Assembly (NCBI RefSeq): GCF_002023715.1
Contig: NZ_MAHX01000005.1
Coordinates: 124,001-188,000, forward strand
Length of the DNA stretch: 64,000 bases
Origin: Elizabethkingia occulta
Lineage (GTDB): Bacteria > Bacteroidota > Bacteroidia > Flavobacteriales > Weeksellaceae
Reading direction: 5' to 3'
Shown in pieces: positions 1 through 64,000 of this stretch; within the stretch, counting starts at the first letter, position 1, and each line of letters begins with the position of its first letter. Both the position numbers and the translations under genes were made by a program. Below the pieces are notes generated by a model. That model searched no databases. It worked only from the letters and a program-made list of their open reading frames with translations, and was not told the origin of the DNA.

Positions 1-1
1 G

Positions 2-430
2 GTAACACTTTCTCAGATTGCTATTGTGAGTGCTTTGGTTGTAATCGGAATGTTTTTATGTTTCAGATCGATAAAACCATTAATGGGAAATGCATTGGGC
101 GAGAGTTATGCTAAGTCTTTTGGAGTAAATCTGGAAAGACTAAAATACCTTGTTATTATTTGCTCTTCTCTGTTATCAGCAAGTATTACGGCATTTTTGG
201 GACCTGTTTTGTTTATCGGAATTGTAGTTCCTCATTTTTGCAGAATGTTATGGAATCCTGCCCAACTATGGCAGCAATGGATTCTTAATATATTATTTGG
301 TGCCTGCTTGTTAGAGTTGTTTTCCATTATCTCGGAACTGGCTCATTGGCCTATTAATATTATATCATCTTTGTTTGGAGTTCCTGTTATTCTGACCATG
401 CTTGTTAAAATGAACCGCCGTGCAGTCTGA
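2..430 (+). CDS. FecCD-family iron/siderophore ABC permease, 3' part
   Basis: This is the C-terminal 142 residues of an inner-membrane permease whose start lies before the window; the frame is open from base 2. Hydrophobic helices alternate with short loops. The segment GPVLFIGIVVPHFCRMLW matches the family hallmark in which a GP..F.GL..PH..R stretch precedes the last helices. Known FecCD/BtuC permeases move Fe-siderophore, heme or cobalamin into the cytoplasm with a periplasmic binding protein and an ATPase. The ATPase gene follows and overlaps this one by 11 bases, which supports co-translation. The substrate cannot be read from this fragment; iron chelate is the usual guess. Confidence 0.88.
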   Translation, partial: VTLSQIAIVSALVVIGMFLCFRSIKPLMGNALGESYAKSFGVNLERLKYLVIICSSLLSASITAFLGPVLFIGIVVPHFCRMLWNPAQLWQQWILNILFGACLLELFSIISELAHWPINIISSLFGVPVILTMLVKMNRRAV

Positions 431-1352
431 AGTTATTTTAAAATTAGAACATCTTGATATTGGCTACCAGAAAGTTTTGGTAAAAGATATCTGTGCGGAG
501 TTAAAGCTGGGAGAAGTTTGCCTGTTGATGGGAAATAACGGACAGGGAAAAACAACTCTTATTAAAAGTATCCTTGGTGAAAACAAATTGCTAAATGGTG
601 ATATTCTACTCGCAGAAAAGTCAATAAACACATTGTCTGCACTCCAAATTGCTAAAAAAATTTCAGTAGTATTTTCCAAAGCAACTATTCCAAACGGATT
701 TACAGTAAAAGACCTGATAAGTTTAGGAAAGTACATACATTACCCCTATTATTTTTCCCTTAATAAAAAAGATCAAGAAGAGGTTGTTGATATAATTAAT
801 AAGATTGGATTGCAGGAATATACAGATATGCCTCTTCAGCAGCTATCAGACGGAAACCTGCAAAAGGCTTTTATTGGCCGTGCATTAGTACAGAATACCT
901 CAGTTATTATTCTTGATGAGCCTACAACGCATTTGGATGAGAAGAACAAAACTATTGTTCTTACCACACTTCGTATGCTGGCAAAAGAATATCATAAAAC
1001 AATTCTGTTCTCCTCTCATGATTGGAGACTGGCAAAAGAATTTTCAGATAAGATATGGTATATTAAAGAAGGAGGATTATATTCTGGTATTGCCGAGGAT
1101 ATACTGTCCAACCATCCGGAATTGACAGCTCCTGCCCTTTTTCATTTTAATGAAGCATTTGTAACTCCTCATATTGAAGCATCCCAGTTACATAAAGAAA
1201 TGCTCTTCTCCGTGCTTCAAAAAAACTTCAAAAAAGACCTTTCTCAATTCAAATTTATCTTTCAGGATGGTATTTGGGATGTTTCTTCAGATACATTTCA
1301 AAAAAAAGCTAAAAGTTTTGAAGAAATTATTCAATTAATCAGAAACCTTTAA
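420..1352 (+). CDS. ABC transporter ATP-binding protein, FecE/FepC type
   Basis: This is the cytoplasmic ATPase partner of the upstream permease. A Walker A motif GNNGQGKTT lies at residues 38-46, the signature is LSDGN rather than LSGGQ, Walker B is VIILDEPT and the switch histidine sits in SSHDW. The GTG start overlaps the end of the permease gene. At 310 residues it is longer than the usual 250-265 for the family. The extra segment after about residue 240 has no motif I recognise. LSDG-type signatures are common in FecE-like importers, so activity is expected. Iron-chelate uptake is inferred from family and neighbour. Confidence 0.88.
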   Translation: MQSEVILKLEHLDIGYQKVLVKDICAELKLGEVCLLMGNNGQGKTTLIKSILGENKLLNGDILLAEKSINTLSALQIAKKISVVFSKATIPNGFTVKDLISLGKYIHYPYYFSLNKKDQEEVVDIINKIGLQEYTDMPLQQLSDGNLQKAFIGRALVQNTSVIILDEPTTHLDEKNKTIVLTTLRMLAKEYHKTILFSSHDWRLAKEFSDKIWYIKEGGLYSGIAEDILSNHPELTAPALFHFNEAFVTPHIEASQLHKEMLFSVLQKNFKKDLSQFKFIFQDGIWDVSSDTFQKKAKSFEEIIQLIRNL

Positions 1353-1382
1353 TAATCTGATAGTTCGGAAGCTTCAAATTAA

Positions 1383-1400
1383 TATTATGCATGCATAGTA
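1383..1400. promoter_or_regulatory. Upstream candidate MarR operator (copy 1)
   Basis: TATTATGCATGCATAGTA differs at one base from the perfect 18-bp palindrome found 84 bp downstream. The 12-bp core TATGCATGCATA is perfectly symmetric. The position, between the ABC gene and the marR-fad operon, suggests a second binding site for the same regulator. Confidence 0.6.
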
Positions 1401-1466
1401 TTATGCTTTTCATAGTTTTTAAAGTACTGGTTTCGAATATTTTAACAAAAATTAACTTTCCTGTGA

Positions 1467-1484
1467 TATTATGCATGCATAATA
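1467..1484. promoter_or_regulatory. Candidate MarR operator (copy 2), perfect palindrome
   Basis: TATTATGCATGCATAATA is a perfect 18-bp inverted repeat. It ends 5 bases before a TAAATTTG -7 box, so it occupies the space between the -33 and -7 positions of the marR-fad promoter. Bound protein there should block RNA polymerase, as expected for a self-regulated MarR repressor. The assignment to the adjacent MarR gene is inference. Confidence 0.68.
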
Positions 1485-1489
1485 ATTAT

Positions 1490-1497
1490 TAAATTTG
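1490..1497 (+). promoter_or_regulatory. -7 box of the marR-fad operon
   Basis: TAAATTTG fits the Bacteroidota -7 consensus TAnnTTTG exactly. No clear TTG is seen at -33. It overlaps an in-frame TTG codon at 1495, so translation probably starts at the ATG at 1522, about 18 bases after the likely transcription start. Confidence 0.6.
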
Positions 1498-1521
1498 AGA
1501 AGACCAGAATTTAATATTGAT

Positions 1522-1971
1522 ATGGATAATAACAAAGGAAGAGTTGATAACATTGATCTTATTCTGAAGCAGACCTGGCTGGCCGTTTCCAAAATGTATT
1601 CGGAGCGCGCTCAGGAATATGATTCAACAGCTGTTCAGGCTTTAACACTTTTAAAGATCGATCCTAAAGAAGGAACAAGGAGCACTAACCTTGGACCAAA
1701 GATGGCTATCGAGCCAACATCACTTACAAGAATCATTAAACTTCTTGAAGACAACGGTTATATCTATAAAGAAAAAACAACTACAGATAAAAGGGAGGTT
1801 ATAATAAAGCTTACCGATAAAGGACTTAATTCCAGAAACCTTTCAAAAGAAGTAGTAGTTAATTTCAACAAAAGAGTAATCGAAACCATTAATCCTGAAA
1901 AACTGGAAACTTTCAAGGAAGTAATGCGTGATATTTTGAATATAGCAAACGATTTAAATAACAAGAAATAA
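1522..1971 (+). CDS. MarR-family transcriptional regulator of the fad operon
   Basis: A 149-residue winged-helix regulator. The recognition region covers LGPKMAIEPTSLTRIIKLLEDNG-like residues, and the wing carries the typical DKR (TTDKREVIIKLTDKG). I chose the ATG because an upstream in-frame TTG lies inside the promoter -7 box. The gene is first in an operon with three beta-oxidation enzymes; fadN starts 14 bases after its stop. Two near-identical palindromes upstream are the likely operators. MarR proteins often bind small aromatic or CoA-linked ligands, so acyl-CoA derepression is a reasonable inference. In B. subtilis the equivalent operon uses a TetR-type FadR, so the regulator family differs. 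Confidence 0.88.
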   Translation: MDNNKGRVDNIDLILKQTWLAVSKMYSERAQEYDSTAVQALTLLKIDPKEGTRSTNLGPKMAIEPTSLTRIIKLLEDNGYIYKEKTTTDKREVIIKLTDKGLNSRNLSKEVVVNFNKRVIETINPEKLETFKEVMRDILNIANDLNNKK

Positions 1972-1985
1972 AATTCCAAATCTTT

Positions 1986-4388
1986 ATGAAAAGAAGAATA
2001 AAACATGTTACCGTTCTTGGTTCTGGGATTATGGGATCCGGTATTGCTGCACATTTTGCCAACATTGGTGTAGAAGTGTTGCTTCTGGATATTGTACCCA
2101 ACCAGCTTACTGATGCGGAAACAGCTAAAGGTCTTACATTAGAAGACAAAGCGGTTCGTAACAGAATTGCTTCCGAAAGTTTACAAAAACTTCCTAAAGC
2201 AAGTCCTGCACTACTCTATTCTCCAAAGTTTGTAAGCAGAATTACTGCAGGAAACTTCGATGACGATTTAGAGAAAATAAAAAATACTGACTGGATTATA
2301 GAGGTTGTTGTAGAGCGCCTTGACATTAAGAAGTCTGTATACGAAAAGATTGAGAAATACAGAAAACCGGGAACTTTAGTATCTTCTAATACTTCTGGTA
2401 TTCCTATTCATTTCCTTATTGAAGGAAGAAGCGATGATTTTAAAAAATACTTCGCAGGAACGCACTTCTTTAACCCGGTAAGATATTTACCACTTTTAGA
2501 GATTATTCCTACTCCGGAAACAGATCCTGATATTGTAGATTTCTATATGGAATATGGTGCTAAATTCTTGGGAAAAACTACAGTTTTAGCAAAAGATACC
2601 CCAGCGTTTATCGCTAACAGAATTGGTACTTTTGGTATTATGAATTTATTCCATTCTGTGAAAAAGCTTGGCTTAACAGTTGGTGAAATTGATAAATTAA
2701 CAGGACCAGTTATTGGACGTCCAAAATCTGCAACATTCCGTACTGCGGATGTAGTAGGTCTGGATACATTAGTACACGTAGCTAACGGAATCTATGGCAG
2801 TGGTGCAGAATCAGATACTTTCAAAGATCAATTTGTTCTACCTGATTTTGTACAATACATGATAGACAACAAGTTATTGGGATCTAAAACTGATGCTGGT
2901 TTCTTTAAAAAAGTAAAAAATGCTGATGGTAAGTCAGAAATCTTAGGTCTTAATCTTGAGACTCTACAATACGAACCACAAGGAAAATCAAGCTTCCCTA
3001 CTCTGGAATTAACAAAGACTATTGACCGTCCTATCGATCGTTTCAAAGTACTAATTGGCGGAAAAGATAAGGCTGGTGAATTCTACAGACAAATGCTGGG
3101 AGCCTTATTTGCTTATGCTTCTAATAAGGTTCCAGAAATTTCTGATGAAATCTATAAAATTGATGATGCTCTACGCGCAGGATTTGGATGGGAAAATGGT
3201 CCTTTCGAAATATGGGATGCAGTAGGCGTTCAGAAAGGTATAGAACTGGCTAAAGAAGCTGGATATGAAGTATCTGACTGGGTGAAAAATATGGCTGAAG
3301 GTACAAGCTTCTACAAAATCAATGATGAAGGACAAAAAACTTTCTTCAACGAGAAAGCTAACCAGTACGCTAATATCCCTGGACAAGATGCATTCATTAT
3401 TTTAGATAATATCAGAAAAAACAAGACTCTTTGGAGTAATTCCGGTTCTGCAATTGAGGATCTGGGAGATGGTATTATCAACTTCGAGATTCGTTCTAAA
3501 ATGAACTCTCTTGGAGGTGAAGTATTAGACGGATTAAACAGAGCAATTGATTTAGCTGAAAAAGATTACAATGGATTAGTAATCGGTAATCAGGCTGCTA
3601 ACTTCTCGGTTGGGGCCAACCTTGCTATGATCCTTATGATGGCTGTAGACCAGGATTGGGATGATCTGAATATGGCTATTAACTATTTCCAACAATCTAT
3701 GATGAGAGTACGTTACTCTTCTATTCCTGTTGTTGTGGCACCTCATGGTATGACTTTGGGTGGTGGTTGCGAAATGACGATGCATGCAGACAGAGTTGTG
3801 GCAGCAGCAGAAACTTATATCGGACTTGTTGAGTTTGGTGTTGGTGTAATCCCTGGAGGTGGTGGTTCCAAAGAACTTACTGTAAGAACAATGAAAGAAG
3901 TAATTGCGGACGATGTTAAAACAAACAGATTACGTGATGCCTTTATGAATATTGCCATGGCTAAAGTTGCAACTTCTGCATACGAAGCTTATGATATGGG
4001 TATTTTACAAAAACATAAAGATATAGTTGTTGTAAATAAAAACCGTCAGATTGCTGAAGCCAAACAAGTTGCTTTACAATTAGCTGAGCAAGGATACACA
4101 CAGCCTATCAAAGAGAAAGTAAAAGTACTTGGACAGGATGCTTTGGGTATGTTCTATGTAGGAACAGACCAGATGTTGGCTGGAAGATATATTTCTGAGC
4201 ACGATAAAAAAATAGCTGATAAGTTAGGTTTTGTAATGGCCGGAGGTAATCTTTCTGAAGCTACAGATGTATCTGAACAATACTTACTAAATCTTGAAAG
4301 AGAAGCTTTCTTATCGCTTTGTGGTGAAAGAAAAACTCTGGAAAGAATTCAGTACATGTTACAAAACGGAAAACCTCTTCGTAATTAG
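1986..4388 (+). CDS. fadN: 3-hydroxyacyl-CoA dehydrogenase/enoyl-CoA hydratase, FadN type
   Basis: A bifunctional beta-oxidation enzyme of 800 residues with the dehydrogenase part first. The NAD-binding GSGIMG lies at residues 12-17, and the central HFFNPVRYLPLLEI stretch is typical of hydroxyacyl-CoA dehydrogenases. The C-terminal part is a crotonase-fold hydratase with GMTLGGGCEM and EFGVGVIPGGGG oxyanion-hole segments. This domain order (dehydrogenase then hydratase) and the length match FadN of B. subtilis rather than E. coli FadB. It hydrates enoyl-CoA and oxidises the 3-hydroxyacyl-CoA with NAD. It is second in the marR-fadN-fadA-fadE operon; its stop codon lies inside the left repeat of the following four-helix module. 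Confidence 0.94.
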   Translation: MKRRIKHVTVLGSGIMGSGIAAHFANIGVEVLLLDIVPNQLTDAETAKGLTLEDKAVRNRIASESLQKLPKASPALLYSPKFVSRITAGNFDDDLEKIKNTDWIIEVVVERLDIKKSVYEKIEKYRKPGTLVSSNTSGIPIHFLIEGRSDDFKKYFAGTHFFNPVRYLPLLEIIPTPETDPDIVDFYMEYGAKFLGKTTVLAKDTPAFIANRIGTFGIMNLFHSVKKLGLTVGEIDKLTGPVIGRPKSATFRTADVVGLDTLVHVANGIYGSGAESDTFKDQFVLPDFVQYMIDNKLLGSKTDAGFFKKVKNADGKSEILGLNLETLQYEPQGKSSFPTLELTKTIDRPIDRFKVLIGGKDKAGEFYRQMLGALFAYASNKVPEISDEIYKIDDALRAGFGWENGPFEIWDAVGVQKGIELAKEAGYEVSDWVKNMAEGTSFYKINDEGQKTFFNEKANQYANIPGQDAFIILDNIRKNKTLWSNSGSAIEDLGDGIINFEIRSKMNSLGGEVLDGLNRAIDLAEKDYNGLVIGNQAANFSVGANLAMILMMAVDQDWDDLNMAINYFQQSMMRVRYSSIPVVVAPHGMTLGGGCEMTMHADRVVAAAETYIGLVEFGVGVIPGGGGSKELTVRTMKEVIADDVKTNRLRDAFMNIAMAKVATSAYEAYDMGILQKHKDIVVVNKNRQIAEAKQVALQLAEQGYTQPIKEKVKVLGQDALGMFYVGTDQMLAGRYISEHDKKIADKLGFVMAGGNLSEATDVSEQYLLNLEREAFLSLCGERKTLERIQYMLQNGKPLRN

Positions 4389-4417
4389 AAGTTAGAAGCA
4401 AGATATTAGAAGTTAGA
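4385..4417 (+). repeat. Left end of four-helix module 1: 13-bp direct repeats, 21-bp period
   Basis: ATTAGAAGTTAGA occurs at 4384 and again at 4405, exactly 21 bp apart. The first copy covers the fadN TAG stop and the second runs into the ATG of the four-helix gene. TTAGAAGTTAGAA (4385-4397) is perfectly complementary to TTCTAACTTCTAA on the other side of the gene. Confidence 0.8.
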
Positions 4418-4779
4418 TGAAAGCTCATAGGTTACAAGATCTACAGATTTGGCAAAAATCTATTTTATTAGTTAAGGAAGTTTATCTCTTAACAGAGAAT
4501 TTGCCGGCTGATGAAAAATATGGTCTTGTCTCTCAAATAAAAAGATGTGCAGTATCTATCCCTTCAAATATCGCTGAAGGAGCCGGAAGAAATAATTCAA
4601 AAGAATTTTATCAATTTTTAGGAATAGCCCAAGGGTCAAGCTACGAACTTGAAACACAGTTGATTCTTTTAATTGAATTGAAATTTATAGAAGAAATTAA
4701 AATTTCACCGCTTCTACAAAACCTAACTGAAATTCAGAAGATGATCTATAAGTTTAAAACAAATTTAATCGATGGTTAG
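4417..4779 (+). CDS. Four-helix-bundle protein (23S rRNA IVS / TIGR02436 type)
   Basis: A 120-residue all-helical protein. The segments LQIWQKSILLVKEVY, GLVSQIKRCAVSIPSNIAEG, NNSKEFYQFLGIAQGSSYEL and ELETQLILL form the standard pattern of the family first seen in intervening sequences of 23S rRNA genes; related proteins include diversity-generating retroelement Avd. The molecular role in this setting is unknown. The gene sits between fadN and fadA in the same direction and fills the spacer from end to end with its repeats. It has no metabolic link to its neighbours, so it looks like an inserted module. The reading frame is intact. Confidence 0.88.
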   Translation: MKAHRLQDLQIWQKSILLVKEVYLLTENLPADEKYGLVSQIKRCAVSIPSNIAEGAGRNNSKEFYQFLGIAQGSSYELETQLILLIELKFIEEIKISPLLQNLTEIQKMIYKFKTNLIDG

Positions 4780-4786
4780 ACTCATC

Positions 4787-4814
4787 TCTAACCTCTAAAT
4801 TCTAACTTCTAAAT
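4787..4814 (+). repeat. Right end of four-helix module 1: tandem 14-bp repeats, inverted to the left end
   Basis: TCTAACCTCTAAAT is followed directly by TCTAACTTCTAAAT, with one mismatch between units. Bases 4800-4812 are the exact reverse complement of 4385-4397, so in RNA the ends could pair and loop out the four-helix gene. The repeat ends one base before the fadA ATG. Confidence 0.8.
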
Positions 4815-4815
4815 T

Positions 4816-5994
4816 ATGAAACAAGCATATATAGTTGCAGGATACAGATCAGCGGTTGGTAAAGCTCCGAAAGGTTCACTCCGCTTTACAAGACCAGATG
4901 TAATGGCTGCAACAGTTATTGAAAAATTAGTGGGTGATTTCCCACAACTAGATAAAGACAGAATAGATGACCTTATCGTTGGTAATGCAATGCCAGAAGC
5001 AGAGCAAGGACTTAACGTAGCACGTCTTATTTCTCTTATGGGGCTTAACACCGATAAAGTACCGGGTGTTACAGTAAACAGATATTGTGCATCAGGATCA
5101 GAAGCTATTGCATTAGCATCTGCAAAAATCCAGACTGGTATGGCAGATTGTATTATTGCAGGGGGTACTGAATCTATGAGCTATATTCCTATGGGTGGAT
5201 ACAAACCGGTTCCGGAATCTCATATGGCAAAAGATCATCCTGATTACTATTGGGGAATGGGCTATACTGCCGAAGCTGTGGCAAAAGAATACAATATTTC
5301 CAGAGAAGAGCAAGATCAGTTTGCATTCGAGTCTCACCAGAAAGCTTTAAAAGCAATCGCAGAAGGCAGATTTGCAAATCAAATAGCTTCCATTCCTGTA
5401 GAGTATACTTTTCTGGATGAAAACCAAAAAACGCAGACTAAGAAATTTGATTTCTCTGTGGATGAAGGACCAAGAAAGGATACTTCTCTTGAAGGTTTGG
5501 CAAAATTAAAACCTGTTTTTGCTAATGGAGGATCTGTGACTGCAGGTAACTCTTCACAGATGTCAGATGGTGCTGCATTTGTTTTGGTAGTATCAGAAGA
5601 ATTTCTGAAAGAATTTAACCTTACCCCAATTGCGAGATTAGCATCTTATGCAGCGGCAGGTGTACCGCCAAGAATTATGGGAATAGGACCTATCTATGCT
5701 ATTCCTAAAGCGTTGAAACAGGCAGGACTTTCTCTTAATGATATTGATTTGATAGAGCTTAATGAAGCTTTTGCTTCTCAGTCTGTAGCTATTAAGAAAG
5801 AATTAGGATTGAATCCTGATATTCTTAATGTAAACGGAGGTGCTATTGCACTGGGACACCCGCTAGGTTGTACAGGAACAAAACTGACAGTACAACTTTT
5901 GGATGAAATGAGAAAAAGAGGTAATAAATATGGTTTAGTTTCTATGTGTGTAGGTACAGGACAAGGAGCTGCCTCAGTTTTTGAATTATTATAA
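4816..5994 (+). CDS. fadA: Acetyl-CoA C-acyltransferase (3-ketoacyl-CoA thiolase)
   Basis: A thiolase of 392 residues, the normal family length. The nucleophile is Cys91 in NRYCASGSEAI. The later catalytic blocks NEAFASQ, GGAIALGHPLGCTG and CVGTGQG are all intact. It cleaves 3-ketoacyl-CoA with CoA to acetyl-CoA plus a shortened acyl-CoA, the last beta-oxidation step. It lies third among the fad operon enzymes by position, after fadN and before the acyl-CoA dehydrogenase, as in B. subtilis fadNAE. No Shine-Dalgarno sequence is visible; the start directly follows the module repeat. Confidence 0.95.
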   Translation: MKQAYIVAGYRSAVGKAPKGSLRFTRPDVMAATVIEKLVGDFPQLDKDRIDDLIVGNAMPEAEQGLNVARLISLMGLNTDKVPGVTVNRYCASGSEAIALASAKIQTGMADCIIAGGTESMSYIPMGGYKPVPESHMAKDHPDYYWGMGYTAEAVAKEYNISREEQDQFAFESHQKALKAIAEGRFANQIASIPVEYTFLDENQKTQTKKFDFSVDEGPRKDTSLEGLAKLKPVFANGGSVTAGNSSQMSDGAAFVLVVSEEFLKEFNLTPIARLASYAAAGVPPRIMGIGPIYAIPKALKQAGLSLNDIDLIELNEAFASQSVAIKKELGLNPDILNVNGGAIALGHPLGCTGTKLTVQLLDEMRKRGNKYGLVSMCVGTGQGAASVFELL

Positions 5995-6023
5995 AATTTT
6001 AGATTTTAAATTCTAAATTTTAG
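5994..6023 (+). repeat. Left end of four-helix module 2: AAATTTTAG pair, 21-bp period
   Basis: AAATTTTAG occurs at 5994 and 6015, again exactly 21 bp apart as in module 1. The first copy starts on the last base of the fadA stop. The stretch is roughly complementary to the repeat after the gene. AT-richness makes chance similarity more likely than for module 1. Confidence 0.6.
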
Positions 6024-6028
6024 TTGAA

Positions 6029-6385
6029 ATGAGTTTCAAAGAAGATAACTTAATTCAGAATAAAACATTTGAATTTGCATTAGAGATTATCAAGTTTTAT
6101 GAAATTTGTAAATCTCAAAATGAATTTATTCTGGCAAAGCAAATTCTTCGTTGCGGAACTTCCATTGGTGCTAATGTAGAAGAAGCGATAGCAGCTCAAA
6201 GTAAAAAAGATTTTATTTCTAAGCTTTCTATTGCAAATAAAGAGGCTTGAGAAACAAAATACTGGGTAAGGCTTTATGAGTCATCAAATCTGGTTCAGTT
6301 TAACTTAGATTTTTATTTAAAAGAAATTGAAAGCATTATTAATATTTTAACTAAGATTATTAAAACATCATCTGAAAATTTATAA
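6029..6385 (+). pseudogene. Four-helix-bundle gene interrupted by in-frame TGA
   Basis: The first 73 codons encode a typical four-helix-bundle start, including QILRCGTSIGANVEEAIAAQ and SKKDFISKLSIANKEA. A TGA follows at codon 74 (6248-6250), and the same frame then continues with ETKYWVRLYESSNLVQFNL to a TAA, giving 118 codons overall. Family members usually read KEARETKYWL here, so TGA most simply arose from a CGA arginine codon by one C-to-T change. It is homologous to, but clearly diverged from, the intact copy between fadN and fadA. Either the gene is dead or only the N-terminal half is made. It fills the fadA-fadE spacer. Confidence 0.85.
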
Positions 6386-6395
6386 ACAGAATCTC

Positions 6396-6426
6396 ACTTA
6401 AAATATAAAATCTATAACTTAAAATT
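6396..6426 (+). repeat. Right end of four-helix module 2: ACTTAAAAT pair, 21-bp period
   Basis: ACTTAAAAT occurs at 6396 and 6417, 21 bp apart. The stretch is an imperfect inverted match of the left end (5994-6023). It ends 10 bases before the fadE ATG, so the module takes up nearly all of the intergenic space. Confidence 0.55.
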
Positions 6427-6436
6427 AATCAAACAC

Positions 6437-8212
6437 ATGGCAAATACTAAAGGAGGAGAATTCCTAATAAAAGATATTGAAGCAAAGGATATTTTCAGTA
6501 TCGAAGAATTAAACGAGGATCAAAAAATGATGCGTGATTCCGCTAAGGAATTTATCGATCGTGAAGTAGTTCCGAACAGAGAACGTTTTGAGAAAAAAGA
6601 TTATGCATATACTGAAGAAGTAATGCGTAAGATTGGTGAAATGGGCTTTTTAGGAATTGCTGTTCCTGAAGCTTACGGTGGTCTCGGAATGGGTTTTGTA
6701 ACAACTGTAATGGCTTGTGACTATCTTTCAGGAGCTACAGGTTCATTGGCTACAGCTTATGGTGCACACACTGGTATTGGTACTTTGCCGGTAGTTCTTT
6801 ACGGAACTGAAGCGCAAAAACAAAAATACCTTCCGGATCTGGCAACTGGTAACCATTTTGGTGCTTACTGCCTTACTGAGCCAGATGCTGGTTCAGATGC
6901 TAATTCAGGAAAAACTAAAGCTAAACTTTCTGAAGATGGTAAGCATTACATCATCAACGGACAGAAAATGTGGATCTCTAACGCAGGATTTGCCGAGACT
7001 TTCACATTATTTGCAAAAATAGATGATGACAAAAATATTACAGGTTTTGTTATTAATAAATCTGAATTAGAAAATCCGGATAGCTTAACGTTTGGTGAAG
7101 AAGAACACAAATTAGGTATTCGCGCCTCTTCTACTCGTCAGGTATTCTTCAATGATATGAAAGTTCCTGTGGAGAATCTTTTAGGAGAAAGAAATAACGG
7201 GTTCAAGATCGCTTTAAATGCATTGAACGTTGGACGTATTAAGCTTGCTGCGGCTTGTCTGGATGCTCAAAGACGTATAATGAATCATTCCATAAACTAT
7301 GCTAACGAAAGAAAACAGTTCGGTGTTTCGATCTCCACTTTTGGCGCAATCAGAAAGAAAATTGCTGAAATGGCTACTGGTACTTTCGTAAGTGAAGCTG
7401 GTACTTACCGTGCAGCTAAGGACATCGAAGATAAAATTGAAGAATTAGTAGCAGGCGGATTGGATCACCAACAAGCAGAATTAAAAGGTGTAGAAGAATT
7501 TGCTGTAGAATGCTCAATCCTTAAAACTTATGTATCCGATCTTGCTCAGCATACTGCAGATGAGGGTATTCAGGTTTATGGTGGTATGGGCTTCTCTGAA
7601 GATACACCAATGGAAGCAGCATGGAGAGATTCCAGAATTTCCAGAATCTATGAAGGAACTAACGAAATCAACCGTCTTCTTTCTGTAGGAATGCTTATTA
7701 AGCGTGCGATGAAAGGTGAATTAGACTTGCTTTCTCCAGCAATGGCTGTAGGAAAAGAATTGATGGGAATTCCTTCGTTCGAAACGCCAGACTATTCAGC
7801 TTATATGTCTGAAGAAAAAGCAATTATCCATAACCTTAAAAAGGTATTCTTAATGGTTTCAGGATCTGCACTTCAGAAATACATGACTGAGATTGAGAAA
7901 CAACAGCACTTATTACTAAATGCTTCTGAAATTCTGAACCAGATTTATATGGCAGAATCAGCAATTTTAAGAGCTGAGAAACATTTTGCTGAAGGTAGCG
8001 TAGAAGCTGCAATGGCAAGACTAAACTTATACAAAGCTGTAGAAAAGATTAATGTTGCGGCTAAAGAAGGAATTATTTCTTTCGCAGAAGGCGACGAACA
8101 GCGTATGATGCTTTCAGGTCTTAGAAGATTTACAAAGTATACAAACCATCCAAACGTAGTGAAGTTAACTGAAGAAGTTGCTGCACACTTTGTTAATAAA
8201 GGATCTTACTAG
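6437..8212 (+). CDS. fadE: Acyl-CoA dehydrogenase, FadE type
   Basis: A FAD flavoprotein of 591 residues catalysing the first oxidation of beta-oxidation. The blocks CLTEPDAGSDANS, WISNAGF and ERKQFGVSI bind FAD and substrate. The catalytic base is Glu406 in RIYEGTNEI. The extra C-terminal helical domain of about 150 residues and the total length match B. subtilis FadE (about 594 residues) and VLCAD-like forms rather than short 380-residue dehydrogenases. It is last in the marR-fad operon and followed by a strong terminator. The electron acceptor, usually ETF, is not encoded nearby. Confidence 0.94.
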   Translation: MANTKGGEFLIKDIEAKDIFSIEELNEDQKMMRDSAKEFIDREVVPNRERFEKKDYAYTEEVMRKIGEMGFLGIAVPEAYGGLGMGFVTTVMACDYLSGATGSLATAYGAHTGIGTLPVVLYGTEAQKQKYLPDLATGNHFGAYCLTEPDAGSDANSGKTKAKLSEDGKHYIINGQKMWISNAGFAETFTLFAKIDDDKNITGFVINKSELENPDSLTFGEEEHKLGIRASSTRQVFFNDMKVPVENLLGERNNGFKIALNALNVGRIKLAAACLDAQRRIMNHSINYANERKQFGVSISTFGAIRKKIAEMATGTFVSEAGTYRAAKDIEDKIEELVAGGLDHQQAELKGVEEFAVECSILKTYVSDLAQHTADEGIQVYGGMGFSEDTPMEAAWRDSRISRIYEGTNEINRLLSVGMLIKRAMKGELDLLSPAMAVGKELMGIPSFETPDYSAYMSEEKAIIHNLKKVFLMVSGSALQKYMTEIEKQQHLLLNASEILNQIYMAESAILRAEKHFAEGSVEAAMARLNLYKAVEKINVAAKEGIISFAEGDEQRMMLSGLRRFTKYTNHPNVVKLTEEVAAHFVNKGSY

Positions 8213-8241
8213 GATTTAATAATCACAAATAGTTTTTTTAG

Positions 8242-8268
8242 CGCCTCACTTTTGTGAGGCGTTTTTTT
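8242..8268 (+). terminator. Rho-independent terminator of the fad operon
   Basis: An 8-bp stem CGCCTCAC/GTGAGGCG with a TTTT loop is followed by seven T residues. Confidence 0.92.
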
Positions 8269-8381
8269 GTCTGTTAAAATATATTATATGTCTCTATCGA
8301 GATGAGTCATTTCCAATATTAATTTAACAATACATCTTTTCAAAACCCTTATTTAGATTTATAAAATCCTGATCAAATAAC

Positions 8382-8389
8382 TATCTTTG
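8382..8389 (+). promoter_or_regulatory. Possible -7 box for the DUF218 gene
   Basis: TATCTTTG fits TAnnTTTG, 20 bases before the ATG. No TTG is seen at the expected -33 position. Confidence 0.45.
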
Positions 8390-8408
8390 GATACAAATTC
8401 TAGTTTTT

Positions 8409-9644
8409 ATGATATCAAAAATCCGGACTGTTGCAGTATTGAGTATAGCTATTACCCTGCAGACACTTTCTGCTCAGGAAAAACAACCTCAATCTCCACA
8501 AGAATGGGAAATTTATAAAAATTATTATTTGATTTATTCCTTCCGGAATAATACATCCCTATTTCAGGAACTGCATAAAGATCCTGCTGTACAAACAATG
8601 CTAAATGATAGAAATAAGAGATTTGAAACTGGGAAAGACTGCCCTACTACCGATTGTCTTATTGATGCTTTAAAATGGAAAGAGTCCGAAATTACTGCTC
8701 TTAATAATAAATTTCAGGACCTTTTTGCCAGAAACAAAAGCTTTCAGAGTTTTATAGAACATACACTATATCCATCCCGGAAATATTCAAAGTCTGAATC
8801 TCTGAATCCTAAAGAATATCTCCAAAAGGCTTTATTACAGGACCTAAAAGCGATGAATAATGTTATTGATATTTATGGTGCCGGTAAGAAACCTAATTAC
8901 CCGGATATAGATTCTATTTCTTTTAATGTAAAAGATAAAAACTATATTGAGCTATTAAGAAATGTGCGGTTTGATGTAGCTGCTGATACAGAAAAGAATG
9001 CTTTCGACCAGACATTGTTATCTGCTATCCGTCTGCTGGAAGTAAATGAACGTTGGGATGCAGCTATGTTAGAGCCTCTGACCAAGACCGAAAATAAAGA
9101 AGCTTATAACAAAGTAAAGAAAACTGATTTTTCCAAATACCCTTATGCATCTTTACTTATTTTAGGGGCAGGTCCGCAAGTCTATGGACAGAAAATAAGC
9201 CCGATGGGAATGTTGAGATCCAGGCAGGCATTGAGGGCATATCAGAAAGGATTAGCGCCATTTATTATCGTTTCCGGAGGACGTGTTCACCCTTTTAAAA
9301 CACAATATACAGAGGCAGTGGAAATGAAACGTTATATGGTAGAAGTTCTTGGAATTCCTGCATCTGCAATTATTATAGACCCTTTTGCCAGACATACAAC
9401 AACCAATGTAAGGAATGCCGGGCGTATGCTCATAGATTATGGTTTTCCAAAAGACAAATGGTCTTTAGTATCCAGTAGTAAAACCCACATTGATTACGTT
9501 GAGAAAGCAATGGATAAACGCAGCATAAAAGAACTGGGTACTGTTCCTTATATTGTTGGTAAACGAATCGATGATCTGTTGTTGGAATATAAACCTACTC
9601 CAGACGCGTTCTTAATTAATCCGGCCGAACCTCTGGATCCGTAA
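8409..9644 (+). CDS. Exported DUF218 (YdcF/SanA/ElyC-like) protein
   Basis: A 411-residue protein with a signal peptide (hydrophobic VAVLSIAITLQTLSAQ, cleavage probably after SAQ). Residues 1-230 are a helical region with no motif I recognise. The second half is a DUF218 fold: SLLILGAGPQVYG, RSRQALRAYQKG, PFIIVSGGRVHP, the acidic IIIDPFARHTTTN and the LVSSSKTH block. Related E. coli proteins SanA and ElyC act in envelope integrity and lipid-carrier-linked steps, but the chemistry is unsettled. The long N-terminal extension is typical of Bacteroidota members. It stands alone with its own promoter-like box. Confidence 0.78.
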   Translation: MISKIRTVAVLSIAITLQTLSAQEKQPQSPQEWEIYKNYYLIYSFRNNTSLFQELHKDPAVQTMLNDRNKRFETGKDCPTTDCLIDALKWKESEITALNNKFQDLFARNKSFQSFIEHTLYPSRKYSKSESLNPKEYLQKALLQDLKAMNNVIDIYGAGKKPNYPDIDSISFNVKDKNYIELLRNVRFDVAADTEKNAFDQTLLSAIRLLEVNERWDAAMLEPLTKTENKEAYNKVKKTDFSKYPYASLLILGAGPQVYGQKISPMGMLRSRQALRAYQKGLAPFIIVSGGRVHPFKTQYTEAVEMKRYMVEVLGIPASAIIIDPFARHTTTNVRNAGRMLIDYGFPKDKWSLVSSSKTHIDYVEKAMDKRSIKELGTVPYIVGKRIDDLLLEYKPTPDAFLINPAEPLDP

Positions 9645-9720
9645 TTATAGAAAAAGTTAATCTTAGTTAAAGTAGAATCTCTAATACTTGTTTTTTATAA
9701 TTTTGATCAAAACAAAAGTT

Positions 9721-10002
9721 ATGAACAAGGTTTTTATTACAACTGCTATTTTATTAACAGGTTTGGTTTTTTCTCAGGCAAAGAAGAGTGACTCTCTCCT
9801 TTCAAAAAATAAAACATCATCAAAAAACTTTTATAAGAATGTTGATTCTGCATCTGCCAGTAAATATAAAATTTTGAATTCTGTGCCTAAAGAAAAGAAT
9901 AAATATCATATTCTGAAAAAAGATGAGAAGCCAGCTTATAAATTTACTCCTACACCACAAACGCGATTATTGCCCAAGCCTGAAAAAAAAGAAAATAAAT
10001 AA
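9721..10002 (+). CDS. Small secreted hypothetical protein
   Basis: A 93-residue protein. I start it at the ATG that gives a clean signal peptide (KVFITTAILLTGLVFSQA); an upstream in-frame ATG would add eleven unlikely residues. The mature part is lysine/serine-rich and low in hydrophobic residues, so it is probably disordered. No domain is recognised. It lies between the DUF218 gene and an HD hydrolase, each of which has its own promoter-like box, so it may be a separate unit. Confidence 0.6.
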   Translation: MNKVFITTAILLTGLVFSQAKKSDSLLSKNKTSSKNFYKNVDSASASKYKILNSVPKEKNKYHILKKDEKPAYKFTPTPQTRLLPKPEKKENK

Positions 10003-10033
10003 AAATTCATTTTCAAAAAAAAAGCCGATTTAT

Positions 10034-10041
10034 TAAATTTG
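10034..10041 (+). promoter_or_regulatory. Possible -7 box for the HD-domain gene
   Basis: TAAATTTG matches TAnnTTTG exactly and lies 22 bases before the ATG. No -33 TTG is evident. Confidence 0.5.
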
Positions 10042-10063
10042 CCCTCTACTTTCTAAATAATTT

Positions 10064-10504
10064 ATGACAAAAGAGGAACAGTTGCATCGTGCCATTAAGA
10101 TTGCTGTAAAAGCACATAAAGGGCAAAAAGATAAGTATGATGCTCCATATATAGATCATGTTTTAAGAGTTTCTAATCTTGGTAAAACATTAGACGAAAA
10201 AATCGTTGGAGCTCTACATGATGTTGTAGAAGATTCAGAGATTACATTGGCGGATTTAGCATACGAAGGTTTTCCACCCCATATTGTAGAGGCTGTAAGA
10301 TGTATTACCAAAACAGATGATGAAGAAGATTATAATATTCTGATTCAACGTATAGAAACAAGTCCTCTCGCAATAGCTGTAAAAATCAATGATCTGACAG
10401 ATAATATGGATCTGAAAAGAATGCCGAGATTACTTACTGAGAGAGACCTGAAAAGATTTAATAAATACATTAAATATTACCGCTATTTAACGGATAAATA
10501 TTAA
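10064..10504 (+). CDS. Small HD-domain phosphohydrolase, SpoT/MESH1-like
   Basis: A 146-residue cytoplasmic protein made up of one HD domain. The motifs are AHKGQKDKYDAPYIDHVLRV (ligand His32), LHDVVEDS (His52-Asp53 pair and the Glu56-Asp57 that marks ppGpp hydrolases) and KINDLTDN. This matches the hydrolase half of RelA/SpoT and stand-alone small alarmone hydrolases. Hydrolysis of (p)ppGpp or a related nucleotide is therefore likely but not proven. No synthetase domain is present. A long hairpin follows. Confidence 0.78.
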   Translation: MTKEEQLHRAIKIAVKAHKGQKDKYDAPYIDHVLRVSNLGKTLDEKIVGALHDVVEDSEITLADLAYEGFPPHIVEAVRCITKTDDEEDYNILIQRIETSPLAIAVKINDLTDNMDLKRMPRLLTERDLKRFNKYIKYYRYLTDKY

Positions 10505-10514
10505 AATATCAAGC

Positions 10515-10555
10515 AAACAGGAAAAGAGGTCTGATAACGACCTCTTTTCCTGTTT
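10515..10555 (+). terminator. Long hairpin terminator after the HD gene
   Basis: A perfect 17-bp stem runs from AAACAGGAAAAGAGGTC to its complement, with a 7-base loop. The T residues are within the stem rather than a free tail, so its strength as an intrinsic terminator is less certain. Confidence 0.7.
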
Positions 10556-10641
10556 ATATATACTTAATATTATATAGATTTTTCATTTATGGCACTCACC
10601 TTTTATTCATTATCTAGAAGATTTTTTAATAAATAGATTTT

Positions 10642-10669
10642 TTGATATTTGAATATTTTTTTACATTTG
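10642..10669 (+). promoter_or_regulatory. Promoter of the MarR-GNAT gene
   Basis: TTG at 10642-10644 and TACATTTG at 10662-10669, separated by 17 bases, fit the Bacteroidota -33/-7 pattern. Confidence 0.62.
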
Positions 10670-10709
10670 CATTACTGGTTATATAATTAGTTATTTTAAT
10701 GCATTGGTA

Positions 10710-11681
10710 ATGAAAATATTCGAAAAAACGGGAAAAATGGCATTAGGCAGTAGACTACGCCTACTTACAGCAAGAATGGCTGACGATGCCGATAAAATTT
10801 ATGAAATATATAAAAATGACTTTTCGGCAAAGTGGTTGCCAGCCTTTTATACACTGGTAGAAGAAGGTCCTTTGACTATAACAGAAATTGCAGAATATAT
10901 AGGACACTCCCAGCCTTCCGCAACTAAGACAATTAAAGAAATGATAAAGGCGGGTTTGTGTGAAAATTTGAAAACTGAAGACAAGCGCAGAAACTTAGTA
11001 GGCCTTACAAATAAAGGAAGGTCTCTTTCCTCTCAGCTTCAGGATCAGTATAGAGATATAGACGCCGCAGTGGAAAATATGATTAATGAAGCCAATTATA
11101 ACCTTTGGGAAGCTGTAAAAGAATGGGAATACCTCTTGGAAAAAAGAACTTTATTGCAAAGAGTACTGGATCAGAAGAAAGCCAGAGAAGCTAAAGATGT
11201 ACAAGTTGTTCCTTATGAAAAGAAGTATAAAAAGGTTTTTAGAGCGTTGAATGAAGAATGGATTTCCAATTATTTTGTAATGGAAGAAGCTGATTACAAA
11301 GCTTTGGATAATCCCGAAGAATATATTCTGGATAAAGGCGGGCGGATATTCGTTGCATTATACAAAGGCGAGCCTGTAGGTGTTTGTGCACTTATCAAAA
11401 TGTTTGATGACGAGTATGATTACGAAATGGCAAAAATGGCTGTATCTCCTAAAGCCCAGGGAAAACATATTGGCTTATTACTCGGGAAAGCTATCATAAA
11501 TGCGGCAAGAAAGGCCGGAGCTAAAAATCTTTATCTTGAAAGCAATACAATCCTAAAACCTGCCATTACTTTATATGAAAAATTAGGTTTTAAAAGAATT
11601 GTCGGACGTCCAAGTCCTTATGAGCGTGCTAATATTCAGATGGCGCTTGATCTGGTAAATATTCCTGAAAGTCAAGATTAA
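10710..11681 (+). CDS. MarR-type HTH fused to GNAT acetyltransferase
   Basis: A two-domain protein of 323 residues; I use the ATG two codons after an in-frame TTG. Residues 1-150 are a MarR winged helix (LTITEIAEYIGHSQPSATKT, then the DKRRNLVGLTNKG wing). The C-terminal half is a GNAT fold with acetyl-CoA-binding VSPKAQGKHIGLLLGKA and the closing YEKLGFKR. The fusion is a known family annotated as bifunctional HTH/GNAT. It may acetylate a metabolite or protein while regulating nearby transcription; neither target is known. It is monocistronic, with a promoter before it and a terminator after it. Confidence 0.85.
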   Translation: MKIFEKTGKMALGSRLRLLTARMADDADKIYEIYKNDFSAKWLPAFYTLVEEGPLTITEIAEYIGHSQPSATKTIKEMIKAGLCENLKTEDKRRNLVGLTNKGRSLSSQLQDQYRDIDAAVENMINEANYNLWEAVKEWEYLLEKRTLLQRVLDQKKAREAKDVQVVPYEKKYKKVFRALNEEWISNYFVMEEADYKALDNPEEYILDKGGRIFVALYKGEPVGVCALIKMFDDEYDYEMAKMAVSPKAQGKHIGLLLGKAIINAARKAGAKNLYLESNTILKPAITLYEKLGFKRIVGRPSPYERANIQMALDLVNIPESQD

Positions 11682-11718
11682 AATGTAATACCTCTACCCT
11701 TTTATAATTTACCATATA

Positions 11719-11750
11719 AAAAACTGCATCAGCATATTGATGCAGTTTTT
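11719..11750 (+). terminator. Terminator of the MarR-GNAT gene
   Basis: The stem AAAAACTGCATCA/TGATGCAGTTTTT has a 6-base loop and ends in a run of T. Confidence 0.88.
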
Positions 11751-11825
11751 TATGGCTAACTTTAAAAATATATCAACAATGTTTGAATAATATATTGACA
11801 TAGAGTATATTGCTGTACAATGATC

Positions 11826-11833
11826 TACTTTTG
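11826..11833 (+). promoter_or_regulatory. Possible -7 box for the M48 protease gene
   Basis: TACTTTTG matches TAnnTTTG 58 bases before the ATG; no well-spaced TTG is visible. Confidence 0.4.
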
Positions 11834-11891
11834 AGGTAGTTACTTTTTATTTTTCTTGAAATTATTATTATCTTAACAGCAAAGTTAATGT

Positions 11892-13934
11892 ATGATGCAG
11901 TCTTTACCACAGATTTCGGACACTTACAAAAAGGAAGTCCGGAAATCAGTATTATCTATTATTCTATTTTTTACGGTTTACTTTATCCTGATCTTAGTAT
12001 CTCTGGCGATATTACTTGCTGTTATTTCTCTGGCAATTTCGTTTCTGAAGAACTTTAAAATAGGCTTTTGGACAATTCTTATTGCCGGGGCAATGATTGG
12101 TATGGGCGGAATTGTTTTTGTATTCCTGATTAAGTTTTTGTTCTCCGTCTCCAAAGATAATTATGAAAAAATTCGGATTACAAAGGAACAAGAACCTGCT
12201 TTATTCCAACTGATAGAAGAAACCTACCAGCAAGTTGGCGCACCAGCACCAAAGCATGTTTTTCTTACCACAGATGTTAATGCTTTTGTAAGTTACGATT
12301 CCAGCTTCTGGAGTATGTTTTTACCGGTAAAGAAGAATCTTACGATAGGTCTGGGACTCATCAATTCAACAACGGTAAGTGAACTTAAGTCTATTCTTGC
12401 ACATGAGTTCGGCCATTTTTCTCAAAGAAGTATGAAGGTTGGAAGTTATACCAATCAGGCACAGAAAATGTTATACGATATGCTCTATAACAACGAGAAG
12501 TTTTTCAAAAATATAAGCGGGTTTGCAGGAGTTCATGCTATTTTCTACTTGTTTGTTATGATAGCAGTTTATTTTATCCGTGGTATACAATGGATATTGG
12601 CCAGATTATTTGATTTCTTATTCTCAAAGCATTTATCACTTAGCCGCCAGATGGAATTCAATGCAGATGCTATCGCAGCCCATGTTGTAGGATCCAGAGT
12701 TTCAGCAGAATCATTACTCAGACTGAGCTTGTCCGAAATGGCATTTACAAAACCCCTCAACTTCTTTTATGCTCATAATAAAACTTATTACACCGATAAT
12801 CTATATGCGGATCAGACTGTATTGATGGACTTTTATGCTGAGGAATACAGCCACAAACTTGTGAATCAGCTTCCACTGGTTACATTAGAAGAGTCCGAAA
12901 AATACAACTTGTCTAAACTGGAAATAGAAGATAAATGGTCGTCGCACCCTTCTATAAAAGATCGTGTACAGGCTATAGAAAAAGAAAATATTCCTTCGGT
13001 AGATATCAATAATAATTTGGCAAAAACATTGCTCAATAACTTTGATAGTTATGCTGAAGCTCTTACAGATAAGCTTTACAGTATTAACGGGATGGATAAA
13101 AAAGCTGAAAAAATAAGTGCTGAAGGTTTTTTGGAGCTCTTTCAAAAAGAGCATCAGAATTACAGTTTTCCTAAGATATTCAACGGTTATTACACCAATC
13201 ATAATCCGGTAGATATTAATATCGATAATATTGCTGAAAATACTACTTCAATTGAAGAATTATACAATGACAAAAAAGTGGCATTAGTATATGAAAAAAT
13301 AGCTTTAGAGAAAGATATCAATACCCTGAAATCAATAGTTGACAAGAGTATTAAAGTAAAACTCTTCGACTATGATGGACAGAAATATGAAAGAAAAGAA
13401 GCCAAAAATTTTATCCCGCGATTAGAAGGCAGACTTAAAGAAGTTGGTGACTCTATTAAAGGAAATGATCAGGCCATATATCAGCATTTTTATAATAAAG
13501 CCATCAGAGAAAATAGGCAGGAGGAATATCTTGATTCCTATAAAGACCTCCTGATTGCAGAACAAGAGTTTGAGCAATATGTGAAAAGCCTCAACGAGTT
13601 CCTTCCATTTATACATTTCATGTCACAAACACTGGAAGTAGATGTTATTAAAGTGCATTGTTCAAAATTATTGGAGGTTCAGAAAACCTTCAAAGAAGAA
13701 GTACGAAAGCTAAAAGAAGAATCTGTATTCAGTAAACATTTGGAGGATAAAGACTTGGAAGCATTAACTAAATTTAATGACAATAACCAGACTTATTTTG
13801 AGTTTAATACTTACCAGTCGGATCATATTACCCAACTAAATACTGCGATAGATTCTTATTACAACAGTATATACGACGGTTATTTTAAAGTTAAAAAAAT
13901 ATTACTGGATCTACAGGAAGCAATTGAGGCTTAG
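11892..13934 (+). CDS. M48-family membrane metalloprotease with long C-terminal region
   Basis: A 680-residue inner-membrane protein. Two hydrophobic helices lie at about residues 20-50 and 58-83. The zinc site is HEFGH at 171-175, with the third ligand Glu255 in MEFNADAIA, as in HtpX/Ste24-type M48 peptidases. Another hydrophobic stretch lies near residues 214-245. The last 350 residues are charged and helical and have no recognised motif. M48 proteases degrade misfolded membrane or envelope proteins; the target here is unknown. The nucleoside phosphorylase gene follows after 28 bases and is probably co-transcribed. Confidence 0.87.
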   Translation: MMQSLPQISDTYKKEVRKSVLSIILFFTVYFILILVSLAILLAVISLAISFLKNFKIGFWTILIAGAMIGMGGIVFVFLIKFLFSVSKDNYEKIRITKEQEPALFQLIEETYQQVGAPAPKHVFLTTDVNAFVSYDSSFWSMFLPVKKNLTIGLGLINSTTVSELKSILAHEFGHFSQRSMKVGSYTNQAQKMLYDMLYNNEKFFKNISGFAGVHAIFYLFVMIAVYFIRGIQWILARLFDFLFSKHLSLSRQMEFNADAIAAHVVGSRVSAESLLRLSLSEMAFTKPLNFFYAHNKTYYTDNLYADQTVLMDFYAEEYSHKLVNQLPLVTLEESEKYNLSKLEIEDKWSSHPSIKDRVQAIEKENIPSVDINNNLAKTLLNNFDSYAEALTDKLYSINGMDKKAEKISAEGFLELFQKEHQNYSFPKIFNGYYTNHNPVDINIDNIAENTTSIEELYNDKKVALVYEKIALEKDINTLKSIVDKSIKVKLFDYDGQKYERKEAKNFIPRLEGRLKEVGDSIKGNDQAIYQHFYNKAIRENRQEEYLDSYKDLLIAEQEFEQYVKSLNEFLPFIHFMSQTLEVDVIKVHCSKLLEVQKTFKEEVRKLKEESVFSKHLEDKDLEALTKFNDNNQTYFEFNTYQSDHITQLNTAIDSYYNSIYDGYFKVKKILLDLQEAIEA

Positions 13935-13962
13935 ATTTTCATCATATAATAATTAATCAAGT

Positions 13963-14736
13963 ATGGCAATACCAAATTTCCCAAAGAATTTTTCTCAGAA
14001 GGTTATCTTAACTCCCAAAGATCATTTTGAAGCAGACAGAGACGCTTTTCCGAATAATAAAACTCCCAAAGCTATTATTTTCTGTTATGAAGAATACATT
14101 ATGGAGTATGTGAAGTCTAATTATAAAGTTAGTTCGGGTCGATTTTGGACAGCCGAGATTATAATGCTTCAGGATGAATATGAAGGTATAGCTATAGTCG
14201 GGGATTTTGGTATAGGAGGCCCGGCAAGTACTCATTTGCTTGAGATACTTATTGCGCAGGGAATTGAAAATTATATTATGATAGGTCATGCTGGCGGATT
14301 ACAGAAAGACAGACCTGCTGGCTCTGTTATTCTTTGTGAAAAAGCAGTACGGGATGAAGGTGTATCTTATCATTACCTCGCCAGTGATATGTACGCTTAT
14401 GCATCTGAGAAAATGACTAATGCCTTGCAAGCCTCATTAGAAAATATGAATATATCCTATAAAAACGGTAGTACATGGACTATAGATTCCATGTACCGTG
14501 AAACAATAGATGAGATTAAATACTATGGTGGATTGGGAATAGATACTGTTGAAATGGAAGCCGCTTCCATGTTTGCAGTTGGTCAGTTCAGAAATGTATC
14601 TGTAGGAGCTTTATTTGTTATCAGTGATATTGTTGCATTAGAAGAATGGGACGAGCATCTTCATTCTGATGGTACGCAGCAATCCATTATACAGACTTTT
14701 GTTGTCGCTATAGACACACTTCGGGGAATGGATTAA
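13963..14736 (+). CDS. Nucleoside phosphorylase (PNP/UDP family)
   Basis: A cytoplasmic enzyme of 257 residues. It shows the family phosphate and nucleoside sites: GDFGIGGPASTHLLE, MIGHAGGLQ, and the ribose-binding GIDTVEMEAASMFAVG, whose Met-Glu pair is diagnostic. It splits a nucleoside with phosphate to base plus ribose-1-phosphate. The length and EMEAAS context resemble uridine phosphorylase, but specificity cannot be fixed from sequence alone. It probably shares a transcript with the M48 protease, although no functional link is obvious. Confidence 0.87.
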   Translation: MAIPNFPKNFSQKVILTPKDHFEADRDAFPNNKTPKAIIFCYEEYIMEYVKSNYKVSSGRFWTAEIIMLQDEYEGIAIVGDFGIGGPASTHLLEILIAQGIENYIMIGHAGGLQKDRPAGSVILCEKAVRDEGVSYHYLASDMYAYASEKMTNALQASLENMNISYKNGSTWTIDSMYRETIDEIKYYGGLGIDTVEMEAASMFAVGQFRNVSVGALFVISDIVALEEWDEHLHSDGTQQSIIQTFVVAIDTLRGMD

Positions 14737-14781
14737 CTTTTTTGTATAAACTGAATCCGGCATATTTCAGGTTTTCAATAA

Positions 14782-14820
14782 AAAACACCTCACAGATCTT
14801 TATAGTCAGGGAGGTGTTTT
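14782..14820. terminator. Bidirectional terminator between phosphorylase and truB
   Basis: AAAACACCTC pairs with GAGGTGTTTT across a 19-base loop. With A and T tracts on opposite sides it could serve both convergent genes. Confidence 0.72.
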
Positions 14821-14847
14821 ATCTATAAAGAACTGTAAGGAATATAG

Positions 14848-15555
14848 TTATTCCTCAGTATCTCCAAATCTGTATTCGTTTTCTAAATAATCTGCGGTAG
14901 AATTTTCTATAGTATACTCGCCTATCTTAGTTCTGCGAAGTTGCGTTAAATATGCACCAACACCAAGCTCCTTTCCTATATCATGAGCAAGGGAACGGAT
15001 ATAAGTCCCTTTGGAACATCCAACATAAAATGAAATAAATGGTAAATTGATTTCTATCCTGTCAATATAATGGACTGTTGTTTTTCGGATCTTTATATCC
15101 ACTTCCTGACCTGCACGGGCAAGATCATAAGCCCTTTTACCGTCAACTTTCAAAGCTGAAAAAATAGGTGGTTTCTGATCGATTTCGCCAAGGAATTTTT
15201 TTAAAGCATCCTGTATATTTGCTTCTGTGATTCCGGAGATATCCTGAGGCAGAATTTCCGGTTTCTCTGTATCATAAGATTCTGTTTGTACACCAATCTT
15301 TATTTCAGCCCAGTATTCTTTGGATGCATCCTGAATTTGCGGAATTTGTTTTGTTGCTTTTCCTGTGCAGATCACCAACAGTCCGGTTGCTCTTGGATCA
15401 AGAGTTCCGGCATGCCCTACTTTTACCTTTTTCAGATTAAACTCACGCCTTAACTTCCATTTTATTTTATTTACAGCATTAAAGGATGTCCAGTCCAATG
15501 GTTTGTCTACTAATAATATCTGTCCTGCCTGTATGTCTTCTGCTGTAAATTTCAT
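14848..15555 (-). CDS. truB: tRNA pseudouridine(55) synthase
   Basis: A 235-residue enzyme making pseudouridine 55 in the tRNA T-loop. The start is placed at MKFTAED, which lines up with known TruB N termini; an upstream in-frame ATG would add 13 residues. The catalytic aspartate is Asp53 in GHAGTLDPRATG. Other TruB motifs are LLVDKPLDWTSF, KRAYDLARAG and CSKGTYIRSLAHDIG. The C-terminal PUA domain is short. It is last in the ftsX-DUF3098-uppP-truB run, an order found in many Bacteroidota. Confidence 0.95.
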   Translation of the reverse strand: MKFTAEDIQAGQILLVDKPLDWTSFNAVNKIKWKLRREFNLKKVKVGHAGTLDPRATGLLVICTGKATKQIPQIQDASKEYWAEIKIGVQTESYDTEKPEILPQDISGITEANIQDALKKFLGEIDQKPPIFSALKVDGKRAYDLARAGQEVDIKIRKTTVHYIDRIEINLPFISFYVGCSKGTYIRSLAHDIGKELGVGAYLTQLRRTKIGEYTIENSTADYLENEYRFGDTEE

Positions 15556-15628
15556 TTGTTGGTATAATATAAAAAATAAAAGGAAAATTGACATTTTCCT
15601 TTTAATATGATGTTTGCAAAAATAGTAA

Positions 15629-16447
15629 TTATTTTACGGAGTAAAAATAAATAAGTAAAGCTAAACCGATAACGATACGATAAATACCCCAGAATCTGAA
15701 TCCGTATTTATTCAGTAATGCTATAAAAGATTTGATAGCAATAAGTGCTGTAATAAATGCGATAACGTTTCCGATAAGGAAAAGGAAAAGATTATCATGA
15801 GAACTAAGCAGCATTTCGTATCCTTTGGTAGCCTGTGCTGTTCCTTCTCCCCAAGTCTTTACAAAAATAGAGTAAACTGTTACAGCAAGCATAGTTGGTA
15901 CAGCTAAGAAAAAAGAAAACTCAGCGGCTGCTTTTCTGGAAAGTCCCTGTGTCATACCCCCGATAATAGAAGCTGCACTACGGCTGGTTCCCGGCATCAT
16001 TGCCAGACACTGCCAGAAGCCAATAGTTAAAGCCTTTTTTATAGTTACTTCTTTCTCATCCAATACTGTAGGATTTTTGAACCAGTTGTCTACAAAAAGC
16101 AATACTACTCCACCCAATACCAGTACTGTTGATATAGCGATTTGATTGCCTAAAACAGCTTCGATTTTATCATCGAATAATTTTCCAAGGATTAAAGCCG
16201 GAATAACGGCAATGGCCAATTTGATATAGAAATTAAGGTTTTTGAAGTCAAAAAACTTTTTCCAGTAAGCTACAACAACTGCTAAAATAGCACCGAACTG
16301 AATTGAAACCTGAAACATTTTAAGAAATTCAGTTTCTTCCATTCCCATAAGGTTTGCTGCAAACCCCATATGTGCTGTAGATGAAATCGGTAAAAATTCG
16401 GTAAGTCCTTCTACAATAGCTAAAATAATCGCCTGAATAGTATCCAT
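15629..16447 (-). CDS. uppP: Undecaprenyl-diphosphatase
   Basis: A polytopic inner-membrane protein of 272 residues that recycles undecaprenyl pyrophosphate for peptidoglycan and glycan synthesis. The catalytic motifs are EGLTEFLPISSTAH (residues 13-26) and PGTSRSAASIIGG. About eight membrane helices are visible. Its ATG shares one base with the stop of the DUF3098 gene (TAATG), which indicates coupled translation. Confidence 0.95.
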   Translation of the reverse strand: MDTIQAIILAIVEGLTEFLPISSTAHMGFAANLMGMEETEFLKMFQVSIQFGAILAVVVAYWKKFFDFKNLNFYIKLAIAVIPALILGKLFDDKIEAVLGNQIAISTVLVLGGVVLLFVDNWFKNPTVLDEKEVTIKKALTIGFWQCLAMMPGTSRSAASIIGGMTQGLSRKAAAEFSFFLAVPTMLAVTVYSIFVKTWGEGTAQATKGYEMLLSSHDNLFLFLIGNVIAFITALIAIKSFIALLNKYGFRFWGIYRIVIGLALLIYFYSVK

Positions 16448-16734
16448 TAGTCTTTTTTACGAATTAAGATGGCATAAATTTCAATAACAAAACCTGCAAT
16501 AACAAGGAAAGGCGCAATTCTGATTCTGCGAATTGAATTGATTCCTTCATTCCAATAGTTAGGGTCGTATTTACCATCAGGTGTGGTATTAGCATCTGGT
16601 CCCATCATCAAAAAGAAACCTACAATAATACAAGCCAACCCGATAAGCATAAATTTGAAATTTTTCTTACCAAAGTAAAAAGTGTTCTCCTGCGTTGAAT
16701 CAGTTGATACGATATTTTGATTTTTTTTGCTCAT
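16447..16734 (-). CDS. DUF3098 small membrane protein
   Basis: A 95-residue protein with a polar N terminus and two hydrophobic helices (FMLIGLACIIVGFFLMMG and IAPFLVIAGFVIEIYAIL). Between them lies a PDGKYDPNYWNEGI loop typical of DUF3098. It is found almost always between ftsX and uppP in Bacteroidota, as here, suggesting a role in cell-envelope or division processes. No biochemical function is established. The start lies two bases after the ftsX stop. Confidence 0.88.
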   Translation of the reverse strand: MSKKNQNIVSTDSTQENTFYFGKKNFKFMLIGLACIIVGFFLMMGPDANTTPDGKYDPNYWNEGINSIRRIRIAPFLVIAGFVIEIYAILIRKKD

Positions 16735-16736
16735 TC

Positions 16737-17636
16737 TTAAGAATAATATAAAGTGTCGATTCTACTTCTCAGGAATCTCCAGGTTGCAAAAATAGTACTT
16801 AAAACAGTAATTAATACTCCTACTCCCAGAACTAGAATGATAAGATAAACGAATTTGGTCTGATCGGTAATAAATACAGATCCAATCTCAGTAGTGAAGT
16901 AATACCATCCTGCAAAAAGAACAGTTAAACCAATTACAGCTCCTATAAGGCCAAGGATAATAGCTTCCTTAATAAAAGGCATCAGGATAAAGCGGCGCTG
17001 TGCACCTACCAGCTGCATGGTTTTAATGGTAAATCTCTTAGAGAATATTTTTAGACGGATAGAGTTATTAATCAGTACAATTGCAACAACTAGGAAGATA
17101 ATAGAGAATGCAAGAATCCATGTTAAGATCCTGTTCAGGTTATTGTAAACGTCAATTGTAAGACTGCTGTCGTTTTTAACCTCTTTAATCCCTTGTACCT
17201 GAGATAACTGCTTTACAACACCGTTAATCTTAGCAGGATCTACAAATTCAGGCTTTAAAGCAACTTCTACAGATGCAGGGAAAATGTTCTCTTCAAAAAG
17301 AGCATCACTGTCGATTCCTAAACTTTTCTTAGCTTCTTTTGCAGCCTGATCCTTAGTAATAAATGTAGCTTTTTTTACAAATGGTAACTTCTGAACGGCT
17401 TCAAAAGTTTCCTGATTTAATTTTGCAATTTTAGTACTGTCTTTAACATCCAGATGCTCGTCGAAATAAGCATTTACTACCAATTGCTCCTTAATATAGT
17501 CAGAGTATTTCTGGGCATTAATTAAAATTAAACCAAAAAGACCAATTAAAAATAAAACCAGCGCAATACTAATTACAACAGTTATGTTGCTGGATCTGAG
17601 TCTTTTCTTATTAAAATCGTCTACACTTTTTGCCAT
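16737..17636 (-). CDS. ftsX: Cell division protein FtsX
   Basis: A 299-residue inner-membrane protein. The topology is one N-terminal helix (about residues 17-41), a periplasmic domain, and three C-terminal helices, the standard FtsX layout. The QLVGAQRRFI segment before the last helices is conserved. With the ATPase FtsE (not in this window) it controls peptidoglycan hydrolases during division. It is the first gene of the ftsX-DUF3098-uppP-truB unit and diverges from rsmA. Confidence 0.92.
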   Translation of the reverse strand: MAKSVDDFNKKRLRSSNITVVISIALVLFLIGLFGLILINAQKYSDYIKEQLVVNAYFDEHLDVKDSTKIAKLNQETFEAVQKLPFVKKATFITKDQAAKEAKKSLGIDSDALFEENIFPASVEVALKPEFVDPAKINGVVKQLSQVQGIKEVKNDSSLTIDVYNNLNRILTWILAFSIIFLVVAIVLINNSIRLKIFSKRFTIKTMQLVGAQRRFILMPFIKEAIILGLIGAVIGLTVLFAGWYYFTTEIGSVFITDQTKFVYLIILVLGVGVLITVLSTIFATWRFLRSRIDTLYYS

Positions 17637-17728
17637 TCAAGATTAATTTTCTGCTAAAATAGAAAAAAACTTCCGAAATTTGCACCTGACAGAGGAAAAA
17701 TGAATGTTAATTAAATCCTAAAACTCAA

Positions 17729-18496
17729 TTGAAAGTAACAGCTAAAAAACACCTTGGACAGCATTTCTTAACCGATGAAAACATCGCATCCAAAATTGCA
17801 AATGGTTTATCCGGAGACGGATACGATGTCGTTCTGGAAGTTGGTCCGGGTATGGGAGTACTGACCAAATATTTACTAGATAAGGAACAGGAAACTTTTG
17901 TTGCCGAAATTGATCAGGAATCGGTAGCCTATCTGAAGCTTCATTATCCAAAACTTGAAAATCATATCCTGAATGACTTTCTGAAACTTGATATCCCTCA
18001 ACATTTTGATGGTCAGGTTGCTGTGATTGGTAATTTCCCATACAATATCTCTTCTCAGATTTTATTTAAGATTATTGACAATTACGAACGTATTCCGGAA
18101 ATGACAGGGATGTTTCAGAAAGAAGTTGCAGAACGTACTGCAGCTGTGCCCAGAACAAAAGATTACGGAATATTGTCGGTAATGGTTCAGGCATATTATG
18201 ATGTGAAATATCTTTTTACTGTACATGAAAATGTCTTTAATCCCCCACCAAAGGTAAAGTCCGGAGTTATAAGTCTTGTAAGAAATCCTAAAGAAGGACT
18301 GGAAGGGAACGAAGTTTTGTTTAAGCAAATTGTAAAAGCAGGATTCAATCAGCGCCGGAAAACACTTCGTAATTCATGGAAAGTTTTGGGAATCCCTGAG
18401 GTCTTGTCGGATCATGAATTCATGAGTAAACGTGCTGAAGAACTTAGCGTACAGGATTTTATCTATATTACAAAGCTTTGGAAAGAGAATAAATAA
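17729..18496 (+). CDS. rsmA: 16S rRNA dimethyladenosine transferase (KsgA)
   Basis: Dimethylates two adenosines in the 3' hairpin of 16S rRNA. At 255 residues it has the normal length. The SAM loop is LEVGPGMGVL (residues 37-45) and the catalytic motif is NFPY (102-105; the family form is N-[LIF]-PY). The start is a TTG giving MKVTAKKHLGQHFLTDEN, which aligns with other RsmA N termini; no ATG fits. It diverges from ftsX across 92 bases and is followed by a terminator. Confidence 0.94.
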   Translation: MKVTAKKHLGQHFLTDENIASKIANGLSGDGYDVVLEVGPGMGVLTKYLLDKEQETFVAEIDQESVAYLKLHYPKLENHILNDFLKLDIPQHFDGQVAVIGNFPYNISSQILFKIIDNYERIPEMTGMFQKEVAERTAAVPRTKDYGILSVMVQAYYDVKYLFTVHENVFNPPPKVKSGVISLVRNPKEGLEGNEVLFKQIVKAGFNQRRKTLRNSWKVLGIPEVLSDHEFMSKRAEELSVQDFIYITKLWKENK

Positions 18497-18542
18497 TTTT
18501 TGAAGCAGTTATTTTATCTGTATTTATCATTTAATAAAATAG

Positions 18543-18578
18543 AACTCTGGTAGAATTTTAAATTTACCAGAGTTTTTT
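18543..18578 (+). terminator. Terminator of rsmA
   Basis: AACTCTGGTA pairs with TACCAGAGTT and is followed by a T run. Confidence 0.88.
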
Positions 18579-18640
18579 ATTGTAGGCATAGGTTAATAAT
18601 TGAAATAAAACTTTTATCTTTAATCTTTATTAATTCTTTA

Positions 18641-19933
18641 ATGGATGTAATGATAAATAAGGAGAAACGTAGTAATCCTGCTTTTTGGATAACAAGTTTA
18701 TATTTTGCTATGGGGTTGCCCTTTGTTGCTATTTCGGTAGCATCGTCTATAATGTACAAGAGTATGGGGATCCCTGATAAAAGCATCGCTTTCTGGACTT
18801 CTCTTATTATGCTTCCCTGGACTATAAAGCCACTCTGGAGTCCTGTACTGGAAATGTTTAAAACCAAAAAGTATTTTGTAGTCTTTACAGAAATATTTAC
18901 AGCTGTTTGTTTTGGCCTGGTCTGCATTTCGTTATCACTACCTCATTATTTTGCTTATTCTATAGCTATATTTTCATTAATGGCTTTTAGCGGCGCTACA
19001 CACGATATTGCAGGTGACGGACTGTATATGGATACACTAGACTCTACGAAACAATCCCGTTATATCGGCTGGCAGGGAGCAGCCTATAATGTGGCAAAGG
19101 TTTTTACCAGCGGACTTATTATTTATTTAGCCGGTGTTCTGGAGAAAACAATGGGTGTAACTCCAGGATGGACTGTTATTATGCTTATTTATGGCGGAAT
19201 TATGCTCCTTATAGGTCTGTTTAATATAAGACAGCTTCCTTCCGGAAAGGTACGTGAATTTGCAGATATTACACTTAAAGACCGTTTTAAAGAGCTGTTA
19301 TTTATTTTTAAGAACTTCTTTACAAAGAAGCATATATTCTACTATATCTGTTTTATTATTTTGTACCGCTTTGCAGAAGGCTTTGCTGTGAAGATAGTAC
19401 CGCTTTTTCTAAAAGCAAATCGTAGTGAAGGCGGATTAGGGCTTTCCACAAAAGAAATAGGCCTTGTATATGGTACTGCGGGAGCTATCGCATTTATTGC
19501 AGGATCTCTTATTTCTGGTTTGTATGTATCCAAAAGAGGGCTCAAAAAGTCTTTATTTACTTTATGCTGTGTGTTCAATTTCCCCTATGTTGTTTACGTG
19601 TTTTTAGCCTGCTGGCAGCCTGAAAATGTTTACCTGATTACATTGGGAATTGTAGTTGAATATTTTGGTTATGGATTCGGATTTGTAGGAATTATGCTGT
19701 TTATGATGCAGCAAATTGCTCCGGAAAAATATAAAATGGCTAATTATGCTTTTGGTACGGGGATTATGAACCTTGGAGTAATGCTGCCGGGAATGCTGAG
19801 TGGTTATATCAGTGATATGGTTGGATACAAACATTTCTTTATTTTTGTACTGATTGCTACAATACCGGCACTATTGATTACTTATTTCGTGCCTTTTACT
19901 TATGATGAAACTTCTAAAAATATAACAAATTAA
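18641..19933 (+). CDS. MFS transporter, probably for mannosides
   Basis: A 430-residue inner-membrane protein with about twelve hydrophobic helices of major-facilitator type. FSGATHDIAGDGLYMDTLD in the middle of the N-terminal half resembles PAT/AmpG-like sugar transporters. A second ATG three codons in is an alternative start. The GH130 phosphorylase gene begins 15 bases after its stop, so the pair very likely imports and phosphorolyses the same disaccharide. The substrate is inferred from the neighbour only. Confidence 0.82.
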   Translation: MDVMINKEKRSNPAFWITSLYFAMGLPFVAISVASSIMYKSMGIPDKSIAFWTSLIMLPWTIKPLWSPVLEMFKTKKYFVVFTEIFTAVCFGLVCISLSLPHYFAYSIAIFSLMAFSGATHDIAGDGLYMDTLDSTKQSRYIGWQGAAYNVAKVFTSGLIIYLAGVLEKTMGVTPGWTVIMLIYGGIMLLIGLFNIRQLPSGKVREFADITLKDRFKELLFIFKNFFTKKHIFYYICFIILYRFAEGFAVKIVPLFLKANRSEGGLGLSTKEIGLVYGTAGAIAFIAGSLISGLYVSKRGLKKSLFTLCCVFNFPYVVYVFLACWQPENVYLITLGIVVEYFGYGFGFVGIMLFMMQQIAPEKYKMANYAFGTGIMNLGVMLPGMLSGYISDMVGYKHFFIFVLIATIPALLITYFVPFTYDETSKNITN

Positions 19934-19948
19934 AATACAGATAATTAT

Positions 19949-20917
19949 ATGTCGACAAAAATAGAAATTCCGTGGCAGGAAAGACCTGAAAACTGTACAG
20001 ATGTAATGTGGAGATATAGTAATAATCCCATTATAGGACGCTATCATATTCCCAGTTCAAACAGTATTTTTAATAGTGCAGTTGTGCCGTTTGAAGATGG
20101 TTTTGCCGGAGTATTCAGATGCGATAACAAGGCTGTGCAGATGAATATATTTGCAGGTTTTAGTAAGGATGGCATTAATTGGGATATTAATCATGACCCA
20201 ATTGTAATGCAGGCGGGTAATACACAAATGATAGAGTCTGATTACAAATATGACCCAAGAGTAACTTTTATTGAAGATCGCTATTGGATTACCTGGTGCA
20301 ATGGTTATCATGGACCAACAATAGGAATTGCATATACTTTTGACTTTAAAGAATTTTTCCAGTGCGAAAATGCTTTTCTTCCGTTCAACAGAAATGGTGT
20401 GCTTTTTCCGGAAAAGATTAACGGCAGATACGCTATGCTCAGCAGGCCTAGTGATAACGGGCATACACCATTCGGAGATATTTATATAAGTTTCAGTCCG
20501 GATATGAAATATTGGGGAGAGCATCGTAATGTAATGAAAGTAGCTCCATTCCAGGATAGTGCATGGCAGTGTACAAAAATTGGTGCTGGTACAGTACCTT
20601 TCCTTACCAAAGAAGGATGGTTAATGTTTTATCATGGTGTAATTAATACTTGTAATGGTTTCCGTTATTCCATGGGAGCGGCTATTTTAGACAAGAACAA
20701 TCCGGATAAAGTTCTTTATCGCAGTAAAGATTACCTCCTGGCTCCTGCTGCTGGTTATGAACTTGCAGGCGACGTCCCGAATGTAGTTTTCCCATGTGCT
20801 GCATTACAGGATGGTGAAAAAGTATGTGTCTATTATGGTGCAGCAGATACTGTTGTATCTGTAGCTTTTGGATATATCGATGAGATTATTGAATCGATCA
20901 AGAAAAACAGCTTATAA
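19949..20917 (+). CDS. GH130 beta-1,4-mannoside phosphorylase
   Basis: A 322-residue five-bladed beta-propeller enzyme of glycoside hydrolase family 130. The probable catalytic acid is Asp102 in YKYDPRVTF, and phosphate-binding basic residues lie in [12 protein letters not shown] and the GTVPF/FYHGV blocks. The length fits the GH130_2 branch that includes Man-beta-1,4-GlcNAc phosphorylase of N-glycan breakdown (BT1033 type), rather than the longer mannosyl-glucose phosphorylases. It has no signal peptide, so it acts in the cytoplasm on a disaccharide brought in by the upstream MFS protein. The exact acceptor sugar is not certain. Confidence 0.85.
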
Positions 20918-20954
20918 TACTTGTTAGATATAAGTTTATAATACTTTAAATAAA

Positions 20955-20979
20955 AAAGAGAGGCAAAATGCCTCTCTTT
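20955..20979. terminator. Bidirectional terminator
   Basis: AAAGAGAGGC pairs with GCCTCTCTTT across a 5-base loop between convergent genes. Confidence 0.8.
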
Positions 20980-21001
20980 CATTTTTCGAAAAGTTGTTCT
21001 T

Positions 21002-22939
21002 TTATTTTTTTAAGACAGTAATCAGTTCGCTCTCTTTTTTCAGCATGGTATCCCATATTTGTTTGAAAGCAACATAATAGTCTTTAGGATAATTGCTGCT
21101 TGCTACAATCGTTGAAGTTTTTATATTAATCTTGTTTTTATCCTGAGAAACCTCATAAGTATAAGAGATTTCTTTGTCTTCTGTAACTATTCTTTTAGAT
21201 TTTGGAAGGTTTTCTACAACATAGCCCTCCGGAATAGTAAGAGAAACATTTTTAATCTTTTCGTAGCCTGTTAAAAGCTCAATAGGCATTGTTCTTTCTC
21301 CTTTCTGATCAAACGGATTTTTTTCAGTATTTAAGAATAATAATGGATTAATAATAAACTTATTCCCTACTGCGTCTACCATATTATCGGCTGTGAAATT
21401 GAATGTTGTTTCAAAATCATTATTAGGTAACAGTTCTGTTTTAATATCAGTAAACGGAAATTTGTAACGATCTTTATAATATGATTTCTGGTAATCTTCC
21501 TTGTCATCTTCATAGCGCTCATTATTGACCATGGAATATAAAGAAGTGTCTTTGTCGGAAAAGCTGCCTTTAATTGTCCCATCCGGATTAAGTGTAGCAT
21601 TTACTGTTAAAAATGTTTTACTACTATTTTCATTCTCCAGATTTACTTCCTTTACCTCTTTGTCTTTCATAATAAATCCTCTGTAATTATATATTTTAGG
21701 AGGTAATACATTGATAAGGGATTGTTTGTTAGAAGCATCCAAAATGTAAAGCTTTCCATCTATTTCGGAACAAGCTATAACATAATTAAGACTGTTGATA
21801 GAAGGATTATAGCTGATAAAACCATTGTTGATAGTAGACAGAACTAATGGATTGGTTGTAATACCTGCTTCCCGAAGCATCTTTACAAGAGTCAGGTTAA
21901 TATCTCCGACATTTCCGATTTTTGTTTTAATAAGGTTATTACTTCCATTATCTGAAGTAAAGTCATGTGTACGGTCCCACTTAAAGCTTTTTTGAGCAAG
22001 AGCAAGTACCTTTTTTGCTTTCTCCATTTGATCTTTTTCAGCTATTATATCAGCAGGAATAAAGCCTGAAGGAAGCTTCTTTTTCAGCTCTCTGCCGAAA
22101 TCATCACGCTCATATAGTTGCTTTCGGATATCTTCCCAACTCATCGCATAGTTTTTAACTTCTCCATTTCTATAAGCTACAGAGTTTAGCTCAGCAGAAA
22201 CTTTAGTTTTATAGTTGTCACTATTCAGCACATATTCTTCTTCTTCAAATGGTTTAAGGTTTTCAAATCCGAAACGGTATGTTCTGCCTTCTACTCCATA
22301 CAAGAATTCTTCAGCAATGTGCCTGTTTTTAGGAGTTAAACTACCTGTATAATTGATATTATAACCAAAGTATTTCGGCATATCAAATACATATTCTGTG
22401 TAGACTACAGGAATATCCTTTTCAATTGTTGTTGTTGGAACATACCAGAAAAATGGCGATATTCTTTTGTATTTAAATTCCAGTACAGAACCATTTTTTA
22501 CATTAGGAAATGTAAATTTGGAAACCTCGTAGTTTTTACTCTCTTTTGATTTAAACTTATCTTCTTTTTCTACTTTGTCAGCTTCAACTTTTCCGTTGAC
22601 AAAATTATAAGTCGTTCCTTTTAGAGCAGTAAGTATTTCTGCATCAGATGATTTTGTAGATTTATATAGATTCAGTTCTACTGTGAGATAATCTTTTGCT
22701 TTATTTTTATCATAGATCTTTACCTGGCTGTAGACTTCCTGATTCAGCATATTGCTGCTTGGGTCTATGAAGTAATGTACTGAGCGATATAAAATTTCAG
22801 CACCGGCATTCGGGTCGATGGCTGATTTTTCTTTTTTCATATCATTTTCAGATACTTTAGGATAGTTCAGAAACTTATCTTTTTGAGCATAGCTCATTGT
22901 GAAAATCCCTGAACAAGCAAGTAAAATTAGTTTATTCAT
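21002..22939 (-). CDS. DUF3857-type transglutaminase-like protein, catalytic residues lost
   Basis: A 645-residue exported protein with a signal peptide ending SYA-Q. It has a beta-rich N-terminal DUF3857-like domain, a transglutaminase-like core around residues 300-410, and a C-terminal beta domain. Aligning with the adjacent paralogue, the core reads IGNVGDINLTLVKMLREAGI, so the catalytic Cys position holds Val344. The His position holds Tyr386 (NYVIA), while Asp401 is kept (LYILDASN). It is therefore probably a non-enzymatic relative, perhaps binding the same substrate or partner. The gene lies six bases after the paralogue, in one transcript. Confidence 0.82.
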   Translation of the reverse strand: MNKLILLACSGIFTMSYAQKDKFLNYPKVSENDMKKEKSAIDPNAGAEILYRSVHYFIDPSSNMLNQEVYSQVKIYDKNKAKDYLTVELNLYKSTKSSDAEILTALKGTTYNFVNGKVEADKVEKEDKFKSKESKNYEVSKFTFPNVKNGSVLEFKYKRISPFFWYVPTTTIEKDIPVVYTEYVFDMPKYFGYNINYTGSLTPKNRHIAEEFLYGVEGRTYRFGFENLKPFEEEEYVLNSDNYKTKVSAELNSVAYRNGEVKNYAMSWEDIRKQLYERDDFGRELKKKLPSGFIPADIIAEKDQMEKAKKVLALAQKSFKWDRTHDFTSDNGSNNLIKTKIGNVGDINLTLVKMLREAGITTNPLVLSTINNGFISYNPSINSLNYVIACSEIDGKLYILDASNKQSLINVLPPKIYNYRGFIMKDKEVKEVNLENENSSKTFLTVNATLNPDGTIKGSFSDKDTSLYSMVNNERYEDDKEDYQKSYYKDRYKFPFTDIKTELLPNNDFETTFNFTADNMVDAVGNKFIINPLLFLNTEKNPFDQKGERTMPIELLTGYEKIKNVSLTIPEGYVVENLPKSKRIVTEDKEISYTYEVSQDKNKINIKTSTIVASSNYPKDYYVAFKQIWDTMLKKESELITVLKK

Positions 22940-22945
22940 TAATAT

Positions 22946-24838
22946 CTAGTTTTTAGTAATTAGCATTTTAGAATTGTCCGCGCTGACAATTTTTTTACGG
23001 AATGCGAGATAATCTGCAAACTGTTCTTTTGGGTAGCTTCCTCTGTTAATTGTAATTTGTCGTTTAATGATAATCTGGTTTTTATCATTAGTAACTGCCT
23101 TCAAGGAATAGTTTCCATAAACAGAGTTTATAGACTGTGATTGTGGTATTTCTGATATTTTATATCCAGCAGGAATATTATATGTGATTTCATAGTCATC
23201 GGCATAAGCAAATGCATTTTCAAAAGGCAATTTTCGCTCTTCAGTATTATTAATGGATGTTAATTCATTGAAAGGAATTGCCCGGAAAAGTAAATCCTGA
23301 CCGATCTTTTTTGAATAATTTTTTGCCTGATAATCAAAATCGAATGACATTACTGCATCGTTGCGGTTGTTTTTGAAATTGTTAATGCTTGCTGTTTCGT
23401 AATTCAGTTCACTAAATCTGTCCTTTAAAGCATCAGAAGCTTCTTTATTACTCTGCCCATCTAATGACAAGTACATATCGTATTGCCAACCTGTAAGACT
23501 AAAATTAGATTTACCATTAACACCTCCTTCACTATTGACTGTTATTTCAGCTTTCATGATGCTTTTGTTTTTACTGGCATCATATACAGGGGTTTTTATA
23601 ATCTTTATTCCATTCTCATCTACAGCTAAAACATTTCTTGCAGTAGTTGAATAGCTTAAATGGTTAAATGCGGTTTTTTGTGACGTGTTTTCTAACCAGA
23701 TGTTGTCTTTTTCCGTTGGAATCATTAAAATAGCATGATTACCACCCATTTTTGGAAAATCTTCATCAAAATTTATAACACTATCGTCACTGTTTATAAT
23801 GGCATAATAAGATTTTATTCCGGCAGCATCCAAAAGTGTTTTCATATAATTGGATAATGCCTTACAGTCACCATAACTTTTTTTACGGACATCATCTGCT
23901 GACATAGGTTGCCAGCCACCTATTCCAATTGCAACGGCTATATAGCGGGTCTTATTCTGCATATATTGATAGAGGCTTCTTACTTTATCTTCGGTGCTCC
24001 CCTGAAGATTGAGTGCTACAATTTCTTTTTTCAAATCTTCTGTGAGAACAGACGATGGTTGAAGAAGATTGCTATAATACCATTTCCCAAAACTGTTCCA
24101 GTCTTTAAAATCTCCTTTCTTCCCTTCAAGGCTGAACTGATCGAGTGAAAATTGCACTTTGGGCAGTATTTGATCCAAATCCGGAGACTTTACTTCATTT
24201 TCAACGGCCGGAACATTTGTAAAGGTATAGCTAATGATGTCATTAATTTTTTGTTCTGAAGGGGTTGCAATAAAGCTTGGATTAACCTTAGTTCTTAAAT
24301 TAATACCAGAAGTATTTTTGATATTAATTGTAGCCTTTTCTAAAGATATTTTATAGGAGTGAAATGGTATAAAACTCGGGAAAAATATTGTATTACTGGT
24401 ATTCACAGTATATTCTGCAACTACAGTATACGGAAAGGTAGAGTCTTCGGGAGTTAGGAATAATACTCTGTCATCAGTATACAGAACAAAATTTTGACCA
24501 TGGCTGTAATCTTTAAAATCGGATTTTGAATAAGTTTTAATCTGTTTGCCATTTTCATCCAGTATGCTGACTTTTATTTGGCTGGGCCTGGATAATTTAT
24601 CATAAGGAATAGTTATATAAGCAAGCTCAGCTCCACTCTGGTTAAGAACAGTTGTGGCTTTCGAGTACTTTATTTCCATCTGATCGATGGATTTTATTGT
24701 AATATCCTGCTGGTCCTTTCTGATGACAGCGTTTGCTTTCTTTTTCAATTCATCTTTTATATTGCCTACGGCATACTCTTGTCCATATAAGGCAGAGATA
24801 CAGAGGATTGTGAAAGGCAGAAAATAATTTTTCGGCAT
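22946..24838 (-). CDS. DUF3857 domain transglutaminase-like protein
   Basis: A 630-residue exported protein. The start is placed at MPKNYFLPF, giving a signal peptide ending ALYGQ; an upstream in-frame ATG adds nine residues. An N-terminal DUF3857 domain is followed by a transglutaminase core with Cys325 (YGDCKALSNYM), His368 (NHAILMI) and Glu383 (WLENTS) where Asp is usual. Family members are periplasmic or outer-membrane-associated and widespread in Bacteroidota; their substrates are unknown. It is the first gene of a two-gene unit with a paralogue lacking the Cys and His. Confidence 0.84.
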   Translation of the reverse strand: MPKNYFLPFTILCISALYGQEYAVGNIKDELKKKANAVIRKDQQDITIKSIDQMEIKYSKATTVLNQSGAELAYITIPYDKLSRPSQIKVSILDENGKQIKTYSKSDFKDYSHGQNFVLYTDDRVLFLTPEDSTFPYTVVAEYTVNTSNTIFFPSFIPFHSYKISLEKATINIKNTSGINLRTKVNPSFIATPSEQKINDIISYTFTNVPAVENEVKSPDLDQILPKVQFSLDQFSLEGKKGDFKDWNSFGKWYYSNLLQPSSVLTEDLKKEIVALNLQGSTEDKVRSLYQYMQNKTRYIAVAIGIGGWQPMSADDVRKKSYGDCKALSNYMKTLLDAAGIKSYYAIINSDDSVINFDEDFPKMGGNHAILMIPTEKDNIWLENTSQKTAFNHLSYSTTARNVLAVDENGIKIIKTPVYDASKNKSIMKAEITVNSEGGVNGKSNFSLTGWQYDMYLSLDGQSNKEASDALKDRFSELNYETASINNFKNNRNDAVMSFDFDYQAKNYSKKIGQDLLFRAIPFNELTSINNTEERKLPFENAFAYADDYEITYNIPAGYKISEIPQSQSINSVYGNYSLKAVTNDKNQIIIKRQITINRGSYPKEQFADYLAFRKKIVSADNSKMLITKN

Positions 24839-25022
24839 AAAAATAATTTCGATAAAAATAAACAAATAACAAACTGGAATGATTAAAATTTATCAATATC
24901 CTGTGAGATAATTTTATTCCGGATATAATGTATTTATTTACAGAACCATTTTATAAAATTTATCTGCTTTGTAATTTAAATTTTAGTGTCATATTGTCTT
25001 AGCTTAATCCGTGGTATAGAAG

Positions 25023-25053
25023 TTGATTTAATCAATTGAAATAATTATATTTG
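25023..25053 (+). promoter_or_regulatory. Promoter of the Bax-inhibitor-1 gene
   Basis: TTG (25023-25025) and TATATTTG (25046-25053), separated by 20 bases, match the Bacteroidota promoter pattern. The ATG lies 20 bases downstream. Confidence 0.7.
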
Positions 25054-25073
25054 TATTTAATCAAAATAACGAA

Positions 25074-25799
25074 ATGGAACAAAACACTTACGAACCAAGG
25101 ACAATTCAGGTAGTGCCTGAAGAGCTGAAAGCAAGTCAGGCGAAGTACATGTCGAACGTTTATGGATGGATGTCACTGGCTTTAGTGGTAACTGGTTTAA
25201 TTGCTTATTTAGTATCTGAAAGCCCTGCTCTTATCAATGCAATAATTTTAAATAAACTTCTTTTCTATGGATTAATCTTTGCTGAACTAGGTTTGGTAAT
25301 CTGGTTGTCTACCAGAATTGCTAAAATGTCTGTTGCAACTGCTATTACAGCATTTATGGGATATGCTGTATTAAATGGTCTTACATTATCTGTAATCTTC
25401 TTAGCCTATACGCTTACATCAATTACATCGACTTTCTTTATTACTGCAGGTACATTTGCTGTAATGAGTGTTTACGGATATGTTACCAAGTCAGACCTTA
25501 CTAAGGTTGGTAAAATTTTAATGATGCTTTTAGTAGGTATAATCATTGCTTCTATAGTAAATATATTCTTAAAGAGTCCAATGATCGCTTGGATTACAAC
25601 TTACATTGGTGTTGCAGTTTTTGTAGGACTTATTGCTTATGATACTCAGAAAATTAAGAACTATTTCCTTGAACTAAACGGAGATGAATCCTTAATGGGA
25701 AGAATGGCTATTATGGGAGCTTTAACGCTTTATTTAGACTTTATCAACCTGTTCTTATTCCTTCTAAGATTATTTGGAGGCGGAAGAAGCAACGACTAA
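25074..25799 (+). CDS. Bax inhibitor-1/YccA-family membrane protein
   Basis: A 241-residue protein with seven hydrophobic helices after a polar N terminus. The last region carries YDTQKIKNYF and MGALTLYLDFINLFLFLLRLFG, the conserved BI-1 ending with an aspartate in helix 7. Bacterial BI-1 proteins such as YetJ behave as pH-dependent calcium leak channels, and E. coli YccA modulates FtsH. Which applies here is unknown. Monocistronic, with a good promoter and terminator. Confidence 0.92.
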   Translation: MEQNTYEPRTIQVVPEELKASQAKYMSNVYGWMSLALVVTGLIAYLVSESPALINAIILNKLLFYGLIFAELGLVIWLSTRIAKMSVATAITAFMGYAVLNGLTLSVIFLAYTLTSITSTFFITAGTFAVMSVYGYVTKSDLTKVGKILMMLLVGIIIASIVNIFLKSPMIAWITTYIGVAVFVGLIAYDTQKIKNYFLELNGDESLMGRMAIMGALTLYLDFINLFLFLLRLFGGGRSND

Positions 25800-25823
25800 G
25801 ACATCGTCAAAATATAAAAATTT

Positions 25824-25854
25824 AAACCGGAAGATTATTCTTCCGGTTTTTTTT
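25824..25854 (+). terminator. Terminator of the Bax-inhibitor-1 gene
   Basis: AAACCGGAAG pairs with CTTCCGGTTT across six bases and is followed by a T run. Confidence 0.92.
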
Positions 25855-26220
25855 ATGCTTGGTTTATTTTTTTATTCTGGATTAAGATTTTATTATGAAG
25901 TTGATATCTGTTAAATCATTATTTAGAATTATATTCTTAATTTTTGTTTATTTTCGTTATATAACCAAAATATATTTAAAATTTAATCATAATTTAAATA
26001 TGAATATAATAAAGTAAATTATAACAAAATATATTTTTAGATATTAAAATATATAATAATTAAAATATAACATTAAATAATGATTTATTTTTACAATATT
26101 TAGATATTTTAATATTTTAAATAATATATAATATTCATTTGATTATATTTTATTAAAAATTTATTTTTTTATTTAATTAAAAAAGTACATATTTGAAATA
26201 GTTAAAAAAATTAATCTGAT
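25855..26220 (+). other. Extremely AT-rich gene-free stretch upstream of the SusC gene
   Basis: No gene is visible. By hand count, 25921-26220 holds about 24 G or C in 300 bases (about 8%), far below the flanks. The only promoter-like element is CATATTTG at 26188-26195, one mismatch from TAnnTTTG, 25 bases before the SusC ATG. The stretch may act as an UP-like or curved region for SusC expression; this is inference. Confidence 0.6.
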
Positions 26221-29181
26221 ATGAATAAACTAACTAACAGTATTTTGGCTGTTGTACTGTCTTCTTCTTTTGTGATGATTTCAGCACAGAAGATGGATAC
26301 AGCTAAAGCCAAAGAAATTGAAGGTGTTGTTGTAACTGCACTGGGTATAAAGAGAGACCAAAAGGCGATAGGTTATGCAGCTCAGGAAATTAAAGGAGAC
26401 CTTATTACTGCTTCTCGTCAGACTAGTGCAGTAGGTGCCCTGTCTGGTAATATTGCCGGAGTTCAGGTAACAACATCATCTGCATCTATGGGAGGTTCTA
26501 CAAGAATTGTTTTAAGAGGAATTGGTTCCATAAATGGAGAAAACAGACCTCTGATAGTTGTAGATGGTATACCTTTTAACAATGCAAACTTCAATACCGG
26601 TTCTACGCTCAATAATTCCGGTACAACAGCAAGAGGTGCCGGAGGAGTAGATTATGGTGATGCATCATCTGATATTAACCCCGATGATATAGAGTCGGTA
26701 GTTGTATTAAAGGGAGGTCCTGCTGCTGCACTTTACGGAGCAAGAGCTATTAATGGTGCTATAGTATATACAACAAAAAAAGGTAAGGGAGGAAAAACGC
26801 AAATTGTACTGAATTCCGGAGTCTCTTTCGAAAGTATATATAAAATGCCAAGGTTGCAAAAAGAATATGGGCAGGGTTCTGAGCGGAGTGCTCTACCTAC
26901 TCAAGTGATCAACGGAAAAACCTATAATATTGCAGAATATACTGTAGATGAATCATGGGGACCTAAGTATAATCCAAACATAAAGTACCTGCCGTGGTAT
27001 GCGTTTGACCCTGAATTTAAAGATGACTATATGAAGGAGGTTCCATGGGTTGCTCCTCAGCATGATATAGATTCATTCTTTAAAACAGGTGTTACTTATA
27101 ATAATAATATTTCTATTTCAAGAGCATTTGAAAAAACGGGAATTAGGTTTTCTTATGGAAATATCAAAACAGAGGGTATATTTCCAAATTCCAATTTAAA
27201 GAAGAACTCAATGAATATTAATATCACAAGTCAGCTGAGTGATAGGTTGAAATTAGATGCAGGAATTACATACAATCTGACAGAAGGATTTAACAGACCG
27301 GAGCAAGGTTATGGGAATAATTCTGTTGCTCAAAAGTTTTTTCAGTTTGGTCCCCGTTCATTAGATTTTGCTAAAGCAAGAGACTATAAACTAGAAAACG
27401 GAAAACAAAGGACATGGAACAGAATAGCTTGGGATAATGCTAATCCAAAATATTCTGACAATCCATACTGGACAGTTTTTGAAAATTATACAACTGATAA
27501 GAGGCAACGTGTATATGGTAATGCTACATTAACTTATAACCTTATAGGAAAAAGTCTTTATGCAGTAGGGAATTTGTATGGAGACATTTATTCATTTAGT
27601 AATGACGGAAGAGTTGCTGTTGGTTCTCAGGCACAATCAAGCTATTTTATCACAAAAAGAAATTTTTCAGAATATAATTATGAATTAAGATTACATTTTG
27701 ACCATAGATTTGGAGATTTTAGTATCAATTCATTTGTAGGAACCAATATGAGACAATCTAAGTCGGATATGCTTTATGGAAAAACGAACGGAGGGCTTGT
27801 GATTCCAAACTTTTATAACCTGAAAAACGGATATGGAGTTTCTACTGTTTTACAGAGCTTTGCAGACAGAAGAGTTTATTCATTATATGAATCTGTTTCA
27901 TTGGGCTACAAAGATACTTTCTTTATCGATGCCACAAACAGAACAGACTGGTCATCTACAATTCCCGAAAGTTATAACTACCCCTCTATTTCCGGTAGCA
28001 TTGTATTTTCCAATTTGATTAAAGCTAAATGGTTAAACTTCGCTAAATTAAGAGGAGGCTGGGCAAATATTGCATCTGATGCAGATCCATACCAGCTGGT
28101 AAATGTATATGATGTAAGTCTTCCATTTCTGGGGTTGCCAAGATTTAGTAATACCAATGCCAGTAAAAATCCAAATTTGCTGAATGAAAGAAAAATTACT
28201 TCTGAAATTGGATTGGATGCAAATATGTTCAATAACAGATTAGGAATAAATTTTACTTATTATAATTCCAAAGTAAAAGATCAGATTATTGAATTGCCTG
28301 TTGATGGAGGAACAGGTCGTGATACCAAAGTCATTAATGTCGGTGAAATGGCGAATAAAGGTGTTGAATTAACACTTAACGGGAAAATATTAAAATCTGA
28401 AAACTTCTCATGGGATATAAATTTAAATTTCTCAAAAAACAATAATAAACTTGTTACGCTTTCTCCGGATGCCAAGAATTTACTTTTGGCGAATGCACCT
28501 TTCAGAGTTGGTGTTTATGCTGTAGAGGGAATGAGATACGGACAGATATACGGAACCGATTATACATATGATGACAAGGGAAATAAGATTATCGGAGCCA
28601 ATGGATATTATGTACCAACTTCAACTCCTGTTTATTTAGGATCTTATTTGCCTGATTACAATGCCGGACTTAGAAATACAATCAGATATAAGAATTTTAC
28701 ACTGAGTGCATTAATAGACCGCCAAAAAGGTGGTAAATATTTTTCTACAACGCATATGTTTGGAATGTATTCTGGGATGCTTGAAAAAACTACAGCCAAT
28801 AATATGAGAGAAGCAGGACTTGTTCTCCCTGGCGTAGTAAAGCAAACAGATGGATCCTATATTCAGAATACCAAAAATATCGATGTATACACATACGCAA
28901 TCAGTCATTATAATGTGGTCGATGCTGCAAATGTATTCGATTCTAGTTACTGGAAGTTAAGAGAAGTTACTTTAACCTATACTTTACCAAAAGGTCTTCT
29001 GAATAATGCTATTCAGGATATAAGTATTACAGCATTCGCAAGAAATTTATTTACATGGGGACTGGCCTGGGATATAGACCCTGAAACAGCATCCTATGCA
29101 AGTGGAAATGTTCAAGGGCTGGAAGGAGGTTCTCTTCCTTCAACGAGAACTTTTGGACTTAATATTCAATTCAAATTTTAA
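26221..29181 (+). CDS. SusC/RagA-family TonB-linked outer-membrane protein
   Basis: A 986-residue outer-membrane receptor. A signal peptide (ending MISAQ) is followed almost at once by EIEGVVVTALGIKR, the TonB-box/plug start. The plug carries VVVDGIPFNN and VLKGGPAAALYGARAINGAIVYTTKKG. The remainder is a beta barrel ending in aromatic residues (FGLNIQFKF). It lacks the roughly 80-residue N-terminal carboxypeptidase-like domain common in glycan SusC proteins. With the downstream SusD it forms a lidded pore for large nutrients, driven by TonB. No glycosidase or protease lies beside it, so the ligand is unknown; peptides or oligosaccharides are both possible. Confidence 0.93.
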   Translation: MNKLTNSILAVVLSSSFVMISAQKMDTAKAKEIEGVVVTALGIKRDQKAIGYAAQEIKGDLITASRQTSAVGALSGNIAGVQVTTSSASMGGSTRIVLRGIGSINGENRPLIVVDGIPFNNANFNTGSTLNNSGTTARGAGGVDYGDASSDINPDDIESVVVLKGGPAAALYGARAINGAIVYTTKKGKGGKTQIVLNSGVSFESIYKMPRLQKEYGQGSERSALPTQVINGKTYNIAEYTVDESWGPKYNPNIKYLPWYAFDPEFKDDYMKEVPWVAPQHDIDSFFKTGVTYNNNISISRAFEKTGIRFSYGNIKTEGIFPNSNLKKNSMNINITSQLSDRLKLDAGITYNLTEGFNRPEQGYGNNSVAQKFFQFGPRSLDFAKARDYKLENGKQRTWNRIAWDNANPKYSDNPYWTVFENYTTDKRQRVYGNATLTYNLIGKSLYAVGNLYGDIYSFSNDGRVAVGSQAQSSYFITKRNFSEYNYELRLHFDHRFGDFSINSFVGTNMRQSKSDMLYGKTNGGLVIPNFYNLKNGYGVSTVLQSFADRRVYSLYESVSLGYKDTFFIDATNRTDWSSTIPESYNYPSISGSIVFSNLIKAKWLNFAKLRGGWANIASDADPYQLVNVYDVSLPFLGLPRFSNTNASKNPNLLNERKITSEIGLDANMFNNRLGINFTYYNSKVKDQIIELPVDGGTGRDTKVINVGEMANKGVELTLNGKILKSENFSWDINLNFSKNNNKLVTLSPDAKNLLLANAPFRVGVYAVEGMRYGQIYGTDYTYDDKGNKIIGANGYYVPTSTPVYLGSYLPDYNAGLRNTIRYKNFTLSALIDRQKGGKYFSTTHMFGMYSGMLEKTTANNMREAGLVLPGVVKQTDGSYIQNTKNIDVYTYAISHYNVVDAANVFDSSYWKLREVTLTYTLPKGLLNNAIQDISITAFARNLFTWGLAWDIDPETASYASGNVQGLEGGSLPSTRTFGLNIQFKF

Positions 29182-29192
29182 TTAAATCAGCA

Positions 29193-30848
29193 ATGAAAAA
29201 AATAAAAATATTACCAGCAATAACATTAGGAACTTTACTTATACTTGCTAGTTGTCAGGATCAGAGTTTAGAAGATATCAACAAGAATCCTAATGATCCT
29301 GAGAAAGTTTTTAGTTCAGGTTTAATGAATTCTGCTACGAAGGAGTTAATGGATGCCACCAGAAATAGTTTTGCATCCGGAAGGATGTCTTTGCCGTGGA
29401 TTCAGTACTCGGCACAGGTAGCTTATACAGAAGAGGACAGATTTCAGTTTAGGGAAAATAATAATCAGGATCTTTATTCAACTTTATATAAAGTAATCCT
29501 GGATTTCAAATCAATAATTGATCTGAATACTGACCCGTCCAGAATAGTTGAGATGAAGCAATATGGAGATACTCAGAATCAGATTGCAACAGCTCGTATT
29601 ATGCTGGCTTATAGCTTTTCTATTCTCGCAGATACATATGGGTCGGTACCCTATTGGTCATACGGAAATAAAGATGCCGATTTTCAGGCTCTTAATCTGG
29701 AAAAACATCCAATGCCTTTATACGCCTCACAGGAAAAAATATATACAGATATTCTAAAAGAATTAAAAGAGGCTTCACAACAATTAAACACAAGTGAGCC
29801 AGGATTGGCAGGTGATGTTATTTATAACAGGGATGTATTAAAATGGAGGAAATTTGCAAACTCTTTGAGACTAAGGATTGCGAACCGGTTAAAAGACGCT
29901 ATACCAGGTGCGAATGCTCATATACAGGATGCAATAGCCTCAGGGCTGATGGCATCGAACAGTGATAATGCTGTACAAAAATATCAGAATGATAAATTAC
30001 TCCCCTCCCCAATGTTTAATTCTGTTTTTGTACAGAACAGAACTGATTTTAAAATTACCAATACAATGGTTAATACGCTTAAGGGACTTTTAGGTGGATT
30101 TAGCTTAGATCCAAGATTGTTTAAATATGCTGCCCCTGTTTACAGAGTTGATAATAATGATAATTATATTATTGATCCCAATAGTAATGACAAAGTAAAA
30201 GTTGCAATTGATCCTAATCAGGCGGCATTTGAATACGCTAATAGCAACAGGCTTGACAATTATGTAGGTTTGCCTTATGGGCTAACCAGAACAATGGTAG
30301 CCCGTCAGGATGCAGCGGGAACTTCATGGTGGAGTAATAATATTATTAAAGCTGATTTTGGAGAAGTTTTAATGGAGTATTCAGAAGTACAGTTTATTTT
30401 GTCAGAAATTAATGGATGGAGTGATACTAATTATAAAGCAGCAGTCAGAGCTTCTATGGAGAAATGGAATGTTCCTGCCAATAGCATCAATAATTTTGTA
30501 AGTTCTTTGCCTGCAGCCAATAAAGCAAATGTGCTGAATCAAAAATGGATAGCTTTATACATGCAGCCCCAGGAAGCATACGCGGAATGGAGAAGAACAG
30601 GATATCCTAATTTTTTAATTAAACCTGGCGATGTCAATAATTTGGTAATACCAGCTGTCGATGGTGCTACAACTTACACCTTTACACCAATTTCTCCTTC
30701 AGATTATACTTTAACGGAAATGCCTTCAAGAATAACATATCCGGTAACGTTAGCTAAACTAAATCCGAGTGGATATGCTTCAGGAGTTAAAAACTTAGGC
30801 CCGGGAGGAGATAAATTAAACACAAAGCTTATCTGGGATAAAAATTAA
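29193..30848 (+). CDS. SusD/RagB-family surface lipoprotein (SusD-like_2 type)
   Basis: A 551-residue lipoprotein. The lipobox is LASC with Cys21, followed by QDQSLEDINKNPNDPE, the hallmark start of the SusD-like_2 group. TPR-like helices (ARIMLAYSFSILADTYGSVPYW) and the C-terminal WIALYMQPQEAYAEWRRTGYP block match the family. It sits at the cell surface as the lid on the SusC barrel encoded 11 bases upstream. Ligand unknown. A related partial gene lies at the right end of the window. Confidence 0.93.
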   Translation: MKKIKILPAITLGTLLILASCQDQSLEDINKNPNDPEKVFSSGLMNSATKELMDATRNSFASGRMSLPWIQYSAQVAYTEEDRFQFRENNNQDLYSTLYKVILDFKSIIDLNTDPSRIVEMKQYGDTQNQIATARIMLAYSFSILADTYGSVPYWSYGNKDADFQALNLEKHPMPLYASQEKIYTDILKELKEASQQLNTSEPGLAGDVIYNRDVLKWRKFANSLRLRIANRLKDAIPGANAHIQDAIASGLMASNSDNAVQKYQNDKLLPSPMFNSVFVQNRTDFKITNTMVNTLKGLLGGFSLDPRLFKYAAPVYRVDNNDNYIIDPNSNDKVKVAIDPNQAAFEYANSNRLDNYVGLPYGLTRTMVARQDAAGTSWWSNNIIKADFGEVLMEYSEVQFILSEINGWSDTNYKAAVRASMEKWNVPANSINNFVSSLPAANKANVLNQKWIALYMQPQEAYAEWRRTGYPNFLIKPGDVNNLVIPAVDGATTYTFTPISPSDYTLTEMPSRITYPVTLAKLNPSGYASGVKNLGPGGDKLNTKLIWDKN

Positions 30849-30879
30849 AATATCTTCATAACCAATTATTTTTCACAAA

Positions 30880-30910
30880 AAACGCCATAGATTTTGTATC
30901 TATGGCGTTT
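30880..30910. terminator. Bidirectional terminator after the SusCD pair
   Basis: AAACGCCATAGAT pairs with ATCTATGGCGTTT across a 5-base loop. Confidence 0.85.
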
Positions 30911-30942
30911 GCATTTTGATAAGAAAGTCTTAGTATACTACT

Positions 30943-31710
30943 CTATTCTAATTCTTTTGTTACTCCTAATCCGAAAAGTGCAAAATCATAAAGTGCAGGG
31001 TCTCCGGAATTATAGGCTCTAAGTTTTATATCTAATTCTTCAACAGCTTTCCAGTCGTTTTGCTTTCTGCTAAGGATTCCAAGTTGTCTGGCGATGTTTC
31101 CGGAATGGACATCTAAAGGACATGATAGCTTGCCCTGATCCAGTTCGGACCATATTCCAAGGTCTACTCCTCTTTTATCCTTCCTTACCATCCATCTCAG
31201 GTACATAATCAGTCGTTTTGCTGCAGAATTTTTATATGTACTGCTTACATGCTTATAGCAACGGTGATTATTTTCATTAAGAAATGATGTTCTGAAACGC
31301 TCTAAAGCATGATAAAAATTTTGTTCATCATCTTTTGGCTGAAAAAAATAAGCAAGAGATTCCTGTTCCTGATAAAGTCTTTGCAGATTGAAAACAAACT
31401 GCTTTAGGTCTTCTCCATTGAAAGTTCTGTGTACAGCTTTATCTTCTATGCTTTTAAAATCAGACTCTTTGGCATTCATTACAAAATCATAGGGAGAATT
31501 TCCCATGAAGTCCATAATCTTCGTAGCATTTGTAATAATGCTTTTTCTGTTTCCCCAAGCTAATGTAGCTGCAAAGAATCCAGAAATTTCGATATCCTGC
31601 TTCACAGAATAACGATGTGGAATCTGGAGTGGATCACTATTTATATATTCCGGATGATTGAAAGCATCTGCTTTTTCATCCAGAAATGCAAAAATTTCTT
31701 TTTCGGTCAT
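30943..31710 (-). CDS. TIGR02757/DUF2400 family protein
   Basis: A 255-residue cytoplasmic protein. Features that identify the family include GFFAATLAWGNRKSIITNATKIMDFMG, YLRWMVRKDKRGVDLGIW and CPLDVHSGNIARQLGIL. It looks like a helix-hairpin-helix DNA-glycosylase-like fold, but no activity has been established. It is the last gene of a four-gene run with the CPBP protease, rdgB and rnz; one base separates it from rnz. Confidence 0.85.
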   Translation of the reverse strand: MTEKEIFAFLDEKADAFNHPEYINSDPLQIPHRYSVKQDIEISGFFAATLAWGNRKSIITNATKIMDFMGNSPYDFVMNAKESDFKSIEDKAVHRTFNGEDLKQFVFNLQRLYQEQESLAYFFQPKDDEQNFYHALERFRTSFLNENNHRCYKHVSSTYKNSAAKRLIMYLRWMVRKDKRGVDLGIWSELDQGKLSCPLDVHSGNIARQLGILSRKQNDWKAVEELDIKLRAYNSGDPALYDFALFGLGVTKELE

Positions 31711-31711
31711 T

Positions 31712-32626
31712 TTATACTTTTACAGGCTCTAAAGCTATTGGTAAAAAAGTATTTGGAAAATATTCACGGGCTTCGTCAGTAAAGACGGTTAGGTCTGCAT
31801 ACCGGTTAGAAAAATGTCCTAGAATAAGTTTCTTAACACCAGCTCTTTGTGCAATTATTGCAGCTTCTTTCGCCGTAGTATGTCCTGTATAATCTGCCAT
31901 TTCTTTTAGATCATGCAGGAAAGTAGATTCATGATATAAAAGATCTACATTTTCAATTATTGGAATAATATCCTCTTTGAATCTGGTATCAGAACAGAAT
32001 GCGTAAGATACAGGCGGTTCCGGATCTGTAGTTAATACTTCATTTTTCAGAACATATCCATCAGATAAAACAAAGTCTTTACCACGTTTCAGATTATGAT
32101 AATCACATATCTCAATTTCAGAATATTTAGAGATCTCTACCATATTCAAGCGTCTGTCCTTTGGTTTCTCTCTGAAAAGATACCCGTTGCAGTAAATTCG
32201 GTGATCTAAAGGTATAGTCCATACCTCCAGTTTATCATCTTCATAAACTTTCTGAGACTGATCTCCCTCCAGTTCATGATAAATAATTGGAAAACCGCGA
32301 TGGGTTTCAGTAATTTCAAATATCGTTTCCAACATCTTCTTGATTCCTTTCGGCCCATAGACATGCAATTCCTGGTCTCTTCCTAAAAGTCGGAATGAAG
32401 CAATAAGTCCGGGCAGCCCGAAACAATGATCTCCATGAAGATGAGAGATGAAAATATGATTGATCTTAGAAAACTTTGCTTTAGCTTTTCTCAGTTGTAC
32501 CTGTGTTCCTTCACCACAGTCGATAAGAAAACAGCGTTCATCCATTTCCAAGAATTGTGCTGTAGGTGAAGATTTAACGGTTGGTATTGCTGAATTATAA
32601 CCTAAAATAGTGAGATATGCCCCCAA
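31712..32626 (-). CDS. rnz: Ribonuclease Z
   Basis: A 304-residue metallo-beta-lactamase-fold enzyme that cuts the 3' trailer of tRNA precursors. The zinc motif is SHLHGDHCFGLPG (His62, His64, Asp66, His67). Further ligands are in the SDTRF, HESTF and TGHTTAKEAA blocks, the last being the tRNase Z HST-type region. The length is that of the short bacterial form. It lies between rdgB and the TIGR02757 gene in one operon. Confidence 0.94.
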   Translation of the reverse strand: MGAYLTILGYNSAIPTVKSSPTAQFLEMDERCFLIDCGEGTQVQLRKAKAKFSKINHIFISHLHGDHCFGLPGLIASFRLLGRDQELHVYGPKGIKKMLETIFEITETHRGFPIIYHELEGDQSQKVYEDDKLEVWTIPLDHRIYCNGYLFREKPKDRRLNMVEISKYSEIEICDYHNLKRGKDFVLSDGYVLKNEVLTTDPEPPVSYAFCSDTRFKEDIIPIIENVDLLYHESTFLHDLKEMADYTGHTTAKEAAIIAQRAGVKKLILGHFSNRYADLTVFTDEAREYFPNTFLPIALEPVKV

Positions 32627-32659
32627 AATTTATACTTAATTTTATAACAAATATACGTT

Positions 32660-33226
32660 TTATGCTTTTAAATAGTCTAAAAACTTCTTCAAAGCATTGG
32701 CTCTGTGGCTGATTCTATTTTTTTCCTCTGCAGGCATTTCAGCAAATGTAATACTGTGGTCCTTAGGAATAAAAATCGGATCATAACCGAATCCCTTCTC
32801 CCCGCTTGGTCTGTATGTTAAAGTACCATATACTCTGCCCTCAAAATATTCTTCTTTTCCTTCTGAAATAAGACATAGAACAGTAATAAAGTAAGCTTCG
32901 CGTTCCTTTATATCCTCCATTTCGCCAAGAACCTTTACAATATTTGCTTTGAAATCATGATCTCCAGCGTATCTTGCAGAGTAGATTCCCGGTCTTCCGT
33001 CTAATGCAGGGACTACCAATCCACTATCGTCTCCAAGACTTGGTTTTCCAGTCTTCTCAAAACAGTATTTAGCTTTTATTTTAGCATTTGCTTCAAAACT
33101 ATCGCCATCTTCGATGACTTCTTCAAAAAGATTATAATCGGTAAGACTTGTGATATTGTAATCGGGTAAAATTTGCTGAATTTCTTCTTTTTTGTGTTGG
33201 TTGTGTGTTGCAACTAGAATTTCCAT
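32660..33226 (-). CDS. rdgB: dITP/XTP pyrophosphatase
   Basis: A 188-residue nucleotide-pool sanitising enzyme of the HAM1/RdgB family. It carries the N-terminal VATHNQHKKEEI, the metal-binding SLGDDSGLVVPALDGRPGIY, GFGYDPIFIP, and the closing SHRANALKK. It hydrolyses dITP, ITP and XTP to monophosphates. The gene lies five bases after the CPBP protease gene. Confidence 0.95.
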   Translation of the reverse strand: MEILVATHNQHKKEEIQQILPDYNITSLTDYNLFEEVIEDGDSFEANAKIKAKYCFEKTGKPSLGDDSGLVVPALDGRPGIYSARYAGDHDFKANIVKVLGEMEDIKEREAYFITVLCLISEGKEEYFEGRVYGTLTYRPSGEKGFGYDPIFIPKDHSITFAEMPAEEKNRISHRANALKKFLDYLKA

Positions 33227-33231
33227 CTTCG

Positions 33232-34062
33232 TTAATCGTTATAATGAATTTTATTTTTATAGATAAATAAATAGCCAAAAACTGCTGTCAGAAATATACC
33301 GATCAATAATAAATAGTTTTCCGGAACTCCGAAAAATTCGGAATAGGATTCCTGTTTGGTATAAATGACAAGCAGTGATGATATCAGATTGTTAAAGGCA
33401 TGTAAAAGAATTGGGAGTAATAATGTTTTGGTTCTATAATAAACCAGTCCCATTACACTACCTAAAATTGCAGCCCCCATAAACTGCCAGGGGTTTCCGT
33501 GAACAACACCAAAAACTACGGCGGAGATAATAATCGCATTGGCCGGAGAAACCCCTTTATTAATTAACCCTTTCTGAATTATGCCTCTGAAAAGTATTTC
33601 TTCGAGTATCGGAGCGAAAAAGCTGGTCATTAACATCATTGTAAACGGGTCCAGAGACATTCTTGCAAAAAGACCGGTTACCTGCTCATACCAAGGTCCA
33701 AAAAAATCACCTGTTGTAGGAAGTAATCCGGAAGTATATTCGGCAATAAATATTCCGCCAATCATTAATGGAAATACAAGCAGATAGGTAGAAAAAGGTG
33801 AAGTACGCATATTAAAACTAAGCCTGCTGCCTGTAGGTTTTACAATAAACTGATCGAATGCAAATATGCATCCTGTAAAAGTTAGGACATAAGAAACGAT
33901 AATAAAGTAATCTTTATAAGCCGGATTATCATGAAGTACAAACATTTCGAAGGCCGACCAGCCAGCTAGTAAAAACTGCATAAAGAGAAATGTAACTGCT
34001 AAAAGTATAGCTTCTTTCCAGCCAAACAGGTAATTTCTTCCGGGATGTAAATCTTTATCCAT
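33232..34062 (-). CDS. CPBP-family intramembrane metalloprotease
   Basis: A 276-residue protein with about seven hydrophobic helices. Motif 1 is Glu154-Glu155...Arg159 in APILEEILFRG; motif 2 histidines are in VVFGVVHGNPWQF and LLHAFNNL. CPBP (Abi) proteins cleave prenylated or other membrane substrates; some process peptides or confer bacteriocin immunity, but the substrate here is unknown. It is first in the operon with rdgB, rnz and TIGR02757, with a TATCTTTG -7 box 18 bases upstream. Confidence 0.88.
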   Translation of the reverse strand: MDKDLHPGRNYLFGWKEAILLAVTFLFMQFLLAGWSAFEMFVLHDNPAYKDYFIIVSYVLTFTGCIFAFDQFIVKPTGSRLSFNMRTSPFSTYLLVFPLMIGGIFIAEYTSGLLPTTGDFFGPWYEQVTGLFARMSLDPFTMMLMTSFFAPILEEILFRGIIQKGLINKGVSPANAIIISAVVFGVVHGNPWQFMGAAILGSVMGLVYYRTKTLLLPILLHAFNNLISSLLVIYTKQESYSEFFGVPENYLLLIGIFLTAVFGYLFIYKNKIHYND

Positions 34063-34079
34063 TAAAATGATTTGAACAA

Positions 34080-34087
34080 CAAAGATA
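34080..34087 (-). promoter_or_regulatory. -7 box for the CPBP-rdgB-rnz operon
   Basis: On the minus strand the bases read TATCTTTG, an exact TAnnTTTG, 18 bases before the CPBP start. Confidence 0.55.
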
Positions 34088-34175
34088 ATGTTTGCACTTC
34101 TTTTTTGCTAATGTCACAGTCTTTATTTGCCAGAGAAGTGCAGACTTATTGTGATTATTTTATATCCGTTTTTAT

Positions 34176-34183
34176 TATATTTG
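34176..34183 (+). promoter_or_regulatory. -7 box very close to the start of the next gene
   Basis: TATATTTG fits the consensus exactly. Only seven bases separate it from the ATG at 34191, so the transcript could be leaderless, or translation could begin at the ATG at 34212. Confidence 0.45.
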
Positions 34184-34190
34184 AATTATT

Positions 34191-34898
34191 ATGAAAATAG
34201 ATTTTCCAGAAATGAAGTCCGGATTATATGCTCCAAAGCCTTTAAGATTTTTTCAAGAATTTATGCTTGGTATTATATTCATTATTATTGCTGCAGTTCT
34301 TCTGATTCTGATTTTATTAACTTTCACTGATTATACGCCAATAATAGATAATACTTACAGAATTTTATTTTTTGTTTTTTTTATAATTTTAGCTTCACTT
34401 GCATGCTTACTTATTTATGATACAATCAATAATAAGAATCGTAGAATAAGCTGGTATAAAATTAATAACCTGGGAGTTTTATTTTTTAATAAAGAAGATC
34501 AGCTGATTCAGCAAATACTCTTCAGAGATCTCACAAAAAGTCCTGATATCTACGGCAAGGATATTTATAGTAAATCTTCTGGTTCCGGAAAATATAGTTC
34601 CTTCAGAATGAATATTTGTATCTTTGAAAAAGATGCTAATGGACAAGTTAGAAACAGAATTGTTGATTTCAATTCTGCTTTTGCGAAGAACAGATATCGT
34701 CTTATTGCTCATTTCCTTAAAGGTATAAAATTGTTTAGGCCTGACCTTACTATTAATACTGACGTTTATAAAGACTTTTATCTTAATGAAGACACATTAG
34801 ACTTTGTTCCGGAAAAGTTCAGAAAGGATATTTATCTAAAAGTTGTTGTTTTTGGGATTATAGCACTCCTATTTATAATAGTAAGTTTTATAATATAA
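34191..34898 (+). CDS. Hypothetical membrane protein with PH-like middle
   Basis: A 235-residue protein I do not recognise. Two hydrophobic helices lie at about residues 26-47 and 55-73, and a third closes the C terminus (VVVFGIIALLFIIVSFII). The part between them (about 80-215) is polar with alternating beta-like strands and faces the cytoplasm or periplasm. An alternative start seven codons later (MKSGLYAPKP) would leave a normal leader after the -7 box. It stands between the divergent CPBP operon and prfC. Confidence 0.65.
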   Translation: MKIDFPEMKSGLYAPKPLRFFQEFMLGIIFIIIAAVLLILILLTFTDYTPIIDNTYRILFFVFFIILASLACLLIYDTINNKNRRISWYKINNLGVLFFNKEDQLIQQILFRDLTKSPDIYGKDIYSKSSGSGKYSSFRMNICIFEKDANGQVRNRIVDFNSAFAKNRYRLIAHFLKGIKLFRPDLTINTDVYKDFYLNEDTLDFVPEKFRKDIYLKVVVFGIIALLFIIVSFII

Positions 34899-34956
34899 CA
34901 AGATCATTTGATTTGCTCGTAAAAATTCCCGATTTTTGCACTCATTAAAATTCAAT

Positions 34957-36555
34957 ATGTCGAACTTACTACAAGAAATACAAAAACGTAAAACCTTCGG
35001 GATTATCTCCCATCCGGATGCCGGGAAAACAACATTGACTGAAAAACTCTTACTTTTTGGTGGTGCTATCCAGGAAGCAGGAGCTGTAAAAAGCAATAAA
35101 ATTAAAAAAGGGGCTACTTCTGACTTTATGGAAATTGAACGTCAGAGAGGAATTTCCGTTGCAACTTCTGTTCTGGCATTTGAATATAAAGATCACAAGA
35201 TTAATATTCTGGATACTCCCGGACACAAGGATTTTGCTGAAGATACGTATCGTACGCTTACTGCAGTAGATAGTGTAATTGTGGTAATAGACGTTGCTAA
35301 AGGGGTTGAGGAACAAACCGAGAAACTAGTGAAGGTTTGTCGTATGCGTAATATCCCGATGTTAGTTTTCATTAATAAATTGGACCGTGAAGGTAAAGAT
35401 GCATTCGATTTGCTGGATGAAGTAGAACAAAAATTAGGACTTCATGTAACGCCACTTTCATGGCCAATTGGTATGGGTGCTGAATTTCAGGGAATTTATA
35501 ATATCTGGGAAAACAACATTCAGTTATTCTTAGAGGATAAAAAACAAAAAGTAGGTGAAGCTATTAAGATTGAAGATGTTAATGATCCGAAAATAGATGA
35601 ATTAGTTGGCGAAAAGGCAGCAAATGCGCTTCGTGAAGAAATTGAATTAACTACTTCTGTATATCCTGAATTCGACCGCGAAGCATATATGAAAGGAGAT
35701 CTTCAGCCAGTATTTTTCGGTTCCGCATTGAATAACTTTGGAGTAAGAGAACTCCTTGATGCATTTATAGAAATTGCACCAATGCCCCAGCCTAAAGAAA
35801 GTGATAAAAGAATTGTAGAACCTGAAGAAGAGAAGTTCAGTGGTTTTGTATTCAAGATTCACGCTAATATGGACCCTAAGCACCGTGACAGACTTGCTTT
35901 CGTAAAGATTGTATCGGGTACTTTCAAAAGAAATGAAAACTACCTGTTGGTAAGAGAAAATAAAAAAATGAAGTTTGCATCTCCGAATGCATTCTTTGCA
36001 GATAAAAAAGAGATTGTAGATGAGAGTTTCCCGGGAGATATTGTCGGACTTCACGATACCGGAAACTTCCGTATCGGAGATACACTAACAGCCGGAGAAG
36101 TAATGAGTTTCCGTGGTATTCCTTCTTTCTCGCCGGAACACTTCCGCTTCATTAATAACGATGACCCGTTGAAAGCTAAACAGTTGGCAAAAGGTATAGA
36201 CCAGTTAATGGATGAAGGTGTTGCACAGTTGTTCACGATGGAAATGAACGGACGTAAAATTATTGGAACTGTAGGTGCATTACAATATGAAGTTATTCAG
36301 TACCGTTTGGAGCATGAATATGGAGCAAAATGTTCTTATGAGCCAATTAATATTTATAAAGCATGTTGGGTAGAAGCTGATGAGAAGTCTGACGAGTTTA
36401 AAGAATTCGCAAGACTTAGACAACGCTTCTTAGCCAGAGACAAATATGATCAGTTGGTATTCTTAGCTGACTCTTCATTTACGATTACAATGAATCAGGA
36501 GAAATTTCCAAATATCAAACTTCACTTTATCAGTGAATTTAGAAATGAGGATTAA
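34957..36555 (+). CDS. prfC: Peptide chain release factor 3
   Basis: A translational GTPase of 532 residues that recycles RF1/RF2. I start at MSNLLQEIQKRKTF; an upstream in-frame ATG adds seven atypical residues. The G1 loop is HPDAGKTT (19-26), G3 is LDTPGHKDF, and G4 is NKLDREG. The effector segment contains ERQRGISVATSVL. This loop set and the C-terminal domain III, with the QYRLEHEYGA block, distinguish RF3 from EF-G. Monocistronic. Confidence 0.95.
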   Translation: MSNLLQEIQKRKTFGIISHPDAGKTTLTEKLLLFGGAIQEAGAVKSNKIKKGATSDFMEIERQRGISVATSVLAFEYKDHKINILDTPGHKDFAEDTYRTLTAVDSVIVVIDVAKGVEEQTEKLVKVCRMRNIPMLVFINKLDREGKDAFDLLDEVEQKLGLHVTPLSWPIGMGAEFQGIYNIWENNIQLFLEDKKQKVGEAIKIEDVNDPKIDELVGEKAANALREEIELTTSVYPEFDREAYMKGDLQPVFFGSALNNFGVRELLDAFIEIAPMPQPKESDKRIVEPEEEKFSGFVFKIHANMDPKHRDRLAFVKIVSGTFKRNENYLLVRENKKMKFASPNAFFADKKEIVDESFPGDIVGLHDTGNFRIGDTLTAGEVMSFRGIPSFSPEHFRFINNDDPLKAKQLAKGIDQLMDEGVAQLFTMEMNGRKIIGTVGALQYEVIQYRLEHEYGAKCSYEPINIYKACWVEADEKSDEFKEFARLRQRFLARDKYDQLVFLADSSFTITMNQEKFPNIKLHFISEFRNED

Positions 36556-36562
36556 TTATATA

Positions 36563-36581
36563 GGCTGGCAAATTGCCAGCC
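36563..36581. terminator. Short convergent terminator between prfC and the GreA-like gene
   Basis: GGCTGGCA pairs with TGCCAGCC around a 3-base loop. Downstream T content is moderate. Confidence 0.7.
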
Positions 36582-36590
36582 TTATTTATT

Positions 36591-36971
36591 TTAGTTTTCG
36601 AAAGGTTCTACCTTCAGGATTTCAATTTTTCTTTCACCATCTATAAATGGCCATTCTATAATATCTCCTACCTTATAGCCCACTGTTGCCAAAGCTATAT
36701 CCGAAAGTATGGAATATTTATTCTTTTGTGGTTTTGCTTTTGTGGAAGGCACAAAAATGTATTCTTTTTCTGTATCTGCAGTATGATCCTTTATAACGAC
36801 TCTTCTGTTAACGGTTACAACTTCTTTCGGGAGATCTCTTCTAAGAACCTGTTTAGCAGTTTTAAGTTCATTTGCTAATCTTATCTCCTGTTCAGGTGTT
36901 ACTCTTTTTCTTCTTAGCTGATCTTTGATTACATCATAAATCCCGGTTGTTACAATAATATGTTCCGACAT
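36591..36971 (-). CDS. GreA/GreB C-terminal-domain (Rnk-like) protein
   Basis: A 126-residue protein. A helical N-terminal part (about residues 8-48) is much shorter than the GreA coiled coil. It is followed by the FKBP-like GreA/GreB domain: NRRVVIKDHTADTEKEYIFVP, SILSDIALATVGYKVGDIIEWP. It lacks the full acidic coiled-coil tip needed for transcript cleavage, so a regulatory role on RNA polymerase, like Rnk, is more likely than true Gre activity. Confidence 0.82.
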   Translation of the reverse strand: MSEHIIVTTGIYDVIKDQLRRKRVTPEQEIRLANELKTAKQVLRRDLPKEVVTVNRRVVIKDHTADTEKEYIFVPSTKAKPQKNKYSILSDIALATVGYKVGDIIEWPFIDGERKIEILKVEPFEN

Positions 36972-37297
36972 TTTTCTTAAAATTAATAGGTTTAATTGGT
37001 GGTGTATACTTTTTATAGCCCGGAATACAGATAAATTATACGCTGTAATTTATCCGATGTAGAAATACACCAAAATAGAATTGAATTATAAAAATAAAGA
37101 GATAGCCCTGCTCCGAACTTCGGCAGGGATTAATGAATAAACTCCTTGGAGTTTTGTAAGAATTTATCGTCGTGAAGGTATGTAAGAATTACATTACCAA
37201 AACAACTCTGAAGTTGATTAGAAAAGTTCATTTCAATATTCTTCAATATTAGAAACTAAGTTATAGCTTTTAAATATGATATCCAAATGTTTGGTTA
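36972..37297. other. Gene-free region with a GC-rich hairpin
   Basis: No ORF with coding character is seen. Near 37108-37130 a stem CCCTGC/GCAGGG encloses a second small palindrome CCGAACTTCGG. A second inverted repeat, AAACTCC/GGAGTTT, follows at about 37139-37156. These could belong to a leader of the GreA-like gene on the minus strand, a decayed repeat, or a small RNA; the sequence does not decide. Confidence 0.45.
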
Positions 37298-37870
37298 CTA
37301 ATAAAAGTATTTGCTTTTGTAAGGCTCAAAATTCCTAAGATTAGGGAGAGGGGTTATTTTAACAATTTTATCCTCTTTACTTTCTGTTTCTCCGGTTTCG
37401 TAATTGGATAATTTACTAATATATCTGCCGGTAGAAAGATTGAATTCTACATCTGTAATATGCCCTTGTCCGTCGGATATACCATAACTAAAACCAATTA
37501 ATTCGAATCCGTTATTCTGATACCTGAAAATATGTTTGGATTGACCTCTAAGGAAACTGTAATTAATATGTACAGTGCCTTTTACAATCTCAACATTTTC
37601 AAGATTATCTCCGGTTCCGTGCTGTGACGCTTCAATAGCATTTTTTGTATTCACAATCAGCTTTTTGTTCCCATCTTTATCCAGAAAGTAAATCTCGAGA
37701 ATGTAATTGGTTATATTACCATTCTTTCCTGCTTTTACAATAGCCAAATCAGGAATTCCGTCTTTATTAAGATCACCCTTCGCAATTTGATGAATTACGG
37801 TTTTCTGCTGGCTATAGGCATTCACGCCAAGAAATAGTAAGAACAGATATATAACAGGCTTGCTATACAT
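37298..37870 (-). CDS. Exported hypothetical protein with an FG-GAP-like repeat
   Basis: A 190-residue protein with a signal peptide (VIYLFLLFLGVNAYSQ). Directly after it, IAKGDLNKDGIPDLAIVKAG has the Asp-rich calcium-loop form of FG-GAP/VCBS repeats. The rest is beta-rich without known motifs. It is probably periplasmic or surface-exposed; no function is assigned. It follows the AI-2E-family permease by 11 bases and may be co-transcribed. Confidence 0.7.
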   Translation of the reverse strand: MYSKPVIYLFLLFLGVNAYSQQKTVIHQIAKGDLNKDGIPDLAIVKAGKNGNITNYILEIYFLDKDGNKKLIVNTKNAIEASQHGTGDNLENVEIVKGTVHINYSFLRGQSKHIFRYQNNGFELIGFSYGISDGQGHITDVEFNLSTGRYISKLSNYETGETESKEDKIVKITPLPNLRNFEPYKSKYFY

Positions 37871-37881
37871 AGGGGTTTTAT

Positions 37882-39006
37882 TTATTTTTCTATTTCCATT
37901 TCTGTCTCATCCTCTTCAATTGGCAGGAGCTCTTCATTTCCATATTCTTTTGCATCGTCGTCATCTCCCATTAGATAGCCCCATGGCTTAAGGTCTTCCA
38001 CCCTGTCGAAAATAATTTTTGCAATGGCCATAATCGGAATTGTAAGGAACATTCCCATAACGCCCCAAATACTTTCTCCTACTATAAGACCAATAATTAC
38101 AATCAGTGAGTTTAATTTAACCTGAGAGCCCACAATTTTAGGCATGATAATGTTTCCGTCTACAGCATGTACGGCAACCATTCCTACTAAAACCCATAAT
38201 ACATTGGCCGCTGAAGAAGTCGCAAAAGTCACAAAAATACCTAGTACAGTAGCTATTAAAATTCCCAGATAAGGTAATACATTGAATATTCCTGTGATAA
38301 TAGCCAAAAGGAAATTATACTTTATTCCGATAATAGTATAGGCTATAAAAGACAATATGGTCACCAAAACCATTTGTATAATAAGACCTATCAGGTATTT
38401 TTTTACCATATACTGAATACTGTTTACAACATCCATCACTATAGCTTTGTGCTTATCTGCAAAACACATAATAATAAAGCGTACCAGTTGTCTTCGGTAT
38501 ATCAGGATAAATAAAGTAAACAAAAATGTAAGACCAATCAGCATGAGAATATAGGTGATCGACTTCAGCATTTTTTCAACAATAACTGTTCCGGTACTTA
38601 ATGACTTTTGTGCAAGGTCATTAATATAAGTAAGCTGTTTGTGCTTTTGTACACCGAATTTATGGGCAATCCAATCCTGAATACTATCGAAAGCTGCAGT
38701 AATCTGTTTCTGAAAAGCTGGCCAGTCTTCCGAAAAACTGGTAGTCTGTATTCCTATAAGGTATAGTATAAGTCCTATTAAGGTTAGTCCCAATACACTT
38801 ACGACAATCGCAGATATAGAACGGTTAAATCGTAGTTTTCTCTCCAGAAAGTTGCAGACAGGTACAAGTAATATTGCAAATAACAATCCCATAATCATCG
38901 GAATGATTAAATCCTGTCCCTGAATGGCCAGATAACCCAAGATCATAATGCTAATAAGTACTGAAGCCAGTTTTAGATAAAATGGCCATGATAAAAATGC
39001 CTTCAT
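37882..39006 (-). CDS. AI-2E family (PerM/YhhT-like) membrane transporter
   Basis: A 374-residue protein with about eight hydrophobic helices. The start is placed at MKAFLSWPFYLK; an in-frame TTG upstream is less likely. The family layout is seen: a paired helix start, an amphipathic middle (LTYINDLAQKSLSTG), the GIFNVLPYLGILIATVLG block, and the late VGESIWGVMGMFLTIPIMA. Despite the name, only some members export autoinducer-2; others handle ions or are uncharacterised. The acidic C-terminal tail is common in this group. Confidence 0.87.
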   Translation of the reverse strand: MKAFLSWPFYLKLASVLISIMILGYLAIQGQDLIIPMIMGLLFAILLVPVCNFLERKLRFNRSISAIVVSVLGLTLIGLILYLIGIQTTSFSEDWPAFQKQITAAFDSIQDWIAHKFGVQKHKQLTYINDLAQKSLSTGTVIVEKMLKSITYILMLIGLTFLFTLFILIYRRQLVRFIIMCFADKHKAIVMDVVNSIQYMVKKYLIGLIIQMVLVTILSFIAYTIIGIKYNFLLAIITGIFNVLPYLGILIATVLGIFVTFATSSAANVLWVLVGMVAVHAVDGNIIMPKIVGSQVKLNSLIVIIGLIVGESIWGVMGMFLTIPIMAIAKIIFDRVEDLKPWGYLMGDDDDAKEYGNEELLPIEEDETEMEIEK

Positions 39007-39056
39007 ACACAGAAAATTCAATGCATTAAAGGTAAAAAAAGTTTAGCTGAAAAGGC

Positions 39057-39755
39057 CTATTTTCCTAAAACAAAAATAGCAGGAATCTTGTGCAGATTGG
39101 TTTTAGACTTTTTCCAATCATTAACAGACTGGGTTTTAATAAATTCTCCTTCCGGGTCATTGATATTAGCAGCTACAGAAAGTAATGTTTTACCATTCAG
39201 TGTTTTGGTAAGTTCCTCCAATAACTGGTTGTTACGATACGGAGTTTCCATGAAAATCTGAGTATAACCTGTTTTCTGAACCAGTGATTCCAAATGAAGG
39301 ATTTGTTTTCTTTTTTCTCCTTTATCTATAGGTAAATAACCATGGAAAGTGAATTGCTGTCCGTTGAATCCACTTGAAATTAAAGCTAATATAATAGAAC
39401 TTGGCCCATTCACAGGGACTACTTTTATATTGTTTCGGTGGGCCCATGCAACCATAATATTCCCGGGATCTGCAATACAGGGCAAACCAGCTTCAGACAG
39501 CAGACAAAAGTCCTGCCCTTTCTTCATAAGTTCCTGAGCTTCTTTTAGATCTGCAGTTTCAGAATATTTGTCGAGTAAAAACAGTTTTAAATCAGACTGC
39601 TTTTTTTCAGGAGCAAAGAATTTAATGACCTTGCGGGCTGTCTTTTCATTTTCTACAAAGAAATAATCAGTCTGCATGATGTATTCTTTGATTGCTGAGC
39701 CAAAATGTTCTACAGGTGTATTTTCCGAAAGATATGCAGGTAATAAGAAAAGCAT
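39057..39755 (-). CDS. RsmI-like SAM-dependent methyltransferase
   Basis: A 232-residue tetrapyrrole-methylase-fold enzyme. The LSEAGLPCIADPG loop and VPVNGPSSIILALISSGF SAM pocket are those of RsmI, which 2'-O-methylates C1402 of 16S rRNA. The N terminus is shorter than in typical RsmI, starting at LFLLPAYLSENTP, and lacks the usual T-P-I-G-N segment. It may be a paralogue with another target. It lies in the dnaA-phosphatase-methylase run, an arrangement known in related flavobacteria. Confidence 0.83.
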   Translation of the reverse strand: MLFLLPAYLSENTPVEHFGSAIKEYIMQTDYFFVENEKTARKVIKFFAPEKKQSDLKLFLLDKYSETADLKEAQELMKKGQDFCLLSEAGLPCIADPGNIMVAWAHRNNIKVVPVNGPSSIILALISSGFNGQQFTFHGYLPIDKGEKRKQILHLESLVQKTGYTQIFMETPYRNNQLLEELTKTLNGKTLLSVAANINDPEGEFIKTQSVNDWKKSKTNLHKIPAIFVLGK

Positions 39756-39766
39756 TGGTTCTGTTT

Positions 39767-40216
39767 TTATTCTGAGAGTTGAGATTTTATAATATCACAG
39801 GCTTTGTTCAGTAATTGGAACACATCTTCAAAATCCTGCTGATTTCCCCAATATGGATCGGGAACTTCGGTATTGTTTTTATCATGAAGAACATCAAGTA
39901 TAAAAGATATTTTTTGCTTTTGTTCTTCATTTCTAGCCATGGCAGATACGTCTTTCAGATTATTACGATCCATACAGTATATTCTGTCAAAAGACTCTAA
40001 ATCTTTAGGCTGAATGGGACGGGAACGTTGTTTGGAAATATCTATGTTATGTAACGCTGCAACTTTCACAGAGCGTTTGTCTGGATGATTGCCTTCGTGG
40101 ATAGATATTGTTCCGGCGCTGTCTACTATATAATGGTCCGGAAGTTTAGATTTCAGAATTCCTTCAGCTAAAGGAGACCGGCAAATATTGCCCAGGCAGA
40201 CCATTAAAATTTTCAT
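39767..40216 (-). CDS. Low-molecular-weight protein-tyrosine phosphatase
   Basis: A 149-residue phosphatase. I start at MKILMVCLGNICRSP; an upstream in-frame ATG is unlikely. The P-loop CLGNICR runs from Cys7 to Arg13 (CX5R), and the general acid is in DPYWGNQQDF. It dephosphorylates tyrosine residues, often on kinases of polysaccharide export, but no such kinase is nearby. It lies between dnaA (65 bases) and the RsmI-like gene (11 bases). Confidence 0.92.
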   Translation of the reverse strand: MKILMVCLGNICRSPLAEGILKSKLPDHYIVDSAGTISIHEGNHPDKRSVKVAALHNIDISKQRSRPIQPKDLESFDRIYCMDRNNLKDVSAMARNEEQKQKISFILDVLHDKNNTEVPDPYWGNQQDFEDVFQLLNKACDIIKSQLSE

Positions 40217-40281
40217 GCTAGTATAATTTACAGAAGAAAATATACAGTTTACCATAAAAGTAAACTGTCAGTTAGTAGTTA

Positions 40282-41736
40282 TTATTCAAATATCTTGTCC
40301 TTAATTTCTTTAATGAATTTCTTCATTTCCTTATCCACTTTTGCAACGTCGCGGATTGTATCACACGCATACATTACGGTTGAATGGTCTTTACCGCCCA
40401 TCTCTTCACCGATTTTTGTAAAAGTAGCATTAGTGTATTCCTTAGCAAAATACATAGCCAGCTGACGAGGTAGTGCTACCTCACGTTTTCTGGTTTTGGA
40501 TAATAGTTTGTCTTTTTGAAGGCCAAAGTATTTGCATACTACATCCTGAATATAAGCTATATTTATTGTCTTTTTCTGATTAGCAGCAATCTTACTAATT
40601 GTATCTTTCAACAGTCCGATTGTAAGCTCAGACTTAACAATCATAGAGTGTGCTATAACCGAATTGATAATACCAATCAGTTCTCTTACATTAGAGTTAA
40701 CCTCTGTTGCAAGATAATCTATAAGCTCGTTGTCCAGTACAATACCATCTCGGTGTAGTTTGTTTACAACGATTTTCTTTCTGGTATCATAATCTGGTGA
40801 CTTGATCTCAGCAGATAATCCCCACTTGAATCGGGAAACAATTCTTTCCTGAATATCCTGAATGTCAGCAGGTGCCTTATCCGATGTCAGGATAATCTGC
40901 TTACCATTTTGGTGAAGATGATCGAAAATATGGAAGAACATATCCTGTGTTGCAACTTTGCTGGATAAGAACTGAACATCGTCGATAATCCATACATCTA
41001 TCATCTGATAGAAGTTGGCGAAGTCTGTTTTGTTCTGAGCTTTTGCTGCGGATACGAACTGCTGAATAAACTTTTCGGAAGATACATATAGTACCACTTT
41101 TTCCGGATAAAGATTCTTAACCTCCAATCCGATTGCATGTGCAATGTGGGTTTTCCCAACTCCAACACCTCCGTGAAGGAATAATGGGTTAAAGGATGTT
41201 GCTCCTGGTCTTTTAGCAATAGTTCTTGCTACTGTAGAAGCAAATTTATTGCTTTCTCCTTCTATAAAATTATCGAAAGATAATGAAGGATTAAGCTGGC
41301 TGTCTATATTAACTTTCTTAATTCCCGGAACTACAAATGGATTTACTACATTCTGAGCATAAGCAGGATTTCTTACTTCCTGAGGTCTTGGTGTCTGTAT
41401 CGACTGACCTTTCATCTGTATAGTTACTGGTGGAACCTTCCCTACCGGTTTGTTCTCCATTACAGAATACCAAAGCTTTACACCTTTTCCGATGTTTTTC
41501 TTTAAAGCCGCTGAAAGAAGAGATAGGTAATTATCTTCAATATATTCACGATAGAAATCACTTGGAACCTGCAGTGTAAGGTTCTTTTCTAATAAAGAAA
41601 CAGGCTTTACTTTTGAAAAGAGTAAATCGAAGGAATCGTCTAATTTATTAACACCTTCTTTTTCCTCAATAGAATTGAGATTATCCCTCATAAAGCTGAG
41701 GCAATTGTCCCAAATCAAAGTAATGTTCTGCTCCAT
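40282..41736 (-). CDS. dnaA: Chromosomal replication initiator protein DnaA
   Basis: A 484-residue protein with the four DnaA domains. Domain I (about 1-90) and a short linker precede the AAA+ core, with Walker A GGVGVGKT at 189-196 and Walker B VWIIDDVQFL. Sensor motifs follow. The C-terminal DNA-binding domain carries SKTRKREVALPRQLAMY and the GKDHSTVMYACDTI signature that reads DnaA boxes. dnaN is not adjacent, and I see no cluster of DnaA boxes within its upstream region. Confidence 0.97.
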   Translation of the reverse strand: MEQNITLIWDNCLSFMRDNLNSIEEKEGVNKLDDSFDLLFSKVKPVSLLEKNLTLQVPSDFYREYIEDNYLSLLSAALKKNIGKGVKLWYSVMENKPVGKVPPVTIQMKGQSIQTPRPQEVRNPAYAQNVVNPFVVPGIKKVNIDSQLNPSLSFDNFIEGESNKFASTVARTIAKRPGATSFNPLFLHGGVGVGKTHIAHAIGLEVKNLYPEKVVLYVSSEKFIQQFVSAAKAQNKTDFANFYQMIDVWIIDDVQFLSSKVATQDMFFHIFDHLHQNGKQIILTSDKAPADIQDIQERIVSRFKWGLSAEIKSPDYDTRKKIVVNKLHRDGIVLDNELIDYLATEVNSNVRELIGIINSVIAHSMIVKSELTIGLLKDTISKIAANQKKTINIAYIQDVVCKYFGLQKDKLLSKTRKREVALPRQLAMYFAKEYTNATFTKIGEEMGGKDHSTVMYACDTIRDVAKVDKEMKKFIKEIKDKIFE

Positions 41737-41812
41737 AGAAAGATAGTAGTTTTTGCGTCTTGAAAATAACAGGATGACAAATATGAAAATTAAAATTAGT
41801 AAAAAAAAATAT

Positions 41813-41842
41813 TTGACTCTTGCTTATTAAAAAATATATTTG
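41813..41842 (+). promoter_or_regulatory. Promoter of the thioesterase gene
   Basis: TTG (41813-41815) and TATATTTG (41835-41842) with a 19-base spacer match the Bacteroidota pattern; the ATG is 22 bases downstream. Confidence 0.7.
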
Positions 41843-41864
41843 TAAGTATAGATAAAGACTTAAA

Positions 41865-42269
41865 ATGATTAGTACAACATGCACATTAAGAGTTAGATAC
41901 GCCGAAACCGACCCCATGAAATATGTATATTATGGTAACTACGCAACCTATTTTGAGGTGGCTCGTGTAGAACTTTTTCGGGGTATCGGAATGTCATATG
42001 ATGAGATTGAAAAACGTGGAATTTGGCTTCCGGTTTCGGAGTATAATATTAAATATCTGAAGCCAGCTCTTTATGATCAGGAACTTAGGATTGAAGTGAA
42101 GGTAAAAGAGCGTCCGGGAGTTCGGATTATTTTCGATTATGAAATATATAATGAAGAGGGTGAAAAGCTGACGGAAGCATCCACTACCCTTTTCTTTTTG
42201 GATGCTGAAAAAAATAAAGTTGTCAAGTGTCCGGACTGGTTAATGGAACTTATGGATAAACACTTTTAG
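41865..42269 (+). CDS. Acyl-CoA thioesterase, 4HBT/YbgC type
   Basis: A 134-residue hotdog-fold enzyme. RYAETDPMKYVYYGNYATYFEVARVEL is spread over the family's catalytic helix; its key residues are Asp16 and the following YYGNY. The middle IKYLKPALYDQELRIEV strand is also typical. It hydrolyses acyl-CoA thioesters, with unknown chain preference. It diverges from dnaA across 128 bases. Confidence 0.9.
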   Translation: MISTTCTLRVRYAETDPMKYVYYGNYATYFEVARVELFRGIGMSYDEIEKRGIWLPVSEYNIKYLKPALYDQELRIEVKVKERPGVRIIFDYEIYNEEGEKLTEASTTLFFLDAEKNKVVKCPDWLMELMDKHF

Positions 42270-42280
42270 TTACAGAATAA

Positions 42281-42313
42281 AAAAGAGACCGAATTAATTA
42301 GTCTCTTTTTTTA
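42281..42313. terminator. Bidirectional terminator
   Basis: AAAAGAGAC pairs with GTCTCTTTT, followed by T residues, between the convergent thioesterase and pepE genes. Confidence 0.82.
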
Positions 42314-42315
42314 TT

Positions 42316-43014
42316 TTAAAATCTCAGTACGCTCCCTGCCTCTATTTCATAAGGTTCTTTGCCCCTTTCAAAAATTCTGGTTAATTCGGAACCTTCAGTT
42401 GTTATCTTATCACCAATTCTTCTGATCCAGTTTCCTTCGCGCAATCCCACAACCGGAGTATCATTCTGTGTTAAGAATTCAAGAATACGGGTTTCTCTGG
42501 TTTCACCATTATGATGTAATTCCGGATTAGGATCAAGATAATGCGGATTCAGGTTAAAAGGTACCAATCCCATACATTCAAAACTTGGTGGATATACAAT
42601 AGGCATGTCATTGGTCGTTCTCATATTAAGTCCTCCAATATTAGAGCCTGCACTGGCTCCCATATAAGGTTTACCACTTTCTACGTTTTGTTTCAATACA
42701 GAAAGTAATCCTTGTTCATGTAACGTCTTTACCAAAAGGAAAGTATTACCACCTCCCGTAAAATAGCCTTTAGCTTCGTTTAATGCTTCTATAGGATTAT
42801 CATATTCATGCAATCCTTTTACCTTTATATTGATTGTAGAAAAAAAACTTCTTGCTTTATCTGTATATTCATCGTGAGAAATACCTCCCGGACGTGCGAA
42901 TGGTACAAAGATAATTTCGTCTGCTCCGTTGAATAGCTTTATAATTTCTTCTCGAATGTATTCTAAATATTGTCCACCAAATAATGTAGAAGTGGACGCT
43001 AAGAGTATGTTCAT
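42316..43014 (-). CDS. pepE: Dipeptidase E (peptidase S51)
   Basis: A 232-residue cytoplasmic aspartyl dipeptidase. The start is placed at MNILLAST, which matches PepE; an in-frame ATG seven codons upstream is less likely. The nucleophile is Ser121 in YMGASAGSNIGG. GYFTGGGNTF and the later LNPHYLD (catalytic His) complete the S51 pattern. It releases N-terminal Asp from dipeptides. It has its own promoter-like box and is divergent from the transaldolase gene. Confidence 0.92.
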   Translation of the reverse strand: MNILLASTSTLFGGQYLEYIREEIIKLFNGADEIIFVPFARPGGISHDEYTDKARSFFSTINIKVKGLHEYDNPIEALNEAKGYFTGGGNTFLLVKTLHEQGLLSVLKQNVESGKPYMGASAGSNIGGLNMRTTNDMPIVYPPSFECMGLVPFNLNPHYLDPNPELHHNGETRETRILEFLTQNDTPVVGLREGNWIRRIGDKITTEGSELTRIFERGKEPYEIEAGSVLRF

Positions 43015-43036
43015 ATATATATGTTGTATAGACAAA

Positions 43037-43044
43037 CAAAAATA
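43037..43044 (-). promoter_or_regulatory. -7 box for pepE
   Basis: The minus strand reads TATTTTTG, matching TAnnTTTG, 22 bases before the pepE ATG. Confidence 0.5.
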
Positions 43045-43107
43045 AAGCTTTTACGGATAGTAAAAGGAAGAACTCATATTATTTTTTCGGAATGCCAAAG
43101 CAAATCG

Positions 43108-43115
43108 TATCTTTG
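43108..43115 (+). promoter_or_regulatory. -7 box for the transaldolase gene
   Basis: TATCTTTG fits the consensus. It overlaps an in-frame GTG at 43115, which argues that the real start is the ATG at 43142. Confidence 0.58.
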
Positions 43116-43141
43116 TGAAAGTTTATAAATCTAAAAGAGAA

Positions 43142-43795
43142 ATGAAATTTTTTATCGACACAGCCAACTTAGAGCAGATTAAAGAAGCACAAGATTTAGG
43201 AATTCTTGATGGTGTAACGACTAACCCGTCTTTGATGGCGAAGGAAGGTATTAATGGAGCTGAGGCTATTAAGCAGCATTATAAAACAATTTGCGAGATT
43301 GTAGATGGTGATATTTCTGCTGAAGTTCTTTCTACTACTTATGAGGAAATGATTAAAGAAGGAGAAGAATTAGCTGCTATCCACCCAAATATCGTGGTAA
43401 AAATACCTATGATTAAAGATGGTGTAAAGGCGTTGAAATATTTTTCTGATAAAGGAATTAAAACGAACTGTACATTAATTTTCTCTGCAGGACAGGCGCT
43501 TTTAGCTGCTAAAGCCGGAGCTACTTATGTTTCTCCTTTCTTAGGACGTCTTGATGATATTTCTACTGACGGTCTTAACCTAATCGAGGAAATCAGAACA
43601 ATCTACAATAACTATATGTATGATACTGAGATTTTAGCAGCATCTATCCGTAGTCCTATGCACATTATTAACTGTGCTAAGATTGGTGCAGATGTTATTA
43701 CATCTCCGTTACCTTCAATCCTAGCCTTATTAAAGCACCCATTAACAGATCTTGGTTTAGCTCAGTTTGTAGCCGATGCTAAGAAACTTGGATAG
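43142..43795 (+). CDS. Transaldolase / fructose-6-phosphate aldolase family
   Basis: A 217-residue TIM-barrel enzyme of the short transaldolase (TalC/FSA) class. The ATG start gives [13 protein letters not shown], the standard N terminus. The Schiff-base lysine is Lys87 in [25 protein letters not shown] and the [15 protein letters not shown] block are conserved. It probably acts as transaldolase in the pentose phosphate pathway; the FSA-like activity of some members cannot be ruled out. Confidence 0.93.
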
Positions 43796-43822
43796 TTAAT
43801 AGTATAAATAACTTATACAAAA

Positions 43823-43853
43823 CACCCCTATAAAGTTTAACTTTTTAGGGGTG
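43823..43853 (+). terminator. First hairpin after the transaldolase gene
   Basis: CACCCCTA pairs with TAGGGGTG across a 15-base AT-rich loop. Confidence 0.65.
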
Positions 43854-43924
43854 CTTTATATTAATGAAGCCTATATATAATTCCTTTTCCCAGATTTTAA
43901 ACAAACAGGATTGTTTTAAAATCT

Positions 43925-43957
43925 TACCCACTTCTATAACAGATGTGGGTATTTTTT
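43925..43957 (+). terminator. Second terminator after the transaldolase gene
   Basis: TACCCAC pairs with GTGGGTA, followed by six T residues. Confidence 0.78.
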
Positions 43958-44033
43958 ATTAATTTTTTATGTTAAATTGTCATTTAAAATAAAATGTTTA
44001 AGTTTAAATATTGAATCATTAAAATATTATTGA

Positions 44034-45413
44034 ATGAAAAAACATTTATTTTATCCCGCATTGTGGGGAATTCTGACATTATCCGTATTCTATTCTTGTC
44101 GTACAGATAGTGCAACAACTGAACAAACAGTAGCTTCAAAAGAGAAAATTGCTGCTTTTGAGAGATTTGAGAAACAGAATAATATTGTTCAGCCAATCGC
44201 AGGAGCAAATCAAGCTACAGCACCTCAAAAATATATTAGCTATGCTAAACCCTTTGCAGAGATTATAACAAACTTTATGCAAAATCATCCCGATTATGCT
44301 CAGTGGATGGATAAATCCGTCGGAGTAATACGACTGGATGTTGCTTCTCAAACTTTTGGGGAAGATAAAAAAGCTATAATATTTCCTGTAACAGATGAAA
44401 GCGGGAAAGTAGCAGCAGCGTGGTATGGCGTTATTAATGAAGAAAGAAGCTTTGTTAATTTCTCTTATATGAATGATAATTCTGCTGAACTGGCAGATAT
44501 TAAGAACGTTTTCCAGAATTACTATGATAAAAAGATTGGTAATTTTTCCTCCAGAACAGTAGCATCAACATCAAAACTAATAAATCCAGTTGCATTAAAA
44601 AATGGTAATGAACAAAAGCCTATAGACATTGAAGAAGTAGTGATAACAAAAAAGAATCCAACAACTCCTCCTCCTGATCAATGGGTTCCTAAATATCCTG
44701 ATGAACCTTCTGGAGGTGGCGGAGCCGGAAGTAGTGGTCCGGGAACTGGTATGAGTGGTGGTAGTAGTACACACGGAACTACGACTGATCCAAGTAATAA
44801 AGATGCATGTAGTAAAATGAAAAATAAAATTGCTACCGAAAAGGGAAGAGAAATTATTAAAGATTTAGAAGCAAAAGCAAAAATACCGGGAGCTGGTGAA
44901 ACAGCATATAGACAAAATAAAGTTGGAGATCCTACTATGTATCAAGGTGAGCAGGATAATGTATTAATTCCTATAGATAATAATATGGAAGGAGTATATC
45001 ATAATCATCCAGAAGGTGGAGTTAATATGCTATCCGTAAAAGATATAAGAATGATGCTATTTGCCGCAAGAATGCAATCTGATGATAATGTTGGCAATGC
45101 TTTTGTAGGTATGATTTCTAAGAGTGGTAATTATTTTATAAGTTTCAATGGAACAAAGGCAGATATTCCTGTTATTTATGATAGCCAAGTACAAGGTTTT
45201 AGAGAAGATTATGATCGGATACAATATGGAATGTCGGTATATTTGAAAAAAGGTGAACAACTTTCTGATAAACAACTGCAAAAATTATTCTTTGATATTA
45301 CAGAAAAAATGGGATTGAAAGGAAAAGTTAATTTAATTAAAGAAAAGGACGGAAATACATCTACTATCACACAAAATACTGATGGCACTATTGCTGATCC
45401 AAAACCATGTTAA
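44034..45413 (+). CDS. Lipoprotein with C-terminal JAMM/MPN-like motif
   Basis: A 459-residue protein with a lipoprotein-type signal (LSVFYSC, Cys22). Residues 30-210 are a secreted domain I do not recognise. Residues 225-258 are a Gly/Ser/Thr-rich linker. The C-terminal domain contains VYHNHPEGGVNMLSVKDI, giving His323, His325, Ser334 and Asp337. This is close to the JAMM pattern HxHx(7)SxxD of zinc peptidases such as RadC/Mov34, but with one extra residue. A surface metal-dependent hydrolase is plausible but unproven. A small secreted protein gene follows after 19 bases. Confidence 0.72.
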   Translation: MKKHLFYPALWGILTLSVFYSCRTDSATTEQTVASKEKIAAFERFEKQNNIVQPIAGANQATAPQKYISYAKPFAEIITNFMQNHPDYAQWMDKSVGVIRLDVASQTFGEDKKAIIFPVTDESGKVAAAWYGVINEERSFVNFSYMNDNSAELADIKNVFQNYYDKKIGNFSSRTVASTSKLINPVALKNGNEQKPIDIEEVVITKKNPTTPPPDQWVPKYPDEPSGGGGAGSSGPGTGMSGGSSTHGTTTDPSNKDACSKMKNKIATEKGREIIKDLEAKAKIPGAGETAYRQNKVGDPTMYQGEQDNVLIPIDNNMEGVYHNHPEGGVNMLSVKDIRMMLFAARMQSDDNVGNAFVGMISKSGNYFISFNGTKADIPVIYDSQVQGFREDYDRIQYGMSVYLKKGEQLSDKQLQKLFFDITEKMGLKGKVNLIKEKDGNTSTITQNTDGTIADPKPC

Positions 45414-45432
45414 TTAGTAAATAATTTTAATT

Positions 45433-45990
45433 ATGAAAAATTTATTCTTTATTATTGTTAGCCTTATGTTATCATTGCCACTTAAGGCGCAGATTCTTCC
45501 ATTGAACACCTATTATACAGAAATAACGACTAATTCTTATTTGAAAGATTTGGACAATATACTTCCTCGTTATACTGGCACATGGCGAACTGATTATAAT
45601 GGAGCAAGTATTTATTTAACCATTGATAATGTAACAAAACACCCCTCTAAATTTGGAAATATCAGCTTTTATAACGATGTTTTATTTGTAAGATATGTTA
45701 TTAAAAATTCAAATGGAGCAATTATACAAAGTACTTTGGACAAAGCAATTACGGAAGCTAATATTAAGAGTATTATTCCTCGTCCAGATAATACTATCGC
45801 TTTTACATATTCAGGAGGTGATTGTGGAGTTGGAAGTGGCAGAGTTTTTTTAGAATATATAGACTCAACCCATATTAAATGGAGCTACTATCCTGAGAGT
45901 TCATTAATTATAGCAGGAGAGTGTCCACAAGGTTCTGATCTTAAAGTTTATTTGCCAAAAACTGAAGATTTAACTTTTACTAAACAATAA
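45433..45990 (+). CDS. Small secreted protein, probably DUF6705-like
   Basis: A 185-residue protein with a signal peptide ending LPLKAQ. The mature part is beta-rich, with RYTGTWRTDYNGASIYLTID near its start and a disulphide-capable Cys pair (GGDCGVGSG and AGECPQGSD). It resembles small flavobacterial exported proteins annotated DUF6705, an assignment made from memory of the family's style. It is probably co-transcribed with the JAMM-like lipoprotein and could be a partner of it; no function is known. Confidence 0.62.
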   Translation: MKNLFFIIVSLMLSLPLKAQILPLNTYYTEITTNSYLKDLDNILPRYTGTWRTDYNGASIYLTIDNVTKHPSKFGNISFYNDVLFVRYVIKNSNGAIIQSTLDKAITEANIKSIIPRPDNTIAFTYSGGDCGVGSGRVFLEYIDSTHIKWSYYPESSLIIAGECPQGSDLKVYLPKTEDLTFTKQ

Positions 45991-46011
45991 TTCTAAATTA
46001 ATTTAAGTACG

Positions 46012-46037
46012 AAACCCCGACTAACCTCGGGGTTTTT
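46012..46037 (+). terminator. Terminator after the secreted-protein gene
   Basis: AAACCCCGA pairs with TCGGGGTTT across six bases and leads into TT. Confidence 0.88.
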
Positions 46038-46316
46038 CTTTGTACCTCTTCTTTTTTTGAATGGGTATTTTTTTTATTTATTAACATCATATTGTTTTTT
46101 TTATTAATATTGTAATACGAAGTAATCGGGAAATTTGATTATTTACAATTTTAAAATTACAGAAGTTAATAGATGAAAAATAGTTAAAAACTGTATAACT
46201 CCTTGATACATAGACTTATTTTATTTAACAAGTTATTAATTATAAGATAATCGGTACTTAAACGTATAGATTACAAATTTAGCTTTCTCATTCATTACCC
46301 TTCTGCTGTTTATATA
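46038..46316. other. AT-rich gene-free spacer
   Basis: This lies between two convergent terminators. I see no ORF, promoter box with good spacing, or repeat here. Confidence 0.6.
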
Positions 46317-46320
46317 AAAA

Positions 46321-46343
46321 AACCGAAAGCAAAGCCTTCGGTT
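46321..46343 (-). terminator. Terminator of the pepP-DPP IV transcript
   Basis: AACCGAA pairs with TTCGGTT; on the minus strand a run of T follows. Confidence 0.85.
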
Positions 46344-46361
46344 ATGATTATTTTTTATTTA

Positions 46362-48533
46362 TTACCTTCCTCCCGGAGGACAATGTTCTTTTAAATATTT
46401 CGTAAACATTGTTGCCAGGTGAAGTGATGTTCCTTCTCCCTCACTAATAGAATGCGTTCTGTTAGGGTAAGACATCAACTGGAATTGTTTGTTGTATTTT
46501 ACCAACTCATTAATATAGACTTCTGTATTCTGATAGTGTACATTATCATCACCTGTTCCATGTACCAATAAAAGATTTCCTTTCAGGTTTTTAGCATAAG
46601 CCAAAGGAGAACCTTTTACAAAATCTTCTCTGTTTTCCTGTGGAAGCCCCATATATCTTTCCTGATAGATGTTATCGTAGAATAGCTGATTGGCTACAGG
46701 TGCAATGGCGATTCCTGTTTGGTAAATTTCTGGATATTGACCTAAAAGGTTTAATGTGGAAGATCCACCACCACTCCAGCCCCATACAGCAACTCTGGAA
46801 GTATCTATATATGGCCATTTTGCAAATAAAGCTTTAGCTCCCATTGCCTGGTCACGAATATTAAGCTGTCCAATTTTACGGTAAACAGATTTTCTCCATT
46901 CACGTCCTTTTGGAGCTGGTGTACCACGGTTTTCAAGAGAAACATACAGATAACCATCCTGAGCCATATCACCAATATATAAGCTGTTCCAGCCTGTATA
47001 GAAATTATCAGTTACTGTTTGGGATCCAGGCTCACCATATACTGTGAAAACAATTGGATATTTTTTTGTAGGATCAAAATTCTTAGGTTTTACTACCCAT
47101 CCATCTAAAGTAACACCATCTTGGGTTGTTATCTGGAAAAATTCTGCTTTGGATTTTGCAGGATCTGCTTTAGCGGATCTTTTTGCAGCTACCAATTCTT
47201 TATGGTCAGGAAGAGAAATCACCGTACCTGCAGAAACCCCATCTACACTACTGTTATTGAATATCGCAAGCTTTCCGTTTGGTGATATCGTATATTTGTT
47301 AGATCCGGTATAGGCTTCTGGTGTAATTCTCTCTGCTTTTCCGCCATCCAGACTTACTTTATATAAATACTCCTGAGCAGCATTTTTAGGTGAAGCTGAA
47401 AAATAAATTAACTTATTAGGAACATCAAAAAACTCTGGCTTTATAACATCAAAAGCATCCTTTGTAATTAATGTTTCCTTTCCATTCAAGTCTATTTTAT
47501 AGATATGTCTCCAGCCATCCTTTTCGGATAGCCAAAGGAATTCCTTCCCGTTATTGATCCAATCCCATCCGCTTGGATCACCATCATTCCACATTGTTTT
47601 CACATCAATCCATGCCGGATCCGATTCCGATTGGATAGTTTTACTAGCTCCTGTAGAAGCATTTGCCAGAATAATTTTACTCTGATTTTGTTTTCTGTTC
47701 AGCTGTTGTAGAATAATTGACTTTGAGTCCAATACCCATTCCATTCTCGGAATATAATGTTGTACTTCATCGCCTTCTATATTGGCTTTTTTGGTAGTAT
47801 TTGTAGAAAGATCGTAAAACCAGATGCTGCAACCTGAAGGGTTCTCGCCTACTTTTGGATATTCTACCGGAATCGTAAATGAATACAGACTATCGGTATT
47901 ATTAATCATCAAAAAGTTCTTAGTACCATTGGCATCCAGCTTCCAGTAAGCAATTTTGTTTCCGTCCGGAGACCATCTGAAACCGTCTTTGGCACCAAAT
48001 TCTTCTTCATAAGCCCAGTCGAATGTTCCATTAATCATTCTGTCGGTACCATCGTTGGTTATTTTGTTTAGTTTATTGTTTGCAAGATCCTCAATATAAA
48101 TATTGTGTTTAGACACATAAGCTACTTTCTTTCCGTCTGGCGAAAACTTAGCAAACATAAGAGAGGCTTCAGGCAAACCTTTACCCAGCTGGGTAAGTTT
48201 CTTTGTATTTTTATTAAAAACCCAATAATCTCCCTTTGTATTCACCCGCCATACACGTTTTGTATTAGCAAATAATAACAGGTTATTTCCATCTGGAGAT
48301 ACCTGAAAACTTTGCACATTCAGCGGTGTTGAACTTCCTGCGGGAATAAGTGCTTCTTTTGGCAGAAAAGGCTGGTTTTTTCCGGAATTAACAAGATCTA
48401 CAACCTCGATTCCGTTTTTGGTAAACGAATAATACGCATTCCCATCTGGCGTCCATTGTTTGTTCTGTGCTATCAGAGGAGAAATGCACAAATAACAAAA
48501 CGCAAGGTTAACTAGTTTTTTTATATTCTTCAT
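46362..48533 (-). CDS. Dipeptidyl-peptidase IV (S9B) family protein
   Basis: A 723-residue exported serine peptidase with a signal peptide ending PLIAQ. An N-terminal beta-propeller carries the double-Glu motif DWAYEEEF (Glu176, Glu177) that grips the substrate amino terminus. The alpha/beta-hydrolase domain has Ser587 (GWSGGGS), Asp662 (HGTGDDNVH) and His694 (NRTHSI). It removes X-Pro dipeptides from peptide N termini in the periplasm. It follows the aminopeptidase P gene by 13 bases, forming a proline-peptide unit that faces the hydroxyproline operon. Confidence 0.94.
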   Translation of the reverse strand: MKNIKKLVNLAFCYLCISPLIAQNKQWTPDGNAYYSFTKNGIEVVDLVNSGKNQPFLPKEALIPAGSSTPLNVQSFQVSPDGNNLLLFANTKRVWRVNTKGDYWVFNKNTKKLTQLGKGLPEASLMFAKFSPDGKKVAYVSKHNIYIEDLANNKLNKITNDGTDRMINGTFDWAYEEEFGAKDGFRWSPDGNKIAYWKLDANGTKNFLMINNTDSLYSFTIPVEYPKVGENPSGCSIWFYDLSTNTTKKANIEGDEVQHYIPRMEWVLDSKSIILQQLNRKQNQSKIILANASTGASKTIQSESDPAWIDVKTMWNDGDPSGWDWINNGKEFLWLSEKDGWRHIYKIDLNGKETLITKDAFDVIKPEFFDVPNKLIYFSASPKNAAQEYLYKVSLDGGKAERITPEAYTGSNKYTISPNGKLAIFNNSSVDGVSAGTVISLPDHKELVAAKRSAKADPAKSKAEFFQITTQDGVTLDGWVVKPKNFDPTKKYPIVFTVYGEPGSQTVTDNFYTGWNSLYIGDMAQDGYLYVSLENRGTPAPKGREWRKSVYRKIGQLNIRDQAMGAKALFAKWPYIDTSRVAVWGWSGGGSSTLNLLGQYPEIYQTGIAIAPVANQLFYDNIYQERYMGLPQENREDFVKGSPLAYAKNLKGNLLLVHGTGDDNVHYQNTEVYINELVKYNKQFQLMSYPNRTHSISEGEGTSLHLATMFTKYLKEHCPPGGR

Positions 48534-48546
48534 ATCTGGTATTTAA

Positions 48547-49941
48547 TTAAGCTAAATGTTGGGCTCTGTAGTTTTCAATTTCTTCAACCGTTTTAATTAG
48601 TCCATTTCCTAAAAGTCTGTATCCTTCATTTGTAATCAGGAAATCATCTTCAACACGTACGCCTCCGAAATTCCGGTATTCATTTACTTTATCATAATTG
48701 ATGAATTCAGCATTTTTATTTTCTGCCTGCCATATATCGATTAGTTCCGGGATCATATAGATGCCAGGTTCTACGGTTAATACAAATCCGGTTTCCAGTG
48801 TTTTACCCAAACGTAGAGACTTAAGTCCAAAAGTTTTGGTGTCTTTCGGCTCTTCTTCGGTATAGCCAATGTATTGTTCGCCCAAATCTTCCATATCGTG
48901 TACATCTAATCCCATCATATGCCCTAATCCGCATTGGAAGAATAAAGTATGAGCATGATTTTTTACTGCCTCTTCAGGATTTCCTCTCATTAATCCTAAA
49001 TCAGTAAGTCCTTCTACCAGATATTGGGAAGCTTTCAGGTGAATATCTTTAAACCTAACTCCGGGTCCTAATAGTTGTTGTGAATTGTTAAATGCATTCA
49101 GAACTATTTCATACATCTCTTTTTGCATGGTTGTAAAGGTATTGTCTACCGGAAAAGTTCGGGTAAGGTCACCGGCATATCCCATTGAAGTTTCTGCACC
49201 GGAATCATTAAGGAAAAGATCGCCACTTTTTAGAGTATTCAGTCGATAATGGTTATGAAGTATACCTCCGTTTATTGTTACAATTGGCGGATAAGACATC
49301 TGGCATTCTTTATTTGCTGCAAGATGCTGAATTGCGTTGGCGACTTCATATTCTTTGATACCTGGTCTGGCAATACGCATTGCCAGCAAATGCATTTCAT
49401 TGGATACGTTTATGGCTTGCTCTATTTGTGCAATTTCCTGCTGTTCTTTTATAGAACGTTGTTTTACAATTGCTTTAATCAACTCAACAGACGGTTGTAA
49501 TTCTGTGATTTTAATTCCAAGAAGAGCACCCAGCAATATTTTATTGGAAGGCTGATACGGTGGAAGGTAATGTACATTTCTTCCTGAAGCCTGAGCCTTT
49601 TGTACATATTTATAAAGCTCTGCATAAGGAAGGGTTTCATGTACATCAGATTTCAAACTCTTTTCTTTCAGGGTTTCCTGTCTGCCCATCCATACGATAT
49701 CGTCTATACTGAGTTCGTCTCCGAAGATAATGGTTTTATTTTCGTCTATATCAATAATAGCTGCAATCCTGGGTTCCTTAATGCCAAAGTAATATAAGAA
49801 GCTACTGTCCTGGCGGAAGTAATAAGGATTGTGTTCAAAATTTACAGGGTTTTCTATGTTCCCTAAAAATAGCAAGATTCCGTTAGTAACATTGTCTTTT
49901 AATACGGTTCTTCTATTCTGGTAAGTTTGTGGTGAAAACAT
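48547..49941 (-). CDS. Xaa-Pro aminopeptidase (aminopeptidase P, M24)
   Basis: A 464-residue cytoplasmic metallopeptidase. The N-terminal AMP_N domain is followed by the pita-bread fold. The dinuclear metal ligands are in LNDSGAETSMGYAGDLTRTFP (two Asp), GLGHMMGLDVHDM (His), LTVEPGIYM (Glu) and GVRVEDDFL (Glu). It cleaves the residue before an N-terminal X-Pro bond. As first gene of the unit with DPP IV it should help free proline and hydroxyproline from collagen-like peptides. A candidate AraC site lies about 120 bases upstream. Confidence 0.94.
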   Translation of the reverse strand: MFSPQTYQNRRTVLKDNVTNGILLFLGNIENPVNFEHNPYYFRQDSSFLYYFGIKEPRIAAIIDIDENKTIIFGDELSIDDIVWMGRQETLKEKSLKSDVHETLPYAELYKYVQKAQASGRNVHYLPPYQPSNKILLGALLGIKITELQPSVELIKAIVKQRSIKEQQEIAQIEQAINVSNEMHLLAMRIARPGIKEYEVANAIQHLAANKECQMSYPPIVTINGGILHNHYRLNTLKSGDLFLNDSGAETSMGYAGDLTRTFPVDNTFTTMQKEMYEIVLNAFNNSQQLLGPGVRFKDIHLKASQYLVEGLTDLGLMRGNPEEAVKNHAHTLFFQCGLGHMMGLDVHDMEDLGEQYIGYTEEEPKDTKTFGLKSLRLGKTLETGFVLTVEPGIYMIPELIDIWQAENKNAEFINYDKVNEYRNFGGVRVEDDFLITNEGYRLLGNGLIKTVEEIENYRAQHLA

Positions 49942-50059
49942 ATTATGAATATTGGTTATTTAAAGGTTTAAAGTTACGATTTTATAATGTTTACAAGGTG
50001 TTGTTTATGAAAAATAAACCGCTTGTAAAGATTGTATTTTAATATGACATTCAATGTTT

Positions 50060-50094
50060 ATATTTTGCTTAAATTCGGCAATATTTTAACACCT
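50060..50094. promoter_or_regulatory. Candidate AraC operator, site 1
   Basis: ATATTTTGC at 50060 and ATATTTTAACACCT at 50081 begin exactly 21 bp apart, the spacing expected for AraC-type direct half-sites. The 14-mer ATATTTTAACACCT recurs in inverted orientation at 51005-51018. Relative to the aminopeptidase P gene, its orientation equals that of site 2 relative to the hydroxyproline operon. Confidence 0.65.
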
Positions 50095-50116
50095 TACCCA
50101 AAGTTTAGTTTTTTGT

Positions 50117-50995
50117 ATGAAAAGTCTTCAGTTCTCTGTACCCGCCAATACTAATAAAAGTATTAGTATCCAGGAAGATATAATGACTCATTTTTATCCT
50201 TATTTCCACCGTCACGACGAAACACAGATTATGTGGATTGTAAAAGGACACGGAACATTGGCTATTGAACAAAATCTACTCAGTTTTAAAGAAGGAGATA
50301 TCTTTTATTTAGGAGCTAATCAGGCTCATGTTTTTAAAGCCGATTTTAAGAAAAATGAAAAACACAAAGTACATGCAGTATCTATTTTTTTTGATCCTTA
50401 TAAAAAGATTTCCGGAATTTTTAATTTGCCTGAATTTGAGGAACTGAAGGATTTTATATCCGGTTCGGAGGTAGGTTTCCAGGTAGCACAAGAGCTAAAA
50501 GCTAATATAAGCGGTAAAATAAAAGAATTGCAAAAGATGCAGGGTGTGGAACAGATTATGTGCTTTATAAAAATCCTGAACGATCTTATGCTGAACAAAA
50601 CACTTCATATTCCATTGTCTGCTGGTAAGAACTTCTCGGGTCATATTTCCGATAACGATAAGAGAATCATAGATGCCCAAAGTTATATCAGGAAAAACTT
50701 TGCCCAGCAAAAACTTACTTTGGATGATATTGCAGAACAAGCATGCCTTACACCACAGGCATTTTGCAGATCTTTTAAAAAACGGACAGGTATTACTTAT
50801 ATCCAGTATCTCAATGAGCTGCGTGTGCAGCGTGCCTGTAAATTACTTACATCTTCAGGAATGAATAGTATTTCTTCTGTTGCATTCAATAGTGGATTTA
50901 ATAGTTTGACCAATTTCAATCGTGTATTTCGGACGATTATGAAATATTCACCTAAAGAGTATTTAAAGCGATATAAAGAGACTATAACTGATTGA
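50117..50995 (+). CDS. AraC-family transcriptional regulator
   Basis: A 292-residue regulator. The N-terminal cupin part (HRHDETQIMWIVKGHGTLAI, FKEGDIFYLGANQAHVF) would bind the inducer. The C-terminal double helix-turn-helix spans about 185-290 (LTLDDIAEQACLTPQAFCRSFKKRTG, then ISSVAFNSGFNSLTNFNRVFR). It lies directly before the four hydroxyproline-degradation genes and divergent from aminopeptidase P. Repeated 21-bp-spaced sites on both sides of the gene suggest it controls both arms and perhaps itself. Hydroxyproline or a derivative is the natural inducer guess. Confidence 0.92.
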   Translation: MKSLQFSVPANTNKSISIQEDIMTHFYPYFHRHDETQIMWIVKGHGTLAIEQNLLSFKEGDIFYLGANQAHVFKADFKKNEKHKVHAVSIFFDPYKKISGIFNLPEFEELKDFISGSEVGFQVAQELKANISGKIKELQKMQGVEQIMCFIKILNDLMLNKTLHIPLSAGKNFSGHISDNDKRIIDAQSYIRKNFAQQKLTLDDIAEQACLTPQAFCRSFKKRTGITYIQYLNELRVQRACKLLTSSGMNSISSVAFNSGFNSLTNFNRVFRTIMKYSPKEYLKRYKETITD

Positions 50996-51004
50996 AAATT
51001 ACAC

Positions 51005-51039
51005 AGGTGTTAAAATATGGTTAGAATCTATTAAAATAT
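51005..51039. promoter_or_regulatory. Candidate AraC operator, site 2
   Basis: AGGTGTTAAAATAT (51005-51018) is the exact reverse complement of the 14-mer at site 1. A second TTAAAATAT half-site at 51031-51039 lies 21 bp from the first at 51010-51018. The block ends 26 bases before a -7 box, a position suited to activation. Confidence 0.68.
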
Positions 51040-51065
51040 TAACATTTAGGGGTTTTAAATTCTGT

Positions 51066-51073
51066 TAGTTTTG
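51066..51073 (+). promoter_or_regulatory. -7 box of the hydroxyproline operon
   Basis: TAGTTTTG matches TAnnTTTG, 18 bases before the first ATG. The lack of a -33 TTG fits an activator-dependent promoter. Confidence 0.55.
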
Positions 51074-51091
51074 GAAAAATAAATATTTGAT

Positions 51092-51997
51092 ATGAGTACA
51101 AAACTTAACTGGGAAGGAATTTACCCGGCTGTGTTAACTCCTTTTACAAAGGAAGGTGGAATAGATTTTGAGATGTTTGCTAAAAATACTGAGGCTCAGA
51201 TTAAAGCTGGTGTACATGGTATTATCCTTGCCGGTACATTAGGAGAAGCCAGCGCATTGGAAACAGAAGAAAAATTTGAGCTTCTGAAATTTGCTAAAAA
51301 AATTACAGATGGAAGAATCCCGGTTATTCTTAATCTTTCAGAAAATACAACAAAAAGCGCTATAAGCTATGCGAAAAAAGCTAAAGAACTAGGTGCTGAC
51401 GGATTAATGTTGCTTCCTCCTATGCGCTATAAAGCAGATGATTATGAAGTAACCGAGTATTTTAAATCCGTAGCATCTGCCACAGACCTTCCTATTCTTA
51501 TTTATAACAATCCTGTAGATTACGGTATCTATGTTACCCTGGAAATGTTTGAAGAGTTAGTAGCCTGCCCTACTATTCAGGCCGTTAAAGAATCAACAAG
51601 GGATTTAGCAAATGTTACCAGAATGATTAACCGATTTGGTAAAAGAATTAAAATACTGGGAGGTGTGGATACAATCTGTCTGGAAACTTTAATGTTGGGA
51701 GCAGATGGTCTGGTAGCTGGTCTTGTAGATGCTTTTCCAAATGAAACTATGGCAATGTATAATCATGTTAAAACAGGTAATTATGATAAGGCTGTAACCA
51801 TTTACCGTTGGTTTATGCCTTTATTGGAACTGGATATACATCCTAAACTTATTCAGTATATAAAACTTGCCGCTACTGCTGAAGGAATCAGTAATCCTTA
51901 TGTAAGAGCTCCGAGACTTGAATTACATGGTGAAGAAGCCCACAGGATTAATAAAATAATTGCTGATGGTATAACAAACCGCCCTGTGTTGGATTAA
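51092..51997 (+). CDS. DapA-family lyase, probable pyrroline-4-hydroxy-2-carboxylate deaminase
   Basis: A 301-residue TIM-barrel class I lyase. The Schiff-base lysine is Lys166 (AVKESTRDLAN) and the partner tyrosine is Tyr138 (LIYNNPVDYG). GTLGEASALETEEKFEL is the DHDPS/NAL signature region. By sequence alone it could be a dihydrodipicolinate-synthase-like aldolase. Its place between an AraC regulator and the other three hydroxyproline enzymes makes it the likely deaminase turning Delta1-pyrroline-4-hydroxy-2-carboxylate into 2-oxoglutarate semialdehyde and ammonia. Confidence 0.87.
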   Translation: MSTKLNWEGIYPAVLTPFTKEGGIDFEMFAKNTEAQIKAGVHGIILAGTLGEASALETEEKFELLKFAKKITDGRIPVILNLSENTTKSAISYAKKAKELGADGLMLLPPMRYKADDYEVTEYFKSVASATDLPILIYNNPVDYGIYVTLEMFEELVACPTIQAVKESTRDLANVTRMINRFGKRIKILGGVDTICLETLMLGADGLVAGLVDAFPNETMAMYNHVKTGNYDKAVTIYRWFMPLLELDIHPKLIQYIKLAATAEGISNPYVRAPRLELHGEEAHRINKIIADGITNRPVLD

Positions 51998-52013
51998 CGT
52001 CAAACAGAAATCT

Positions 52014-53495
52014 ATGATTAAAGAAACATCCTTTCAGAGTATTGATCAAAGAATTTTATTGGCTACAGAAGCCTTTCAGTTTCTGAAGAATACAACTATA
52101 AAAGATCGGGAAGCCTTTATGAATGCTGTAGCCGATAAAATAGAAGCTTTAAATGAAGTTTTGCTGACGACAGCACATGCAGAAACATCTTTACCATTGG
52201 CCAGACTAACCGGAGAGAAAGCCAGAACTATCGGACAATGGCGAAGTTATGCTAAAGCTGTAGCAAAAGGAGTTTATACAGAGGCCAGAATAGATTTGCC
52301 ACAACCTAACCAGATAAAAGCCGATTTACGTAAATATAATATAGGTCTTGGTCCAGTTGTAGTTTTCGGAGCCAGTAATTTTCCTTTTGCTTTTTCAACA
52401 GCCGGCGGCGATACAGCCAGTGCTATTGGAGCAGGCTGCCCTGTTATTGTAAAAGCACATCCTGCGCATTCTGAAACTTCACAAATAATGGCAGATGCGA
52501 TAACTGAAGTTGTAAAAGAATTCGGTTGGCCGGAAGGTGTATTCAGTCATGTTACCGGAAAATCTAATGATACAGGTATCTATTTAGTTCAGCATAAAGA
52601 AATAAAAGCTGTAGCTTTTACAGGTTCATTTGTTGGAGGAAAAGCATTATTTGATCTGGCCAACCAGCGTGAAGAACCTATCCCTGTATTTGCTGAAATG
52701 GGTAGTATTAATCCTGTATTTGCATTTCAGAATCAATTAAACTCTAAAGCAGAAGAATTAGCGAAGGAATATGTTGCTTCTCTAACTTTGGGTGTTGGAC
52801 AATTTTGCACCAATCCGGGAGTTTTTATTGCACAAAATGGGTCGGGATTCGAACGTTTTAAAGTAACATTACAAAGTGAAATTCCAAATATAACTTCTGT
52901 CAATATGCTGCATAAAGGGATTTTTGAAAGTTTTGAAAACAATAAAAAAAGAGTTTGCTCCCAGTCCGATATTGCTGTTGTTTCTGAAGTTAATAATGAT
53001 ATTAATCGATGGGAAGGACGTGCTATGGTTATTGAAACAACTGCAGCAAGCTTTATTAAAAATAAAATCCTGAGTGAAGAAGTATTTGGACCGTTTGGGA
53101 TTATTGTCAAGTGTGAAAACAAAGAAGAAATGCTTCAGATTGCAAAACAGTTAAATGGCCAGTTAACGGCTACTATTGCTGCAACAAATGAAGATGTACG
53201 CGAGAATACCGATATAATAAATGCTGTAAAAGATAAATGTGGAAGACTCTTGTTCAATGGAATGCCAACTGGTGTAGAAGTCGTCTATGCCATGCAGCAT
53301 GGCGGCCCATATCCTTCTACTACTGATGCACGTTTTACATCTGTAGGACCTGATGCTGTAAAACGATTTCTTAGACCAATAGCCTTCCAAAATTGGCCAG
53401 ATGAATTTTTGCCGGAGGAGCTAAAGAATGAAAACCCTTTCCAGATTAGTAGAATTGTTGATGGTGAGGCGAATTTAGGATCATTAAAAATTTAA
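52014..53495 (+). CDS. 2,5-dioxovalerate (2-oxoglutarate semialdehyde) dehydrogenase
   Basis: A 493-residue aldehyde dehydrogenase. The catalytic cysteine is Cys265 in GVGQFCTNPG and the general base is Glu228 in VFAEMGSINP. The NAD(P)-binding FTGSFVGGKALF and the KAHPAHSETS segment match the 2-oxoglutarate semialdehyde dehydrogenase branch. It would oxidise the semialdehyde made by the upstream lyase to 2-oxoglutarate. It lies 16 bases after that gene, in the same operon. Confidence 0.9.
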   Translation: MIKETSFQSIDQRILLATEAFQFLKNTTIKDREAFMNAVADKIEALNEVLLTTAHAETSLPLARLTGEKARTIGQWRSYAKAVAKGVYTEARIDLPQPNQIKADLRKYNIGLGPVVVFGASNFPFAFSTAGGDTASAIGAGCPVIVKAHPAHSETSQIMADAITEVVKEFGWPEGVFSHVTGKSNDTGIYLVQHKEIKAVAFTGSFVGGKALFDLANQREEPIPVFAEMGSINPVFAFQNQLNSKAEELAKEYVASLTLGVGQFCTNPGVFIAQNGSGFERFKVTLQSEIPNITSVNMLHKGIFESFENNKKRVCSQSDIAVVSEVNNDINRWEGRAMVIETTAASFIKNKILSEEVFGPFGIIVKCENKEEMLQIAKQLNGQLTATIAATNEDVRENTDIINAVKDKCGRLLFNGMPTGVEVVYAMQHGGPYPSTTDARFTSVGPDAVKRFLRPIAFQNWPDEFLPEELKNENPFQISRIVDGEANLGSLKI

Positions 53496-53500
53496 AAACG

Positions 53501-54499
53501 ATGAACAGAACATTTTTTTGTATAGATTCCCATACCTGTGGTTGTCCTGTGCGGCTTGTTGCAGGTGGTGGTCCTGTTTTAAAAGGAAATTCCATGATGG
53601 AGCGCAGGCTTCATTTTATGAAAGAATATGATTGGATCCGAAAGGGGCTTATGTTTGAGCCTCGCGGGCATGATATGATGAGTGGCAGTATACTCTATCC
53701 GCCTATAGACGATGCAAATGATACCGGGGTATTGTATATAGAGACCAGTGGTTGTCTGCCTATGTGTGGACACGGAACCATTGGTACTGTAACTATCGCT
53801 ATAGAAGAAGGTTTGGTAATTCCGAAAGTTCCAGGTAAACTGCGGTTAGAAACACCGGCAGGATTGGTTCTTATCGATTATATACAGGAAGGAAAGAAAG
53901 TGAAATCAGTAAAGCTGACAAACGTAAAATCTTTTCTATATGCAGAAGACCTGGTAGTTGAATGTCCGGATTTGGGATCGATAAAAGTTGATGTCGCCTA
54001 TGGTGGTAACTTTTACGGTATTATAGATCCACAGGAAAATTTTAAAGATATTTCAGATTTCACTGCGAGCCAACTGATTCACTATGGAAAGCTGATTAGA
54101 AAATTGTTGAACGAGAAATACAGCTTTATACATCCTGAAGATGAAAATATAAACGGCTTAAGCCATATTCAGTGGACGGGAAATCCTACAGATCCTAAAG
54201 CAAGTGGCAAAAATGCTGTTTTGGTTGGTGAAAATGCATTAGACCGCTCCCCTTGTGGTACCGGAACATCTGCAAGAATGGCTCAGTGGTATGCTAAAGG
54301 CAAATTGAAACAAGGTGAAGAGTTTATTCATGAAAGCTATATTGGTTCTCAGTTTGTCGGAAGAATTGAAGGAACAACAACTATAAATGGAAAACCTGCT
54401 ATAATCCCCTCGGTTGAAGGATGGGCAAGAATTATGGGTTATAATCATATCATTATCGACGATGAAGATCCTTACTGGTTAGGCTTTCAGGTTATGTAA
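53501..54499 (+). CDS. 4-hydroxyproline epimerase (proline racemase family)
   Basis: A 332-residue enzyme. Both catalytic cysteines are present: Cys89 in LPMCGHGTIG and Cys252 in RSPCGTGTSA. That makes it an epimerase/racemase rather than the 3-hydroxyproline dehydratase, which has Thr in the second site. The residues around DSHTCGCPVRLVAGG also fit. It converts trans-4-hydroxy-L-proline to cis-4-hydroxy-D-proline. It starts five bases after the dehydrogenase gene. Confidence 0.92.
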   Translation: MNRTFFCIDSHTCGCPVRLVAGGGPVLKGNSMMERRLHFMKEYDWIRKGLMFEPRGHDMMSGSILYPPIDDANDTGVLYIETSGCLPMCGHGTIGTVTIAIEEGLVIPKVPGKLRLETPAGLVLIDYIQEGKKVKSVKLTNVKSFLYAEDLVVECPDLGSIKVDVAYGGNFYGIIDPQENFKDISDFTASQLIHYGKLIRKLLNEKYSFIHPEDENINGLSHIQWTGNPTDPKASGKNAVLVGENALDRSPCGTGTSARMAQWYAKGKLKQGEEFIHESYIGSQFVGRIEGTTTINGKPAIIPSVEGWARIMGYNHIIIDDEDPYWLGFQVM

Positions 54500-54509
54500 G
54501 TATAAACAT

Positions 54510-55775
54510 ATGACAGAAAATAAAGGAAAAGCACTAATTATAGGTGCAGGAATCGCAGGGTTAAGTTCCGCTTATTATTTGTTACAGAAAGGCTGGCAGG
54601 TAGAGATATTGGAGCAAAATGATTTGTCTGATAATTGTTCGTATGGGAATGCAGGAATGCTTGTGCCTAGCCATTTTACACCATTAGCCGCTCCTGGCGT
54701 TATTGCACAGGGAATCCGCTGGATGTTCAATAGCAAGAGTCCGTTTTATGTAAAACCAACAATAAGCAGTAAGCTTATTTCCTGGGGATTACAGTTCTTA
54801 AAACATTCTAATCAGAAACATGTAGATGCTTCTGCATCTGCAATCAGAGACCTGAATCTGGCCAGTAGTACATTGTATAATGAATTGGCCAAAACAGATG
54901 GTTTTAATTTTGAACTGAATCAGAATGGTATTCTGATGCTTTACAAAACTGAAAAAGTCGCAGAAGAAGAAGCTGAGTTAGCTCATATTGCCAGAGAATT
55001 AGGTTTAAATACAGAAATTCTGGATCAAAAGGAGATTCAGGAATTGGAACCCAATATTAATTTGGATGTTATAGGTGGTGTAAATTACAAATGTGACGGA
55101 CATTTAAATCCAATGAAACTAATGTCACAGCTGATTTCTTATCTTAAGAATAAAAATGTTGTTTTTCATACCCACCATCGTGTTTCAGGTTTTGAGATTT
55201 CCGGAAATAAAATAAATGCCGTCATTGCTAATGGAATAAAGTTTACAGGAGATCAGGTTATTATGACAGGAGGCTCATTTCTTCCAGAGTTAGCTCAAAA
55301 AGCCGGGATAAAAATTCAGTTAATGCCCGGAAAAGGTTACTCTTTTATTCATACACCGGATGATCCGAAAAGTAAGCTAGAGCATGCTGCATTATTATTG
55401 GAAGCAAGAGTTGCCGTAACGCCTATGGGCGGAAAGATACGTTTTGGAGGCACAATGGAGCTTGCACAGCATCAGCATAAAATTAATATGAACCGGGTTG
55501 AAGGTATTGTAGCGTCTATTCCAAAGTATATGCCTGACTTTAATATACCCCTTCCAAAAGAATCAGATATCTGGTATGGCTACAGACCATGTGCTCCGGA
55601 TGGTCTTCCCTATTTGGGTACTTCTTCTAAATTGAAAAATCTTATAATTGCTGGCGGTGGCGGAATGATGGGATTAAGTTTAGGACCTGTTTTTGGAAGA
55701 ACGGTTTCTGAAATTGCCAATGGGGATAAGCTATCTGTTGACATTGATATTTTCAGGCCTGAAAGGTTTGGTTAG
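54510..55775 (+). CDS. FAD-dependent D-amino acid (D-hydroxyproline) dehydrogenase
   Basis: A 421-residue flavoprotein of the DAO/DadA family. The dinucleotide fold GAGIAGLSSAYYL starts at residue 12, and the C-terminal RPCAPDGLPYLG and GGGGMMGLSLGPVFG complete the FAD site. In this operon the natural substrate is cis-4-hydroxy-D-proline, oxidised to Delta1-pyrroline-4-hydroxy-2-carboxylate. With it, all four steps of the pathway are present. General D-amino acid oxidation is the alternative. Confidence 0.88.
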   Translation: MTENKGKALIIGAGIAGLSSAYYLLQKGWQVEILEQNDLSDNCSYGNAGMLVPSHFTPLAAPGVIAQGIRWMFNSKSPFYVKPTISSKLISWGLQFLKHSNQKHVDASASAIRDLNLASSTLYNELAKTDGFNFELNQNGILMLYKTEKVAEEEAELAHIARELGLNTEILDQKEIQELEPNINLDVIGGVNYKCDGHLNPMKLMSQLISYLKNKNVVFHTHHRVSGFEISGNKINAVIANGIKFTGDQVIMTGGSFLPELAQKAGIKIQLMPGKGYSFIHTPDDPKSKLEHAALLLEARVAVTPMGGKIRFGGTMELAQHQHKINMNRVEGIVASIPKYMPDFNIPLPKESDIWYGYRPCAPDGLPYLGTSSKLKNLIIAGGGGMMGLSLGPVFGRTVSEIANGDKLSVDIDIFRPERFG

Positions 55776-55806
55776 TATATTCTGAGAAATCCAAATTACT
55801 TAATAT

Positions 55807-56805
55807 ATGAAAACAAAAAATGTATTTACAGATTATGCGTTAAAGATGGCTTTTTCTATAAGTTTTATGTTATTCTTTTCTTGTGAAAGTAAAGAACTTG
55901 GAACATCAGAGGAATTACAGGCAAAAGTAAAAGCTTCATCTGTTCTTTCTGCTGATAATCTGGAGAGCGGACAGAAAACTTACACTTTCTCACAAGCAGC
56001 TGGTGGCTTAAGAAGCTACTATATTTCCATTCCTAAAAACTATGACAAAACCAAAAAATATAAGCTTTTGTTTGTTTTTGCAGGTACTGATTCAACCGGT
56101 GAATCTATGTATGATTGGATGGGTAAAGGATGGAACTCCAATGTTTCAGGGTTAGAAAAGCTTATGGATAATACTATTTTTGTTTATCCGGACCAGAAAT
56201 ATGTATGGCAGGATAATAATGGTAAAGACATAAAAGGATGGGCACTGGGAGATTATGCAGCTCCATTCAACGGTAATCACGATATTCAATTTACCAAAGA
56301 ACTTTTAGAGCTTATACAAAAAAGCTATTCCATTGATAGTAATCGCATTTTTGCAACAGGACATTCCTGGGGTGGGGATATGACCAATGTTACAGCTTAT
56401 TTCTTAAAAGGAATCTTTAGAGCTGTGGCTCCGGTTGCGGCTAATAAACCTTATTGGTTTGAAAATAATGGAAACTTCATCCATGATCCTAATTACAGTG
56501 GAAATACAGCTGTATGGATATTCTTCGGTCTTAAAGATGATTACTTTAAAAATGATAGTATTGATGGTGATTTTGGGAAACAACAATCTGATTTTTGGGT
56601 GTACGAAAATGGTGGAGACATCAATGATTATACATCAAAACAAATTGGGAATAAAGGAGATGTTACACTTACTTATCCGGGAACTTCACAAGTAAAACTT
56701 ACCTTGTATGATTATGGTCAATATTCCGGAGGTGGAAGTGCAAGAGGGCATCAGCCACCAGATTATTATTTCAAAGCTGTTACAGACTGGTTCAATGCGT
56801 TTTAA
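55807..56805 (+). CDS. Lipoprotein esterase/feruloyl-esterase-like (PHB depolymerase fold)
   Basis: A 332-residue lipoprotein with lipobox FFSC (Cys26). The alpha/beta-hydrolase core has the nucleophile Ser187 in ATGHSWGGDM, an acid in FGLKDDYF and a late His in SARGHQPPDYY. The WALGDYAAPFNG and YYISIPKNYD segments resemble carbohydrate-esterase-1 and polyhydroxybutyrate-depolymerase proteins. The substrate is not determined. It starts 31 bases after the hydroxyproline operon and may be read through, but its chemistry does not belong to that pathway. Confidence 0.8.
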   Translation: MKTKNVFTDYALKMAFSISFMLFFSCESKELGTSEELQAKVKASSVLSADNLESGQKTYTFSQAAGGLRSYYISIPKNYDKTKKYKLLFVFAGTDSTGESMYDWMGKGWNSNVSGLEKLMDNTIFVYPDQKYVWQDNNGKDIKGWALGDYAAPFNGNHDIQFTKELLELIQKSYSIDSNRIFATGHSWGGDMTNVTAYFLKGIFRAVAPVAANKPYWFENNGNFIHDPNYSGNTAVWIFFGLKDDYFKNDSIDGDFGKQQSDFWVYENGGDINDYTSKQIGNKGDVTLTYPGTSQVKLTLYDYGQYSGGGSARGHQPPDYYFKAVTDWFNAF

Positions 56806-56866
56806 AAATATTAATTATCTATGTGTGTTAATCACAAAAAATGCTAGTACCAAAATTTTGTGATAT

Positions 56867-56893
56867 AAGGTTCTGGAATTCCAGAACCTTTTT
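56867..56893 (+). terminator. Terminator after the esterase gene
   Basis: AAGGTTCTGG pairs with CCAGAACCTT around AATT, followed by T residues. Confidence 0.9.
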
Positions 56894-56901
56894 CAATCTA
56901 A

Positions 56902-56925
56902 AAATCCGGCTTACAGGCCGGATTT
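56902..56925 (-). terminator. Terminator of the GLPGLI gene array
   Basis: AAATCCGGC pairs with GCCGGATTT; a T run lies on either strand, so it may act in both directions. Confidence 0.85.
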
Positions 56926-56927
56926 TT

Positions 56928-57809
56928 TTAATTGAGTTTTAGTTCAATCGGATTATTTTCTCTTTTTAGTTTTTCTTTTGCTGTTTTTTCTATCTGCCGG
57001 ATCATGTCATTTGGATCTGTAACATCTTTACCATTTACATTGAATTTCATTTTTACACCAGGCCTGTTAAGGAGCTCCCGCATACTCTGTCCGGGATCTT
57101 TTTTATACTGATCCACAAGCTTAAGATATTGTAATTGGGAAATATCCAGAGGCTTATTCCTCAGTATAGATAATTCGGGTGAATTGCTGGCCGTGAGTTG
57201 CTCGTCTGTCATTTTTTTCACTCCTTTCAATTCCATAGTGTGGGTTTTATCTGCACTCTCAATTTTTACAATCAGGCCAGGAAGTCCACGGAATTTGTAA
57301 GGGCCATCCTGAAAAGGAATATCGGTGGTAAACCATGCTATCCATTTCCGTCCGGCAAAGTTGGTTTCCGCTTTTTGAGCATTGAATTCACCTATTTTTT
57401 GCTGGTCTTTTAATATTTTCCATTCTATTTTGCGATCGTCCAGAACTTTATATTTTGACATTCCACCAACTGCCCCGACATTGGTTAGCAGATAAGTCTT
57501 GTAATCCGGATAGTCTTTCTCTACGGAAAAATTAATACTTCCTTTATATCCTGATTTCATCTGAATATTGGAAGCACCCGTTTTCATTTGTTTTTCGACT
57601 TCAGCTTTTATGATACTGTCATTTTCATATTTGGCCTTGCTATAAAATTTAGAACCGGATTTACTTATATCTAGAATCATATGCTCAGTAGTTAATGAGT
57701 CTTTTCGGGTAGAATCAATTGCATATTTATATTCATAGGTAAACCTTTGGGCTGCTATATTGGTACAGAATGCTATAAAAAAGATGAAAAGAAATAATAA
57801 TTTTTTCAT
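56928..57809 (-). CDS. GLPGLI family exported protein (copy 1)
   Basis: A 293-residue protein with a signal peptide ending NIAAQ. The name-giving GLPGLI is at residues 175-180, preceded by the conserved FAGRKWIAWFTTDIPFQDGP block. The N terminus reads QRFTYEYKYAIDS, shared by all copies. The fold is probably beta-rich and periplasmic or surface-located. GLPGLI proteins are common in Bacteroidota and their function is unknown. It is last of four tandem paralogues in one direction. Confidence 0.9.
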   Translation of the reverse strand: MKKLLFLFIFFIAFCTNIAAQRFTYEYKYAIDSTRKDSLTTEHMILDISKSGSKFYSKAKYENDSIIKAEVEKQMKTGASNIQMKSGYKGSINFSVEKDYPDYKTYLLTNVGAVGGMSKYKVLDDRKIEWKILKDQQKIGEFNAQKAETNFAGRKWIAWFTTDIPFQDGPYKFRGLPGLIVKIESADKTHTMELKGVKKMTDEQLTASNSPELSILRNKPLDISQLQYLKLVDQYKKDPGQSMRELLNRPGVKMKFNVNGKDVTDPNDMIRQIEKTAKEKLKRENNPIELKLN

Positions 57810-57818
57810 ACAGAATAT

Positions 57819-58706
57819 TTATAATTGTTGTTCTATAAGGTTGTTTTCTTTTTTTATTTGCTCTTTAGCTGTTTTTTCCATCTGCTTCAGAATTTCGGCA
57901 TTGTCACTAATAATACGTCCATCGATATTAATGCTTACTTTCATATTCGGTTTGTTCATCATTTCGCGATAACCTTGTACAGGGTCATTTTTATATTGTG
58001 CTATGAGTTTTTTATACTGGCTTTGATTTACAGATAGTCTCTTTCCCATTTTTTCTTTATAAGCAATTGCATCTGTTTCTTCTTTTGTCAACTCTCGTTC
58101 AGGAATTTTCTTTACCGCTTTTAACTCCATTATATGAGTATGCTTTGCATCTTCAATTTTTACAATAAGTCCCGGAAGTCCATGAAATTTGTAAGGTCCA
58201 TCCTGAAAAGGAATTTCAGTAGTGAACCATGCTATCCATTTTCTTCCGGCAAAAGTTGTCTCAGCTTTCTGAGTATCGAACTCTCCTATTTTTTGTTTAT
58301 CCAATAATATTTTCCAGTTAAGTTTACGGTCATCTAAAACTTTATAATCTGTATTTCCAATACCCATTCCTACAGAAGTGCTGAACTCAATTTTAAAATC
58401 CGGATAGCTTTTTTCTATAATATAATCTATGCTTCCTTCACCAAAGCTTTTATTTACAGAGATACTACCGGGATTCATTTTCATTTGCTTAATGATAGCA
58501 ATTGTCTGAATAGAATCAGAATCAAATTGTTTCTTGCTGTAATATTTTGAGCCAGTTTTCAGAACATCCAGAAACATATACTCAGATTTTAAAGAATCTT
58601 TTTTCAAAGAGTCGTTGGTAAATTTATATTCATAAATAAACCGCTGAACCTGCCCTTGTACAGTTAATACAATAAGCAAACAAAAAATTGATATTGCATT
58701 TTTCAT
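57819..58706 (-). CDS. GLPGLI family exported protein (copy 2)
   Basis: A 295-residue paralogue with a signal peptide ending TVQGQ. It carries FAGRKWIAWFTTEIPFQDGP and GLPGLIVKIED, the closest match to copy 1 in the array. The C-terminal third, ending in lysine-rich helices, differs more. Nine bases separate it from copy 1, so they are co-transcribed. Function unknown. Confidence 0.9.
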   Translation of the reverse strand: MKNAISIFCLLIVLTVQGQVQRFIYEYKFTNDSLKKDSLKSEYMFLDVLKTGSKYYSKKQFDSDSIQTIAIIKQMKMNPGSISVNKSFGEGSIDYIIEKSYPDFKIEFSTSVGMGIGNTDYKVLDDRKLNWKILLDKQKIGEFDTQKAETTFAGRKWIAWFTTEIPFQDGPYKFHGLPGLIVKIEDAKHTHIMELKAVKKIPERELTKEETDAIAYKEKMGKRLSVNQSQYKKLIAQYKNDPVQGYREMMNKPNMKVSINIDGRIISDNAEILKQMEKTAKEQIKKENNLIEQQL

Positions 58707-58708
58707 AA

Positions 58709-59557
58709 TTACTTTAGTAAATCCAATTCTAGAATATTATTGTCCTTTTTCAGTCTTTCCATATCTTGTAGCTCCCGCTCTTTCATCATTTTATTCATAT
58801 CTATAGGATTACCACTGGAATCTCTTAAAACCTGGTTCGAAATAGTAGCCATTCTTTGCTTAAACTCTGCTGTGGGATCCTTTCGGTACATTTTGTAGAT
58901 TTTCACATACTGTGGGTAAGAAACATCTACAGCTTTCTGGGATAAAATAAATTCCCTATTGAAAGGAATCACCAGTTTACTTACTTCTTTCAGTTCAAAT
59001 ACATGAGATTTGCTTGTATCTTCAATTTTAACAATAAAGCCAGGAAGCCCATGGAATTTATATGGACCATCCTGAAACGGAATTTCAGTAGTAAACCATG
59101 CTGTCCACCTTCTTCCGGCAAAAGTTGTCTCGGCTTTCTGTGTCTCATAGTTCCCTACTTTTTGTTTATCTGAAAATATCTTCCAATCGAGTTTACGATC
59201 ATCGATAATCTTTAAAGCTTTTCCTGTTGTAGAACTTTCCTGTGTAACCTTAAAATCAGGATAGCTTTTATATATTCTATCTCTGAATCGACCTTTTCGC
59301 ATATTAGTTTTAACATTAATGCTATTTGTTGCTTTAAGCTGCCTTTCCATGTCTGCTTTCGCCAAAGAATCACTTTTGTAAACTTCATAACTATAAAACA
59401 GTGAACCTTTTGGAGTAACTTCCAGATGGGTGACTTCAGATTTAATATCATTTGCATTGGTAGAATCCGGTATAAATTTGTATTCATACACAAATTTCTG
59501 ATTTTGTGCATAGAGTATGCCGTATCCGGCAAGGAATAAGTAAAGGATTTTCTTCAT
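58709..59557 (-). CDS. GLPGLI family exported protein (copy 3)
   Basis: A 282-residue paralogue with a signal peptide (ILYLFLAGYGILYAQ). The central block FAGRRWTAWFTTEIPFQDGP is present, but the name motif reads GLPGFI. The C terminus is charged and helical. Only two bases separate it from copy 2. Function unknown. Confidence 0.9.
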   Translation of the reverse strand: MKKILYLFLAGYGILYAQNQKFVYEYKFIPDSTNANDIKSEVTHLEVTPKGSLFYSYEVYKSDSLAKADMERQLKATNSINVKTNMRKGRFRDRIYKSYPDFKVTQESSTTGKALKIIDDRKLDWKIFSDKQKVGNYETQKAETTFAGRRWTAWFTTEIPFQDGPYKFHGLPGFIVKIEDTSKSHVFELKEVSKLVIPFNREFILSQKAVDVSYPQYVKIYKMYRKDPTAEFKQRMATISNQVLRDSSGNPIDMNKMMKERELQDMERLKKDNNILELDLLK

Positions 59558-59558
59558 A

Positions 59559-60380
59559 TTATTTTAGTGTTACTGCGTTATTCTTTTCAATTGGATTGTA
59601 ACTATCACGCATTGTTTTTTGTGAATTTTCGGTTGCTTCTTTTAAGTCAGCTTTTGTCTTATACTCTTTATCTCCTATTCTTATGCTCCATCTACCCTCA
59701 GGTGCTCCTCTTGCCCATGCAAACGGGTCATTGTAATAGTCTAGAAATAATTTTTTATACATAGCCATAGATATTCTTGTAGGTGCCTGGCCATAATAGG
59801 TTTCTAAAAAATTATCAGTAGACTGAGTTTTGCTGAAATTTTTATTTTTTACTAATTTATAATGAAAATGTCCTTCATTGTCTGATATTTCGAAAATTAA
59901 TCCGGGTAAGCCTCTGAATTTGTATGGGCCTTCATTAATCTGAATATCCGGAGCAAACCACGCTGTCCATTTCCTTCCACCAAAATCAGTTGTAGCTTTC
60001 TGAACTTTATACGTATCTATTTGTTTAGTTTCATCAGATAAATCCCATTTCATAGGATCTTCTGAAGGAAAAGCAAAATAGTCACTAACTCTGTGAAAGT
60101 TAGTATTATTAAAAGAATTTAGATCTCTCTTTAATAATTGTTTCGTTTCACTGCCTCTATAATGCCGGATTGCATCCGGAAGCTTATTCAAAGAATCTGT
60201 TTCCAGAAATCCATATTCATAGAATTTTACATCCTTAGGATTAATATCCAACACCATATTGGCATTTCGTTTACTATTCTCAGTAATATTATCTGTATAG
60301 GTAAGCTGATAGATATATCGTCGGGTCTGAGAGTGCATAAGAATACTAATGCACAATAAAAAAGTAATTGTGAATTTCAT
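59559..60380 (-). CDS. GLPGLI family exported protein (copy 4)
   Basis: A 273-residue paralogue and the most diverged of the four. The signal peptide ends LMHSQ. The central block is FGGRKWTAWFAPDIQINEGP followed by GLPGLIFEISD. It is the first of the array in transcription order and begins 16 bases after a terminator-like hairpin that follows the M56 gene. One base separates it from copy 3. Confidence 0.9.
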   Translation of the reverse strand: MKFTITFLLCISILMHSQTRRYIYQLTYTDNITENSKRNANMVLDINPKDVKFYEYGFLETDSLNKLPDAIRHYRGSETKQLLKRDLNSFNNTNFHRVSDYFAFPSEDPMKWDLSDETKQIDTYKVQKATTDFGGRKWTAWFAPDIQINEGPYKFRGLPGLIFEISDNEGHFHYKLVKNKNFSKTQSTDNFLETYYGQAPTRISMAMYKKLFLDYYNDPFAWARGAPEGRWSIRIGDKEYKTKADLKEATENSQKTMRDSYNPIEKNNAVTLK

Positions 60381-60396
60381 GGGTTTGGTGTTTGAA

Positions 60397-60420
60397 AAAG
60401 GCTGCTTCCGCAGCCTTTTT
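60397..60420 (-). terminator. Hairpin between the M56 gene and the GLPGLI array
   Basis: On the minus strand AAAAGGCTGC pairs with GCAGCCTTTT around four bases, ending in T. No promoter box is visible in the 16 bases before the first GLPGLI ATG, so it may act as an attenuator or partial terminator. Confidence 0.75.
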
Positions 60421-60421
60421 A

Positions 60422-62629
60422 TTATGATTTCTTCTGAATTCTTATAATGGTTTTCTTGCCAGTGCTTTTTGTAATACTCATACTTTGGATATCCTTTGGA
60501 TTGATATCTTTCATAGCATCATAATCCACTTTTACTCCATCTACATAGACTTCAGTGTCTTTTCCAAAAGATGATATTTTTAAAGATGGTTTATCAACAT
60601 CGTCTCCAGTTGTAGTATATGTTGAAGTAAAGCTATAACTTTTAGGCTCATTACCTGCTACAGCCATAACAAAAGGTGAATCTGTTTTTGCAGAGATATT
60701 AATTGCTGTTTTGAACTTGGAAGAATTAGTAAAGTTTTTCTTTACATTATCAAGAATCTTCTGAATATCTTCATCCTTCATATTCTTATCTTTAAGATTA
60801 TTCTTCAATTCTTCCAAAACTTTATTTTGTCTTTCTTTGGTCATAAAAGTTCCGGAAAGGTCTACATTTTTAAAGCTGTCTTTAAATTTGTTACTCCAGT
60901 TTTGAACAGCCAGTCTGCTCTCTTCCATCATTTTTTTATATTCCGGAGAGTTAAGATATTCACGGGCTTTTTCGGCCTGCTTTCTTCCATCTTCAGCAGC
61001 CTTTTTAGCATTCTCTATTATCTGCTTGTACTCGGGAGAATTTAAGTAATTTCTAGCTTTTTCTGATTCTCTCCTGGCATTTTCCATTATTTGCTTATAT
61101 TCCGCAGAATTAAGATAAGCTCTTGCTTTCTCCGCTTCTTTCCTTCCTATATCAGCAGCTTTACGGGAATCTTCCATGATCTGTTTATATTCTGCAGAAT
61201 TAAGGTAAGCTCTGGCGCTTTCTGCTGCTTTCCTGCCTTCTTCACCGGCTTTTTTAGCATCAGCAATTATTTTCTTATACTCAGCAGAATTAATATAATC
61301 CTTTGCTTTCTGAGCCTCTTTCATGGCTCTGTCAAAATCTTTTTTCTGATCAGCAGTCATATCTTCATAACGAACATAATTGCCATTATAAATAATACTT
61401 CTTTGATTGTTTTTAAATTTTTTGCTATTTTCTGCAAATTTGGATTTAGTATCTCCGGAAAGGTCTTTCGAGCTTAGATCATAAGCATCAAAAATTGTAG
61501 TACCCGAACCAGAAGTTCCAGAATGATTGTAAGCATAACGGGCTTTTTTGTTTTGTTGATAGAATTCAGTAAACTCGGATTTGGTAACAGCTTTACCATT
61601 GATTTTGAAAATAGCATTGTCGGAAGCCTGCTCTATTTTTGTTAAAAGAGAACCTCTGTTATTATTTTCATTAATCTGGATTTGTACATTTTTATTATTC
61701 CCTGATCCGATAGTGTCTTGTTGAAGTGCATTAATAGCCACAGCTATCTCGCGGTTGGTTTTGGCAATTTCTTTATTTTTAGCTGTAACTAAATAGGTGA
61801 AAGAAATTCCGAATAAAACCGGAAGAGCCATTACCCTGCGCGCATAACTAAATTTGGTGTAATGAGGTTTAGTGATCATTTGTAATCTTTTTTTGAGGTT
61901 AGATGATAAGAATGGACTCGTAGCAGGTAAAGGTGTTCCGGAAAATTTACTTGCTAAAAGCATCTGCGCAAATGCCTTTGTGTCATTCTGTTTTACTGCC
62001 TTTTTATCGGCAAGATATTCGTGGATTAAGAATAGCTCTTTCTTAAGCCAGTAGAAAATTGGATTGAACCAGAATACGGCCTGTACAAATTCTATAAATA
62101 ACTTGTCCCAGCTGTGTTTCTGTTCTATATGTACCATTTCATGTTTCAGTATTTGTTTTCCAAGGTCCGAATCTATTTCAATAGATTTTTTCCAAAAAAG
62201 ATTTTTGAAAAATGAAAACGGAGCATCATGCAAGTCTGTAATATAGAAGCGAACGCCTTTTAGTTCTTTTCCGTCATACTGATTTTTCATTCGGTTAATT
62301 TTGTAAATACCAATCAGTAATCTTACGAAGAGCACTATAGATACTACTAATAATATGAAAAGTGCGATGCTTTTCCAATCAATCCCAGCAGTTGTATGAT
62401 TTGCTGTTTGTAAACTGAAACTCTGGAGAAGAAGGAATATTCTGTTGTCAGTTTCTATAGTAAAGTATTCTACCTTTAATAATGGTAAAAATAGACTTAT
62501 TACTATTGTTGCTAAAAGATAAAATCTGTTATAGTGGTGGAAGGTTTTATCTTTTAAGAAAAGCAGGTAATAACTCCACATAACAGCAGAGCATAACAGC
62601 ATCTTTCCAAGGTATAGTAGTGTTTCCAT
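60422..62629 (-). CDS. M56 (BlaR1/MecR1-like) membrane protease with helical repeat region
   Basis: A 735-residue protein. Four hydrophobic helices lie in the first 290 residues (about 5-25, 37-52, 87-108 and 266-283). The zinc motif is HEMVH at 163-167, with Glu204 in HEYLADKKAV as third ligand. Instead of a penicillin-binding sensor, the extracytoplasmic C-terminal part holds five Tyr/Leu/Glu/Lys-rich helical repeats (about 441-575) and a closing beta region. With BlaI it should form a protease-repressor pair that responds to an envelope signal. Its ATG overlaps the blaI-like stop by one base. Confidence 0.87.
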   Translation of the reverse strand: METLLYLGKMLLCSAVMWSYYLLFLKDKTFHHYNRFYLLATIVISLFLPLLKVEYFTIETDNRIFLLLQSFSLQTANHTTAGIDWKSIALFILLVVSIVLFVRLLIGIYKINRMKNQYDGKELKGVRFYITDLHDAPFSFFKNLFWKKSIEIDSDLGKQILKHEMVHIEQKHSWDKLFIEFVQAVFWFNPIFYWLKKELFLIHEYLADKKAVKQNDTKAFAQMLLASKFSGTPLPATSPFLSSNLKKRLQMITKPHYTKFSYARRVMALPVLFGISFTYLVTAKNKEIAKTNREIAVAINALQQDTIGSGNNKNVQIQINENNNRGSLLTKIEQASDNAIFKINGKAVTKSEFTEFYQQNKKARYAYNHSGTSGSGTTIFDAYDLSSKDLSGDTKSKFAENSKKFKNNQRSIIYNGNYVRYEDMTADQKKDFDRAMKEAQKAKDYINSAEYKKIIADAKKAGEEGRKAAESARAYLNSAEYKQIMEDSRKAADIGRKEAEKARAYLNSAEYKQIMENARRESEKARNYLNSPEYKQIIENAKKAAEDGRKQAEKAREYLNSPEYKKMMEESRLAVQNWSNKFKDSFKNVDLSGTFMTKERQNKVLEELKNNLKDKNMKDEDIQKILDNVKKNFTNSSKFKTAINISAKTDSPFVMAVAGNEPKSYSFTSTYTTTGDDVDKPSLKISSFGKDTEVYVDGVKVDYDAMKDINPKDIQSMSITKSTGKKTIIRIQKKS
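60905..61309 (-). repeat. Coding tandem repeat in the M56 protein (5 units of 30 or 23 residues)
   Basis: Each unit contains a core close to KARxYLNSAEYKQIMExxRK. Units begin near residues 441, 471, 501, 524 and 554. Four follow a 30-residue pattern (the last is incomplete); the third is 23 residues, shorter by exactly seven, one heptad. The composition predicts long charged helices, possibly a coiled coil. Confidence 0.85.
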
Positions 62630-62994
62630 TATTCTTTATCTTTAAGTTCCTGTAAAAGCATTTCCAGATCTTCTACACTCATTTCATTCTTTTCTACCAA
62701 AAATGAAACAACATTACGATAAGATCCGTCAAAATAATTTTTCATCAATCCTTTTAATGACTTTCCACTGTAAGCTTCTTTAGAAATTAATGGAAAGTAT
62801 TCGTGCTGACGACCATGTAAGGTATAGTCTACAAATCCTTTCTCTATAAGGATTTTGATAAGTGTAGAAACAGTATTGGTGTGTGGCTTAGGCTCCGGAA
62901 ACAAATCCAGAATATCCTTCAGGAATGCTTTTTTTTGTTGCCATATATACTGCATAATCTGTTCTTCTGCTTTTGTAAGACTTTTATTTTTCAT
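62629..62994 (-). CDS. BlaI/MecI-family transcriptional repressor
   Basis: A 121-residue winged-helix repressor. LTKAEEQIMQYIWQQKKAF starts the HTH domain, and PKPHTNTVSTLIKILIEKGFVDY is the recognition region. The C-terminal helix mediates dimerisation, and the family is inactivated by proteolysis through the M56 partner. It is the first gene of the unit. Two ACTAAA/TTTAGT palindromes upstream flank and overlap its promoter, which indicates autoregulation. Confidence 0.92.
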   Translation of the reverse strand: MKNKSLTKAEEQIMQYIWQQKKAFLKDILDLFPEPKPHTNTVSTLIKILIEKGFVDYTLHGRQHEYFPLISKEAYSGKSLKGLMKNYFDGSYRNVVSFLVEKNEMSVEDLEMLLQELKDKE

Positions 62995-63009
62995 AGGGAT
63001 TACTTTATA

Positions 63010-63023
63010 ACTAAAAATTTAGT
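63010..63023. promoter_or_regulatory. Candidate BlaI operator near the transcription start
   Basis: ACTAAAAATTTAGT is a 14-bp inverted repeat with only the central pair unmatched. It lies just downstream of the -7 box on the minus strand, over the expected transcription start. Confidence 0.65.
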
Positions 63024-63027
63024 ATAA

Positions 63028-63057
63028 CAAATGTAAATAAAATTTTGATTCGATCAA
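63028..63057 (-). promoter_or_regulatory. Promoter of the blaI-M56 unit
   Basis: On the minus strand, TTG (63057-63055) and TACATTTG (63035-63028) are separated by 19 bases, an ideal Bacteroidota promoter. Confidence 0.75.
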
Positions 63058-63070
63058 CTAAAATTTTAGT
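63057..63070. promoter_or_regulatory. Candidate BlaI operator over the -33 element
   Basis: ACTAAAATTTTAGT is a perfect 14-bp palindrome adjoining the -33 TTG. It lies 47 bp from the second, nearly identical site. Confidence 0.7.
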
Positions 63071-63168
63071 AGTATTTAAAATTTATGATTTTTTAACATA
63101 ATATAGTTAATGTATCTATAAAGAATATCTAATATTTTGTTAATTTCGTTAGCTCAAATCCAAATCAA

Positions 63169-63390
63169 TTGAAGAATACTTTATTTATCTCTGGGCTACT
63201 AATGATTTTACTTACCTCGGGTTTAGCTTTGGGATTCTCTAAAACCATCAGAATGAATATGATCATAGGCGGAATAATTCCTGTTTTGCTTATGCTTAAT
63301 GTCTTATACTCCGTAATAAAGGCTATTAAGGTAAAAGCTAAAGCTAAATATAAGGCGCCAGATCTCAGTATTAAATATAAAACTTTATAA
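63169..63390 (+). CDS. Small hypothetical membrane protein
   Basis: A 73-residue protein with two hydrophobic helices (residues 4-24 and 30-50) and a lysine-rich tail, so it is probably inner-membrane with the tail in the cytoplasm. The start is a TTG; an ATG eleven codons in would cut the first helix. It diverges from the BlaI gene. A longer open frame on the other strand across the same bases is possible but looks less protein-like. Confidence 0.45.
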   Translation: MKNTLFISGLLMILLTSGLALGFSKTIRMNMIIGGIIPVLLMLNVLYSVIKAIKVKAKAKYKAPDLSIKYKTL

Positions 63391-63537
63391 TTTATTTTCA
63401 GAGCGTTATAATTCATTCTGTCTCTAAATTTTAATGTATTACACTTTAAAAAATCACTTATCATAATAGATAATAGTGAATAAGTTGTTGTGTAGGATTT
63501 CTCAAAAAGGCTTCTATAACAATTTATCCGATAAATG

Positions 63538-63566
63538 AAAAGGCAGGATATTAAATCCTGCCTTTT
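63538..63566 (-). terminator. Terminator of the right-end SusD-like gene
   Basis: AAAAGGCAGGAT pairs with ATCCTGCCTTTT across five bases and serves the minus-strand gene to its right. Confidence 0.85.
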
Positions 63567-63598
63567 GTTAAAAATAAAGTGTAATTATGAAGAAAAAT

Positions 63599-64000
63599 TT
63601 ATTGTAACCACCATGGCGTCTGGAAGATGTCATCTTTTCCGCCATACTGAGAGCTGATTGCAGCTTTTAGATTTTGAGCATTTGTATTATATTCGTCCTG
63701 AGGATATCTGAATCTCTTAGGGAATACTCCACCGCTTACGATTGGTAATTTTGGATATCCTGTACGAAGTGCATCAAAATAACCTGTCCACTGACTCTGA
63801 TGGAACATCGCCATATATTTCTGTGTAAGAATTCTCTCTAATTGCTTATCTGTACTTTCTGTGGTATTGTAAGCAACAAGTGTACTGTTTAAATAGCTGT
63901 TAACATCAAAACCTGCAAATAATTTATCCGAATCTTTTACATTAGCCTTATAAAAATCGAAGTTAGCTTTAACTGCCGTTTCATAATATCGTTTCGCATC
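63599..64000 (-). CDS. SusD/RagB-family lipoprotein, 3' part (SusD-like_2 type)
   Basis: This is the C-terminal 133 residues of a SusD-like protein whose start lies beyond the window; the frame stays open to the last base. The conserved end block QKYMAMFHQSQWTGYFDALRTGYP parallels WIALYMQPQEAYAEWRRTGYP of the other SusD in this window. FPKRFRYPQDEYNTNAQNLKAAI also fits. A SusC gene is expected upstream, outside the window. Confidence 0.88.
   Translation of the reverse strand, partial: DAKRYYETAVKANFDFYKANVKDSDKLFAGFDVNSYLNSTLVAYNTTESTDKQLERILTQKYMAMFHQSQWTGYFDALRTGYPKLPIVSGGVFPKRFRYPQDEYNTNAQNLKAAISSQYGGKDDIFQTPWWLQ

Follow-up and report, generated by a model that had tools for sequence, protein, structure and literature searches.

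We know of no established function for the four-helix-bundle (4HB) proteins of the PF05635 (23S_rRNA_IVP) family. In Coxiella burnetii, a 23S_rRNA_IVP/S23p open reading frame lies in an intervening sequence (IVS) of the 23S rRNA, within complementary termini forming a 28 bp stem; in the portion of the account available, this IVS is called a selfish element and its processing by RNase III is shown (PMC4990558). The module described here, found in a 64,000-nucleotide stretch of Elizabethkingia occulta DNA (the window), resembles the rRNA IVS in its protein family, in an open reading frame enclosed by complementary termini (the stem being a predicted one) and in its sporadic presence among relatives, as it occurs in the fadN-fadA spacer of two of six genomes of the genus. 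Unlike the Coxiella IVS, it occupies an operon spacer between coding genes, outside any 23S rRNA gene, its arms are heptad arrays, and any cleavage of its stem is putative. In REP/REPIN-RAYT systems, a small gene for an HUH transposase is flanked by short inverted repeats, and hairpins without a gene lie at other places in the genome; the 4HB modules share both features, but encode a four-helix bundle and have a repeat word that varies from copy to copy. The cyanobacterial STRR repeats of Vioque (1997) reportedly have a unit of 7 nt, and the tandem 7-mers found in intergenic regions around 4HB genes recall both these and the TAACTGA repeats of Beggiatoaceae, cyanobacteria and Bacteroidetes. 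The latter are intergenic, mostly just upstream of start codons, and repeats of period 7 were suggested to promote slippage of the polymerase; unlike 4HB arms they are direct repeats, and no link to 4HB genes or inverted arms was found in the part of the paper available (PMC4679880). Degenerate 7-nt repeats (motifs TDNGATT and NNTGAGT) also build the P6b stem of the Nostoc trnL group I intron, whose length varies with the repeats of one side or of both and whose word class was replaced between lineages, according to the sections available (PMC4476775). As far as those sections go, the 4HB modules share these features with P6b, their own heptad-built RNA stem being a predicted one, and differ in that P6b belongs to an intron, with no loop protein gene in the description found (PMC4476775).

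Table 1. Positions of the two 4HB modules and of their neighbouring genes in the window.
Feature	Position	Strand	Remarks
fadN-type 3-hydroxyacyl-CoA dehydrogenase/enoyl-CoA hydratase gene	1986..4388	+	upstream neighbour of 4HB module; stop codon TAG at 4386-4388
Left arm	4385..4419	+	five degenerate heptads: TTAGAAG TTAGAAG CAAGATA TTAGAAG TTAGATG
13-bp segment	4385..4397	+	exact complement of 4800-4812 (13/13)
4HB gene	4417..4779	+	PF05635 23S_rRNA_IVP, 120 aa
Right arm	4780..4814	+	five degenerate heptads: ACTCATC TCTAACC TCTAAAT TCTAACT TCTAAAT
fadA-type thiolase gene	4816..5994	+	downstream neighbour of 4HB module
Left arm, second module	5995..6023	+	word TTTTAGA/TTTTAAA
Second 4HB gene	6029..6352	+	interrupted by in-frame TGA in the window
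Right arm, second module	6398..6426	+	limits approximate
Acyl-CoA dehydrogenase gene	6437..8212	+	downstream neighbour of second module

The 4HB gene and its arms occupy the fadN-fadA spacer from stop to start (table 1). An earlier note on this DNA had pointed out the perfect complementarity of the two 13-bp segments, the overlap of the left repeat with the fadN stop codon and the single base left before the fadA ATG, all of which we confirmed; the last left-arm heptad also overlaps the 4HB start codon. The same note counted two 13-bp repeats on the left and two 14-bp repeats on the right: the inverted framing stands, but the arms are really about five degenerate heptads per side, the right-arm word approximating the reverse complement of the left-arm word. 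An inverted match of 13 bp was found in none of 20,000 random pairs of 36-nt segments with the same spacing in the window (longest, 12), and the inverted-alignment score of the arms (14.0) was matched by three of 20,000 further random pairs. The RNA from 4370 to 4830 is predicted to fold at −100.6 kcal/mol into a structure closed by the outer parts of the arms, against a mean of −80.75 (SD 5.1; z −3.89) for 100 shuffled sequences, none of which was equally stable. An Rfam scan of positions 1-9000 at the gathering threshold gave no match, neither a transposase nor a reverse transcriptase nor any known RNA family turned up in profile and Rfam scans of the module, and a search of phage records gave no match. 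The second module lies in the spacer between fadA and the acyl-CoA dehydrogenase gene, and in two relatives its 4HB gene has no stop inside the match.

The protein encoded at 4417-4779 scores 137.6 bits against the PF05635 profile (cut-off 33.8). Using 34 sequences, AlphaFold2 predicted four helices for the monomer with a pLDDT of 93.7 (a model made without alignment was poor, pLDDT 47). This predicted fold matches Xcc0516 (2gsc, TM 0.91; the 2gsc and 2rld entries hold five chains each) and is the same as that of Avd of diversity-generating retroelements (4dwl, TM 0.80 at E 0.025; 8ub7, TM 0.76). Unlike that Avd, the window protein has no neighbouring reverse transcriptase (none in the four neighbouring proteins scanned), and the bAvd profile gives 20.3 bits, under its cut-off of 40. 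The protein is neutral, with 14 acidic and 14 basic residues, and its pI of 6.59 led us to reject reading it as a basic RNA-binding protein. PF05635 genes are common in the phylum of the window, with matches in 90 of the 118 genomes that we sampled and up to 16 matches per genome.

Other family members proved to be framed by terminal inverted repeats as well. We compared 58 diverse loci, made up of nine from the same genome (a gene split into two fragments being counted once), 29 from the phylum sample and 20 hand-picked from a set of 80 loci to cover distinct groups; because some are orthologous pairs, the independent cases number fewer than 58. Self-match at lag 7 reached 0.401 and 0.420 in the upstream and downstream flanks, against about 0.29 at most other lags, with harmonics at lags 14 and 21 on both sides. 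The heptad word is locus-specific, differing between most 4HB loci of the window's genome, where two loci share one. Among the nine loci of this genome, the self arm pair is strictly highest in its row and column for seven; the hisB-hisH locus, whose word is the same, ties with the window pair along its row and outscores it down its column, and one locus (L002) shows no self match of its arms. Over the 58 loci, self pairs have a median score of 14.25 versus 7.5 for swapped pairs, exceeding the 95th percentile of the latter in 36 and the 99th in 20, and they are the single best of their row for just 20. The raw set of 80 loci, mostly orthologs sharing a word, gave a self mean of 16.6 versus 12.7, with 5/80 above the 95th percentile and 0/80 above the 99th. 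Compared with 60 ordinary small co-directional genes (kept after a blastp cleaning that removed 114 cargo-like ones), 44 of the 58 loci lie above the control's 95th percentile (P = 2e-12) and 14 at or under it; about a quarter of 4HB loci are without clear arms. Predicted arm-arm pairs have a median of 17.6 versus 6.6 for chimeras (P = 6e-5; 56 of the 58 loci). Pair by pair, no compensatory covariation of the arms was detected in three ortholog groups (13, 19, and 22 loci), in one of which swapped arms pair better than self, and words follow the protein among close relatives only (rho 0.11; 10 of 300 permutations as high). Of the 58 loci, left-arm runs comprise four heptads in 18 and five in 13; right-arm runs comprise three, four, five, and six in 12, 15, 9, and 10 loci, respectively. 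There is thus no fixed number of five heptads per arm, and we rejected a TRAP-like reading with one heptad per pentamer subunit. Two co-directional genes flank 49 of 54 4HB loci, versus 179 of 311 ordinary genes.

These controls bear on the view that the arms are a mutational side effect, in which slippage and hairpin-templated copying would produce heptad arrays in spacers and 4HB genes would merely be retained. Ordinary spacers of the same genome (n = 168; self-match 0.314) lack the lag-7 peak, ordinary small genes are not framed by such arms, and compact spacers of sibling genomes have neither arms nor gene. Moreover, heptad score and inverted repeat rarely coincide in 163 sampled spacers (2/109 co-directional, 0/29 convergent, and 2/25 divergent). 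We thus hold this view very improbable, even if it would accommodate the heptad words present without 4HB genes and the variable copy number in closely related Nostoc strains (a final TGTTCTC preceded by six TGTTCCC or by five), and even if slippage was proposed for period-7 repeats in the part of the source available (PMC4679880).

Comparison with related genomes revealed that the module is missing between fadN and fadA in three of the six genomes of the genus, two of which retain a left-arm-like TTAGAAGTTAGAA; the remaining one has another 4HB in its place, framed by an inverted word of its own. We followed 15 spacers through one genus, in at most six genomes (three each for hisC-hisB and abc-hlyD), and no spacer had a 4HB in all of them. 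Spacers are compact, 4HB-filled or gene-less, and sometimes hold a 4HB of another lineage or a GxxExxY gene, as at fah-flr (4HB in two genomes, GxxExxY in two); at least four of the 77 spacer-genome cells have no assignable state (metB-metH and x-map in G001, carA-carB and tsaD-rsmE in G005), and the GxxExxY figures are rough because several gene limits are misplaced or cut (L171, L184, L189, and L195). In the operon spacers of close relatives, arms and gene go together, either both there or both missing. In the tree, the fadN-fadA 4HBs of two genomes of the genus (G000 and G005) are separated by a starred branch (99/93), and their carA-carB 4HBs fall into unrelated clades. The picture is thus neither uniform presence by ordinary vertical descent nor an isolated case, because presence is not uniform and other members are framed by inverted repeats. 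On a longer scale, 13 of 80 loci, belonging to several genera, have a close relative in this same spacer, and the six placed in the tree all group with the window gene; the group count gives one change for the fadN-fadA label, with 50 rows of other spacers left out. Judged by the same-spacer relatives in several genera, the tree grouping and the signs of purifying selection (dN/dS 0.00-0.13 in nine pairs of resident genes, the fah-flr pair from an incomplete ORF of 79 aa and a split scoA-scoB copy left out), the window module seems to be a resident of long standing, passed on for the most part vertically. The note's suggestion that it could be a mobile element is supported by sporadic presence and replacement in the genus, but not as a recent insertion. 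For the other suggestion of the note, an mRNA-processing module, there is the predicted closing stem, against which stands the lack of compensatory covariation of the arms in the ortholog groups.

The dN/dS values indicate that purifying selection acts on the 4HB protein for as long as the module stays in place, and its long stay in Weeksellaceae is as compatible with a host gene as with an element. The module might be a regulatory cistron beneficial to its host, spread by ordinary gain, loss and recombination rather than by self-mobility, its stem an intercistronic element for RNA processing or stability and its protein a regulator of the host operon or of its own transcript. We regard this as possible though rather unlikely: selection, persistence in one operon over several genera, and arms ending near stop and start codons agree with it, but the host genes have unrelated functions (fadN/fadA, carA/carB, hisB/hisH, groES/groEL, scoA/scoB, and cas6/cas4), each of the 15 slots is without a 4HB in at least one genome read, and one spacer can be held by different 4HB lineages within the genus.

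In cyanobacteria, nine plasmid-borne 4HB loci have a lag-7 self-match (0.522/0.561) stronger than that of the 58-locus set, with arms inverted in seven and not in two, and six of the nine lie between co-directional genes. Plasmids of Nostoc and Tolypothrix also have empty sites, whose flanks are 94.5% and 91.1% identical to those of filled sites; at the TraM slot, most of the spacer is replaced without simple target duplication. Transposase genes are annotated beside two of the nine loci. Over the spacers compared, one possible 6-bp duplication (TATAAC, at aspC-kdsB) was seen and none was consistent. The proximity of this TATAAC to GTTATAA arms had suggested that the heptad word is copied from the target site, an idea rejected for its absence at carAB, scoAB, and tsaD-rsmE. 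Terminal inverted repeats, empty sites and repeated occupation of spacers would also be expected of a conventional DNA transposon or MITE mobilised in trans by an unknown arm-recognising transposase, as would a locus (L052) that lies elsewhere, yet groups with the fadN-fadA clade and has its word. We nevertheless find this improbable, since unlike classical transposons and MITEs, 4HB modules have terminal words that differ between most copies of one genome, the window module lacks a transposase, no consistent duplication was seen, and no nearly identical copies occur at different places among the matches listed.

In our opinion, the 4HB module is probably a hairpin-borne intercistronic element, built like the 23S rRNA IVS and placed in operon mRNA. 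Degenerate heptads in tandem would form the two arms of a long imperfect stem, with the 4HB gene in its loop; the arms take up almost all the room left between the stop codon of the upstream neighbour and the start codon of the downstream one. The design recurs at many operon gaps in two phyla, and comes and goes from species to species like a mobile element. Pairing of the arms in the operon transcript would close off the 4HB cistron, as in the rRNA IVS, and so keep the insertion tolerable. How the RNA might be cut, how the unit moves and what the protein does we can infer only: the stem may be cut by a double-strand ribonuclease such as RNase III, and the protein, with its Avd-like fold, may act on its own stem or transcript and help the unit to persist or move. 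Turnover of heptads by slippage would let words drift while the arms remain broadly complementary. What speaks against such an element is that covariation within ortholog groups, a consistent target duplication and a transposase in the module were all missing, that the protein is neutral, and that about one locus in four lacks clear arms.

More speculatively, and in our estimate doubtful, heptad stems and 4HB genes could constitute one class of RNA-level mobile elements, present at least in Bacteroidota and Cyanobacteria, of which rRNA IVSs would be the rRNA-dwelling minority; an Avd-like ring of 4HB proteins would maintain, amplify or move the stems, and heptanucleotide repeats (STRR, TAACTGA, and trnL P6b) would be their footprint. 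We found no report of the association of 4HB genes with heptad arms among the best matches listed from the open-access literature, and it may still have been published. Inverted heptad arms, operon spacers and gene-less hairpins give the PF05635 family a genetic context; they extend the idea of the rRNA intervening sequence to mRNA and offer a possible source for heptanucleotide repeats.

The spacer between fadN and fadA is fully taken up by a four-helix-bundle (4HB) gene of the PF05635 family and its arms, tandem degenerate heptads numbering about five in each flank, the two flanks being approximately reverse complements of each other. The earlier note's claim that complementary repeats bound this gene holds: positions 4385–4397 are an exact inverted match of 4800–4812, and 0 of 20,000 random window pairs contained a match as long. 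The predicted RNA fold of the module, which is closed by the outer parts of the arms, is more stable than 100 of 100 shuffles (z −3.89). The protein model (AlphaFold2, 34-sequence alignment) comprises four helices (pLDDT 93.7); its top match among solved structures is Xcc0516 (2gsc, TM 0.91), and it also resembles BT_0352 (2rld, TM about 0.8) and, though identity is only 10–12% and E-values are weak (≥0.025), Avd of a Bordetella phage retroelement (4dwl, TM 0.80) and the Avd fold in an RT complex (8ub7, TM 0.76). A second 4HB module, with its own heptad word TTTTAGA, lies behind fadA (6029–6352); it contains an in-frame TGA, and two relatives have no stop within the match.

Coordinates of the fadN–fadA module and of GxxExxY loci
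Feature	Position	Length	Remark
4HB ORF	4417-4779	120 aa	PF05635 23S_rRNA_IVP, 137.6 bits vs. cut-off 33.8 (profile search)
fadN stop codon	4386-4388		upstream end of 4HB spacer
fadA start	4816		downstream end of 4HB spacer
GxxExxY loci	L122:3179-3587, L126:6205-6619 (own genome); L169-L198		

The window's own genome (G000) yields ten PF05635 matches, two of which are fragments of one gene. At seven of its nine loci, the self pair (upstream flank against the reverse-complemented downstream flank) is strictly top in both row and column; the window's own pair is tied in its row and outscored in its column by the hisB–hisH locus, which has the same word, and L002 shows no self match between its flanks. 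Of 109 loci found in a similarity search with the window protein, 80 were retrieved, mostly orthologs with common words; among these, self pairs are barely distinct from swapped pairs joining flanks of different loci (mean 16.6 vs. 12.7; 5/80 exceed the 95th percentile of the latter, 0/80 the 99th); read by eye, most of these genes are tightly flanked by inverted heptad arms. In 58 diverse loci selected for comparison, which named relatives place in Bacteroidota except for one with a Chlorobiota label, the median self score is 14.25 against 7.5 for swapped pairs, the self pair exceeds the 95th percentile of the latter in 36 and the 99th in 20, and it is the sole row best in 20. Sixty ordinary small genes with co-directional neighbors gave a median of 8.0, a 95th percentile of about 10.5, and a maximum of 12.0. 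The inverted repeats that the earlier note proposed to look for around other family members were thus found, 44 of the 58 loci lying above this ordinary-gene 95th percentile, and inverted-arm framing of 4HB genes is a real, general, family-wide pattern.

Over the 70 nt adjoining either end of the 58 genes, autocorrelation is highest at lag 7 (0.401 upstream and 0.420 downstream; most other lags are near 0.29) and rises again at lags 14 and 21; 168 ordinary G000 spacers have no such peak (0.314 at lag 7). Left flanks contain more G than C (0.173 vs. 0.116) and right flanks less (0.114 vs. 0.203). The words, identified by eye, are locus-specific (TTAGAAG, GTTATAA, TTTTAGA, GAGTATT, AGACAAA, TGTACAA, GCGAGCA, and others), and beyond close relatives their similarity does not track that of the proteins (rho 0.11, 10/300 permutations as high). 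The sequence TTAGAAGTTAGA occurs 23 times in G000 compared with 5 for the reversed control word, often directly behind stop codons (L024–L027, G000:C7:251625-251657; L011–L033); outside the window module, these copies adjoin no 4HB gene as far as read.

Across 56 loci, the predicted number of arm–arm pairs has a median of 17.6, compared with 6.6 when the left flank is replaced by a foreign one (chimeras); in 38 of the 56, the self value is higher than the chimera mean. In three ortholog groups, own arms pair no better than each other's, which counts against selection on exact pairing; the arms could therefore function as repeats that match only loosely, or slippage and template switching could maintain their similarity.

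GxxExxY genes (PF13366, PD-(D/E)XK superfamily) likewise occupy operon spacers with inverted repeats. At 30 loci, the median self score is 11.5 vs. 8.0, with 13 loci exceeding the 95th and 8 the 99th percentile of swapped pairs, and neighbors are co-directional in 23 of 28 cases. Period 7 is absent from their flanks, which show a weak period of 9–12 and words such as CGCAAAGA or CACAGAGA.

Where both neighbors were resolved, they share the direction of the 4HB gene in 49 of 54 loci (179/311 for ordinary genes). Between same-strand neighbors, 4HB genes are in sense in 49 of 50 cases and ordinary genes in 179 of 197, so the orientation by itself does not set a resident 4HB gene apart. Fifteen spacers, with gene names read from the proteins, were tracked in up to six genomes of the genus: fadN–fadA, fadA–acd, scoA–scoB, carA–carB, hisC–hisB, hisB–hisH, trpE–trpG, metB–metH, aspC–kdsB, tsaD–rsmE, groES–groEL, and four others. 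All 15 lack the 4HB gene in at least one genome read, and three states recur: compact and armless, 4HB-filled (355–554 nt), and gene-less with heptad words. Compact spacers include carAB (4–8 nt in three genomes), aspC–kdsB (9, 2, and −4 nt), and tsaD–rsmE (0 nt in one). At aspC–kdsB, two genomes carry a 4HB gene with GTTATAA arms, one a gene-less hairpin with another word, and three the compact form; at fah–flr, two have a 4HB gene and two a GxxExxY gene with a different inverted word. The absence of the module between fadN and fadA in relatives, which the earlier note had suggested checking, was borne out: it is present in only two of the six genomes, the others having TTAGAAGTTAGAA alone in a 36-nt spacer (two), an unrelated 189-nt spacer (one), or a different 4HB gene with TGTACAA-type arms (one). 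The scoA–scoB spacer of G002 is gene-less and looks like one that probably lost its gene between two TGAAAA copies while the arms were retained.

At aspC–kdsB (G000, L217), both ends of the inserted module carry TATAAC, which the compact relative has once; this may be a target duplication of 6 bp, although the arms are themselves built on GTTATAA. The spacer after aspC contains in several relatives (L299, L302, L303, L305, L307, L310, L312) another hairpin class, GCTTCGACTC...GAGTCGAAGC with TGTCACGCTGAGC, and the G000 trpE–trpG spacer (L274) a hairpin similar to this class.

In a tree of 66 proteins, which has some weak forks and three very long branches, seven fadN–fadA residents including the window gene group with L052, located at another site (100/97), and three distant Bacteroidota form a second clade (99/92). 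L112 falls among fadA–acd residents, and L150 and L232 outside a starred 99/93 branch containing the others. The tree tool itself counts one change, leaving aside the 50 rows from other spacers. In distant lineages, the resident gene may be ancestral and have escaped to other spacers; L052 shares the word of the fadN–fadA clade and has probably moved, in either direction, with its arms taken along. Replacement of residents is clearer within the genus, where the proteins of G005 and G000 are unrelated at both fadN–fadA (L232 in G005) and carA–carB (L235 and L007), than among distant lineages. Orthologous 4HB genes of nine spacers have dN/dS of 0.00–0.13 (one pair with an incomplete ORF); despite these low values, G000 has broken copies, stop-interrupted at fadA–acd and split at scoA–scoB.

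Tblastn with the window protein hit 27 records of plasmids, of which at least 19 belong to cyanobacterial genera and 4 to Riemerella, and gave no match in the phage records searched. In the nine analyzed for flanks, all cyanobacterial, lag 7 reaches 0.522/0.561 and the median self inverted score 23.0 vs. 7.75, with 5/9 exceeding the swapped-pair 95th percentile. Inverted heptad arms were recognized by eye in seven (GGGAGTA, GGGAACA, GGGTGTA, GGTGACA, and others); heptads of L347 are directly oriented and L341 has no inverted pair. Neighbors are co-directional on both sides in six of the nine, and contexts include a pair of nrd genes with the 4HB gene inserted antisense between them. The heptad-arm/4HB pattern crosses phyla. 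Three of these genes lie within CRISPR operons (L339, L346, L347; cas6–4HB–cas4 twice, cas10–4HB–cmr3), and the spacer habit could account for such neighborhoods without a CRISPR role.

Closely similar sites lacking the gene also occur on cyanobacterial plasmids. A TraM slot is 4HB-filled in Nostoc C052 and N. edaphicum; of five relatives read without the gene, three have 51–52 nt, with 94.5% identical flanks in the best of them, one has a gene-less heptad hairpin, and one a longer dissimilar spacer. The module replaced most of the old spacer here, without adding a clean duplication. Between two Nostoc stretches of 99.1% identity, its right arm differs in TGTTCCC copy number, six in one and five in the other; in both, TGTTCTC follows. 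An integrase slot is filled in Calothrix and 3 nt long in three relatives (Tolypothrix flanks 91.1% identical).

The closest known system is the 23S rRNA intervening sequence (IVS), with the same ORF family and the stem-framed layout of the window module. The Coxiella IVS has a 28-bp terminal stem and is RNase III-processed (PMC4990558), CPR bacteria also have 23S_rRNA_IVP ORFs among the insertions of their 16S and 23S rRNA genes (PMC11270868), and TAACTGA heptads occur in Beggiatoaceae, cyanobacteria, and five Bacteroidetes (PMC4679880). The closest heptad structure occurs in the Nostoc trnL intron, whose P6b stem is made of TDNGATT or NNTGAGT, its origin being left unexplained there (PMC4476775). 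Among the matches listed in the open-access literature, no paper links P6b or TAACTGA heptads to 4HB genes. Because the IVS class is defined by its rRNA location, the window module, which is not in rRNA, falls outside it. For 4HB modules we infer cutting by RNase III, self-mobility, and an action of the protein, and the best-supported reading is that the module works like a 23S IVS placed in mRNA.

What the first reader, a model, noticed from the sequence alone, without database searches (positions are those of the whole stretch)
50060..51039. Identical 14-mer with 21-bp half-site spacing on both sides of the AraC gene
ATATTTTAACACCT occurs at 50081-50094 and inverted at 51005-51018, and each has a weaker ATATTTT copy exactly 21 bp away. 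The orientation is the same relative to the aminopeptidase P unit and the hydroxyproline operon. This is strong internal evidence for one AraC regulon joining both arms.
Basis: seen in the sequence. Interest (0 to 1): 0.65.

Follow-up and report, generated by a model that had tools for sequence, protein, structure and literature searches.

The report
AraC operator pair for hydroxyproline regulon
Two matching DNA switches flank a regulator gene in an Elizabethkingia bacterium; they are kept base for base in over 30 related species, and one AraC-type activator very probably uses them to turn on both the enzymes that cut proline-rich (collagen-like) peptides and the pathway that burns the released hydroxyproline.

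Summary
ATATTTTAACACCT occurs exactly at 50081-50094(+) and 51005-51018(-), each with a second ATATTTT 21 bp away; these are the only exact copies in the 4.15 Mb genome. The flanks form one 42-nt inverted pair. In 32 (left) and 33 (right) distinct Elizabethkingia/Chryseobacterium genomes the element GTTAAAATA-N15-AAAATATNAACA is invariant, always with 21-bp spacing, and a sigma-A -7 box lies at one fixed distance downstream (perfect TAGTTTTG on the right, weak xAnnTTTA on the left). Four relatives that keep pepP-S9 but lack AraC and the hydroxyproline genes lack the element. Beyond the genus, orthologous AraC genes across Flavobacteriales face the hydroxyproline operon through diverged half-sites (GGATAATATAGTAT) with the same 21/34-nt geometry. 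Further operator copies near those loci head SusC/D importers, DPP-IV and M1-S9-PepP arms. Best reading: tandem AraC operators placed as for class II activation, joining prolyl-peptide breakdown to hydroxyproline catabolism. Binding, inducer and direction of control are untested. Known kind of switch; I found no description of this regulon.

The parts
50053..50094 (-). Left operator, read towards pepP: distal half-site GTTAAAATA (50090-50082), proximal half-site AAAATATAAACA (50066-50055), cores 21 bp apart
   Evidence: conserved in 32 distinct genomes
51005..51046 (+). Right operator, read towards the hydroxyproline operon: distal GTTAAAATA (51009-51017), proximal AAAATATTAACA (51033-51044), cores 21 bp apart
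   Evidence: conserved in 33 distinct genomes
51066..51073 (+). Predicted sigma-A -7 box TAGTTTTG of the hydroxyproline operon, 34 nt from the proximal core
   Evidence: Invariant in all right-hand rows at the same distance; TAnnTTTG is the flavobacterial sigma-A -7 box at -12 to -5 (PMC9723704)
50026..50033 (-). Weak -7-like box AATCTTTA (form xAnnTTTA) facing pepP at the same 34-nt distance
   Evidence: [ACT]AnnTTT at +34 in 34 of 34 left-hand rows
49969..49976 (-). TAACTTTA in a conserved pepP-proximal leader; possible second, AraC-independent promoter (P2)
   Evidence: Conserved in nearly all AraC+ loci and retained in the AraC-less pepP locus L118
50117..50995 (+). AraC-family regulator, 292 aa: cupin-like N-terminal domain and C-terminal double HTH
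   Evidence: Pfam AraC_binding, HTH_18, HTH_AraC
48547..49941 (-). pepP: aminopeptidase P family (AMP_N + M24)
   Evidence: Pfam
46362..48533 (-). S9 DPP-IV-like peptidase, 13 bp downstream of pepP, presumed same operon
   Evidence: Pfam DPPIV_N + Peptidase_S9; pepP-S9 order conserved
51092..51997 (+). DapA/DHDPS-fold protein, presumed 1-pyrroline-4-hydroxy-2-carboxylate deaminase (step inferred from pathway context)
   Evidence: Pfam DHDPS; operon context
52014..53495 (+). Aldehyde dehydrogenase, presumed alpha-ketoglutarate semialdehyde dehydrogenase
   Evidence: Pfam Aldedh
53501..54499 (+). 4-hydroxyproline epimerase
   Evidence: NCBIfam NF010578 equivalog, 575.7 bits against a cut-off of 376
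54510..55775 (+). FAD-dependent D-amino-acid dehydrogenase (DAO), presumed D-hydroxyproline dehydrogenase
   Evidence: Pfam DAO; operon context

Best explanation
The two inverted elements are operators for the AraC-family regulator encoded between them. Each operator is a tandem pair of half-sites 21 bp apart (two helical turns, one face). Reading towards the target gene, the proximal core starts 34 nt upstream of the -7 box, so it covers about -47 to -34 and overlaps the -33 region. This is the geometry of a class II AraC-type activator such as AraC at araI1-araI2. The right operator serves the 4-hydroxyproline operon (DapA-like, ALDH, epimerase, DAO); the left operator serves pepP-S9 and may also autoregulate araC. 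A ligand of the hydroxyproline pathway, inferred and by analogy with LhpR probably hydroxyproline itself, would switch the dimer to activation, coupling release of hydroxyproline from X-Pro/X-Hyp peptides to its catabolism. Shown: sequence, conservation, spacing, genome-wide exclusivity, co-loss with AraC, recurrence of the architecture in other families. Inferred: binding, activation, ligand.
For: Invariant half-sites and 21-bp spacing in 32 left and 33 right elements while flanking DNA has indels. -7 box at one fixed distance in both arms, and TANNTTTG at 34-35 nt in 22 of 24 other Flavobacteriales promoters. Two strong model hits per operon-bearing genome, next-best hit E about 0.04 or worse there; no strong hit in G002, G004, G025, G047. 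Four Chryseobacterium-group genomes with pepP but no epimerase gene and no adjacent AraC lack the element. Hydroxyproline-linked AraCs group together, apart from sampled paralogues (100/98). In other Flavobacteriales the same operator also heads SusC/SusD, S9 and M1-S9-PepP arms near the locus, with 34 hits in 392 kb against 0 in reversed or shuffled controls.
Against: No binding, expression or ligand data. The left -7 box is poor (xAnnTTTA), and a separate conserved pepP-proximal block (P2) may drive basal expression. The left element lies between pepP and araC, so its co-loss with AraC could in part be simple linkage. Half-site letters differ between the Elizabethkingia/Chryseobacterium group and other families. 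In G242, where pepP heads the operon, the best half-site pair seen by eye lies next to araC and none was found upstream of pepP.
Confidence: 0.85

Rival explanations
1. The left element is only an autoregulatory operator of araC; pepP-S9 is driven by its own promoter (P2) and is merely a neighbour.
For: The left element is close to the araC start codon (about 27-42 nt from the distal half to the end of ATG in the rows shown); a conserved pepP-proximal TAACTTTA block persists in an AraC-less relative; in G242 an operator-like pair lies next to araC with no pepP on that side (read by eye).
Against: Element orientation and the 34-nt distance to a -7-like box are conserved on the pepP side, while the araC side varies in length and has no TANNTTTG in 32 of 32 genomes. 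S9 and aminopeptidase P are in the hydroxyproline operon or in an operator-headed arm beside it in other genera.
Confidence: 0.1
2. The regulator represses both promoters and the ligand relieves repression.
For: AraC-family members can repress, and the proximal half-site overlaps the -33 region, where binding could block RNA polymerase.
Against: The 21-bp tandem next to a conserved -7 box with no evident -33 element matches activator architecture; the P. aeruginosa AraC-type regulator LhpR activates (PMC6608401).
Confidence: 0.08
3. Another transcription factor binds the elements, and linkage to araC is incidental.
For: No binding data exist here.
Against: The strong sites occur only at this locus and only in genomes with this AraC; the architecture follows the orthologous AraC across families.
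Confidence: 0.04
4. Chance similarity of AT-rich spacers.
For: Within this window alone, 14-nt runs arise in 8 of 3000 shuffles.
Against: Column-by-column conservation in over 30 genomes and no comparable site elsewhere in the genome.
Confidence: 0.01

Closest known systems
E. coli AraC at araI1-araI2 (class II AraC-type activation; from general knowledge)
   Same: AraC-family dimeric regulator with cupin-like sensor and double HTH; direct half-sites 21 bp apart; proximal half-site overlapping the -35/-33 region; regulator gene beside its target operon.
   Different: Different ligand class, half-site letters and promoter type (Bacteroidota sigma-A -7 TAnnTTTG). Here two operators flank the regulator gene and serve two arms.
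LhpR of Pseudomonas aeruginosa (AraC-family activator of lhp genes, described as binding L-Hyp; PMC6608401 citing Li et al. 2016)
   Same: AraC-family regulator linked to 4-hydroxyproline catabolism of the epimerase / D-Hyp dehydrogenase / deaminase / KGSA dehydrogenase type.
   Different: Orthology to LhpR was not tested here. I know of no prolyl-peptidase arm in its regulon.
HypR of Streptomyces coelicolor (PMC6608401)
   Same: One regulator ties a protein-degrading enzyme (putative M9 collagenase SCO5912) to hydroxyproline catabolism, the same logic as here.
   Different: GntR-family repressor, unrelated protein and operator.
Flavobacterial sigma-A promoters (TAnnTTTG -7 box; PMC9723704)
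   Same: TAGTTTTG downstream of the right operator fits the consensus.
   Different: The left arm carries only a weak match, fitting an activator-dependent promoter.

Membership tests
AraC/XylS transcription factors | C-terminal double HTH (HTH_18 / HTH_AraC) | tested here: met
   Pfam HTH_18 at 205-285, 75.6 bits against a cut-off of 33.6
AraC/XylS transcription factors | N-terminal cupin-like ligand-binding domain of the AraC type | tested here: met
   Pfam AraC_binding 29.1 bits against 21.1, partial model match
AraC-type tandem operator (araI1-I2-like) | Two direct half-sites about 21 bp apart, conserved | tested here: met
   21 bp in every Elizabethkingia/Chryseobacterium element and best or joint-best spacing in 22 of 24 distant promoters
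AraC-type tandem operator (araI1-I2-like) | Proximal half-site adjacent to or overlapping the -35/-33 region at a fixed distance from the core promoter | tested here: met
   34 nt from proximal core to -7 box on both arms and in most distant loci; transcription starts themselves not mapped
AraC-type tandem operator (araI1-I2-like) | Bound by the adjacent AraC protein | not testable with these tools
   Only indirect: co-occurrence, co-loss and genome-wide exclusivity
Hydroxyproline regulators of the LhpR kind | Controls a trans-4-hydroxyproline catabolic operon | tested here: inconclusive
   The operon has an epimerase above the equivalog cut-off and the operator at its promoter; expression not tested
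Hydroxyproline regulators of the LhpR kind | Orthology to LhpR | not tested
   LhpR sequence was not compared
Bacteroidota sigma-A promoter | TAnnTTTG -7 box | tested here: met
   TAGTTTTG invariant on the right arm; left arm only xAnnTTTA

The most novel reading that the evidence does not exclude
A Flavobacteriales-wide, so far undescribed AraC regulon for hydroxyproline and prolyl-peptide use: one orthologous regulator, one fixed 21/34-nt operator-promoter geometry, and gene arms (hydroxyproline operon, aminopeptidase P, DPP-IV, M1 peptidase, SusC/D importers) that rearrange between lineages, with operator copies found on split arms. The operator letters appear to have diverged with the regulator while the geometry stayed fixed.
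Probability: 0.7. Interest if true: 0.55.

Novelty: new member of a known kind. Interest (0 to 1): 0.45.

Why it matters
Regulation of collagen-peptide and hydroxyproline use in Flavobacteriales, a group with soil, marine, fish-pathogenic and opportunistic human species, appears undescribed in the papers I could search. The finding gives an exact operator, promoter boxes and a target list that can be tested by footprint or reporter, predicts a function for a regulator that carries only a generic family match, and offers a natural case of regulator and operator letters diverging under fixed geometry.

Tried and rejected
(1) The 14-mer as the functional unit: rejected, its ACCT/AGGT end varies outside Elizabethkingia. 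(2) An inverted-repeat reading (TGTTAA...TTAACA) of each element: possible by eye but not pursued, because the direct 21-bp reading is the one shared with other families, whose half-sites are direct. (3) More regulon members in the Elizabethkingia genome: none stand out, third-best model hit E = 0.09. (4) Applying the Elizabethkingia pattern to distant families: fails, because half-site letters have diverged; aligning those promoters on their own recovered the 21-bp geometry. (5) DNA looping between the operators: spacing is 917-934 bp with phase coherence 0.53 at 10.5 bp against about 0.16 expected for independent points; the genomes are related, so this is only a hint. (6) A conserved araC-ward TANNTTTG: none in 32 genomes. 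(7) Some of my own row counts held duplicates (L010 = L063, L012 = L036), corrected to 32 and 33 distinct genomes. (8) My first pattern had a one-base spacing error, fixed. (9) An AAACTTTA resemblance upstream of pepP in AraC-less genomes: alignment ambiguous, not used.

Full report
Observation. The 14-mer ATATTTTAACACCT lies at 50081-50094 (+) and 51005-51018 (-), and each copy has a second ATATTTT 21 bp away, at 50060 and 51033. Repeat analysis extends the pair to 42-nt arms 50053-50094 / 51005-51046, 74% complementary. These are the only two exact copies in the 4.15 Mb genome. Shuffles that keep dinucleotide content reach the 42-nt similarity in 1 of 3000 and a 14-nt run in 8 of 3000, so within one window the case is suggestive rather than decisive.

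Setting. The window is from an Elizabethkingia: its AraC is 99% identical to that of Elizabethkingia sp. YR214 and 91% to that of E. miricola. Leftwards run pepP (aminopeptidase P: AMP_N + M24) and an S9 DPP-IV-like peptidase. Rightwards run araC and then a DapA-fold protein, an aldehyde dehydrogenase, a 4-hydroxyproline epimerase (NF010578, 575.7 bits against a cut-off of 376) and a DAO-type dehydrogenase. This order is kept in nearly all of the 30 loci fetched from Elizabethkingia and Chryseobacterium; L054 ends at a contig edge before pepP.

Phylogenetic footprint. Aligning the two spacers and extracting the elements shows GTTAAAATA-N15-AAAATATNAACA in every row, with exactly 21 bp between the cores. 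After removing duplicate records, these are 32 left and 33 right elements from distinct genomes, and the half-site columns carry 2.0 bits while columns just outside the distal end fall to 0.1-1.1 bits on the left. On the right, TAGTTTTG lies at one fixed distance in every row, 34 nt from the T before the proximal core. TAnnTTTG is the sigma-A -7 box of flavobacteria at -12 to -5 (PMC9723704). On the left, towards pepP, a weaker xAnnTTTA lies at the same 34 nt in all rows, and the distance from element to pepP ATG varies only from 113 to 116 nt. Towards araC the spacer varies (24-39 nt) and has no TANNTTTG. The left element is therefore placed for pepP, though a second role in araC autoregulation is not excluded.

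Exclusivity and natural controls. A sequence-only model of the element (R1) finds two strong sites in the window's genome (E 1.2e-11 and 4.2e-11) and then nothing better than E = 0.09. In G001, G003, G005 and G063 it also finds exactly two; in G002, G004, G025 and G047 there is no strong site, the best being E = 0.008 in G004. Genomes G149, G205, G213 and G217 carry pepP at 84-88% identity but have no epimerase gene and no AraC beside pepP, and the region upstream of pepP lacks the element (best match 12-13 of 20 specified positions against 20 of 20 in AraC+ relatives). In G213 the pepP-proximal block TACAAAATCGTAACTTTAAAC is retained, which suggests a separate basal promoter. A caution is that the element lies between pepP and araC, so co-loss could partly reflect linkage.

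Other families. AraC genes 31-37% identical to the window's stand next to the same hydroxyproline genes in other Flavobacteriales. The Elizabethkingia pattern fails there, but their AraC|DapA spacers contain GGATAATATAGTAT-like half-sites. In 24 such spacers the best or joint-best second half-site lies at 21 bp in 22; the mean match at 21 bp is 6.4 of 9, against 3.6 or less at every other spacing from 12 to 45. TANNTTTG lies 34 nt (19 loci) or 35 nt (3 loci) from the second core, out of only 27 TANNTTTG in 3860 nt. So the geometry is shared while the letters have diverged. In a tree of 62 AraC proteins the hydroxyproline-linked ones fall on one side of a 100/98 branch, with three members for which no DapA was found within the short locus, and sampled paralogues fall on the other; the two Chryseobacterium arrangements group as sister to the other families, although long branches make that last join unsure.

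Both arms in other lineages. Aminopeptidase P (AMP_N + M24) sits directly after DAO in L066 and L068, and M24 and/or S9 genes lie in or beside many of the 20 loci read at up to 20 kb. A weight matrix made only from hydroxyproline-operon promoters finds 34 sites scoring 15 or more in 392 kb, against 0 in reversed and shuffled controls. The sites beyond the hydroxyproline promoters head SusC/SusD pairs (L177, L184), S9 peptidases (L184, L186) and, in L178 and L180, an M1-S9-PepP arm on the far side of araC with TACTTTTG or TATTTTTG at 34 nt. That is the same two-arm logic as in Elizabethkingia with different half-site letters. Whole-genome scans of eight such genomes put all sites with E at or below 0.001 on the contig of the hydroxyproline locus and within about 25 kb of its operator. 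Weaker sites lie beside an S37-type peptidase and an M24 gene (L211); other sites head unrelated-looking genes (DUF6055, a laminin-G protein). In Chryseobacterium-group G242 pepP, DapA, ALDH, epimerase, DAO and araC run in one direction, yet another way of joining the two functions.

Mechanism. Half-sites 21 bp apart lie on one helical face. Counting from the -7 box, the proximal core begins near -46 and reaches the -33 region. From general knowledge of AraC at araI1-araI2 this is class II activation. The inducer is unknown. LhpR, an AraC-family activator of hydroxyproline catabolism in P. aeruginosa, is described as acting on binding L-Hyp, and the S. coelicolor HypR regulon includes a putative collagenase (PMC6608401), so both the regulator type and the pairing with protein breakdown have precedents in unrelated systems. 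Five literature searches on hydroxyproline regulators, Elizabethkingia and collagen, and Bacteroidota regulons returned no description of this regulon among the titles and abstracts listed; that library holds only open-licence papers.

Verdict. It is a new member of a known kind of regulatory device. The wider point, an order-wide regulon with fixed geometry and diverged letters, is the more interesting part and is ready for testing.

Noticed in passing
window 56928-60380 (-): Four consecutive homologous ORFs (293, 295, 282, 273 aa) that share the motif GLPGLI, seen in the translations; a tandem family expansion.
   Followed up: no
window 60422-62629 (-): A 735-aa protein with a membrane-peptidase-like N-terminal part (HEMVH motif) and several near-copies of a unit like 'YLNSAEYKQIMEDARKAAEEGRK' further on.
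   Followed up: no
window 49969-49989 (-): Conserved block in the pepP leader (ATAAAATCGTAACTTTAAAC in the window), kept even in AraC-less G213; possible second promoter or leader element.
   Followed up: partly
L066 13618-15632: A second proline-racemase-family protein and an ornithine cyclodeaminase/mu-crystallin protein beside the hydroxyproline operon, possibly a trans-3-hydroxyproline branch.
   Followed up: partly
L173 5296-12836 and L172 11683-14145: Chryseobacterium-group G242 has pepP-DapA-ALDH-epimerase-DAO-araC in one direction; G215 has only pepP and araC side by side, as if the middle genes were lost.
   Followed up: partly
L211 148-2848: A short operator-like site between an M24 creatinase/prolidase-type gene and an S37-type peptidase gene in G088, about 20 kb from the hydroxyproline operator.
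   Followed up: partly
L119 1501-2892: pepP of G188 was reported with one internal TGA in its reading frame.
   Followed up: no
window 50082-51017: Across 32 genomes the two operators are 917-934 bp apart, in clusters about 10 bp apart (917-920, 926-930, 933-934); a possible hint of helical phasing, confounded by relatedness.
   Followed up: partly
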